35,379 nucleotides of DNA, from assembly GCA_009782385.1 (NCBI GenBank), contig WRJE01000015.1, positions 1 through 35,379 on the forward strand, written 5' to 3'. The notes beneath the pieces are model-generated. The model was not told the origin of the DNA and searched no databases. It saw only the letters and a program-made list of their open reading frames with translations. Each line of letters opens with the position of its first letter. The first letter of the stretch is position 1. The translations under genes were made by a program, and so were the position numbers. This document shows, piece by piece, positions 1 through 35,379 of this stretch. The stretch comes from Oscillospiraceae bacterium. Its GTDB lineage: Bacteria; Bacillota; Clostridia; Oscillospirales; UBA929.

Positions 1-416
1 ATGTTATGACGATGGTAAGCCGTATACCACGGCAAATCGTTGGTTTTGACGTTGCGCTCGATAAGTCACCTAGCCGTATCCAAGCTATTGTAGATAATGC
101 TCCCGAAGCAAAAAGCTATTGCACTGACGGTTATTTAGGATATGTAGATATTGTTTATCCGGGTGAGCATATCCGTAATGTTAGCAACAAGAATGATACT
201 TTTACTGTTGAGGGTGTCAATGCAGATTTGAGACATTACATCCCGATACTTGCGCGGCGAAGCCGATGTTTCCCGCGCAGTCTTGAAACACTAAAAGCAG
301 TCCTTGATGTTTTTGTTGATGCTTACAACAAGTTCGGCATAGCTAAAATGAAGTTCAGGCAAAACCGTAACCCCAATTCCCGCGAATTACCTTTCTCTGT
401 ACTGGATTTCCTTTAA
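1..416 (+). mobile_element. IS1-family transposase, C-terminal part (cut by window edge)
   Basis: This is the 3' end of a DDE transposase gene. The frame is already open at base 3, so the true start lies upstream of the window. The translation carries the second catalytic Asp in YCTDGYLGY. The catalytic Glu sits in the segment VEGVNADLR, followed by LARRSRCFPRS. This matches the IS1 InsB pattern of a Glu, then N-x-x-L-R, then LARK-x-x-CFSRS. The first catalytic Asp would be upstream and is not visible. Reading through to a normal C-terminal stop suggests this part is not decayed, but completeness cannot be judged. The element's right end should lie within the AT-rich bases after 416; I could not fix the terminal inverted repeat because the left end is missing. 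Confidence 0.8.
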
Positions 417-452
417 TCAACGCTTTTATCCACTCCCAAATTTATTTTTCGG

Positions 453-481
453 TTGCCGAAACCTTAAAAACTTGCTATAAT
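453..481 (+). promoter_or_regulatory. Candidate sigma-A promoter downstream of the IS
   Basis: TTGCCG (453-458) and a perfect TATAAT (476-481) are separated by 17 bases. The -35 overlaps a small hairpin (TTTCGG, loop TTG, CCGAAA). It lies about 100 bases before the HDOD gene and could serve that gene or be an outward promoter of the insertion sequence. Confidence 0.45.
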
Positions 482-525
482 AATAAAGCTGAGTTTGTCG
501 GTTGTCATTTTTTTGGCATTTACTC

Positions 526-554
526 TTGAAAACGCGAACGTAAACTGATATACT
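526..554 (+). promoter_or_regulatory. Candidate sigma-A promoter of the HDOD gene
   Basis: TTGAAA (526-531), a 17-base spacer and TATACT (549-554) precede the HDOD start codon by 26 bases. The spacing to the AGGAAGGTGA ribosome binding site and the ATG at 581 fits a short leader. This is the nearer of two promoter-like sites. Confidence 0.55.
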
Positions 555-580
555 GTAGTCAACAGGAAGGTGATTACGCT

Positions 581-1837
581 ATGGATTTGATGGTAGTTCC
601 AAAACCGATTTTTAACAAGTACAAAGATGTAATAGGGTACTATCTTGCTTATCAGGTTGGTAACGCCTTATCTAACGTGGGTATGTCAGCCCTTTTAGAA
701 CACAGCACCGATTCGCCGTTTTTTGAATTTATCAATGACATCGGCATTAAAACATTGACGGGCGGCAAAATGCTCTTTGTTCCTGTCACCAATGTCCTCT
801 TGGCAACAAGTATTGAACAGACGTGCGAGGTCGACCCGTCCTTGATTGTGCTTTTGCTGGGCGGAAAAATAGATTTGAACGAAGCTAACTTGCAAAGCGT
901 GGCGCGTTTGAAACAGCACGGATTTAAGATTGCGTTCCGTCACTATAAGGATATAAATGCCCTCAAACCGTTTTTGCCGCACATCGACTTTATTATTTGC
1001 GGAAACGAAACGGGAACTGTGATGTCCGCTATCGCGGAGGTTAGGGCGAGCAATTTCCCGATTAAAATCATCGCGTCGGAAGTGGACACAATAAGCATAT
1101 TTCAGCGAATCACATCCTTTGGCGTAGAGTTATGCAGGGGTGACTTTTACAGGGAGACGACAAAGGTCAGCGAGGACAATCCGGTATCACCGCTAAAAAT
1201 AAACTGCTTGCAGCTTATGAATCAAGTAAGCCAAGATGATTTCGACCTTGCGAAATTTTCAAAAACCGTTCAGAGAGACACATCGTTGGCGTTGCAGTTT
1301 CTAAGGATGGTTAACTCATCCCATGTACGCGCAAATAAGATTACCAGCCTGAAACACGCGGCGGCAATGCTCGGTCAAAATGAAATAAGAAAATGGGTCA
1401 CTACCGCCGCAACCACCACAATGGGACAGGAAACTCCGGGGGAAATTGTAAGACTTTCAATGTTGAGAGCAAAGTTTTGCGAAAATCTCGCGAAACATTT
1501 CGAGATGGCTATACATATGGACAATCTGTTTTTGATGGGTCTGTTTTCGGTATTAGATGTCATTCTTGACATGACTATGGAGAAAGCCCTGCACTTGGTA
1601 TCCGTGCCGGAGCAAATCGCGTTAGCGTTAATGGGCGGTGACAATGAGTTCAGTAAGGTCTACAGCTTCGCGCAAAGTTATGAGAATGCCGACTGGACGG
1701 ATGTATCCCGAATAGCTTTGATAGACGATATATCCATATCGGATATAGCCGCCGCTTACCACGATGCCCTTATGTGGTATGGCAAAATGATTAACATGAC
1801 AATGGACGAAGACGAGATTGACACTGATGTAACGTAG
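581..1837 (+). CDS. Degenerate-EAL / HDOD signalling protein (YuxH type)
   Basis: The 418-residue protein has the architecture of the EAL-HDOD family. Residues about 1-200 form an EAL-like barrel. The EAL signature itself is gone: the strand reads VLLLGGKIDL where E-x-L is expected, while ASEVDT and the late G-D-F-Y remnant remain. It is therefore very unlikely to hydrolyse cyclic-di-GMP. Residues about 205-400 are an HDOD domain (LQFLRMVNSSH, then AAAMLGQNEIRKWV, then FLMGLFSVLD), a non-catalytic HD relative used in signalling. The start is supported by AGGAAGGTGA seven bases upstream. The gene sits two genes before cheA/cheW, which fits a role in motility or surface-behaviour signalling, but the partner and output are unknown. 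Confidence 0.8.
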   Translation: MDLMVVPKPIFNKYKDVIGYYLAYQVGNALSNVGMSALLEHSTDSPFFEFINDIGIKTLTGGKMLFVPVTNVLLATSIEQTCEVDPSLIVLLLGGKIDLNEANLQSVARLKQHGFKIAFRHYKDINALKPFLPHIDFIICGNETGTVMSAIAEVRASNFPIKIIASEVDTISIFQRITSFGVELCRGDFYRETTKVSEDNPVSPLKINCLQLMNQVSQDDFDLAKFSKTVQRDTSLALQFLRMVNSSHVRANKITSLKHAAAMLGQNEIRKWVTTAATTTMGQETPGEIVRLSMLRAKFCENLAKHFEMAIHMDNLFLMGLFSVLDVILDMTMEKALHLVSVPEQIALALMGGDNEFSKVYSFAQSYENADWTDVSRIALIDDISISDIAAAYHDALMWYGKMINMTMDEDEIDTDVT

Positions 1838-1844
1838 AAAAGGA

Positions 1845-1882
1845 AAATGTTATTCACATGACGTTCTATGTGAATAACATTT
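1845..1882. repeat. Perfect 15-bp inverted repeat with 8-base loop
   Basis: Arms 1845-1859 and 1868-1882 are exactly complementary (core TGTTATTCACAT / ATGTGAATAACA) around GACGTTCT. It starts eight bases after the HDOD stop codon. There is no downstream T-run, so it is not a classical intrinsic terminator in the plus direction. It may act as a 3' stabilising stem or weak terminator, or be a DNA-binding site for the following gene pair. Confidence 0.7.
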
Positions 1883-1907
1883 GGACAGAGTAAAAGGAGA
1901 TTCCAAT

Positions 1908-2168
1908 ATGCCAACTATTTGTATGTTCAGAGGGATAAAAATCTTTATGAATTGGGACGAACACAATCCGCCCCACTTTCACGCGACATACGGTGGTCAA
2001 GAGGCCGCTATCCTTATCAACGAACTTGAAGTATTAACTGGTAGTATACCAAATAAACAACTTAAGATGCTTTTGGGCTGGGCGGCATTACATCAAGATG
2101 AACTCCTTGAAAACTGGACGCTTGCAGAGCAAATGAAAGAATTATTTGAAATAAATCCTTTAAGATAG
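1908..2168 (+). CDS. DUF4160 domain protein
   Basis: This 86-residue protein begins MPTICMFRGIKIFMNWDEHN, with PPHFHATYGG following; this is the diagnostic start of DUF4160. The ATG at 1908 is chosen over an upstream TTG because AAAAGGAGA lies seven bases before it. It is followed eight bases later by a DUF2442 gene. These two families are often found side by side and have been suggested to form a two-gene toxin-antitoxin-like module; no biochemical activity is assigned here. Base composition is more AT-rich than the core genes downstream, in keeping with a mobile small module next to an IS. Confidence 0.8.
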   Translation: MPTICMFRGIKIFMNWDEHNPPHFHATYGGQEAAILINELEVLTGSIPNKQLKMLLGWAALHQDELLENWTLAEQMKELFEINPLR

Positions 2169-2176
2169 GTGATATT

Positions 2177-2509
2177 ATGCAGATACCAAATGAAGTTGCA
2201 GAATATTTTCAAAATGGCAGACGCAAAATTATGTCGGTTTTTGCCAATGACAATTTTACGCTATCTCTTATCTTCGATAACAATGAAATGAGAATTTATG
2301 ATATGAAAGATAATCTCAATGGTGACGTGTTTAAGCCATTTAGAATATTATCAGAGTTCAAACGAGTATTTGTTGATGAGAATGGCGGTGTTGCGTGGGA
2401 CATAAATCCGACCATAGACAGTAATGTGGTGTGGAATAATAGAGTTGATTTGTGTCCTGATAGTTGTTATCTAAAAAGTTTTCCGGTTTATTTTCACAAC
2501 AATGTTTGA
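2177..2509 (+). CDS. DUF2442 domain protein, partner of DUF4160
   Basis: The 110-residue protein shows the DUF2442 pattern: a beta-rich core (LSLIFDNNEMRIYDMKD), then FKRVFVDENGGVAWD and a C-terminal LCPDSCYLKS. The family normally reads F..V.....G.I.W......L.P..LY. The gene follows the DUF4160 gene with an 8-base gap, and TAGGTGAT serves as ribosome binding site, so the pair is almost certainly co-transcribed. Its stop codon overlaps the -35 box of the cheA promoter. Function is unknown; the pair is a candidate toxin-antitoxin or stress module. Confidence 0.75.
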   Translation: MQIPNEVAEYFQNGRRKIMSVFANDNFTLSLIFDNNEMRIYDMKDNLNGDVFKPFRILSEFKRVFVDENGGVAWDINPTIDSNVVWNNRVDLCPDSCYLKSFPVYFHNNV

Positions 2510-2534
2510 CATCGGGATAATTTTTATATATAAT
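2506..2534 (+). promoter_or_regulatory. Consensus sigma-A promoter for cheA-cheW
   Basis: TTGACA (2506-2511), a 17-base spacer and TATAAT (2529-2534) match the consensus at every position. The -35 overlaps the last bases of the DUF2442 gene. The cheA ATG at 2578 lies 43 bases downstream with GAGGTG as ribosome binding site. It indicates vegetative expression, not sigma-D control. Confidence 0.85.
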
Positions 2535-2577
2535 AAGATGAGTACCCGGAAACCCATCGGTAATCGAGGTGTGTTAC

Positions 2578-4821
2578 ATGAGCAATGATCCAATGCTGGA
2601 GATGTTTATCTTTGAAAATATGCAGCTTACGGAACGGCTGGAGGAAGTCCTTATAGAAGGGGACCAGCTGGGGATACTCAACGAGGAGCATATAAACGAA
2701 ATTTTCCGTATAATGCACACCATCAAGGGCAGTGCCGCCATGATGGAGTACGATAATATCGCAACGGTCGGACATAACGTTGAGGATATGTTCTACTTCA
2801 TTCGTGAAAATGAGGGCGTTAACCCCGACTGGAAGGTTATTGTTGATTTATGTCTTGAATCCGCCGACTTTTTCAAGCAGGAAGTCGCTAAAATTCAAGC
2901 GAACCAACAGGCCGACGGCGATGATACGGTGCTGATAGAAAAAATCAAGAAGTATATGGATATCCTCACCGGAAAAACACCGCCGGAGGCATCCGCCGAT
3001 GACGGCGGTGATGAGGGCGATACATCCGCCGATGTCGGCGATGAGTTCAGCGGCAGAGGTCTTGATTTGCTGCCGGGAGAACAATGCTTCCTTGTCCATG
3101 TGTTTTTCGAGACCGGATGTAAGATGGAAAACATCCGCGCCTATCAAATCACCAATACGCTTTTGGATTTGTCGAGCCACATCGAAACGGTGCCGGCTGA
3201 ACTGCTCGAGGATTGCAGTGACGAAATAATCGCTAACGGCGTTAAGATGTTCATTTGCACAAAAGAGCCTTTTGACATTATTAACAGCATTGTCAGCGAT
3301 GTATTGTTTGTAGAAAGATTTGAAATCAAGGTAATGGACAGCGGCGCGGCAGCCGTGCCAACGCCTGTTGAACAGCCGGAGGAAGCCGTTGTTGCGGAAG
3401 CTCCCGTTGAAATTCCCGTTGAAGCTCCCGTGGAGCCGCAAGAACCCCCGAAAACCAAAGGCAAAAAGAAGAAAGCTAAAGAAGAGCCTGAGACACCCGC
3501 AGAACCCGCTAAACCTGTTGCTCCGACCGTTACCGCCGCTCCCGTTACTCCCTCTGCCCCCGCGAAAGAGGTCGCGCCTGCCTCCGCCGCCCCTGCTCAA
3601 GCACCTGCCGCTCCTGCGGCGGCGCAGGCAGCGGCAGTTCCCGCCGAGGTTAAGCAAAGTTTCATAAGCGTCAATGTCGATAAGTTGGACAAACTTATGG
3701 ACTTGGCGGGCGAACTGGTAATTTCGGTCGCGATGGTTATTAACAACCCCGATCTTGCGGGACTTAATTTGGAGCAGTTTGAAAAAGCCGCCGCCATGCT
3801 CTCAAAAAACACCGGGGATTTGCAGGATATTATACAGTCGGTAAGAATGATACCCATATCGAGTACGTTCCATAAAATGCACCGCATTGTGCGCGATGTA
3901 TCCAGAAAGTTAAATAAAGATGTTGAGTTTACGATTCTCGGCGAGGAGACCGAGGTTGACAAGAACCTTATTGATAACCTCTCCGATCCTCTCATGCACA
4001 TTGTCAGAAACGCCATGGATCACGGCATCGAGCCGGATTCCGATGAGCGCGAGCGCAACGGCAAGCCGCGAGTTGGCAGCATTATACTTGAGGCGCGAAA
4101 CTCCGGAAGTGACGTTATTATTACCTGTACCGATGACGGGCGCGGCATAAACCGTGATAAAGTGCTTGCGAAGGCAATCGCGCAGGGTATGCTCACCAAA
4201 CCCGAGAGTGAGTATACCGACAAGGAAATTTACAACTTTGTCATGGCACCCGGTTTTTCAACTAACGATACAGTCACGGAATTGTCCGGGCGCGGTGTCG
4301 GCATGGACGTTGCAAAGAGGAATATCGAAAAAATCGGCGGTTCGATAGCGGTTGACTCCACACCCGGTCACGGTACGGTCAACACAATCCGCATACCGCT
4401 GACCTTGGCTATTCTGGCGGGTATTGAGATTAAAGTCGGCTCGAATATCTATATCGTACCGACGCTTAATATCAGAGAATCGTTCAAGCCGCAGGCCGAC
4501 CAGATAGTAGTTGACCCGGACGGCAATGAAATGATTCTGTTCAGGGGCGAATGTTATCCTATTGTCAGGCTTCACAGCCTGTTCTCGGTACACTCCGATG
4601 TGACGACATTCCAAGACGGCATTATGATAATGATAGAGGACGAGGGCATGATGACCGGGTTGTTCGCCGATATGCTTATCGGGGAGCAGCAGGTAGTTCT
4701 GAAGCCCATACCTCAGTTTATCACAGAGAGAATCGGGCAGATACGCGGAATATCCGGCTGTACGATTCTCGGCAACGGCAATATAAGTCTGATAATCGAT
4801 GTCAAAAGTCTTACGCAGTAG
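2578..4821 (+). CDS. cheA: Chemotaxis histidine kinase CheA
   Basis: CheA autophosphorylates on a histidine and passes phosphate to CheY/CheB response regulators in the receptor array. The 747-residue protein has all the expected modules. The Hpt domain carries the phosphorylated His at residue 47 (MHTIKGSA). A middle domain spans about 160-260. A long Pro/Ala/Glu/Lys-rich linker follows (about 265-360). Next come the dimerisation helices (DKLDKLMDLAGELV) and the ATPase domain with N-box HIVRNAMDHGIE (from about 474), G1 DDGRGI and G2 GRGVGMDVAKRNIEKIGG. A CheW-like C-terminal domain closes it. The start at 2578 is supported by GAGGTG at proper spacing; a GTG three codons upstream lacks one. 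cheW follows after 15 bases. No receptor, cheY or cheB gene is in the window. Confidence 0.97.
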   Translation: MSNDPMLEMFIFENMQLTERLEEVLIEGDQLGILNEEHINEIFRIMHTIKGSAAMMEYDNIATVGHNVEDMFYFIRENEGVNPDWKVIVDLCLESADFFKQEVAKIQANQQADGDDTVLIEKIKKYMDILTGKTPPEASADDGGDEGDTSADVGDEFSGRGLDLLPGEQCFLVHVFFETGCKMENIRAYQITNTLLDLSSHIETVPAELLEDCSDEIIANGVKMFICTKEPFDIINSIVSDVLFVERFEIKVMDSGAAAVPTPVEQPEEAVVAEAPVEIPVEAPVEPQEPPKTKGKKKKAKEEPETPAEPAKPVAPTVTAAPVTPSAPAKEVAPASAAPAQAPAAPAAAQAAAVPAEVKQSFISVNVDKLDKLMDLAGELVISVAMVINNPDLAGLNLEQFEKAAAMLSKNTGDLQDIIQSVRMIPISSTFHKMHRIVRDVSRKLNKDVEFTILGEETEVDKNLIDNLSDPLMHIVRNAMDHGIEPDSDERERNGKPRVGSIILEARNSGSDVIITCTDDGRGINRDKVLAKAIAQGMLTKPESEYTDKEIYNFVMAPGFSTNDTVTELSGRGVGMDVAKRNIEKIGGSIAVDSTPGHGTVNTIRIPLTLAILAGIEIKVGSNIYIVPTLNIRESFKPQADQIVVDPDGNEMILFRGECYPIVRLHSLFSVHSDVTTFQDGIMIMIEDEGMMTGLFADMLIGEQQVVLKPIPQFITERIGQIRGISGCTILGNGNISLIIDVKSLTQ

Positions 4822-4836
4822 GAAGGGGCTGATTAA

Positions 4837-5295
4837 ATGGACGAGATGGAAATCCAAGTAAATAATAAGAATGTTGTGACGCAGTACCTGACCTTTGCGA
4901 TAAAGGAAGAGGATTACGGGCTTGAAATAGCTGTCGTGACCGAGATAATCCGCGTTCAAACTATTACCCAAGTCCCCGAACTCCCTGATTATATCAAGGG
5001 GATAATCAATTTGCGCGGGCGCATAATTCCCGTCATGGATGTGCGCGTCAGATTCAGCATAGAGCCGCAGGAATACGATGACAGGACTTGTATCATAGTC
5101 GTTGACGTGCAAGGCACAAATATCGGCATGATAGTGGATACTGTGCGCGGTGTTGTGGATATAGCTGATGAAGATGTCACCGACCCGTCAAGCCACCGCT
5201 CCGGCTATGAGAACAGATATATCAGCGGTATCGGCAAAACCCCGAGCGGCGTAAAACTGCTGCTGAACCTCGACAAAGTCGTTTCGGATTACTAG
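4837..5295 (+). CDS. cheW: Chemotaxis coupling protein CheW
   Basis: CheW links chemoreceptors to CheA. The 152-residue sequence shows the family core: QYLTFAIKEEDYGLEIAVV, then the hallmark PDYIKGIINLRGRIIPVMDV, then VDTVRGVVDI near residue 105-115. Length is normal. The ATG at 4837 has GGAAGGGGC upstream and lies 15 bases after the cheA stop, so the two are co-transcribed from the promoter at 2506-2534. The stop codon is directly followed by a second TAG that forms the edge of a TAGGGG-type palindromic repeat. Confidence 0.95.
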   Translation: MDEMEIQVNNKNVVTQYLTFAIKEEDYGLEIAVVTEIIRVQTITQVPELPDYIKGIINLRGRIIPVMDVRVRFSIEPQEYDDRTCIIVVDVQGTNIGMIVDTVRGVVDIADEDVTDPSSHRSGYENRYISGIGKTPSGVKLLLNLDKVVSDY

Positions 5296-5442
5296 TAGGG
5301 GTCGATGCCCACATCGACCCGTATTTTGACACATCGTCCCGCCAAAAATCTAATCTGCAGTCCAACGGCGCGTCCTTCCGGACGCGCCGCTTCAGACTGT
5401 CGATAAACCCCATTATGGCGGGCGGGATGACTCCGTCCCTAC
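5296..5442. repeat. Composite palindromic intergenic repeat bounded by TAGGGG / CCCTAC
   Basis: The cheW-to-regulator gap opens with a perfect hairpin (arms 5299-5307 and 5312-5320, GGGTCGATG / CATCGACCC). In its middle is a second 10-bp stem (5366-5375 and 5380-5389), and it closes with GTCCCTAC at 5435-5442. The outer edges are therefore inverted copies of a GTAGGG motif that recurs at 7769-7774, 27108-27113 and 33832-33918. The element resembles a REP/MITE-like dispersed repeat and probably also ends cheAW transcription. Confidence 0.6.
5366..5393 (+). terminator. Strong hairpin, probable cheAW transcription terminator
   Basis: A 10-bp perfect GC-rich stem (CGGCGCGTCC / GGACGCGCCG) with loop TTCC is followed by CTTC rather than a long T-run. 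A near-identical design (same CGGCGC base, 4-base loop, CTTT after) ends the hydrolase gene at 6797-6824, which argues that both act as terminators. Confidence 0.5.
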
Positions 5443-5478
5443 TTTTTATTGCCTTTATAAATATTTTTGAAATTTCTA

Positions 5479-5507
5479 TTGACTTATATTATCATCTATG
5501 ATAATAT
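5479..5507 (+). promoter_or_regulatory. Promoter with overlapping palindromic operator
   Basis: TTGACT (5479-5484) and TAATAT (5502-5507) are spaced by 17 bases. Between them lies a perfect palindrome, arms ATATTATCAT (5486-5495) and ATGATAATAT (5498-5507), which overlaps the -10. A further half-site GATAATAT occurs at 5518-5525. The position is right for repression of the next gene by its own product, a winged-helix regulator. Confidence 0.6.
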
Positions 5508-5547
5508 TATTATAAACGATAATATATTAGAAAGAGGTGATTATTCT

Positions 5548-6078
5548 ATGGAGAACTTTTTGTCCTATCTAAGCGATCCGTTAAACGCGAAGCTAATCCT
5601 TGAAATCAAGGAGCTTGAACAAGCGACAGCCTCACAGTTGTTGGAGAGATTCAGCGATATTCCGCAGGCAACGCTGTACCGCCGTTTGCAAAAAATGCTT
5701 TGTGACGATGTTCTGAAAATTGTAGAAGAACGTCAAATTCGAGGAACGGTGGAAAAGGTCTACGCGCTCAACTATGACCTTGACGCAGAATGGAAAAACA
5801 TGGGCGAAACGAATGACAGCAAGACTTATATGCAATTTGTGACGTATCATACGCTGGGAATATTGCGGGAATTTATGGAGTATACGGCAAAAAAAGACAT
5901 TAACATCGGGGGTGATGCAACGGGACTTTTTATCGCGCCTGTATACGCGACAAATGAGGAGTTGACAACAACACTTAACAGGGTTGTCGAAATACTTACC
6001 GAGCTTAAAGACAATAAGCCGGATGGTGAGCGCAGACTTCGCAATGTCTGTATTACAATAACCCCGCCTAAAAATTAA
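5548..6078 (+). CDS. ArsR-like winged-helix transcriptional regulator
   Basis: The 176-residue protein opens with a winged helix-turn-helix of the HTH_20/ArsR-like type: LSDPLNAKLILEI, then TASQLLERFSDIPQATLYRRL as recognition region, and the wing VEERQIRGTVEKVYAL. The C-terminal 100 residues are helical and carry no recognised ligand-binding motif. The start at 5548 is preferred because AAAGAGGTGA lies just upstream; the frame is open further 5' but those codons fall inside the promoter/operator. A perfect palindrome overlaps the -10 box, pointing to autoregulation. The anchored isochorismatase-like hydrolase follows 13 bases downstream, so the pair is one operon and the hydrolase is the likely regulated output. 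Confidence 0.8.
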   Translation: MENFLSYLSDPLNAKLILEIKELEQATASQLLERFSDIPQATLYRRLQKMLCDDVLKIVEERQIRGTVEKVYALNYDLDAEWKNMGETNDSKTYMQFVTYHTLGILREFMEYTAKKDINIGGDATGLFIAPVYATNEELTTTLNRVVEILTELKDNKPDGERRLRNVCITITPPKN

Positions 6079-6091
6079 GGAGAGATTCATT

Positions 6092-6781
6092 ATGGAAAAA
6101 ATAAAAGTTCGGAAAGGGAAGAATAAACGTATGATTATTCTGTTTTCTATTATCGGCATTGTTATAGTTTTAGCAGCCGCTGTTTTACTGACACTCCAAC
6201 ACACTAACACCCCAACTAAAGGCGCACCCATCGCCCGGTATTCCAACCCGAAATCCGCGCTGTTGGTTCTTGACTTACAGAACGATGTAATCGGTATCTA
6301 TGGTGATACTTCAACATTTGTTGAGAACGTGAACCAAGCTGTCGCGCTTGCCGAGGAAAGCGGCATGGAAATCCTGTACATCAAAAATATAGCCGGAAAA
6401 AATCCGATTATACAGTTTTTATATATGGGCAAATTAAGGGACGGCACTAAAGGGGCGGAATTGGACAGCCGCTTGCGAATCGCTAATGGAAATGTGTTCA
6501 AAAAGTACATTGGCGACAGTTTCTCCTCAAAGGAATTTGAGCGAACACTAATCTCAAAACAAGTGGATACCCTTTATATAGTCGGCGCGGACGCGGCAGG
6601 TTGTGTATACCGTACCGCGCAAGGCGGATTGAACCGAAAATATAATGTCAACGTCATTACGGACGCTGTAATTACAAGAGACAACAAAACCATGAAGCAA
6701 ATGTTGGAGAAATACACTGCCGAAGGCATTGAGACTACAAATTTATCGGGGTTTCAAAAACTGACGCAAACAGCGCACTAG
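6092..6781 (+). CDS. Membrane-anchored isochorismatase-family cysteine hydrolase
   Basis: The 229-residue protein starts with a basic stretch and one membrane helix (about residues 14-35, IILFSIIGIVIVLAAAVLL). The rest is an isochorismatase-like alpha/beta domain with the catalytic triad of the family: Asp61 in LVLDLQND, Lys137 or 138 in VFKKYIGDSF, and Cys171 in GADAAGCVYRTA. Family members hydrolyse amides, imides or the vinyl ether of isochorismate; the substrate here cannot be told. The N-terminal anchor is unusual because relatives are normally cytosolic. By the positive-inside rule the basic N-terminus stays inside, so the catalytic domain should face the outside. RBS GGAGAG is well placed. 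It is co-transcribed with the upstream regulator and ends before a strong terminator. Confidence 0.8.
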   Translation: MEKIKVRKGKNKRMIILFSIIGIVIVLAAAVLLTLQHTNTPTKGAPIARYSNPKSALLVLDLQNDVIGIYGDTSTFVENVNQAVALAEESGMEILYIKNIAGKNPIIQFLYMGKLRDGTKGAELDSRLRIANGNVFKKYIGDSFSSKEFERTLISKQVDTLYIVGADAAGCVYRTAQGGLNRKYNVNVITDAVITRDNKTMKQMLEKYTAEGIETTNLSGFQKLTQTAH

Positions 6782-6796
6782 CATACTAAAACCCAA

Positions 6797-6824
6797 CGGC
6801 GCACTCTTTCGAGTGCGCCGCTTT
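6797..6824 (+). terminator. Intrinsic terminator between convergent genes
   Basis: A 10-bp perfect stem (CGGCGCACTC / GAGTGCGCCG, loop TTTC) is followed by CTTTGTTA on the plus strand and by GTTGGGTTTTA on the minus strand. It lies 16 bases after the hydrolase stop and 14 bases from the end of the convergent M23 gene, so it probably serves both directions. Confidence 0.7.
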
Positions 6825-6837
6825 GTTATAGAAATTC

Positions 6838-7671
6838 CTATTCTTTTGGCAGATACTCCAACGGGTCAACAGGTTTGCCGTCAAGCCGCATTTCAAGATG
6901 CAAATGGTTGACTTCGCGCCTTTCGCCCTCCGATGTCTGTCCGATACCGCCTATAACCTGTCCGGCTGAGATTTGCTGTGACACGATAACGGTCGGTTTC
7001 TTCATAAGGTTTGAGTAGTAGCTCTCAAGACCGCCCGCGTGTTCGATAACTACCGTTGTCCCTAGAAAAACATCGTCATAGATGTCCTTGATTGTACCGT
7101 CGGCAATCGCAAGCACTTGCGTACCCAACGCGCTCTCGATGTCAAGACCGAGATGCACCCTCCAGTCGCCCATTGTTTTGTTGTAAACGAGGTCGTCACT
7201 GGAGAAAGCGTTTACCGAAGCCCCCTTAACAGGCCATACGAATACACCGGGCATCTTCGGCGCGGGCGTTGTCGGTGCGGGTGTCGGCGTTTGTTCGGAT
7301 TCCGCGTTTGATTCTGCTGCCGTCAGCGATGTCTTTGTAGCCTTGGCACTCTCGACCGCGTCAGGCGGCGGGGTCGGAACTGATGTTATTGCCGCCACAG
7401 GCAGATCGTCGAACGAGAACACATCGTTTAAGTTCGGTTTCGGGGTCGCGCTCGGTATCACCGGCATGGGAACTCTGTCCAAGACCGGATCTTCTGTGTT
7501 TATGGGATTCGACAGATACTCCGGCGTATCGTCGGGTTTGCCGGAGTCCGAGAAAAAAAGCATATAACTCGATACCCCTATCGCCGCGATACATAGAATG
7601 AGTATGATGTAAAACCCTTTCCCCGCCAAAAATTCGGCAAAGCCGCCCCTATTTCTTTTCTTGCTGCTCAT
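6838..7671 (-). CDS. SpoIIQ-like membrane LytM/M23 protein
   Basis: The 277-residue protein has a short basic N-terminus, one membrane helix (about residues 19-40), a Pro/Thr/Ala-rich extracytoplasmic linker and a C-terminal LytM (M23) domain. Zinc-site residues are present: His173 and Asp177 (HLGLD) and His256/His258 (NHLHLEMR). The usual Y-x-H-L catalytic histidine is replaced: the sequence reads YYSNL, giving Asn221. Hydrolysis of peptidoglycan cross-links is therefore uncertain, and a scaffold role like that of SpoIIQ in the forespore is possible; this name is an inference from architecture and size. It lies 99 bases downstream of murC but has its own promoter-like site, and its Shine-Dalgarno is enclosed in a hairpin. 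Confidence 0.75.
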   Translation of the reverse strand: MSSKKRNRGGFAEFLAGKGFYIILILCIAAIGVSSYMLFFSDSGKPDDTPEYLSNPINTEDPVLDRVPMPVIPSATPKPNLNDVFSFDDLPVAAITSVPTPPPDAVESAKATKTSLTAAESNAESEQTPTPAPTTPAPKMPGVFVWPVKGASVNAFSSDDLVYNKTMGDWRVHLGLDIESALGTQVLAIADGTIKDIYDDVFLGTTVVIEHAGGLESYYSNLMKKPTVIVSQQISAGQVIGGIGQTSEGERREVNHLHLEMRLDGKPVDPLEYLPKE

Positions 7672-7679
7672 TTTAACAC

Positions 7680-7706
7680 CTCCGGTCGTATTATTGACGA
7701 CCGGAG
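7680..7706 (-). promoter_or_regulatory. SD-sequestering 5'-leader hairpin of the M23 gene
   Basis: Read on the minus strand, CTCCGGTCG (7706-7698) and CGACCGGAG (7688-7680) form a perfect 9-bp stem with a 9-base loop. The 3' arm contains most of the GGAGG Shine-Dalgarno (CCGGAGGTGTTAAAATG), so the ribosome site is masked when the stem is folded. No T-run follows, which argues against a terminator. Confidence 0.6.
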
Positions 7707-7711
7707 GAGAT

Positions 7712-7740
7712 AATATACAGTATTTGGAAATATTGCTAAA
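7712..7740 (-). promoter_or_regulatory. Possible promoter of the M23 gene
   Basis: On the minus strand TTTAGC (7740-7735), 17 bases and TATATT (7717-7712) form a moderate sigma-A-like promoter. Transcription would start within or just before the SD-masking hairpin. No convincing forespore sigma-F/G motif was recognised by eye. Confidence 0.4.
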
Positions 7741-7753
7741 AATTGTGCTGATT

Positions 7754-7774
7754 GCGGCTAATAGCCGCCCCTAC
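7754..7774. repeat. Palindromic repeat overlapping the murC stop codon
   Basis: GCGGCT (7754-7759), three bases, AGCCGC (7763-7768) followed by CCCTAC. On the minus strand the GTAGGGGCGGC edge supplies the TAG stop of murC (7773-7771). Same family as the repeats at 5296-5442, 27089-27113 and 33832-33918. Confidence 0.6.
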
Positions 7775-9108
7775 GAATTGACCAACTTTCGACCGACAGT
7801 GCCAATGCTTCCCGCGCCCATGGTAATAATCAAATCCCCCTCTTGGGCTATGACGCGCAGCTCGCGCTCTAACTCATCGAGCGTCGGGAAAAATCCGGCG
7901 TTCGGAATTGCTTCAGCCAGCGATTGAGCCGAAAGCCCCGTAGACTTCTCGCGGGCGGCATATATTTCGGTTATTAAAACCTTGTCGGCTTTCAGCGCGG
8001 CGGCAAAATCATCGAACAGCGCGGCGGTCCGCGTGTATGTGTGCGGCTGGAACGCAAGGATAACGCGCTTGTAACCCATCTCATTAGCTGCGGAGAGCGT
8101 GGACTTGACTTCTGTCGGGTGGTGCGCGTAATCGTCCGCCACGTCCGCGCCGTTATACTTACCAAGCCGCTCAAAACGCCGACCCGTGCCGTGAAAACCG
8201 TTCAACCCCTCTGTCACCGCCTTACCGGATATGTCCAAAAGCCGCGCGGCTCCCGCCGCCGCAAGCGCGTTTAACACGTTGAACATTCCGGGTACATTCA
8301 GCTTGACATCCGCGTACTTTTCACCGAATGCCCAGATGTCAAACGAAGGCAGACCTTTATCAAACGTTAGGTTTTTGCAGTGGATGTCATATTGTTCATC
8401 CGCGCCGAATGTATTGTGCGGGATGTTTGCCACGGAGGCAAGCGCGTTCGTGTCGCCGCCGTTCACAAGAACGCGGTTTGCCTTAGCCGCGAAGGCCGAA
8501 AATGAGGTAATTATTTCATCGAGACCCGAGAAAAAATCGAGATGATCAGGCTCAATATTAAGAATTACAGAAATTGTTGGCAAAAAATGCAAAAAAGAGT
8601 TGCAATATTCACAAGATTCTGCGATAATAAGAGTATTAGCTCCTAAACGGTGTCCCGCGCCGATAATCGGCAGGTATCCGCCGAGCATAACAGTCGGGTC
8701 AACATTAGCCGCCAGCGCGATGTGCGCGGCCATTCCGGTAGTCGTGGTTTTCCCGTGAGTACCTGAAACGCAAAGAGCGTCTTTATAGTCGGCCATGATT
8801 GAACCCCACGCTTCAGCGCGTTCTATCACACGTATCCCGCGCTTCCGCGCCGCCATAATCTCGGGATTATCGTCCTTGGCTGCGGCGGTTCGGATTACCG
8901 CATCGCAATTCCCAATATTTTCCGCGCGATGACCAATAATTACATCAATACCCATGGCTCTCAGTTCGGCAACGGCTTCACTCTCCTGCATATCTGAACC
9001 GGAGATGTTGTAACCTCTGTTTTTCAATACCCCGGCAAGAGCGCACATAGACACTCCGCCGATACCCACAAGAAAAACATTATGTGTGTTTTTTAGCAAA
9101 TCGGACAT
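7771..9108 (-). CDS. murC: UDP-N-acetylmuramate-L-alanine ligase MurC
   Basis: MurC adds L-alanine to UDP-MurNAc with ATP, the first step of the peptidoglycan stem peptide, in the cytoplasm. The 445-residue protein shows the Rossmann start FLVGIGGVSMCALA with GYNISGSDM. The ATP loop CVSGTHGKTTTT spans about 113-124, the central motif is NIEPDHLDFFSG, and the C-terminal ligase domain has DDYAHHPTEV and FQPHTYTRT. Length is normal. The ATG at 9108 has GGGGGTC as ribosome site. It is divergent from spoVG and is followed by the SpoIIQ-like gene. Its TAG stop falls inside the conserved edge of an intergenic palindromic repeat. Confidence 0.97.
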   Translation of the reverse strand: MSDLLKNTHNVFLVGIGGVSMCALAGVLKNRGYNISGSDMQESEAVAELRAMGIDVIIGHRAENIGNCDAVIRTAAAKDDNPEIMAARKRGIRVIERAEAWGSIMADYKDALCVSGTHGKTTTTGMAAHIALAANVDPTVMLGGYLPIIGAGHRLGANTLIIAESCEYCNSFLHFLPTISVILNIEPDHLDFFSGLDEIITSFSAFAAKANRVLVNGGDTNALASVANIPHNTFGADEQYDIHCKNLTFDKGLPSFDIWAFGEKYADVKLNVPGMFNVLNALAAAGAARLLDISGKAVTEGLNGFHGTGRRFERLGKYNGADVADDYAHHPTEVKSTLSAANEMGYKRVILAFQPHTYTRTAALFDDFAAALKADKVLITEIYAAREKSTGLSAQSLAEAIPNAGFFPTLDELERELRVIAQEGDLIITMGAGSIGTVGRKLVNS

Positions 9109-9222
9109 TGGTTGACCCCCAAATCGTGATTAAAGCATTAAACGTGCTTTATAATAATTATACTGCTGTTTAGGCAAAATAAAACTAGTTACCAAGGAAA
9201 TTAAAATGTGGAGGGTTTCAAA

Positions 9223-9522
9223 ATGAACATCACAGACATCAAAATTCGCAGCGTAAATCTCACGGGAAACATGAAGGCGGTAGTATCCGTCACCATTGAC
9301 AACGAGATTGCAATCCATGACATGAAAATTATCGAGGGGCCGGAGAGGCAGTTTCTTGCAATGCCTTCGCGCAAGACTTTCGATGGCAGCTTCCGTGACA
9401 TCGTACACCCGATAAACGCGGAAGCAAGGGAAAAAATCGAAAAAGCAGTGCTTGCCAAGTATGAAGAATTGAAAATTGCGGCTGAACACGGCAACGAGCC
9501 TGCCGATCCTCAATTCGATTAA
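9223..9522 (+). CDS. spoVG: SpoVG family regulator
   Basis: SpoVG is a small nucleic-acid-binding regulator that influences septation, sporulation and envelope genes in Firmicutes. The 99-residue protein matches the family throughout: MNITDIKIRSV at the start, VVSVTIDNEIAIHDMKIIEG, then the conserved FLAMPSRK and FRDIVHPINAEAR. The ATG at 9223 is chosen over an upstream GTG because GGAGGG lies eight bases before it. The spoVG stop and the ATG of the next gene are separated by one base (TAA-A-ATG), implying translational coupling. Upstream, an AT-rich 114-base region separates it from divergent murC; no clear sigma-H site could be recognised there. Confidence 0.95.
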   Translation: MNITDIKIRSVNLTGNMKAVVSVTIDNEIAIHDMKIIEGPERQFLAMPSRKTFDGSFRDIVHPINAEAREKIEKAVLAKYEELKIAAEHGNEPADPQFD

Positions 9523-9523
9523 A

Positions 9524-10570
9524 ATGCGAAAACGCCTGTCTTGCGTTTTGCTTGCGGCGTTTCTGGTTGCGGCATTCTCTCCGAGTGCCGCCGCAAGCGA
9601 TGCCTATCACTTCGGTGTCGCGGGGAACAGGCTTTTTTCGTGTAGCTACAGCTATATGCCATTGCAGATAGGGGATACTCTGTATTTTCCCGTGCAGCTT
9701 CTTCTGGACGGAAACTTAGGGTTTAGCTATGACCACTCGCCCGGTGAATACTATACCCTCTATCTTACCGAGCAACCCGATCGTTATGTCGTGTTTCATC
9801 TCCATAAATCGGGATCGTATGACATAAAATGGCAGTACAGCGACTCGATGATAAGACGGAACGGCGTTTTTTATGTGTCGCTCAATTATGTCGGCAACCG
9901 CCTGAACTTAGTGACAAGCACATTTGTGACTAAGTACGGGACGGTGTCGCGCGTCAGAAAATCAGACGATACGTCAAGCGACAGTGAAGTGCTGCGCCGG
10001 ATTGACGACAATCTGTCCCGCTTACAGGATGACTATCGGCTGCGTAACGGTCTTGAGCCTATCACCCCACCGAAACCCGCGCCTGAAATCTACTTGGGAT
10101 TCAGCGTTGACGCGGACAGCGATATATCGGCAGTACTTGATGTACTTAACTCTAGGGCGATAACCGCAACCTTCTTTATAGCTCCGGAATACGCCTCTAA
10201 TAAAGGCGTTCGGAGCATAATCGTGCGGGGTCATACACTGGGTATACGCCTTGATGACGATGAGGATATCGACAAACTTACCCGCGCCAACGAAACGCTT
10301 AGAATTATGACACTGACACAGACGCGGGTATTGTTGGGTGATAACAGTGCCGAGATTTTCGAGGACATCGGGTACAGGCTTTGGGATTGGAAGTTAAACG
10401 GGATGGACTCCTCTGTCTTCAGAACCGTTGACAACGACCGCGGCGCCTGCTATATACTCTTTGAGTGCGGCGAGGATTCCGTTGAGGTGTTAAGCGATTT
10501 ACTGGAGCGTCTAGGCACTATCGATGCCGGGTATTATGCTATCAACGAGGCGGAACGCCCGGTTGTGTAA
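9524..10570 (+). CDS. Exported protein with degenerate polysaccharide-deacetylase (NodB) fold
   Basis: The 348-residue protein has a signal peptide (MRKRLSCVLLAAFLVAAF, cleavage likely after the ASA/AAA region). A beta-rich part of about 30-190 residues follows, with GDTLYFPVQLLLDG resembling the copper-amine-oxidase-N stalk domain, and then a NodB-like part (LGFSVDADSD, ATFFIAPEYA, VRGHTLGIRL). Active deacetylases read TFDDGP and H-S/T-x-x-H at these places; the zinc histidines and the R-x-P-Y-G loop are absent. It is therefore probably non-catalytic. There is no own Shine-Dalgarno: it starts one base after spoVG and likely depends on coupled translation. Function unknown; a wall-glycan-binding role is a guess. 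Confidence 0.65.
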   Translation: MRKRLSCVLLAAFLVAAFSPSAAASDAYHFGVAGNRLFSCSYSYMPLQIGDTLYFPVQLLLDGNLGFSYDHSPGEYYTLYLTEQPDRYVVFHLHKSGSYDIKWQYSDSMIRRNGVFYVSLNYVGNRLNLVTSTFVTKYGTVSRVRKSDDTSSDSEVLRRIDDNLSRLQDDYRLRNGLEPITPPKPAPEIYLGFSVDADSDISAVLDVLNSRAITATFFIAPEYASNKGVRSIIVRGHTLGIRLDDDEDIDKLTRANETLRIMTLTQTRVLLGDNSAEIFEDIGYRLWDWKLNGMDSSVFRTVDNDRGACYILFECGEDSVEVLSDLLERLGTIDAGYYAINEAERPVV

Positions 10571-10596
10571 CGCCGACTTTGATGTATTAAGTATAA

Positions 10597-11244
10597 TCAT
10601 AGAGGTTTCGCCTTTATCCGTGCGTAACGCCGGGGATAACCGCTCGGTGTCATGTCCGTCTTCCGTATAACAACAACGGCGTGCTGTTTGCCGCTTGAGA
10701 GGGTATAACGCTTGGTATCCTCAGTCTCGCCTTTAAGTATCGAAACGGCGTTTGCCGCTTCGGCGACCTCATCGTTGCAGTCACTCTCTTTCATTGCCAG
10801 AAGCCGCCCGCCTATTCTAAGAAACGGCAGCGCGAGTTCGCACAGCATATTCAGCCGCGCAACCCCCCGCGCCGTGACATAATCGAAACCATCGCGCCAT
10901 CCGCTTTTCAGACCGAGTTCCTCGGCGCGGCCATGGACGCAATCTACATGAGCGAGTTCCAGTTCGTCGCAGACGAGCCTAAGGAATTCGATTTTTTTGT
11001 CTGTCGCGTCTAATAGCGTAAGCCGCATTTTCGGCTCTCCGATTCTTATAGGTATGCCGGGAAAACCCGCGCCCGACCCGAGGTCAAGCACCCGCGCCCC
11101 CGTGAAGTTGAAAAGGGTCAGCAGCTGGGCGGAGTCTTCAAAGTGCCTCACCCATACCTCACCCGGATCCTCTATTGCCGTAAGGTTCAGCTCCTCGTTC
11201 TGCGTCACCAGCAACTCTAAGTATTTTTCAAGTTTATCGCGCAT
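10597..11244 (-). CDS. rsmG: 16S rRNA (guanine527-N7)-methyltransferase RsmG
   Basis: RsmG (GidB) methylates N7 of G527 in 16S rRNA using SAM. The 215-residue protein contains the family's NLTAI near residue 20 and the SAM-binding loop VLDLGSGAGFPGIP (residues 52-65). LLDATDKKIEFL follows, then VTARGVARL and the strand LLAMKE. Start ATG at 11244 follows GGAGG by six bases. It overlaps the end of mnmG by 11 bases, so expression is coupled. The mnmG-rsmG pair is a conserved bacterial arrangement. Its 3' end is convergent with the NodB-like gene across a 26-base gap. Confidence 0.97.
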   Translation of the reverse strand: MRDKLEKYLELLVTQNEELNLTAIEDPGEVWVRHFEDSAQLLTLFNFTGARVLDLGSGAGFPGIPIRIGEPKMRLTLLDATDKKIEFLRLVCDELELAHVDCVHGRAEELGLKSGWRDGFDYVTARGVARLNMLCELALPFLRIGGRLLAMKESDCNDEVAEAANAVSILKGETEDTKRYTLSSGKQHAVVVIRKTDMTPSGYPRRYARIKAKPL

Positions 11245-13042
11245 TATCGTCCTCCATGCGAGAATCGCATAGCGCGCGCCGCGCGCTTCCGTGTGTTTCG
11301 TGTATCATCAATGCCGTAATATCCGCTGGTGAAATTCCCGGTATCCTCCCCGCCAGACCGAACGTAGCGGGACGCGCCGCGTTTAACTTTTCGGCGGCCT
11401 CATATGACAGACCGGGAACGGAACTGTAGTCGTCACATTCGGGTAATCGGCGTTCTTCCATCTTCGACATACTGTTAAGCATCGACTGCTGCCGCCTGAT
11501 GTAGCCCTCATATTTAACGCGCAGTTCGACCTGCTCGATTACCGCGCCGGGTAATTCCGGACGTTCAGGGTCGTCTAAGTCGAAATATTTCAATTCCGGG
11601 CGGCGGAGTTTTTCCGTCAGTCTTTTGCGCTCGAGCCGCTTGATTTCAGTCTCTGTCTGCTTTAGCTTTATGTTAAGACGTTCCATCCGTTCGTTATCCA
11701 CAAGTCCTAACTCAAAGCCCATCGGCATAAGCCGCTCATCGGCGTTGTCGTGGCGCAGAAGCAAACGGAACTCCGAACGCGATGTCATCATACGGTACGG
11801 CTCGTCCGTGCCGCGCGTAACCAAGTCGTCAATGAGCGTTCCGATATATGAACTGGAGCGCGGCAGTGTAAATGTCGGCTTGTTATCCGCGTAAAGCGCG
11901 GCGTTGATACCCGCGACAAGCCCTTGCGCCGCCGCCTCCTCGTATCCCGAAGAGCCGCAGAGCTGTCCCGCCGCGAAAAGACCTTCTATGCCGCGTGCCA
12001 TAAGGGCGGGCGATAAATATGTAGAATCTATGCAGTCATACTCTATCGCGTATCCCGGGCGGGTAATTTCGACCCGCTCCAAACCCTTTACGGTACGCAA
12101 GGCTTCAATCTGAACGCCGACCGGCATACTTGACGAGAATCCCTGCAAGTACATTTCCTTTGCGTCTAATCCCATCGGTTCTATGAACAGCGGATGGCGG
12201 GGCTTGTCCGCGAATTTGACAACCTTGATTTCTATCGAGGGGCAGTTTCTGGGTCCGATACCCTCTATAGTCCCATTATATAACGGGGACAGCGACAGAT
12301 TTTGTCGTAAAATCTCATGTGTGCGCTCATTTGTCCATGTCAGCCAGCACATTGCCCGTGATTCAGGCGGCTCTGTGCTGTCAAAAGAAAACGCGGGGGT
12401 GTCGGATTCTCCCTCTTGAGGCTCAACCTGCGTATAGTCAACGGTGTCGGAGTGAACTCGCGGCGATGTGCCTGTTTTGAAACGCTTTAGCGGCAGTCCC
12501 AACGCGGAGAGGTCAAGCGCGTTCGATGCCAGAAGTCCGTCCGGACCGGCTTCCCGCGCGTTACCGCCAACGACAACACGAGAGCGCAAATACGTGCCGT
12601 TGGCAAGCACGGCCGCCTTGACCGGGTATCGCTGACCGAAAATATCTTTTACGGCGGTTACCTTGCCGTTATTAGTCTCAATTTCTGAGATTTCACATTG
12701 CAACAGGCGTATTTGGGGGTGTTCCTCGAGAATTTGCTTTGCGCGGCGTGAATAGGCGTATCTGTCGGCCTGAGCTCGCGGCGAACGCACCGCAGGTCCT
12801 TTTCCACGATTCAGCATACGGAACTGTATACAGCATAAGTCCGCGAGCTTGCCCATCTGTCCGCCCAATGCGTCAATCTCACGCACGAGCTGTCCCTTTG
12901 CGACACCGCCAATCGACGGGTTGCACGGCATATTGCCAACGCTGTCAAGATTCATTGCGAAAACCGTAACTTTATGCCCTAAGTTTGCCGCCGCCATTGC
13001 CGCTTCGATGCCCGCGTGTCCCGCGCCTATTACTGCTATCAT
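11234..13042 (-). CDS. mnmG: tRNA uridine-5-carboxymethylaminomethyl modification enzyme MnmG
   Basis: MnmG (GidA), with MnmE, installs carboxymethylaminomethyl groups at U34 of certain tRNAs using FAD and methylene-tetrahydrofolate. The 602-residue protein has the FAD loop VIGAGHAGIEAA (residues 4-15). The signatures NMPCNPSIGGVAKG and TGTSPRVH follow, then EYDCIDSTYL, FAAGQLCGSSGYEEAAAQG and the helical C-terminal domain ending in an SP-x-I-T-A-L-x-I motif. Its ATG overlaps the stop of the upstream DUF4015-like gene by one base (TAATG), and its end overlaps rsmG by 11 bases, so the three genes form one operon. mnmE is not in the window. Confidence 0.97.
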   Translation of the reverse strand: MIAVIGAGHAGIEAAMAAANLGHKVTVFAMNLDSVGNMPCNPSIGGVAKGQLVREIDALGGQMGKLADLCCIQFRMLNRGKGPAVRSPRAQADRYAYSRRAKQILEEHPQIRLLQCEISEIETNNGKVTAVKDIFGQRYPVKAAVLANGTYLRSRVVVGGNAREAGPDGLLASNALDLSALGLPLKRFKTGTSPRVHSDTVDYTQVEPQEGESDTPAFSFDSTEPPESRAMCWLTWTNERTHEILRQNLSLSPLYNGTIEGIGPRNCPSIEIKVVKFADKPRHPLFIEPMGLDAKEMYLQGFSSSMPVGVQIEALRTVKGLERVEITRPGYAIEYDCIDSTYLSPALMARGIEGLFAAGQLCGSSGYEEAAAQGLVAGINAALYADNKPTFTLPRSSSYIGTLIDDLVTRGTDEPYRMMTSRSEFRLLLRHDNADERLMPMGFELGLVDNERMERLNIKLKQTETEIKRLERKRLTEKLRRPELKYFDLDDPERPELPGAVIEQVELRVKYEGYIRRQQSMLNSMSKMEERRLPECDDYSSVPGLSYEAAEKLNAARPATFGLAGRIPGISPADITALMIHETHGSARRALCDSRMEDDNAR

Positions 13043-13941
13043 TAACCGAAAGCTCCGGCGGGGAACTCCGCGAGAGCGTCTCCTTCATATTTTATATCGC
13101 GTGTCAAAACATCGACTGTCCAACAGGGTAGAAGTGTGGAAGATACAAGCTCAGACTTTAGCGTCTCTATTATCTCTTCACGCGGGATTTCGCTGTCAAG
13201 TGCCATGACCTCCAACCGCCCCTCAATGGGGAAAAAGAGATTGTCGAGTATGACTGCCGCGAAAATTTCAGGGTCTACCATTGATAACTGTGCCGCAAGC
13301 CATTCACGCGCTTCGTCAACATAGGGATTAATCCAGCGTGACTTGTTTGCGTCAAGCCAGTTAACTCCGGTTGTGTGCTTTATGCCGAACAGCTCGCGCT
13401 GACGGGTTATCGAGTTATCCTCAAGCACGGAAAAGTATGCAACTAACTTTGCGTGTCCCGCAAGCCGCTCCGCCGCCCTTTCCAAATCCGCTACAGAGGC
13501 AAAAGTTCCCTCTATTGACTTTACTTCTATAACAACCGTGTCCGCGCCGCCCGCGCCGCACAATTCCGCGATTTCATCCAATCTCGATGTTCTGCCAATA
13601 TCGGCTTGGGCTAAAAACACCGGAGTAACGGTTACTTTCGCAACGGGGAGTTCAGGTTCGGGAGTTGGGGCAGGGGAGGGCGTTGGGGTCGGCTCAACAA
13701 TCAGATTTATATCGTCCGTTTCGGGTTCGGGAGTGATGTCCGGTTCAGGCGTTATCGGTCTGCCCTGTCTGTTAAGAAAGGGAAGTGAAAGCAAAAACCC
13801 GTCATCGGTCATTGAAACGTAATCACGCAGGAAAAGGAAGGCGGTAACGGCAAGCACCGATGAAATAACCAACGTAATTCCAATACCGGCAAGCAAACGC
13901 GCAAGACGGCGTCGCCCCCGGTATCTTCCGGAACGCGGCAT
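13042..13941 (-). CDS. DUF4015-like putative glycosidase-fold membrane protein
   Basis: The 299-residue protein starts with a very basic stretch (RSGRYRGRRRLARLL), one membrane helix (about 17-38) and an acidic, Pro/Thr-rich repeat linker (PEPDITPEPETD and similar, about 60-100). The remaining 200 residues resemble the DUF4015 putative glycoside-hydrolase barrel: GADTVVIEVKS, KLVAYFSVLED, then VNWLDANKSRWINPYVDEA and AAVILDN. It is shorter and more divergent than typical members, and I cannot point to proven catalytic residues. AAGGGAGGTATGAAGT supplies the ribosome site. The location upstream of mnmG with a one-base overlap makes it the first gene of the mnmG operon. Likely extracytoplasmic; role in wall glycan binding or cleavage is inferred. 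Confidence 0.65.
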   Translation of the reverse strand: MPRSGRYRGRRRLARLLAGIGITLVISSVLAVTAFLFLRDYVSMTDDGFLLSLPFLNRQGRPITPEPDITPEPETDDINLIVEPTPTPSPAPTPEPELPVAKVTVTPVFLAQADIGRTSRLDEIAELCGAGGADTVVIEVKSIEGTFASVADLERAAERLAGHAKLVAYFSVLEDNSITRQRELFGIKHTTGVNWLDANKSRWINPYVDEAREWLAAQLSMVDPEIFAAVILDNLFFPIEGRLEVMALDSEIPREEIIETLKSELVSSTLLPCWTVDVLTRDIKYEGDALAEFPAGAFG

Positions 13942-14013
13942 ACTTCATACCTCCCTTCGGACGGTTGAATTAACAAACGCAAATATTACATAGTATCCAT
14001 CTTTTTACAATCA

Positions 14014-14877
14014 TTATTCATTGCCGTCCATATCGTTATCACTGTTTGCCGTTATCTGTTCACTGTCATCTGCCTTAGGGCCTTTATCAAAATTCGCGTC
14101 TGATATCAGCTTGCGCGGGCATTTTTCAGCGCAATCCCCGCAATTATTACATTTGGAATAATCTATAGACGCGAGATTATTTTCAACGTGAATAGCATCG
14201 TGCTTGCAGACCTTCTCACACATTCGGCAACCGACACAGCCTATTTCGCATATCTTACGCAACAGGCCGCCCTTGTCAGTCGAGACACAGCAGATTTGTA
14301 CATCCGCCTCATAAGGCGACATCGCGATAATATTGTTCGGACACGCTTCGATGCAAAGCGTACACCCCGTGCATTTTTCGCTGTCAACGACCGCAACCTC
14401 GTCAACAATGCTTATAGCTCCGAAACGGCAGGCCGCCGCGCACGTTCCAAGCCCGAAACAACCGTGGGAACACTCCAGAGGCCCGCCGCCGATACGCGCC
14501 GCCGCCACACAGTCGTTTATACCCGCGTAGACAAATTTTTTCTTTGCCCTAACGCCGCCCATACACCTTACAAGCGCGGTTACGCGCTTTGGTTTAGCCG
14601 CGTCAACCCCCATGATTGCGGCAAAGGTTTCCGCCGCTGAGTCGCCGCCCACCGGACAGAGATTTATCGCCGCGCCCTCATTGAGAATGGCGGAAGCGTA
14701 TAACGAGCAGCCCGAATAGCCGCAGGCGGCGCAATTAGCTCCCGGCATAGCATCGACTAACAGCTCAAGCCGTTCATCGCGCACAACGGCGAACAGCTTC
14801 GATGAGACTGCCAGCACAACGCCAAAGAGCAGTCCCAGTCCGCCAATCGTCAAAACAGCGGTTAAAATCTCATTCAT
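14014..14877 (-). CDS. rnfB: Rnf complex iron-sulfur subunit RnfB
   Basis: RnfB takes electrons from ferredoxin into the Rnf complex. The 287-residue protein begins with a membrane helix. A four-Cys cluster motif follows (GANCAACGYSGCSLYA with NLCPVGG), and then several ferredoxin-type 4Fe-4S motifs: CTGCTLCIEACP, CVGCRMCEKVC and CNNCGDCAEKCP, plus CFGLGTCAAAC. This matches clostridial RnfB, which carries more clusters than the proteobacterial form. GAGGT precedes the ATG. It is the last gene of the rnfCDGEAB order, 13 bases after rnfA. Confidence 0.96.
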   Translation of the reverse strand: MNEILTAVLTIGGLGLLFGVVLAVSSKLFAVVRDERLELLVDAMPGANCAACGYSGCSLYASAILNEGAAINLCPVGGDSAAETFAAIMGVDAAKPKRVTALVRCMGGVRAKKKFVYAGINDCVAAARIGGGPLECSHGCFGLGTCAAACRFGAISIVDEVAVVDSEKCTGCTLCIEACPNNIIAMSPYEADVQICCVSTDKGGLLRKICEIGCVGCRMCEKVCKHDAIHVENNLASIDYSKCNNCGDCAEKCPRKLISDANFDKGPKADDSEQITANSDNDMDGNE

Positions 14878-14890
14878 GGCAAATTTACCT

Positions 14891-15478
14891 CTACATTACC
14901 TTTAATCCCGAAAAGCCCATGAACGCCATAGATATAAGCGCGGCTGTCACAAGCGCGATGGGAAAGCCCTGAAATGCCGCCGGAACATCCGAAAACTCCA
15001 ACTTTTCGCGCACGCTGGCGAACAGCAGAAGCGCGAGCGTGAATCCTATGGCGGCGGACACCCCGTAGACAACCGAACCGATAAGGTCAAACTCGTTCTG
15101 GGTGTTTAATATCGCGACCCCCAATACGGCGCAGTTTGTGGACATAAGGGGAAGATATATCCCCAGAGCCTTGTGAAGAGAGGGCGCGGATTTTTTAAGG
15201 AACATCTCGACAAGCTGAACCAACGCCGCGATTACCAGTATAAACGCCACGGTGTGCATATATTCGATGTCGAACCGCTTTAATATATGCTCGTTAACCA
15301 AGTATGTCGCGGCGGATGCCGTACCCATAACAAAAATTACCGAAAATCCCATGCCGAGCGCGGTATCCGTTTTCTTTGAAACCCCCAGAAAAGGGCAGAT
15401 GCCAAGGAATCTTACCAACACGAAATTTTCAACCAATATCGCTCCAAGTGACAAAGCGAATAACTGAGAAACCGTCAT
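14891..15478 (-). CDS. rnfA: Rnf complex membrane subunit RnfA
   Basis: RnfA is an integral membrane subunit that, with RnfE, forms the inverted-repeat membrane core holding an iron-sulfur centre. The 195-residue protein is six-helix and highly hydrophobic, with the signatures ENFVLVRFLGICPFLGVS near the start and STNCAVLGVAI in the second half; the Cys residues in both are the cluster ligands. The ATG at 15478 overlaps the rnfE stop (ATGA) and has GGAGG eight bases upstream, so a further in-frame start ten codons earlier is rejected. Family length fits. Confidence 0.95.
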   Translation of the reverse strand: MTVSQLFALSLGAILVENFVLVRFLGICPFLGVSKKTDTALGMGFSVIFVMGTASAATYLVNEHILKRFDIEYMHTVAFILVIAALVQLVEMFLKKSAPSLHKALGIYLPLMSTNCAVLGVAILNTQNEFDLIGSVVYGVSAAIGFTLALLLFASVREKLEFSDVPAAFQGFPIALVTAALISMAFMGFSGLKVM

Positions 15479-16071
15479 GCTTTGCCTCCTTTCCGATTTG
15501 ACATCCACTGTTTCAGCGCGATTATGCAGCCCAGAGTTATAAATCCGCCGGGAGCTAAAGTCATCAGCTGAACGGGTTGGAAGCCGCTCGGGAAAATATT
15601 TCTTCCCATCAGCATCCCCGCCCCGAGTATTTCACGAATAGCAGACATAGCCAAAAGCGCGGCGGTAAAGCCAAGCCCCATTGACAGCCCGTCTATTGCA
15701 GATGCCAACACGGTGTTCTTGTTAGCGAACGATTCGGCGCGGGCAAGGACGGCGCAGTTAACGACAATCAGCGGTATGAACAGCCCGAGCGACCTTGAAA
15801 GCGCGGGCATATATGCCTGAAGCAGCAAATCCACAACCGTAACGAGCGTTGCGATAATCACTATGTACGATGCTATACGCACATTTTCGGGAATGACTTT
15901 TCTCAGCGCGGAAATAGTTATATTTGAGAAAAAAAGCACGAACGTTGTGCAAAGCCCCATGCCAAGCCCGTTGAAAATACTTGTGCTGATTGCGATTGCA
16001 GGACACATACCCAAAAGCAGTACCAAAACGGGGTTTTGATAAATCAAACCGTTTTTTAATTGATTACCCAT
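15475..16071 (-). CDS. rnfE: Rnf complex membrane subunit RnfE
   Basis: RnfE pairs with RnfA in the membrane domain. The 198-residue protein has about six helices. It carries the RnfE/NqrD signatures NPVLVLLLGMCPAIAIST and LIVVNCAVLARAESFA, each with the conserved Cys. The C-terminal segment is APGGFITLGCIIALKQW. GGAGGTGGCGAGTAA places the ribosome site inside the end of rnfG, whose stop immediately precedes the ATG. The gene overlaps rnfA by four bases. Confidence 0.95.
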   Translation of the reverse strand: MGNQLKNGLIYQNPVLVLLLGMCPAIAISTSIFNGLGMGLCTTFVLFFSNITISALRKVIPENVRIASYIVIIATLVTVVDLLLQAYMPALSRSLGLFIPLIVVNCAVLARAESFANKNTVLASAIDGLSMGLGFTAALLAMSAIREILGAGMLMGRNIFPSGFQPVQLMTLAPGGFITLGCIIALKQWMSNRKGGKA

Positions 16072-16596
16072 TTACTCGCCACCTCCCGCCGACAGCTCCG
16101 CGAAAATCTCAAGCGCGTGAGCGACACCCTCCGCAACCGCTTTGGAACTGACGGTCGCGCCGGCTATCGCGTCAACGTTATTTGAACCCTTGCCGACAGA
16201 AACGCCCGCGCGTTTCCCGATAAACTGATTAAGAAAGTCTTCGTCTTCTATTTTTGAACCCAAGCCGGGGGTTTCGTTCATCCCTATTATCACAACACCC
16301 GTGACCTCGCCGTTTTCGGATACGCCGATCACCATATGAATGTCGCCGCCGTAACCTTTAGGATGAACCTCGATTATTTCCGCGTAATTCCCTAAATGTT
16401 CGGCCGCGTCTTCAAGCGCGACACGCACAACTTCTCTAACCGAACCTCTTGTAGTTATATTCGTATACGCCAGAGCCAGAGAGCATATAGCCGCAACCAG
16501 AGATAATACAAGTATCGATCTGAGCATAGAACTCCGCGCAATCCATTTGAGAGAATCTATAATACGCTTAACTACCCTGTTTTCCAAAATACTCAT
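16072..16596 (-). CDS. rnfG: Rnf complex FMN-binding subunit RnfG
   Basis: RnfG is the extracytoplasmic flavoprotein of Rnf, anchored by one N-terminal helix (about 23-45). The 174-residue protein carries the FMN-binding domain with ENGEVTGVVIIGMNETPGLG and the covalent flavin site IAGATVSSKAV, in which Thr148 is the expected attachment residue. The ATG overlaps the rnfD stop by four bases, and the stop abuts the rnfE start. Length is at the short end of the family but all core motifs are present. Confidence 0.95.
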   Translation of the reverse strand: MSILENRVVKRIIDSLKWIARSSMLRSILVLSLVAAICSLALAYTNITTRGSVREVVRVALEDAAEHLGNYAEIIEVHPKGYGGDIHMVIGVSENGEVTGVVIIGMNETPGLGSKIEDEDFLNQFIGKRAGVSVGKGSNNVDAIAGATVSSKAVAEGVAHALEIFAELSAGGGE

Positions 16597-17588
16597 TTCT
16601 CAGCCCTCCCCCTTCTTGAAAATAAGGGAGCACCGAAGCGGCGCGGCATTCCGGTCTTGTCAAGCATCCACGCGCAGGTATTCATTATTAGTATGGAATA
16701 ACAAACGCCTTCCGGCAATGAACCGAAATAACGTATAAACACCGTCAGCAGACCGCATCCGATTCCGAACAGCAGCTGCCCGCGCTTGGTCACGGGTGAG
16801 GTGGAATAGTCAGTCGCCATAAACACCGCGCCCAATATCAGCCCTCCGGACAGCAGATGCGTCAGCATGAACCGCCATGCCTCAATGCCTTCGGGCGGAA
16901 AGATAAATGTCAGAACAGCCACCGTCCCGATATACGCAATCGGTATACGCGGAGTTATAACGCCGCGCACCCAGAGATAAAACCCGCCCAGAAGAAGAAC
17001 TATCGCGGATATTTCGCCCATACTGCCGCTGACCTGCCCGAGAAAGAGGTCTTGCAGCGGTTCGGGCGGCAAAACGCCGTTTTTCAATGAGTAAAGCGGC
17101 GTTGCCCCGGCAAATGTATCCGGTATGTCGCCCCAGAGCGGCAGTTGAACGCCCGCGAGCGGCCATGTCGTCATTATTATAGGCCACGAGGCGAGAAACG
17201 CGCGAGCCGCAAGCGCGGGATTCATGAAGTTTTTGCCAAGTCCGCCGAAGAGCTGTTTCACTATGACGATTGCAAAGAACCCTCCGACAACGGGTATCCA
17301 GTACGGCGCGCTTGCAGGTATGCAGAACGCGAGCAAAATCCCCGTAACAACACATGACAAATCACTCAGCGTATTAGATTTTTTAAGTAATTTACGGTAT
17401 AAGTACTCAAAAGCGGCGCACGAGACGACCGATATGCCCGTCAGGATAGCCGCCCGCCACCCGAATTGGAACACCGCGAGCCCGAGCGGGAAAGCGAGTG
17501 CTATTATAACGTCAAGCATTATTGAGCGAGTGTTATCCTCTGTCTTTATGTGCGGCGACGACGAGACAATCAGTTCACTATTTTCCAT
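16593..17588 (-). CDS. rnfD: Rnf complex membrane subunit RnfD
   Basis: RnfD is a polytopic membrane flavoprotein related to NqrB. The 331-residue protein shows GKNFMNPALAARAFLASWP, the covalent FMN site FAGATPL with Thr163, and ATDYSTSPVTKRGQLLFG with GSLPEGVCYSILIMNT near the C-terminus. About ten helices are visible. GGGAGG upstream of the ATG at 17588 lies inside the rnfC coding region, and the two genes overlap by 11 bases, in line with coupled translation. Confidence 0.95.
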   Translation of the reverse strand: MENSELIVSSSPHIKTEDNTRSIMLDVIIALAFPLGLAVFQFGWRAAILTGISVVSCAAFEYLYRKLLKKSNTLSDLSCVVTGILLAFCIPASAPYWIPVVGGFFAIVIVKQLFGGLGKNFMNPALAARAFLASWPIIMTTWPLAGVQLPLWGDIPDTFAGATPLYSLKNGVLPPEPLQDLFLGQVSGSMGEISAIVLLLGGFYLWVRGVITPRIPIAYIGTVAVLTFIFPPEGIEAWRFMLTHLLSGGLILGAVFMATDYSTSPVTKRGQLLFGIGCGLLTVFIRYFGSLPEGVCYSILIMNTCAWMLDKTGMPRRFGAPLFSRRGRAEK

Positions 17589-18924
17589 CTGCCACGCCTC
17601 CCGCTTTCAGATTTTCATTTTTATCATTAATCTTTTGCTTGCCTGTCCTAAACGACTGCACCAAGTACAACCGCCCGGGGCAAGAATAAGAGCAGCACCC
17701 GCACTCAAGGCAATCCCTTATCCGCAGCTTGTCAAGCTCGGATATGTTCCCCTTCTGCTCGTGCATATACATATACACAGGCAGAAGATTCATCGGGCAT
17801 ACCGAAACACAACGCCCGCACCTAATGCAGATGGGGTTGTCAACTCTAGCATCCTCTTTGCGCGAAAACGCCAACAGCGCGTTCACTCCCTTTACCACCA
17901 CGGTATCAAGGTCATGCTGCGCCGTTCCCATCATCGGTCCGCCGACAATAACCTTGTTTGGCGTTTCACGAAAACCGCCCGTCGCGTCAAAAACAGCTTT
18001 CAGGGTAGTTCCAATACGCACCATCAGATTTTTCGGGTTTGACACCGCCGACCCCGTTACCGTTACTATACGGCGTATCAGAGGTAATCCCGTTGTGACG
18101 GCACGGTGTATCGCTGCGGTCGTCTCCGTGTTGAATACCGCGCAACCGACCGACAGGGGCAGCTGTCCCGGAGGCACTTCGCGCCCCGAAACAGCTTTTA
18201 TCAGCTGTTTTTCAGAGCCTTGAGGATACCGTTTGGGGAGTGTGACAACTTTTATATTGCTGCGCTTGCGCGGAAGCGTGCGCCGCACCATTTCCGCCGC
18301 ATCGCGCTTATCTGATTCCACTGCTATTACGGCTTCGGAAAGTCCAAGCATTTTCATCAATATCCGCACGCCGCCGACAAGCTCTTCGGGAGCTTCCAAC
18401 ATCAGCCTGTGGTCGGAGGTTATGTACGGTTCGCACTCCGAAGCGTTTATTATCAATTTTTCAGCCTTACCCAGCACCGATGATACCTTAACGTGCGTTG
18501 GGAACGCCGCGCCGCCCATTCCAACTATTCCGGCTTCAAGCACCGTTGCCAGCAGTTCTTCGGGTGACAGCGACTCTACCGAGCCGCGCGGGCGCATATC
18601 CTCGTGAGGCGTGTCAAGCCCATCGTTCTCAATGAAAACCGACAGCACATTCCGCCCGCTCACGTGCGTGTGAGGTTCAATGGCCTGCACCTTGCCGGAT
18701 ACACTCGCGTGTACGGGCGCGGATACAGCTCCTTTTGCCTCTCCAATCATCTGTCCGAGCTTGACCTGTTCGCCCACGCGCACCAACGGCTCGCACGGCG
18801 TTCCGATGTGCATCTGCATAGGCAGTATAATCCGCTCGGGAGGGGGCATATCCTCAACGGGTTTATCTCTTGTTGCGCGCTTGAACGCCGAGGGGTGAAC
18901 GCCGCCCTTGAACGAGTATGGCAA
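17578..18924 (-). CDS. rnfC: Rnf complex NADH-binding subunit RnfC
   Basis: RnfC is the peripheral subunit that exchanges electrons with NAD. The complex couples reduced-ferredoxin oxidation to NAD reduction and pumps Na+ or H+. The 448-residue protein has the family start (FKGGVHP), a nucleotide/flavin-binding region (GMGGAAFPTHVK, then ASECEPYITSD) and two 4Fe-4S motifs, CIRCGRCVSVCP (from residue 366) and CLECGCCSYSCP (from 405). The initiation codon is TTG, supported by AAGGTGAT five bases upstream; no ATG fits better. It is first in the operon behind the consensus promoter at 18958-18987. Which ion is pumped cannot be told from RnfC. Confidence 0.95.
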   Translation of the reverse strand: MPYSFKGGVHPSAFKRATRDKPVEDMPPPERIILPMQMHIGTPCEPLVRVGEQVKLGQMIGEAKGAVSAPVHASVSGKVQAIEPHTHVSGRNVLSVFIENDGLDTPHEDMRPRGSVESLSPEELLATVLEAGIVGMGGAAFPTHVKVSSVLGKAEKLIINASECEPYITSDHRLMLEAPEELVGGVRILMKMLGLSEAVIAVESDKRDAAEMVRRTLPRKRSNIKVVTLPKRYPQGSEKQLIKAVSGREVPPGQLPLSVGCAVFNTETTAAIHRAVTTGLPLIRRIVTVTGSAVSNPKNLMVRIGTTLKAVFDATGGFRETPNKVIVGGPMMGTAQHDLDTVVVKGVNALLAFSRKEDARVDNPICIRCGRCVSVCPMNLLPVYMYMHEQKGNISELDKLRIRDCLECGCCSYSCPGRLYLVQSFRTGKQKINDKNENLKAGGVADGK

Positions 18925-18957
18925 TCCACATCACCTTCAATCATTGTTTATAATATC

Positions 18958-18987
18958 ATTATACATTATCAACATTAAAAATGTCAA
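18958..18987 (-). promoter_or_regulatory. Sigma-A promoter of the rnf operon
   Basis: On the minus strand TTGACA (18987-18982), 18 bases, then TATAAT (18963-18958). Both hexamers are perfect consensus. The rnfC TTG lies about 33 bases further on. No convincing Rex-type palindrome was seen in the 88-base leader. Confidence 0.8.
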
Positions 18988-19012
18988 GCGCGTCCCAAAA
19001 CGGGGAGTGCAA

Positions 19013-20053
19013 TTAAACTTTAGCCAACGCTTTCACCAGTTCTTTTGAAATTGGATTGCCCGCTTCGTCTATTGACGCAAAATTCTTTCCTTTATATGTC
19101 CAGCAAGCTCTGCCTATTCCGTATTTATCAAGGATTTCATTTATATCACGGATATAATTAACTCTGTGTTCGGTTGCGGCATTGTCTATCGCCCCGTATT
19201 CGCCGCAATAGAGTTGTTTCCCCGTCCGTACCGCGAACTTAACGGCGGGAGCGATTCCGTTTTCAAGATACGCTTTGTCAAAAACGGTATCGGCGGTTAA
19301 TGACTTGCCCTGTTCCGGTCTTTGACTGCCGAAATGCTTTTTCAATAAATCTATTCCCGCGATTTTACCCGGATACGGCTGCTCAATATTGACATCTTTC
19401 AGCGGAGTCCAAACCGCTCTCTGGTGCGTAAAAATAAACGGCTCGTAAAAATGGAAATTATAAATTATCCGCTCATCGTCATAAAGGTCAACGCCTTCAA
19501 GGCTTTCGGCGGAGTTATAATTAGAGCCGCCGAGAAGGATATAACGCTCGGAATCTATTTCGCGTATGCCCTCAATCGCTTTACGCGCTATTTTGTTCCA
19601 TGTGTCGCCGTGCGCGTCAACAATTTCATTCAACAGCTCAAATATGAGGTTGCCGCCCTCGCTCTTATAGCGTCTCGCGAACTCCTGCCAGAGAGACACA
19701 AAGCGGTTCTGGTCGTTCTCACTGGTAAAGAAGGTGTTGGTATCCAAATTATAAAAGGCATAACCGGGAGCTCTGTGCATATCCAAAATAAGATTAAGCG
19801 AAAACTCTTTGCACCAAGCAAGCGTTTTGTCAATAACCTCGAACCCTTCTTCTAAATAATGAAAAGGGTTGCTGTCGTTTTCGAGAACGGGATAGTCGAA
19901 TGGAAGCCTTATGTGGTCAAGCCCCCATGAAGCGATTCTCTCCACGTCTTCCCTTTTGATGAACTCGGCGATATGCTCTTTCTCATACTTGCTTTGAGAA
20001 ATCCACCCTCCCAAGTTAATCCCCGTCCTGTACTTTTCAAAGATAATACCCAT
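19013..20053 (-). CDS. Glycoside hydrolase family 5 (cellulase-like), cytoplasmic
   Basis: GH5 enzymes are retaining glycosidases acting on beta-linked glucans, mannans or glycolipids. The 346-residue protein is a single barrel with GINLGGWISQ at the start, HIRLPFDYPV and LILDMHRAPG. The acid/base is Glu143 in FELLNEI and the nucleophile is Glu285 in YCGEYGA. There is no signal peptide, so it works on imported oligosaccharides or glycolipids. GAGGAG precedes the ATG. It is the last gene of a seven-gene minus-strand run that begins at 25450, 31 bases after the KilA-N gene. The exact substrate is not predictable from sequence alone. Confidence 0.9.
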   Translation of the reverse strand: MGIIFEKYRTGINLGGWISQSKYEKEHIAEFIKREDVERIASWGLDHIRLPFDYPVLENDSNPFHYLEEGFEVIDKTLAWCKEFSLNLILDMHRAPGYAFYNLDTNTFFTSENDQNRFVSLWQEFARRYKSEGGNLIFELLNEIVDAHGDTWNKIARKAIEGIREIDSERYILLGGSNYNSAESLEGVDLYDDERIIYNFHFYEPFIFTHQRAVWTPLKDVNIEQPYPGKIAGIDLLKKHFGSQRPEQGKSLTADTVFDKAYLENGIAPAVKFAVRTGKQLYCGEYGAIDNAATEHRVNYIRDINEILDKYGIGRACWTYKGKNFASIDEAGNPISKELVKALAKV

Positions 20054-20084
20054 AATTTACTCCTCTTTCTGCCTTACGGCTAGT

Positions 20085-20912
20085 TTATTTTAACTGTTTA
20101 TTTATCGCGCTGCCAACGAGGGATTTCATTTGTGTAATAGCCGTGTTGTTTAATTGTAATAGCCGTTCGCCTTGCGGTAACCCCTGACGGATTAAAAGGG
20201 CGTTTATGCTCTCCATATTTGACAGCACAACCAGTTGTTCAAGCGTTGCGTAATCGCGGACATTTCCCGATTTATCCGGGTTCCTTTCCCGCCATTGCCC
20301 CGCCGTCATTCCGAACAACGCGACATTCAACAGGTCCGCTTCCGAAGCGTACACCGCGCCCGCTTGTTTGCTTGTGATTTTTTTCGGGATTATTTCTTCT
20401 TTTATCGCGTCCGTATGTATGCGGTAGTTTATTTTTGATAGTGTTCGCTGTAAATTCCATTCAAGAGATTGTTGTTTTACTTCTTCCGTTTTTAAGCGGT
20501 CAAATTCGCTGATTAAATAATACTTAAATTCGGGACTTATCCACGAAGCAAATTCAAAAGCTATATTCCTGTGTGCGAATGTTCCACCGCCATAACGCCC
20601 CGATTTTGAAACAATACCCATTGCGTTTGTTCTTTCAATCCATTGTTTCGGCGATAAAGCAAATCCCATTTCCGAACTCAATTCTTTAACCTCACGGAAT
20701 CCCGTTAGGTTAAAATTGGGATTATTCATTTTTTCCCATAATCCGTTATAGTTGATTGAATAAATTGTGCTTAACCAATGCGATACAACAGTAGCGGGTA
20801 TTTCAGCATTTTTATACCTCGCCATATCCGTTAACGAGATATAATCACTTTGTTTATGCTTTATGACAGTAATATCCATTCCCTGCACGGAAATATTCTC
20901 TTCTTTCGGCAT
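20085..20912 (-). CDS. KilA-N domain protein
   Basis: The 275-residue protein starts with a KilA-N module, a DNA-binding fold first known from phage and large DNA viruses: YISLTDMARYKN, VVSHWLSTIYSINYNGLWE, and the end GGGTFAHRNIAFEFASWISP followed by FKYYLISEFDRLK. The C-terminal part (VALFGMTAGQWRERNPDKSG, then ATLEQLVVLSNMESINALLI) is shared by chromosomal KilA-N proteins of gut Firmicutes and Bacteroidetes. GAGGTG precedes the ATG. It is intact and sits between a GNAT gene and GH5 in what looks like an envelope-polymer operon, with no phage structural genes near. Its role could be regulatory or defensive; neither can be shown here. Confidence 0.85.
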   Translation of the reverse strand: MPKEENISVQGMDITVIKHKQSDYISLTDMARYKNAEIPATVVSHWLSTIYSINYNGLWEKMNNPNFNLTGFREVKELSSEMGFALSPKQWIERTNAMGIVSKSGRYGGGTFAHRNIAFEFASWISPEFKYYLISEFDRLKTEEVKQQSLEWNLQRTLSKINYRIHTDAIKEEIIPKKITSKQAGAVYASEADLLNVALFGMTAGQWRERNPDKSGNVRDYATLEQLVVLSNMESINALLIRQGLPQGERLLQLNNTAITQMKSLVGSAINKQLK

Positions 20913-20927
20913 TGTTGCACCTCTGTT

Positions 20928-21371
20928 TCAAAACATCTTAATAAAATTCTTCTGGTCTTTCCTGTCGGTATAACCTAAACTCAAATAGAATTTATGCGCG
21001 TCCGCTCTGTTAAATCCCGAAACAAGCCGTACTCCGGCACAACCGTCATCCCTTGCCCATTGCTCCAAAGCGTCAACTAACATACGCCCCAAACCCTGCC
21101 CCTGAAACTCCGGCAAAACACCCAGAGCGAGAATATTTTTCAGCGGCGGCGAATATGTGCAGTCATAATCACTGCCATGAATATACCCAACCGTAATACC
21201 GCCAAAATCAACAACAAAGACTTTATCGTTGGGTTTCCTTAAAATTTCAGACAGTCTTTCGGCTGTCTTTTCTTTGCTAAAGTCATACCCGAACGCGCCA
21301 AGGTTCACTTTTTGTATAGCGGCATAATCATTTTCCGTTGCGGCGCGTACAAAGGCTTCACTTCTTCTCAT
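20928..21371 (-). CDS. GNAT family N-acetyltransferase
   Basis: A single GNAT domain of 147 residues. Motif A is well conserved: LALGVLPEFQGQGLGRMLVDALEQWA binds the acetyl-CoA pyrophosphate through Q-G-x-G. Motif B follows with LVSGFNRADAHKFYLSLGY. The substrate is unknown. The start at 21371 is preferred over a TTG two codons upstream because GGGAG lies eight bases before it. The gene overlaps the end of the O-antigen-ligase-type gene by 14 bases, so it is part of the same operon and might acetylate a sugar or peptide of the envelope pathway, although cytosolic small-molecule or protein targets are equally possible. Confidence 0.9.
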   Translation of the reverse strand: MRRSEAFVRAATENDYAAIQKVNLGAFGYDFSKEKTAERLSEILRKPNDKVFVVDFGGITVGYIHGSDYDCTYSPPLKNILALGVLPEFQGQGLGRMLVDALEQWARDDGCAGVRLVSGFNRADAHKFYLSLGYTDRKDQKNFIKMF

Positions 21372-22848
21372 TTTCAAGTCTCCCTGCCGCGACCGTCAAT
21401 CCGATAATAATCCAGAACATAAGCATAACACGCGGATAAAACCATATATGCTCGACAACCCCGATGATAAGCATACCGACTATACTGCCAAACCCCGCCG
21501 CGACAATGTACTTTTCGCGCGGGTTATTTTTTATACTTCTTATGCAGAACACGAAAAACGACAGCATTACCCCCACCAACGCGATTGTGCCGTATATGCC
21601 CATTTCGGTGAGCGTCTGCATATAGACATTATGCGCGTGGGCGGTTATCGCCCATGTGGGCAGCTCCCATTCCGGGTAGTAGTTGCGGATTGCCATACGG
21701 ACATTTTCTGTCCCAAGTCCCGTTCCCGACAACCAATAACGCCGTGTAATCGGCATAAGCGTATCACGGACTGTCTCGCGGAACTGTGTTGACGAATCGC
21801 CGCCGCGAAACACTGTTAACGCCCTGTCTAAAATCGACGCGGGCAGAATCGGCAGGGCGCAAGCTCCCGCGATAAAAATCGCCGGTATAATCTTAGGGCT
21901 TGCCGCTATGAAAAAGATGAGCAGCGCGACCGCCAAAGCTCCCCACCCGGAGCGCATATATGTCAGAAGCATTGCGCCTGCGGGCGGCAGCGCGCAGCAG
22001 AAAATCAGAAATTTATGCCTTGCCGTCTTAGCCGCAAAGAACATCGCAAAGTAAAGCGGGATTGTCATTACTAGTATAGAGCCGAAATTATTTGGGTTCT
22101 CGAAAAATGAAAACACCCGCCCTCTTATGCCTGTGTTGACGCTCCAATCCAACTGTGAGCTTACGGCGGGTACCCCAACGACCCCCTGATAGCACCCGTA
22201 AATACCCGCGACAGTCACCGCGGCGAGCATTAAGCTGATGAAATAATACAGCGTGTTACGGTTGTTTAATGTTTGTATCAATATGACCGCCAGAAAAGCC
22301 GTCAAGTAGAACAGCAGAGGTCTCAGCGCGAGGTCGGGCGAGCGGACATAACTGTATATTACCGCCACCCCGAAGGCACACGCAAAAAAACTAACACGGC
22401 GGATTCCGAATTTTTGGTAATGCCCCGCCAGTACGCAAACCAAAAACCCAATCATCAGCACCGCCATCATCATAAGGCTGTACATATTGTTAAACATCCT
22501 GTGCGGCACGCAATAAAGCGCACCCGCGCACAAGCCGAACAGCAATGTAAAATATTTAGGCGTGACGGCGGATAATAGTACGCTCTCGTCAAAGTGCTTG
22601 AGCGCGGCTTGCCTGATAATGCGCGTTAGCACAAACGGCATATTCAGCACGGCACAGAAAAACCTGTGTATGACAGATTGCGTCCACAGTTCACGCACAC
22701 GCGAAAACACGCGCGTGTTCAGTATCCGACTGGACTGAAAATCTTCTTTTAATCGTCCGCCAATCGCGCTCTCACGCGATTTTACACTGAAAAAGTCAAG
22801 AATACGCAGATACAGGCGAACGAAAAAGCTCCCGTTAATTATCTTCAA
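21358..22848 (-). CDS. O-antigen ligase/polymerase family membrane protein
   Basis: The 496-residue protein is strongly hydrophobic with about twelve membrane helices. It carries the Wzy/WaaL core: GRVFSFFENPNNFGSILVM before a large extracytoplasmic loop, then YWLSGTGLGTENVR and the hallmark AHAHNVYMQTLTEMGIYG. Members join lipid-linked glycans into polymers or transfer them to an acceptor outside the membrane. Initiation appears to be TTG (22848) with AGAGAG close upstream; no ATG fits near the start. It overlaps the DUF4330 gene by 14 bases and GNAT by 14 bases. In this Gram-positive-type context it is likely an exopolysaccharide or secondary wall polymer polymerase. Confidence 0.88.
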   Translation of the reverse strand: MKIINGSFFVRLYLRILDFFSVKSRESAIGGRLKEDFQSSRILNTRVFSRVRELWTQSVIHRFFCAVLNMPFVLTRIIRQAALKHFDESVLLSAVTPKYFTLLFGLCAGALYCVPHRMFNNMYSLMMMAVLMIGFLVCVLAGHYQKFGIRRVSFFACAFGVAVIYSYVRSPDLALRPLLFYLTAFLAVILIQTLNNRNTLYYFISLMLAAVTVAGIYGCYQGVVGVPAVSSQLDWSVNTGIRGRVFSFFENPNNFGSILVMTIPLYFAMFFAAKTARHKFLIFCCALPPAGAMLLTYMRSGWGALAVALLIFFIAASPKIIPAIFIAGACALPILPASILDRALTVFRGGDSSTQFRETVRDTLMPITRRYWLSGTGLGTENVRMAIRNYYPEWELPTWAITAHAHNVYMQTLTEMGIYGTIALVGVMLSFFVFCIRSIKNNPREKYIVAAGFGSIVGMLIIGVVEHIWFYPRVMLMFWIIIGLTVAAGRLENEKK

Positions 22849-23326
22849 TTCTCTCTAACTCCAAAATCCGCAGATAGAACAGCGAATCATCGATTATTAT
22901 CTCATACTGTTTATTACAGAGGAATTGCAAGCCGTTAATCGTAATGCCGCCGCTTGACGCAAACACGGCTTCGCCCTCGATTGTGACCTTCAGATAACTG
23001 TAAAGCGGGCGCGGACTTAGTGTTATGTTGCCTTCGCTGTCCTGCGCGTATGCGCGGCTCGGGCCGCTTTCTATGTTTGTTACCTTACCCAAAAACGCTT
23101 GAACCGTCCGTTCGGTTACTTTACTGCCGATTTTGACTTTGCCGTTCCCGAACGCATCGTCAGCGATATCCATTTGGTCAAGAACCATGACATATTTTGT
23201 CCTTGTAGGGGGGTCTATCGTGCCTCCCGACCTGAAATACCTGTAACCGCCGTATGCCGCGATGGCAAGCACCGCAACAATAATCACGCAGTCTATGACG
23301 TTTAACCTGAATTTCTTCTTTTCCAC
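22835..23326 (-). CDS. DUF4330 domain membrane protein
   Basis: The 163-residue protein has one N-terminal membrane helix (VIDCVIIVAVLAIAAYGGYRY) and an extracytoplasmic beta-rich domain (YVMVLDQMDIADDAF, then GKVTNIESGPSRAY, LKVTIEGEA, then a C-terminal segment). This is the DUF4330 pattern, often found beside glycosyltransferase and polymerase genes. The start is taken as GTG at 23326 because GGAGGTAATTCA is directly upstream; a longer reading would begin inside the neighbouring glycosyltransferase gene. It starts four bases after the glycosyltransferase stop and overlaps the polymerase gene. The family function is unknown; assistance in polymer assembly or export is inferred from context. 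Confidence 0.75.
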   Translation of the reverse strand: MEKKKFRLNVIDCVIIVAVLAIAAYGGYRYFRSGGTIDPPTRTKYVMVLDQMDIADDAFGNGKVKIGSKVTERTVQAFLGKVTNIESGPSRAYAQDSEGNITLSPRPLYSYLKVTIEGEAVFASSGGITINGLQFLCNKQYEIIIDDSLFYLRILELERIEDN

Positions 23327-23330
23327 TGAA

Positions 23331-24374
23331 TTACCTCCGATATACTTCCATAGTTTTTTTATACATAGTTTCAACGCTGAACTCTCCGTTTACCGCTTCC
23401 AACGAGGCTTGTCCGTATTTGCCGCGCGCTTCCGCGTTCGCAAGCATATCAGCCATAGCGTCCGCAAGCACCTTGGGTTCATTATACGGCACTAATACTC
23501 CGCACCCCGCACCTAAAATAATCTCGGGATTCCCTCCGACATCGGTAGCAATCACGGGCAGACCGGATGCCATCGCCTCAAGTATGCTTATACTGAGAGC
23601 CTCGGACTCAGACGCGCTTATAAAAACATCAGCCGCCGCAAGCATCGGCTTGACATCCTCGCAAAACCCGGTAAATATCACTTTCTCCCATATTCCCAAG
23701 CGTTCGGCAAGCAATATCATGTCTCCGAACAAATTGCCGTCTCCCGCAATAACAAGCCGAAACGGCTTGTCCTTTATCAGCGCGGCAGCTCTCAGCAGGA
23801 ACTCATGCCCTTTACCCTCAACAACACGCGCGACATATATAAAAGTCAGCGGCTCGTTCTTGCCGCGCCGCTCGCAAGCCCAAAGCCGCGCATCTATACC
23901 GTTGTGTATGACCTCGATAATCCGCTCCGGAAATCCGCTCTTTACCAAGAGTTTCTTTCCCGCCTCGCAAACCGCGATAACGCGGTGCTGGAGCGGTGAG
24001 AAAAATCGGTTCATCAGCCGTGTTATGAAGCCGTTTTTCATCAGTATGTGGTTTGTATATACCACGCGCGTTTTTGAATAAAACAGCCTTGACATCAGCG
24101 CGATATAGTTCTCGCGCAGAAAATGTGTATGGATTATGTCAACATTATTGTCACGGCAAAACTTAGCAAGCCGCCGTGCCGCCCCAAAATCGAAGCGGCT
24201 TTTCATCGCAATCTTAACGCTCGGCACGTCCGCGTCCGTCATGCGCTGTGCCAGAAGACCGCCCTCATTGTACGCGAAAAAGGGCGTTATGTCAAGCCCT
24301 GCCGCCAGCGCGTAGACATACCGCTCCGTTCCTCCTTTTCCCGCGTGGTTAATGAGATATAAAACTTTGATAAT
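23331..24374 (-). CDS. GT4-family glycosyltransferase (apparent ATT start)
   Basis: A GT-B glycosyltransferase that should add a sugar from a nucleotide donor to a lipid- or polymer-linked acceptor. The N-terminal domain shows KVLYLINHAGKGGTERYV and VDIIHTHFLRENY. The C-terminal GT4 domain has YVARVVEGKGHEFLL and the E-x7-E motif SESEALSISILEAMASGLP followed by IATDVGGNPEII. The first ATG in frame (24242) would delete 44 conserved N-terminal residues. The frame is open back to a TGA at 24386, and between them only ATT (24374) or ATC (24371) can start. GAGGAG lies five bases before the ATT. With ATT the protein is 347 residues, a normal GT4 length, and overlaps the preceding stop by one base. 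Confidence 0.85.
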   Translation of the reverse strand: MIKVLYLINHAGKGGTERYVYALAAGLDITPFFAYNEGGLLAQRMTDADVPSVKIAMKSRFDFGAARRLAKFCRDNNVDIIHTHFLRENYIALMSRLFYSKTRVVYTNHILMKNGFITRLMNRFFSPLQHRVIAVCEAGKKLLVKSGFPERIIEVIHNGIDARLWACERRGKNEPLTFIYVARVVEGKGHEFLLRAAALIKDKPFRLVIAGDGNLFGDMILLAERLGIWEKVIFTGFCEDVKPMLAAADVFISASESEALSISILEAMASGLPVIATDVGGNPEIILGAGCGVLVPYNEPKVLADAMADMLANAEARGKYGQASLEAVNGEFSVETMYKKTMEVYRR

Positions 24375-25450
24375 TACCGCTCCTCAAATCCGTATACCCT
24401 ATTATACTCTTTGTTTTCATCTTTTGCAACCGCGCTTTTATTTGACAGCAAAAGCTGTGTTATAGGATAGAGGTCTATCCAAATCTGGTTGTTCCCCTCT
24501 TTTTGCGATTCGTCAAAAATGAGCTGCAGCCCCAAGTGCAAATGCGTCTGTGAAATATTGTTCGTATTCTCCGTTCTGCTGTACCCCGTCCGCCCCATAT
24601 AGCCGATGACATCTCCCGCTTTGACCTCCGCGCCTATCTTAACGCTCTCATGGAACGGGCGGTTTTTCCGCAGATGCGCGTAATAGTAGTAGCGTTTTGT
24701 GTCGTAACTGCGGATACCGATTCTCCACCCGCCGTACTGATTCCATCCCAATTCCTCAACAACGCCGGACTCAATGGCGATTATAGGCGTGCCGACACTG
24801 CCCATCAGGTCGTGTCCTAAGTGTTTGCGCTTGTACCCATAAGAACGCCCCGCCCCGAAGTCGTCATAATCGCTGTAATAATACCCTTTCGCTACCGGGG
24901 AGAACGCTTTCAGCCCGTACCGCTCGCGCCACTCTTTTTCGCCGTCCTCAAGGGGAACTTCCACACGGTATGTGCCGACAAAACCCGCCAGCACCGCCGA
25001 ATACGCCTCATGATAATAACCGTAATATTTCATGTCGGCGGTCAATTCCTCAACCGTCTGACCGCCGTTTAGTTTTTTAACCAATGCCGTTAAGTCGCTC
25101 TCTTTATAGCGCGAAAACTCTCCGCCGTATTTCGCGCCCAGATACGCAAGCAACTCTATCCAATCCAACTTCACGCAGTCGGACGGCAATTCCGCCGCGC
25201 CGGGATTTTCGGCGTGGGATTTAACATCTAATTCAAGCGTCTTTTTCAACACACTGTAAGTGGGCGTAAAGTCAACCCATTTTATATACGAACCCGATGC
25301 CGCCGCGCTTACATCGCTGTACACCATGCCGACATCATGCTCGCCGCACTCGTCCCTATCACTTGATAGCATTAGAATTACAGTCGTTATGGCGGCAACG
25401 GCAAGAAACGCCGCCAACAAGTTTTTACCTTTTATCACTTTTACAAGCAT
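24374..25450 (-). CDS. M23 family metallopeptidase, membrane-anchored
   Basis: A peptidoglycan-type endopeptidase of 358 residues with an N-terminal membrane helix or signal (about 10-29), a unique middle part of about 150 residues and a C-terminal M23 domain. All active-site residues are present: His210 and Asp214 (HLGHD), His259 (YYYYAHL) and His303/His305 (THLHLGL), unlike the SpoIIQ-like protein at 6838. The start at 25450 is preferred over an ATG eight codons upstream because GAGGTG lies between them at correct spacing. It is first in the seven-gene envelope run and divergent from malQ. Its TAA overlaps the ATT start of the glycosyltransferase. Confidence 0.88.
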   Translation of the reverse strand: MLVKVIKGKNLLAAFLAVAAITTVILMLSSDRDECGEHDVGMVYSDVSAAASGSYIKWVDFTPTYSVLKKTLELDVKSHAENPGAAELPSDCVKLDWIELLAYLGAKYGGEFSRYKESDLTALVKKLNGGQTVEELTADMKYYGYYHEAYSAVLAGFVGTYRVEVPLEDGEKEWRERYGLKAFSPVAKGYYYSDYDDFGAGRSYGYKRKHLGHDLMGSVGTPIIAIESGVVEELGWNQYGGWRIGIRSYDTKRYYYYAHLRKNRPFHESVKIGAEVKAGDVIGYMGRTGYSRTENTNNISQTHLHLGLQLIFDESQKEGNNQIWIDLYPITQLLLSNKSAVAKDENKEYNRVYGFEER

Positions 25451-25493
25451 AGAACCGCTCACCTCTTTGTCCATTCTATGCAGAAGCTATCTA

Positions 25494-25522
25494 TTGACAG
25501 CACATTAAATATAATATATATT
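25494..25522 (+). promoter_or_regulatory. Sigma-A promoter of malQ
   Basis: TTGACA (25494-25499), 17 bases and TATATT (25517-25522) lie 38 bases before the malQ ATG, in the AT-rich 110-base region shared with the divergent M23 gene. GGGAGG follows as ribosome site. An opposite-strand promoter for the M23 operon is likely here but less clear. Confidence 0.7.
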
Positions 25523-25560
25523 ATTAGTGTAATGTAATATCAGCCGGGAGGTATTTTACT

Positions 25561-27048
25561 ATGATAACACGTTCGTCCGGCATTGTCCTGCATATTTCTT
25601 CACTGCCTAATCCATACGGTATAGGTACATTTGGTGACAGTGCCTATGCTTTTATTGACTTCTTGAGGCAGGCGGGTCAAAGATACTGGCAGATACTTCC
25701 GCTCGTACCCACCGGGTTCGGCGACTCGCCGTACCAATCCTGTTCCGCTTCGGCAATTAACCCATACTTCATAGAACTTGACTATCTGCGCCGTGACGGA
25801 TTACTAGAGTTTGACAATTTCGCGTATGTCAACTACGGGCAGGACTTGGACAGAGTGGATTACGGCACACTCTATGCCTCGCGTTATCATGTACTGCGGA
25901 TGGCGTATGAGAACTCGCGCGATAAAATGCCGGAAGATTTGGAAGCCTTCAAGCGGGAAAACGCCGATTGGCTGCCTGATTACGCGCTCTTCATGGCGAT
26001 AAAATCCCATTTCGGCATGGTTGCGCTGTCGGAATGGCCCGACGCGGATATCCGCGCCCGAAAACCCGAGGCTCTGAGAAAATACGCCCAAATGCTTTCC
26101 GATGATGTCGCGTTTCAGATTTTCATGCAGTACAAAGCGTTTAAGCAGTGGGGAAGACTGCGGAACTACGCCGCTGAAAACGGAGTTAGGATAATCGGCG
26201 ATATGCCGATTTACTGCGCCGAGGATTCCGCCGAGGTTTGGGCGCAGCCCGAGCTGTTCAAACTTGAAAAAGACGGCACGCCCAAGGTCGTGGCGGGCGT
26301 TCCGCCGGATTTATATTCCTCAACGGGTCAGCTCTGGGGCAACCCGATATATGACTGGGATTATCACAAGAAAACAGGGTATAAGTGGTGGATTGACCGT
26401 TTTAGGCACGCGACAAAATTCTATGATGTTTTACGTATCGACCACTTCCGTGGCTTAGAGTCTTATTGGGAAATACCCTACGGTGAAAAAACAGCCATGA
26501 ACGGCGAATGGATAAAAGGACCCGCTATGGACTTTATCAACACCGTGTTCTCCGCCGTCACCGATATTGATATTATAGCGGAGGATTTAGGCGAGTTGTC
26601 GGAAGATGTTACCATCTTTCTCAAAAAAACCGGCTTCCCCGGAATGAGACTGCTCGTTGACGCTTTCGACCCTTATTCTGAGAGCAGCTTTCTACCCCAC
26701 AATATAGATAAAAACTGTGTGGCGTATACCTCAACTCATGATTCGCCGACATTCATCGACTTCTTCTATAATATAGCCGACCACACGAAACAAGACTATG
26801 CCGCTGATTATCTGCGCCTTAACAATGGCGAAGGATACAACTGGGGCGCGGTCAAAGCCATTTGGGGCAGTCCGTCTGTTCTGGCAATGGCTCCGATGGC
26901 AGACATACTCGGACTGGGCGCGGACGCGAGATTCAATATCCCGGCGACCCTCGGCGGCAATAACTGGCAATGGAGAGTTAGGGTTGACGCATTTAACGCA
27001 AGCGTTGCAAACATTTTGAACCATATAACAAAGGTATATTGGAGATAA
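25561..27048 (+). CDS. malQ: 4-alpha-glucanotransferase MalQ (GH77)
   Basis: MalQ transfers alpha-1,4-glucan segments between maltooligosaccharides and handles internal glycogen or imported maltodextrin. The 495-residue protein starts RSSGIVLHISSLPNPYGIGT, typical of the family. It carries the catalytic triad of GH77: nucleophile Asp294 in RIDHFRG, acid/base Glu341 in IIAEDLG and transition-state stabiliser Asp394 in YTSTHDSPT. It ends with IPATLGGNNWQWR. GGGAGG lies upstream of the ATG. It stands alone between a promoter and a clean intrinsic terminator. No maltodextrin transporter or phosphorylase gene is nearby. Confidence 0.96.
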   Translation: MITRSSGIVLHISSLPNPYGIGTFGDSAYAFIDFLRQAGQRYWQILPLVPTGFGDSPYQSCSASAINPYFIELDYLRRDGLLEFDNFAYVNYGQDLDRVDYGTLYASRYHVLRMAYENSRDKMPEDLEAFKRENADWLPDYALFMAIKSHFGMVALSEWPDADIRARKPEALRKYAQMLSDDVAFQIFMQYKAFKQWGRLRNYAAENGVRIIGDMPIYCAEDSAEVWAQPELFKLEKDGTPKVVAGVPPDLYSSTGQLWGNPIYDWDYHKKTGYKWWIDRFRHATKFYDVLRIDHFRGLESYWEIPYGEKTAMNGEWIKGPAMDFINTVFSAVTDIDIIAEDLGELSEDVTIFLKKTGFPGMRLLVDAFDPYSESSFLPHNIDKNCVAYTSTHDSPTFIDFFYNIADHTKQDYAADYLRLNNGEGYNWGAVKAIWGSPSVLAMAPMADILGLGADARFNIPATLGGNNWQWRVRVDAFNASVANILNHITKVYWR

Positions 27049-27051
27049 CGA

Positions 27052-27076
27052 AAAAAACCGCCTCCGGCGGTTTTTT
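27052..27076 (+). terminator. Intrinsic terminator of malQ
   Basis: A6-CCGCC, loop TCC, GGCGG-T6: an 11-bp A/T-flanked stem three bases after the malQ stop with a run of six Ts. Classical rho-independent structure. Confidence 0.92.
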
Positions 27077-27088
27077 AGATAAAAACAC

Positions 27089-27113
27089 GGCGCACCGGGG
27101 CGTTGCGCCCTAC
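27089..27113. repeat. Palindromic intergenic repeat, GCCCTAC edge
   Basis: GGCGCA (27089-27094) and TGCGCC (27104-27109) pair around a GC-rich loop, and the block ends in CCTAC. On the minus strand it opens GTAGGGCGCA, the same edge as the other repeats of the window. The remaining bases up to 27199 show no other feature. Confidence 0.5.
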
Positions 27114-27199
27114 ATATACTGAAAGATACGTTGTACCGCATGATGGCGGGGGAAGAAAAATCCTAGGAAATGCAAAAATAATTATTAGTGGGTGTTAAA

Positions 27200-27946
27200 A
27201 TGAGTGGTTCGATAATGCAAACTGAAATAGAAACCGGCTTAACTTCATTAGGTGTGAAACCGGGAATGATGATTGAAGTCCATTGTTCTCTCAGCAGTTT
27301 TGGTTATGTCGATGGGGGAGCCTTAACAATAATAAACTCATTGAAAAATATTGTCGGTAAAGACGGAGCTATTGTTATGCCGTCATTTAAGGATTCGCCT
27401 AATCTTCCACTTAATGAAAATGATAAAAAATTAGGCATAACTCTAAAAATCAAACTCTTAAAAGGGGACGAAGAAAAATCCGGTATGGGAATCGTTTCTG
27501 ATATGTTCAGAAAGATGCCGGATGTTATTACGGGTAAAGGTCAGTTCCGCGTTTCGGCTTGGGGCAAGGATGCGGAAAAACACGCCGCTGATTGGTTTAA
27601 TCACTTGATAGATTCCGATGGATATGCCTTATTATTAGGTGTTGATATTTATAAAATGTCATCCATGCACTATGTAGAGGATAATTTGCCGATGGAAATA
27701 AAAAATTTATTCAAACCATCGGAAGAAGCCCGGAAAATATATCCCGAATCAGAATGGTTTATAGAATCGTGGTCGCCAGTTGCAAAACCTTGGTATGTTA
27801 TTCAAAACAGAGCATATGAAAAAGGATATATTAAAGATATATTTATCGGCAACGCAAAATGTATGTTGGTTCAAATAAAAAATACTATTGAACTTTATAG
27901 ACAAGCCTTACGGGACAATCCATTTGAATTATATGGGTTAAAGTAA
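27200..27946 (+). CDS. AAC(3)-family (aminoglycoside 3-N-acetyltransferase-like) protein
   Basis: The 248-residue protein has the AAC(3) fold signatures: IEVHCSLSSFGYVDGGALTI near the start and GKDGAIVMPSF. GYALLLGVDIYKMSSMHYVE carries the late conserved His. The middle R-S-x-H-P-x-x-S stretch of true resistance enzymes is replaced by QFRVSAWGKDAEKHAADW, so it is a divergent member. It may acetylate another amine; resistance cannot be claimed. The ATG at 27200 has only a weak ribosome site (GTGGGTG). The gene is visibly richer in A/T than malQ and mreB on either side, is flanked by a repeat and a recombinase scrap, and looks horizontally acquired. Confidence 0.8.
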   Translation: MSGSIMQTEIETGLTSLGVKPGMMIEVHCSLSSFGYVDGGALTIINSLKNIVGKDGAIVMPSFKDSPNLPLNENDKKLGITLKIKLLKGDEEKSGMGIVSDMFRKMPDVITGKGQFRVSAWGKDAEKHAADWFNHLIDSDGYALLLGVDIYKMSSMHYVEDNLPMEIKNLFKPSEEARKIYPESEWFIESWSPVAKPWYVIQNRAYEKGYIKDIFIGNAKCMLVQIKNTIELYRQALRDNPFELYGLK

Positions 27947-27979
27947 TGAAAAACTATATTAAAAAGGCAGGTGAACCCC

Positions 27980-28078
27980 ATGCGTGGGGTAATCTACGCA
28001 CGATACAGCAGTAAAAATATGACCGGGAAAAATAGTTCTTGCATTGCCCCCGGTATTGGTATATACTTGTATAAGTGA
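27980..28078 (+). pseudogene. 5' remnant of a serine site-specific recombinase
   Basis: A 32-codon reading frame begins MRGVIYARYSSKN and then loses all similarity before its stop. The opening is the classic N-terminus of large serine recombinases (V-I-Y-A-R-Y-S-S, with the catalytic Ser in it). GGCAGGTG precedes the ATG as ribosome site. The start codon sits in a small hairpin (ACCCCA / TGGGGT). It lies 34 bases after the AAC(3)-like gene. The rest of the gene is absent, so this is probably the scar of an excised or decayed integrative element. Confidence 0.7.
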
Positions 28079-28150
28079 AAGAATACATTTTAATAATTAT
28101 GGAAATAATTTACTATTGAAGACTGCACAAATATATAAGGTTGGTGTTTC

Positions 28151-29182
28151 ATGTCAGTTCTTACTCGTGATATAGGTCTGGATTTGGGGACAGCCTCAAT
28201 TCTGGTATTCGTAAAAGGAAAAGGAATCGTTCTGCGCGAGCCATCGGTTGTCGCGGTGGAAAAAAATTCCGGAAAACTTCTTAAAGTCGGCACGGACGCT
28301 CAAAAGATGCTCGGGCGCACGCCCGGGAATATTGTCGCCATGCGCCCTCTCCGCGAGGGTGTCATATCTGATTATGATATGACAGAGCGTATGATAAAGG
28401 AGTTTTTGAAAAAAGTCGCGGGGTTCAGTCCGTTCAAGCCCCGGCTTGTTATATGTGTGCCATCGGGCATTACCGAAGTCGAGGAACGCGCGGTCATTGA
28501 TGCCGGGACGCAGGCGGGAGCGCGCCGTGTTTATCTGATTGAAGAGCCTGTTGCGGCGGCTATCGGAGCGGGTATTGACATAACAAAACCGGTGGGGCAT
28601 ATGATAGTTGACGTTGGGGGCGGCACAACGGATGTCGCGGTCATATCGCTGTCCGGCATTGTTGAATCGCAGTCTATAAAGATTGCCGGCGACCAGTTTG
28701 ACGAGTCTATCATTAAATATCTGCGCCGTAAGCACAATGTGCTTGTCGGCGAACGCACGGCGGAGGAATTGAAAATCAGTATCGGATGCGTTTATCCGCG
28801 CCTTGAGGAAAAAGTCGTTGAGGTAAAGGGACGCTGCCTGATGACAGGGCTTCCCAAGATATTTGAGGTTACGAGCGGCGAGATGATAGAGGCGTTTGAA
28901 GAGGTTTCGTCCCGTATTGTTGAGTGCATACACGGCGTTCTTGAGCGCACACCGCCCGAGCTTGTGGCGGATATTTCCACCAACGGCATCGTTATGACCG
29001 GGGGCGGCAGCCTTGTATGGGGTTTTGACAAACTTATCGAGTCGAAAACAGGCATTGAGACGCACGTTGCCGATGAGGCCGTATCCTGCGTTGCCTACGG
29101 AACGGGCAAGAGCCTTGACTGGGTCAACGAAATGCAGGACGGCACAATAAATATCTCTCGCAGAAAACAAATGCAGGTTTAA
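28151..29182 (+). CDS. mreB: MreB/Mbl family actin-like rod-shape protein
   Basis: MreB-family proteins polymerise under the membrane and direct lateral wall synthesis. The 343-residue protein shows the actin-fold phosphate loops: RDIGLDLGTASILVFVKGKG, the second loop VDVGGGTTDVAVIS, and the adenosine motif IVMTGGGSLVWG, plus EEPVAAAIGAGI. Spelling at the start (KGKGIVLREPSVVAV, then GRTPGNIVAMRPLREGVI) is closer to Bacillus Mbl than to MreB proper, so mbl is an alternative symbol. There is no mreC/mreD pair next to it, which fits a stand-alone paralogue. AAGGTTGGTG precedes the ATG. zapA follows after 22 bases. Confidence 0.95.
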   Translation: MSVLTRDIGLDLGTASILVFVKGKGIVLREPSVVAVEKNSGKLLKVGTDAQKMLGRTPGNIVAMRPLREGVISDYDMTERMIKEFLKKVAGFSPFKPRLVICVPSGITEVEERAVIDAGTQAGARRVYLIEEPVAAAIGAGIDITKPVGHMIVDVGGGTTDVAVISLSGIVESQSIKIAGDQFDESIIKYLRRKHNVLVGERTAEELKISIGCVYPRLEEKVVEVKGRCLMTGLPKIFEVTSGEMIEAFEEVSSRIVECIHGVLERTPPELVADISTNGIVMTGGGSLVWGFDKLIESKTGIETHVADEAVSCVAYGTGKSLDWVNEMQDGTINISRRKQMQV

Positions 29183-29204
29183 TACTGATTAAGGGGGTAA
29201 AGCT

Positions 29205-29531
29205 GTGACTGCCGTAAAACAAAAGATACCCGTTATTATCGCGGGGCAGGATTTCTCTCTCATTTCGACTGAAACAGAGGCGCATATCAATCGCACGGCG
29301 ACACTGGTAGATGATGAAATCCGTTCCGTGCAGGAATCATCGCCGGCACTGTCAAAGCAGGCCGCGTCGATTCTTGCGGCCGTCAACCTTGCCGACCGCG
29401 TGATACGCGCCGAGGAGACTGCCGAGAGCCTTAGAAAACAACTGAAAGACTACATAGAAGAAGTTGCGAAAGCAAAAAACGATCTCGCGGACACGCGCCG
29501 TGAACTTAACAAGCTGAAAAAAGAAAAATGA
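29205..29531 (+). CDS. zapA: Cell division protein ZapA
   Basis: ZapA cross-links FtsZ filaments at the division site. The 108-residue protein has the N-terminal ZapA domain (KIPVIIAGQDFSLISTETEA) and a long C-terminal coiled coil (NLADRVIRAEETAESLRKQL, ending in a Lys-rich tail). The start is GTG at 29205 with AAGGGGGTAA upstream. It overlaps the U32 gene by four bases (ATGA). The order zapA followed by a U32 peptidase gene is a familiar clostridial arrangement. Confidence 0.9.
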   Translation: MTAVKQKIPVIIAGQDFSLISTETEAHINRTATLVDDEIRSVQESSPALSKQAASILAAVNLADRVIRAEETAESLRKQLKDYIEEVAKAKNDLADTRRELNKLKKEK

Positions 29532-31393
29532 GCCGCTATTTACTCTCCTTGGCACAGAATATGGCGGGCGTTACTGCGGCACACAAAAGCGGAGCGGACG
29601 CTGTTTGCTTTTCTATGCCCAAGTTGGACGGAGCGGCATTTGTGCATGAGGCGATTGCTTTTTGTCTGCCGCGCGGCATAGCGTCATTTCTTTATATTGA
29701 CTCACGACCCACCGACAAGGAGCTTGGCGTGTGGGCATCTTGTTTTTCAAATCTTGGTGCTGCCGGACTTAGCGGAGTGCTTGTCCGTGACCCCGGTTTA
29801 TTACGCGCCGCGAGACAGGTTCTACCCGAATGTCAAGCGCATATATCTCCGAACGCCGGAGTAAACACCCTTGCCGCCGCGAAATATTGGCACGCTCTTG
29901 GCGCATCGCATATCTGGCTTCCTCCGTTTCTCTCGAGGGAGAGAACGGCATATATTTTACGCAATTCACCTGTTCCGTGCGGGGTAATTGCCGAAGGGCG
30001 GATGTGCTTCGGGCTTTCAGAGCATTGCGCCCTGACTGCAGGCAGCCGGGGCGAATGCAAATGCGAATGCCTCCGGCACTATGGAATCAGCGAGAAACCC
30101 ACCGAGCCGATACTTGAGCAAAAATCGCATAGCCTGAAACAGCAGTGGGACGATTTGGTATTGATGGGCGCGGAATCCTTCGGCGTTTTCGATATTAACG
30201 CAACGCCGGAGTGGATAGGCGATAAGACCGCCGAATGGCGTAAAATTATCGACAACGGTATTGCTGTCGAACGCGGCGTTGAGGTGCGTTTTTCGTGCTT
30301 GATACGCTACGGTGAACCGTTGAGAGTTGCTGTTCAGGACAGTGACGGTAATATTGTACGGGTTAAGGGACAGCGTCCGACCCGTTCCAATGAGGGACTG
30401 CCCGAGGCCGCCGTTAATACGCAGTTTTATAAGCTGAACGCTACTTTTTACAAATGCGCGGGCGCAAGGACGCATATTGATAACGGCTTGACCGTGCCGA
30501 TGAATATCATCGCGGACTTGCGGAACACCGCTCTCGGGAAGCTGACCGAACTGCGCTCTAAGCCCCCAAAAGGCACAGCGGGCGCGTTTCACGCGGGCGC
30601 GAAGTATTTGAACAGGACAGAACCGCCCGTTATAACCGTATGGGCGCGGCATATATCACAGCTTTCCAAAAAATTGTCGGACTTAAAGCCCGCGCTTATT
30701 TATGTGCCGCTGATGGAACTGGAAAATGAAAGTGAACGGCTTTTGAGTTTTTTTGAAGCGGGAATACCTGTCTGTGCTTGGCTGCCGCGAGGTCTGGGTG
30801 ACGATGAACGCTCCGCGCTCCACGCGGCTCTCGGAACAGCCAACTCGATGGGGATAAAAAGTATTGCCGTGCCGTGCATGGGTTACGCGGATGTTTTACA
30901 GAGGACGGGCTTTGAGGTACGCGCGGACATTGGCGTTACAAACTCGCAGACATTAAAGGAGTATAAGCGTTTCGGTATAAAATCCGTTTTGCTGTCGCCG
31001 GAGCTTACGCTCGGCGCGGTTAGGGATTTGTCGCACGTAACGGACACAGAATTGCAGGTCTATGGGCGGATACCGATTGCTTTCTGCGAGAACTGCTTAA
31101 TGAAAACACCCAAAGGGGTGTGCGCCTGTGACAACGTGAATGAACTTGTCGATATGCAGGGTGCGCGCGCGCCCATGCTACGCGAGTATAAGCACCGCAC
31201 GGGAATATACAGCGCGAATAAAATTTTCTGGGGCGATAGGGTGAGGGAGTTTGACAATCTGGGGTTATGGGGAATAAGGCTTGCGTTTGTGACAGAAAAC
31301 GCCAGAGAGTGCGTTACCGTTACCGAAAGATATATGGGGATTGGGAATTATGAGCCGGGAGAATTTACCAGAGGAATACTGGACGGGGTTTAA
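29528..31393 (+). CDS. U32 family protein (peptidase U32 / RNA hydroxylation type)
   Basis: The 621-residue protein belongs to the U32 family, whose studied members (TrhP, RlhA, UbiU) are iron-sulfur proteins of RNA or quinone hydroxylation and not peptidases. The N-terminal barrel carries four conserved cysteines, Cys160, Cys167, Cys177 and Cys181, in CGVIAEGRMC and EHCALT with GECKCECLRHYG. The second half (about 370-620) repeats the U32 pattern: LSPELTLGAVRDL, then VYGRIPIAFCENCLM and VCACDN. Such two-part proteins are common in Clostridia and are placed after zapA, as here. The N-terminal E-L-x-A-P-A-G start of the family is eroded (YLLSLAQNMAGV). The stop overlaps the dut ATG by one base. 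tRNA or rRNA hydroxylation is a likely role. Confidence 0.85.
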   Translation: MSRYLLSLAQNMAGVTAAHKSGADAVCFSMPKLDGAAFVHEAIAFCLPRGIASFLYIDSRPTDKELGVWASCFSNLGAAGLSGVLVRDPGLLRAARQVLPECQAHISPNAGVNTLAAAKYWHALGASHIWLPPFLSRERTAYILRNSPVPCGVIAEGRMCFGLSEHCALTAGSRGECKCECLRHYGISEKPTEPILEQKSHSLKQQWDDLVLMGAESFGVFDINATPEWIGDKTAEWRKIIDNGIAVERGVEVRFSCLIRYGEPLRVAVQDSDGNIVRVKGQRPTRSNEGLPEAAVNTQFYKLNATFYKCAGARTHIDNGLTVPMNIIADLRNTALGKLTELRSKPPKGTAGAFHAGAKYLNRTEPPVITVWARHISQLSKKLSDLKPALIYVPLMELENESERLLSFFEAGIPVCAWLPRGLGDDERSALHAALGTANSMGIKSIAVPCMGYADVLQRTGFEVRADIGVTNSQTLKEYKRFGIKSVLLSPELTLGAVRDLSHVTDTELQVYGRIPIAFCENCLMKTPKGVCACDNVNELVDMQGARAPMLREYKHRTGIYSANKIFWGDRVREFDNLGLWGIRLAFVTENARECVTVTERYMGIGNYEPGEFTRGILDGV

Positions 31394-31824
31394 TGATGGA
31401 AATACCTTACATAAAATTAAAAGATAACGCGAGAGTACCGGAGAGGGCAACGGAGGGTTCAGCCGGATATGACTTATGCGCCTGTGAGGATACCGCGCTG
31501 CCGCCGCGCGGACGAGCGATGATACCCACGGGCATAGCCGCCGCGCTGCCTAATGGATATGTCGGATTGATATTCGGGCGCAGCGGTCTGGGCGTGAAAC
31601 ATGGGGTAACTATGGCGAACGGCGTTGGAGTTATTGACAGCGATTATCGCGGGGAACTTAATGTCGCGCTTGTAAATCACTCCGACATAACATATAATAT
31701 AAAAAGCGGCGACAGAGTCGCCCAGTTGTTGATTATGCCTGTCGCGTCCGTACAGTTCATTCCGGCGGAATCGCTGGAAGGCACGGAACGCGGCGAGAGC
31801 GGCTTTGGGTCAACGGGACGGTAG
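31393..31824 (+). CDS. dut: Deoxyuridine 5'-triphosphate nucleotidohydrolase
   Basis: dUTPase hydrolyses dUTP to dUMP, keeping uracil out of DNA. The 143-residue trimeric-type enzyme has all five motifs: GSAGYDLCA, IFGRSGLGVKHGV, GVGVIDSDYRGEL with the catalytic Asp, SGDRVAQLLI and the C-terminal arm RGESGFGSTGR. Motif 2 reads GRSG in place of the usual PRSG. The first ATG overlaps the U32 stop (TAATG), so it is translationally coupled; an adjacent second ATG is an alternative start with one residue less. Confidence 0.95.
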   Translation: MMEIPYIKLKDNARVPERATEGSAGYDLCACEDTALPPRGRAMIPTGIAAALPNGYVGLIFGRSGLGVKHGVTMANGVGVIDSDYRGELNVALVNHSDITYNIKSGDRVAQLLIMPVASVQFIPAESLEGTERGESGFGSTGR

Positions 31825-31829
31825 ATAAC

Positions 31830-32978
31830 ATGAACAACTATATATTCGCGGCGGCGTTTGACGCGTCGCTCTTAGAAATGGCACTTTCCACGACCGCTAT
31901 GCGGGAATCATTTAATATACATCATTCTTTCGGCGAGGATGAACACCTTGCGGGCGTTCTCCGCCGCGCGGCGCACAGTGCGCTTGAAAAGCCAGTCAGA
32001 CCGCTTGACAGCGATACTTCCGGCGGTCTTGTGCGTCACGCCTGTGCCGGAGGTATTGTACTGCTGAAAAACAAAGAGAACGTTTTGCCGTTCAGCGATC
32101 CGAGCATAAGAACAGTTGCCGTTATAGGACCTTGCGCCGAAGACGGCATATACAGGGACGTAATGAAGATCGCGCCCCCTTATGTACAGGTAATAAACGC
32201 CGCGGGCTGTCCTCCCGGCGATGAGTTCAGCGATGAACTGCTCGCCGCGGCTCTGTACGCCGCTGTCCGCGCCGATGCGGTTATATTGTGTCTGGGAGCG
32301 GCAAACGATGACGGAACACGGCTTCCCGCGCCGCAGCTCGCTCTGCTCGAAGCTGTAACTATGCTTGGGAAACCCGTGGCGGCGGCTGTGTTCGGTACAT
32401 TTCCCCACGCCCTTGAATCAATCCACGACAAAGCAGACGCGGTCGTCATGGCGTGGGAGTATACGCGCTGTCACGGCGCGGCATTGGTGCATATTCTGTT
32501 CGGACAAGTCAATCCCTCCGGACGGCTGCCGATTACTATCCCGCGCTCGGGCGAGGAGATTTCTCCGTATCAGTTTGCCGGAGCGGAACCGCTGTACCCG
32601 TTTGGATACGGCTTGAGTTATTCGCGTTTCGCATATAGCAGAATCCGTGCATTGCGCCCGAAATTTGCCGTTGGCGAACACGCTTCCGTTGAGTGTTCCA
32701 TTGAAAACACTGGCATTCTGCCGGGACACGAGACGGCGCAAATATATCTGCGTCAAGAGGGCAATGCCGCCGGAAGGTGGCAGTTATGCGGGTTCAAGAG
32801 GGTATTTCTGCATAACGGAGAGAGCAAGACGGCTTCGTTTGATTTGCCAACGCTTGAAATACCATCGCGTTATACTGTGTTCATCGGCGGACACCAACCC
32901 GACGCGAGAAGCGTCTGGTTGACGGAAACACCGGTCTTGTCAACATTTATAGAGGTTGTAGGGACGAATGAGAGTTAA
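31830..32978 (+). CDS. Stand-alone GH3 C-terminal and fibronectin-III-like domain protein, probably inactive
   Basis: The 382-residue protein aligns only with the second half of family-3 beta-glucosidases: GGIVLLKNKENVLPF, then VAVIGPCAED, HILFGQVNPSGRLPITIP, PLYPFGYGLSYSRFAYS, and a C-terminal FnIII-like domain (CSIENTGILPGHETAQIYL). The N-terminal barrel with the nucleophile Asp is absent, and there is no room for it because dut ends five bases upstream. The loop that normally bears E-x-E-G-x-D-R and the acid/base reads GAANDDGTRLPAPQ. It has therefore lost both catalytic centres but remains an open frame with coding-like composition. The first 60 residues match nothing I recognise. A sugar-binding or regulatory role is possible. 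Confidence 0.8.
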   Translation: MNNYIFAAAFDASLLEMALSTTAMRESFNIHHSFGEDEHLAGVLRRAAHSALEKPVRPLDSDTSGGLVRHACAGGIVLLKNKENVLPFSDPSIRTVAVIGPCAEDGIYRDVMKIAPPYVQVINAAGCPPGDEFSDELLAAALYAAVRADAVILCLGAANDDGTRLPAPQLALLEAVTMLGKPVAAAVFGTFPHALESIHDKADAVVMAWEYTRCHGAALVHILFGQVNPSGRLPITIPRSGEEISPYQFAGAEPLYPFGYGLSYSRFAYSRIRALRPKFAVGEHASVECSIENTGILPGHETAQIYLRQEGNAAGRWQLCGFKRVFLHNGESKTASFDLPTLEIPSRYTVFIGGHQPDARSVWLTETPVLSTFIEVVGTNES

Positions 32979-32992
32979 TCATTGGAGGGATA

Positions 32993-33835
32993 ATGAAAAT
33001 ATTTCTGTATCGTGTGTTCTGCGGGTCTTTCCTAACGCTTTGCGCTTTAGCCCCCGGCTTCAGCGGCAGTGTAATGGCAATTATTTTGGGAGTATACCGG
33101 GATTTACTGCACGTAATTTCCAATCCCTTCAAAAACTTTAAGAAAAATCTAAAATTTATTTTCCCTATGTGTATAGGTGCGGTTATATGCGCGGTTTTGT
33201 TTGTGTTCTCGTTCAAGTTTCTGTTCGATACTTACGAAAAAGCGATATATTTACTCTTTGCGGGTCTGATTGCCGGAAATTTGCCGATAATATACAGTGA
33301 AATTAAAAAATGCGGGTTTCAGAGACGTTACTTGCTCGGGGGAACAGCCGCGTTTGCCGTTGCTCTGACATTTGGTGTTTTGGCGGCGGGAGTGTCCGCT
33401 TCGGGAGAGTTTGCTATTAGTCTTCCCATGATGGCATTAGGAGGAGTTGTAACGGGTGTTGCCCTGTTAGCTCCCGGGATGAGTGTGGCAACGATTTTAA
33501 TTTATATGGGCATATACAGTCAGCTGATAACAATGGCCGACTCGCTGCTGAGGATGGATTCCGCTTATCTGTTTCCTTTCGGGCTGTTTCTTGCTTGTGC
33601 GCTCGCGGGGGTTATATTCACTTCCAAGGGTGTTAAAACCCTTTTTGAACGTTTCCCGGGGTTTACTAACTCGATGGTATTCGGTTTTATGGCGGGATCT
33701 ATGCTTGGCGTTATCACGTTGAGCCTGCGCCTTGAAAGCTACAATTTCAACTGGTTTATCGGGGGTTTTATGCTCTTTGCGGGAGTGGTCGTCTCTCTTT
33801 TGCTCGTTATGCTCGGGAAAGTAATAAACAGGTAG
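32993..33835 (+). CDS. DUF368 family polyprenyl-phosphate transporter (PopT-like)
   Basis: DUF368 proteins are multi-pass membrane proteins; recent work has shown members that recycle undecaprenyl phosphate across the membrane. The 280-residue protein has about eight helices and two copies of the family motif: APGFSGSVMAIILGVYRDLL near residue 21 and the inverted-repeat copy APGMSVATILIYMGIYSQLI near residue 160. GGAGGG precedes the ATG. It is placed next to wall and division genes, which suits a carrier-lipid role. Its stop codon TAG is the first part of a GTAGGGG-edged palindromic repeat. Confidence 0.88.
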   Translation: MKIFLYRVFCGSFLTLCALAPGFSGSVMAIILGVYRDLLHVISNPFKNFKKNLKFIFPMCIGAVICAVLFVFSFKFLFDTYEKAIYLLFAGLIAGNLPIIYSEIKKCGFQRRYLLGGTAAFAVALTFGVLAAGVSASGEFAISLPMMALGGVVTGVALLAPGMSVATILIYMGIYSQLITMADSLLRMDSAYLFPFGLFLACALAGVIFTSKGVKTLFERFPGFTNSMVFGFMAGSMLGVITLSLRLESYNFNWFIGGFMLFAGVVVSLLLVMLGKVINR

Positions 33836-33918
33836 GGGCGGTCATTGGCCGCCCGCAGACAACCGATGGCGACCAATCGCGGGCGGACTATCGCGGGCGG
33901 ACGAACGGCCGCCCCTAC
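33832..33918. repeat. Composite palindromic repeat with GTAGGGGCGG / CCGCCCCTAC ends
   Basis: Perfect 10-bp inverted ends (33832-33841 and 33909-33918) enclose an 87-base block. Inside are two copies of ATCGCGGGCGGAC (33876-33888 and 33890-33902) at a 14-base period and an inverted GCCGCCCGC (33849-33857). The left end contains the DUF368 stop codon. It may terminate transcription, but no T-run is present. Confidence 0.7.
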
Positions 33919-33968
33919 GCATTCACACAATACAGATTCTGTTCATATGCTGTCGAGGGGTGGTATCC

Positions 33969-34118
33969 TTGACAACAGCTATACTCGACTCTCTAATCGC
34001 GTATTTCGCGGCACTTGGGTTGTTTGCCGTTCTGTGGACGGTATGCGGCCGAATTTTAGGTTATTGGCGGTGGTTCGTTGACAGAAGAAGTAACGGGAGT
34101 GCTGACAGGAACGGTTGA
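33969..34118 (+). CDS. Small single-pass membrane protein (unrecognised)
   Basis: A 49-codon frame starts at TTG 33969 with GAGGGG eight bases upstream. It encodes a hydrophobic helix at residues 4-30 (LDSLIAYFAALGLFAVLW is the core) followed by a basic tail with WRWFVDRR. It ends inside recD2, overlapping it by 41 bases in another frame. The hydrophobic, membrane-type composition and the ribosome site favour a real gene; a GTG three codons upstream is an alternative start but its ribosome site would be too close. I do not recognise the family. Confidence 0.45.
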   Translation: MTTAILDSLIAYFAALGLFAVLWTVCGRILGYWRWFVDRRSNGSADRNG

Positions 34119-35379
34119 CAGCGTTGTTTATACAAAAGACGCGACCGGCTATGCCGTCCTTCGGGTTACAGCGTCGGACGGCGCGGCCGTGACAATGGTC
34201 GGCTGCATACCTCAGCCCGTACCCGGCGAAACAATCGAAGCAAGCGGACGCTGGGTCACGCACTCATCGTTCGGCAGACAGTTTGAAGTTACGGGCGTTG
34301 AACGTGCGATGCCCGCATCGTCAAACGCTCTTTTGGCTTACCTAAAATCCGGAACTCTCCCCGGTGTGGGCAGTGTGACGGCTAAACTTTTGTTGGACAA
34401 GTTCGGTAATGATATATTGGAAATTATTGAAACAGCACCGGAAAAACTGACCGCAATCAAGGGCATATCACGTAAACGCGCACTGGACATCGGGCGCGCT
34501 TTCTGCGAGCAGAATACAGTCAGGCGACTCATTGAATTTCTGTCCGCACACAGACTGCCGCCCTATCACGCGTTGAATCTGTTCAAGCGTTATGGGTCGG
34601 ATGCTATGGCGCGTCTGAAAGAGAACCCGTACTTGCTCGTCTCGTTCGATCTCACGTTTGAGATGGCGGACACTCTGGCTCACAATCTTGGGCTTCAGCC
34701 CGACAGTTTCATCCGTCAGAAAGCCGGGGTGCTTTATGAGCTTAGTTATAATCTTGATCAGGGGCATTGCTACATCCCGTTCGATAAACTGTGTCTTGTA
34801 ACGCGCGAGCTATTAAGTCTCGAGGGAACGGACATTGCCGATGCGGTTAACGCGCTGATTGACGATGGATTGATTGTCCTTGAACGTATCGGCAGCAGGG
34901 ATGCCTGCTACCTCACGGAAATTTACAACGCCGAACGGTTTATTGCGGAACGTGTTTTGGAGCTTGCCTCCAATCCCCCCGAAACGCCGCGAAATCACCT
35001 TAAACAAATAGAGGATGCCGAGCGCAATCTCGGTCTCACGCTTGAAAAACGGCAGCGTCAGGCCGTCAGCGTTGCCGCGAAATCGAACTTGTTCGTGTTG
35101 ACAGGCGGTCCGGGTACGGGAAAGACAACGACCGTCCGCGCCATAGTTGAGCTGTTTGAGAATATGGGTATGAAAGTGGGGCTTGCCGCGCCGACCGGAA
35201 GAGCCGCGAAGCGCATGAGCGACATCACGGGGCGTGAAGCCGCCACAATTCACCGTATGCTCGGGTTCGCGCCCGATGGAGACTCGGGAGCGTTCGCGTT
35301 TTATCACGATTCCGACACACCCCTGCCATACGGCGCGGTGATAGTCGATGAAACCTCAATGGTGGATGTTCCGCTGATG
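34078..35379 (+). CDS. recD2: RecD2-type ATP-dependent DNA helicase (3' end beyond window)
   Basis: RecD2 is a 5'-3' superfamily-1 helicase acting in recombination and replication restart without RecBC. The visible 434 codons give the N-terminal OB-like part (LTGTVDSVVYTKDATGYAVL) and helix-hairpin-helix repeats (LKSGTLPGVGSVTAKLL, then TAIKGISRKRALDIG). The start of the motor domain follows, with Walker A TGGPGTGKTTT (residues 342-352), motif Ia APTGRAAKRM and Walker B VIVDETSMVD (from 421). The frame stays open to the last base. After an in-frame TAG at 34057 the first plausible start is TTG at 34078 with GGCGGTGG upstream. It overlaps the small membrane ORF. Confidence 0.93.
   Translation, partial: MTEEVTGVLTGTVDSVVYTKDATGYAVLRVTASDGAAVTMVGCIPQPVPGETIEASGRWVTHSSFGRQFEVTGVERAMPASSNALLAYLKSGTLPGVGSVTAKLLLDKFGNDILEIIETAPEKLTAIKGISRKRALDIGRAFCEQNTVRRLIEFLSAHRLPPYHALNLFKRYGSDAMARLKENPYLLVSFDLTFEMADTLAHNLGLQPDSFIRQKAGVLYELSYNLDQGHCYIPFDKLCLVTRELLSLEGTDIADAVNALIDDGLIVLERIGSRDACYLTEIYNAERFIAERVLELASNPPETPRNHLKQIEDAERNLGLTLEKRQRQAVSVAAKSNLFVLTGGPGTGKTTTVRAIVELFENMGMKVGLAAPTGRAAKRMSDITGREAATIHRMLGFAPDGDSGAFAFYHDSDTPLPYGAVIVDETSMVDVPLM

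Follow-up and report, generated by a model that had tools for sequence, protein, structure and literature searches.

Dispersed GTAG-class REPs in an Oscillospiraceae genome and predicted REP-associated transposase genes with internal REP pairs

Palindromes of the window and their genomic counterparts

The window analyzed here, the whole 35,379-nucleotide stretch of an Oscillospiraceae genome, contains four palindromes with a GTAGGG(G) edge next to cheW, murC, malQ and a PF04018 (DUF368) gene, and their reported coordinates and stop codons were confirmed (Table 1). The TAG inside the edge is the actual stop of murC and of the DUF368 gene, as the original prediction had it. At cheW the last base of the stop codon (5293-5295) is the first G of the repeat, so that a second TAG follows at once, also as described. 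The two copies said to have inverted ends on both sides are indeed wide-spaced head-out pairs, each of two stem types, although one partner in the cheW pair is degenerate. Head and architecture are common to the copies, which is the part of the proposed shared edge that stood, but the stem sequence differs among them, and GTAGGG alone occurs in the window at chance level (9 seen vs 8.6 expected).

Table 1 Repeats and adjoining structures in the window.
Feature	Positions	Strand	Sequence and context
REP	5295..5321	+	GTAG + GGGTCGATG/CCCA/CATCGACCC, 9-bp stem; directly behind cheW stop
Degenerate REP	5419..5442	-	Inverted partner of 5295 copy; head-out pair, 148 bp; weak fold
REP, outermost pairs lost	7753..7774	-	GGGCGGCT/ATT/AGCCGC; its TAG (7773-7771) is the murC stop
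Perfect intrinsic terminator of malQ, ordinary	27052..27076	+	Separate from adjoining REP
Complete REP	27088..27113	-	Type GGCGCAACG-CCC; between malQ and PF02522 gene; no stop codon involved
Left REP	33832..33856	+	GGGCGGTC-ATT-GGCCGCCC; PF04018 (DUF368) gene stops at its TAG (33833-33835)
Spacer of 33832-33918 pair	33857..33893	.	More GCGGGCGGAC-like pieces (by eye only)
Right REP	33894..33918	-	GGGCGGCCG-TT-CGTCCGCCC; inverted partner of 33832 copy

Apart from the weakly folding copy at 5442, the window REPs fold stably, and three of their types are found elsewhere. The 25-nt core of the cheW-site REP occurs without any change in genomes from other families (e.g. G138, G308 and G123), full-length GGGCGGCT-ATT copies are present elsewhere in the same genome, and the GGCGCAACG-CCC type recurs at two further loci (L157 and L151). 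The gene behind the malQ REP (27188-27946) belongs to PF02522, the aminoglycoside 3-N-acetyltransferase family. Two similar palindromes at 5364-5393 and 6795-6824 (CAACGGCGC...GCGCCGCTT) are unrelated to the GTAG heads; they were considered as a second repeat family, but are probably terminators, since only these two were found in the 435-kb sample described below. AT-rich inverted repeats also lie at 5485-5529, immediately upstream of an HTH regulator gene.

The genome holding the window (G000; 2.17 Mb, 104 contigs, 88% complete) was sampled over 435,379 bp, made up of the window and 20 stretches of 20 kb each, and a GTAGG head was scored as a unit when a stem of 7 or more pairs came after it. 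The sample held 104 such units, compared with 3, 2, 1, 5, 4 and 4 for six control heads, corresponding by extrapolation to about 517 units genome-wide; further copies of a dispersed, REP-type element, as originally proposed, are thus present. The scanner tolerates at most one mismatch or wobble, which would make pairing percentages derived from it circular, and recovered four of the six window heads, missing those at 5442 and 7774. The pattern GTAGGGN12-42CCCTAC was found at 48 places genome-wide and its backward control at 0, and the stricter GTAGGGGCN5-35GCCCCTAC at 13 places with none for its backward control; the latter was present in 17 of 97 genomes, comprising G000, itself among the 17, and its relatives. 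The REPs are mostly extragenic, with 25 of the 104 inside an ORF as called by the simple ORF caller on which all gene calls rest.

Each unit consists of GTAG and a GC-rich stem, mostly of 7-9 bp and starting with GG, with a loop of 2-8 nt and most often a G as the base 3' of the stem. As in the GTAG class, a palindrome of 20-40 nt has GTAG or a variant thereof as its foot, and the stem varies together with its complement. Two-hairpin head-out dimers account for 32 of the 48 double-ended places, 29 of them with a gap of 2 nt, and 26 are composed of one CGACC-type half and one half that differs from it, while none has two CGACC-type halves. By our own rule for homotypy only one of the 32 dimers was homotypic, compared with 6.5 after shuffling (P 0.001). 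Wider head-out pairs in the sample are nearly all of two types too, so that instability of palindromes at short spacing is not supported as the cause of this avoidance, which is also discussed by Di Nocera et al. (2013; in the sections available of PMC3733652). Identical or near-identical REP dimers were observed 604 bp apart on C37 (10936 and 11540) and 444 bp apart on C70 (3774 and 4218), which suggests local duplication together with flanking DNA. One related genome (G305) holds about 50 copies of a single REP type (GTAGGGGAGGGTTTCCATGCCCTCCCG), e.g. on contigs C10, C22, C53 and C63, several of which lie less than 110 bp from contig ends, as if within a longer, assembly-breaking repeat.

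REP copies at gene ends

Upstream of 54 sampled REPs a gene on the same strand comes to an end, and in 13 of these cases its stop is the TAG of the head. The next distances from the gene end are 3, 5, 6, 8 and 8, and positions 1-60 together hold 27 REPs, or 0.45 per position (P about 3e-15 for 13 at distance 0), an excess that is partly a matter of definition since any in-phase insertion into the end of a gene is counted at distance 0. The predicted overlap with stop codons beyond expectation was thus borne out. REP heads providing stop codons were reported by Di Nocera et al. (2013, section 15; PMC3733652, as far as its text was available), and for annotation purposes a stop at a REP head is a genuine gene end.

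Orthologous sites in relatives were found empty, as expected from the mobility that had been claimed. The orthologs compared for cheW (9), murC (6) and malQ (8) have no REP at the site. At least one ortholog from the genus or family was available for 10 of the 13 stop-overlapping sample genes, and the sole ortholog with a REP (L199, the G002 relative of L154_19675) has one of another type, located at its own stop. No transposition event or target-site change was seen at the nucleotide level among the relatives compared, which, at about 45-94% protein identity, are too distant for intergenic empty sites to be aligned.

The placement on stops might alternatively reflect target choice, with the REP inserting at an existing G-TAG that then becomes its foot. 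This is a variant of the transposase-driven spread discussed below, the two not being mutually exclusive, and we consider it a possibility of some weight. Five of the 10 stop-overlapping genes with orthologs share the codon at which they end with a close relative (L148_10482, L154_19675, L156_12736, L159_17589 and L161_1699), the relative's stop being already TAG in three of them (G001, G001 and G002), and one relative (L172) ends in AGG TAG GG with no hairpin. Against target choice, the same-codon relatives of L156_12736 use TAA and TGA, and other proteins are shorter than their relatives, namely L152_15711 by 2 and 4 residues, L151_16322 by 25 and MurC by about 2 (by eye). Moreover, in the published model, as given in the part available of PMC8266576, GTAG is part of the REP, whereas cleavage takes place at a C|T distinct from it. 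Given these mixed ortholog ends, both the supply of a TAG by the REP and the reuse of an existing one seem to occur.

As the REPs lie mostly behind genes and form stable folds, they could be plain terminators or attenuators that share the GTAGGG edge by accident, an account that we hold to be very improbable. A T-run, defined as at least 5 T in the 8 nt after the hairpin, directly follows only 14 of the 104 REPs, compared with 23 of 287 other GC-rich hairpins (Fisher P = 0.12), which also speaks against a terminator-like role of the 3' RNA structure initially suggested. In addition, the malQ REP adjoins a separate, perfect terminator, REPs are not kept at orthologous gene ends, the double-ended places contrast with their empty backward control, and an Rfam search of the window gave no match. 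As a class, the REPs are not terminators.

REP-associated transposase genes and their internal REPs

A search with PF01797 detected a 142-residue IS200-like frame (contig C10) and a RAYT-like gene (C48; L026, 5540-6025 on the minus strand), and an alignment of nine relatives a second RAYT with a longer insertion on C20. From their sequences, the latter two are predicted to be REP-associated (Y1/HUH) transposases, the type of enzyme that the original prediction had called for. In the C20 gene (L146), HUH and Y are separated by a long insertion that keeps the frame and is built from repeated REP-like pieces. The RAYT-like proteins carry NHVH/NHIH, WQ and Y..N motifs and, together with in-gene REPs, present the NH[IFV]H, WQ and Y..NP combination that marks subclass 2.4 (group 4). 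For all three RAYTs tested the best NCBIfam family was NF047646 (REP-associated tyrosine transposase), with scores of 57.7, 64.2 and 71.2 bits that fall below its curated cut-off of 80 bits, and Y1_Tnp was barely passed (23.6 vs 23). The best PDB profile match was 4ER8 (1.9e-10; ISDra2 8e-5), which was also the first Foldseek match of the predicted structure of a relative (L036, mean pLDDT 88.6), with the ISDra2 transposase nearly level. At another locus (L038) two RAYT frames with the same hairpins, at about 2986-3468 and 3774-4256, lie about 790 bp apart as a tandem duplication.

Hairpins with a GT[AG]G head are present within the RAYT genes themselves. Our set of 125 ORFs was reduced to 124 by dropping one with fewer than 100 model positions; at least one such hairpin occurs in 111 of these frames and one per strand in 86, compared with 29, 13, 26 and 16 for four control heads. 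After removal of 5 duplicates, a stricter rule applied to the 119 distinct RAYTs identified a left REP in 84, a right REP in 93 and both in 73, facing outward around the HUH motif. The left head lies in frame 0 and reads Val-Gly in 81 of 84 cases. In the aligned region left heads cluster near nt 105-135 and right heads near 290-350, and in the L036 model, with residue numbers from our own arithmetic, the left REP would encode about residues 40-48 at a beta hairpin and the right one about 93-100 in the loop that leads to the next helix. Both REPs were present in 44 of 74 Bacillota frames obtained by a related-locus search, which returned few rows for other phyla. For annotation, REP-coded peptides within RAYTs, such as VGARIARP, represent translated hairpins and not conserved protein motifs.

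The left and the right stem of a gene match at 7.63 of 8 positions (4.73 after shuffling, maximum 5.18) and are identical over 8 nt in 53 of the 73 pairs (shuffled 2.7, maximum 10), which comprise 47 stem types. As the two REPs are read from opposite strands and yield different peptides, protein constraint does not explain this identity. Of the 73 pairs, 6 failed rules on position or start and were left out of a tree, whose 67 rows were compared with the REP-coded columns removed. This quick tree, in which many forks are weak, requires a minimum of 42 changes of the left label and 40 of the right. Swapping of the inner cassette as a unit between the internal REPs was considered and is not favored, because the C-terminal segment is the one most closely related to stem similarity (partial r -0.235, compared with -0.127 for the inner and -0.058 for the N-terminal segment; P 0.002, 0.002 and 0.09, 500 permutations each). 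This fits co-evolution of the stems with the half after the right REP; shared descent also contributes.

The internal stems also relate RAYTs to REPs outside the genes. Among 53 RAYT loci holding both kinds, 25 have a flanking REP with the internal stem (shuffled mean 2.5, maximum 8), although only 31 of the 125 flanking REPs match; RAYTs with matching REPs in the same genome or in relatives, another property of the GTAG class, were thus found. Of the dispersed G000 stems, 67 of 104 occur inside some RAYT of the set (column-shuffled mean 22.8, maximum 35). The internal stem type of the C48 RAYT is represented by only 2 of the 104 sampled REPs and one near match, so that the RAYTs of this genome, in an assembly 88% complete, do not account for most of its copies. 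We infer that the dispersed REPs form a mixed population to which several RAYT lineages, both present and past, have contributed. The simpler rule of one REP family per RAYT and genome was rejected: GTAGGGGAGGGN8CCCTCCCG was found in 7 of 7 genomes with a GGGAGGG-type RAYT but also in 10 of 30 others, a comparison that is not a clean test, as the 7 of 7 includes in-gene copies and other genomes can hold further, unread RAYTs. Similarly, the GGGACGATG pattern was found in 4 of 4 carriers but also in 13 of 33 others.

The base preceding the head is mostly a pyrimidine (T 61, C 30, A 7 and G 6; n=104), often as CT (15 vs 3.4 expected at -2/-1) or TT (24 vs 9.3). The TnpA-REP enzymes of E. coli and Stenotrophomonas cleave at C|T, with GTAG as the presumed guide (PMC8266576, in the part available). 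By analogy, the enrichment of CT is consistent with, though no proof of, RAYT cleavage of the REP strand at C|T.

Origin of the repeats and known REP systems

The repeats are very probably GTAG-class REPs and head-out pairs of these (REPINs), non-autonomous elements spread via single-stranded DNA by HUH/Y1 RAYTs (TnpA-REP) that resemble subclass 2.4 of Quentin (group 4 of Bertels). The GTAG would act as the guide of an enzyme cleaving a C|T step beside the REP, as published enzymology suggests, and the REP would consequently land behind a pyrimidine. Copies would persist beside gene ends because they are harmless there; an in-phase landing within the last codons would by definition make the TAG the stop, and some landings seem to reuse a TAG already in place. 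The many stem types in one genome would be the residue of the RAYT lineages inferred above. That the repeats are instead MITEs of a DDE transposase, with terminal inverted repeats and target duplication, is likewise very improbable, as two-ended copies do bear inverted GTAGGG ends but heads are also found singly, in tandem and head-in, the stem varies while the head is constant, and near-identical hairpins lie within and beside RAYT genes.

More speculatively, and with considerable doubt, the clostridial RAYT gene may carry its own substrate in the form of two outward REP copies that flank HUH in frame and whose stems would be rewritten together at each shift in specificity. As a self-target, the pair might then maintain the match between enzyme and REP and allow the gene to regulate or re-seed itself. 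If this were true, the gene of any such RAYT would show directly which REP belongs to it, and the RAYTs that passed through a genome would have left a fossil record in the form of dispersed REPs. How RAYTs and REPs are matched and how new REP families originate are standing questions. A gene that contains its presumed substrate twice, with dozens of concerted changes in the two copies, would make them testable, the internal stem predicting the substrate.

The element itself, the heterodimers, the stop-codon placement and the in-gene REPs of subclass 2.4 are already published (PMC3733652 and PMC6006769, each as available in part). In the portions accessible of the literature searched, neither this REP family in Clostridia nor an outward, stem-matched and co-changing in-gene pair was found described, although the supplementary figures of PMC6006769 may show part of the latter, and the bare string GTAGGGGCG returned, among the matches listed, no title on repeats.

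The arrangement as inverted REP pairs, which may act as single units, is shared with the REPINs of Pseudomonas. Those described by Bertels and Rainey in 2011 are reportedly pairs of one type with a longer spacer, whereas the dispersed pairs found here are of two different types. Compared with the GTAG superfamily of Di Nocera et al. (2013, PMC3733652), in whose available text Bacillota are unnamed, with 0 occurrences of Firmicutes and of Clostridi, the present elements stand out by the prevalence of the 2-nt gap (29 of 32 dimers) and of the combination of one CGACC-type half with a different half (26 of 32). With TnpA-REP subclass 2.4, or RAYT group 4 (Quentin et al. 2018, PMC6006769, in the parts available), the RAYTs and REPs found here have in common the NH[IFV]H, WQ and YIxNNP motifs, double-foot REPs and in-frame REP insertions within the transposase gene. 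Internal REPs of that subclass generally lie between HuH and Y, whereas here a second REP precedes HUH, and the two internal REPs point outward with stems that change together, features of which figures S6 and S10 of that paper may show some. The E. coli TnpA-REP (4ER8) is the best profile and fold match of the RAYTs, yet with about 20% identity, and REP stems in E. coli pair imperfectly and contain a bulge (PMC8266576, as available), whereas those described here are mostly perfect or nearly so.
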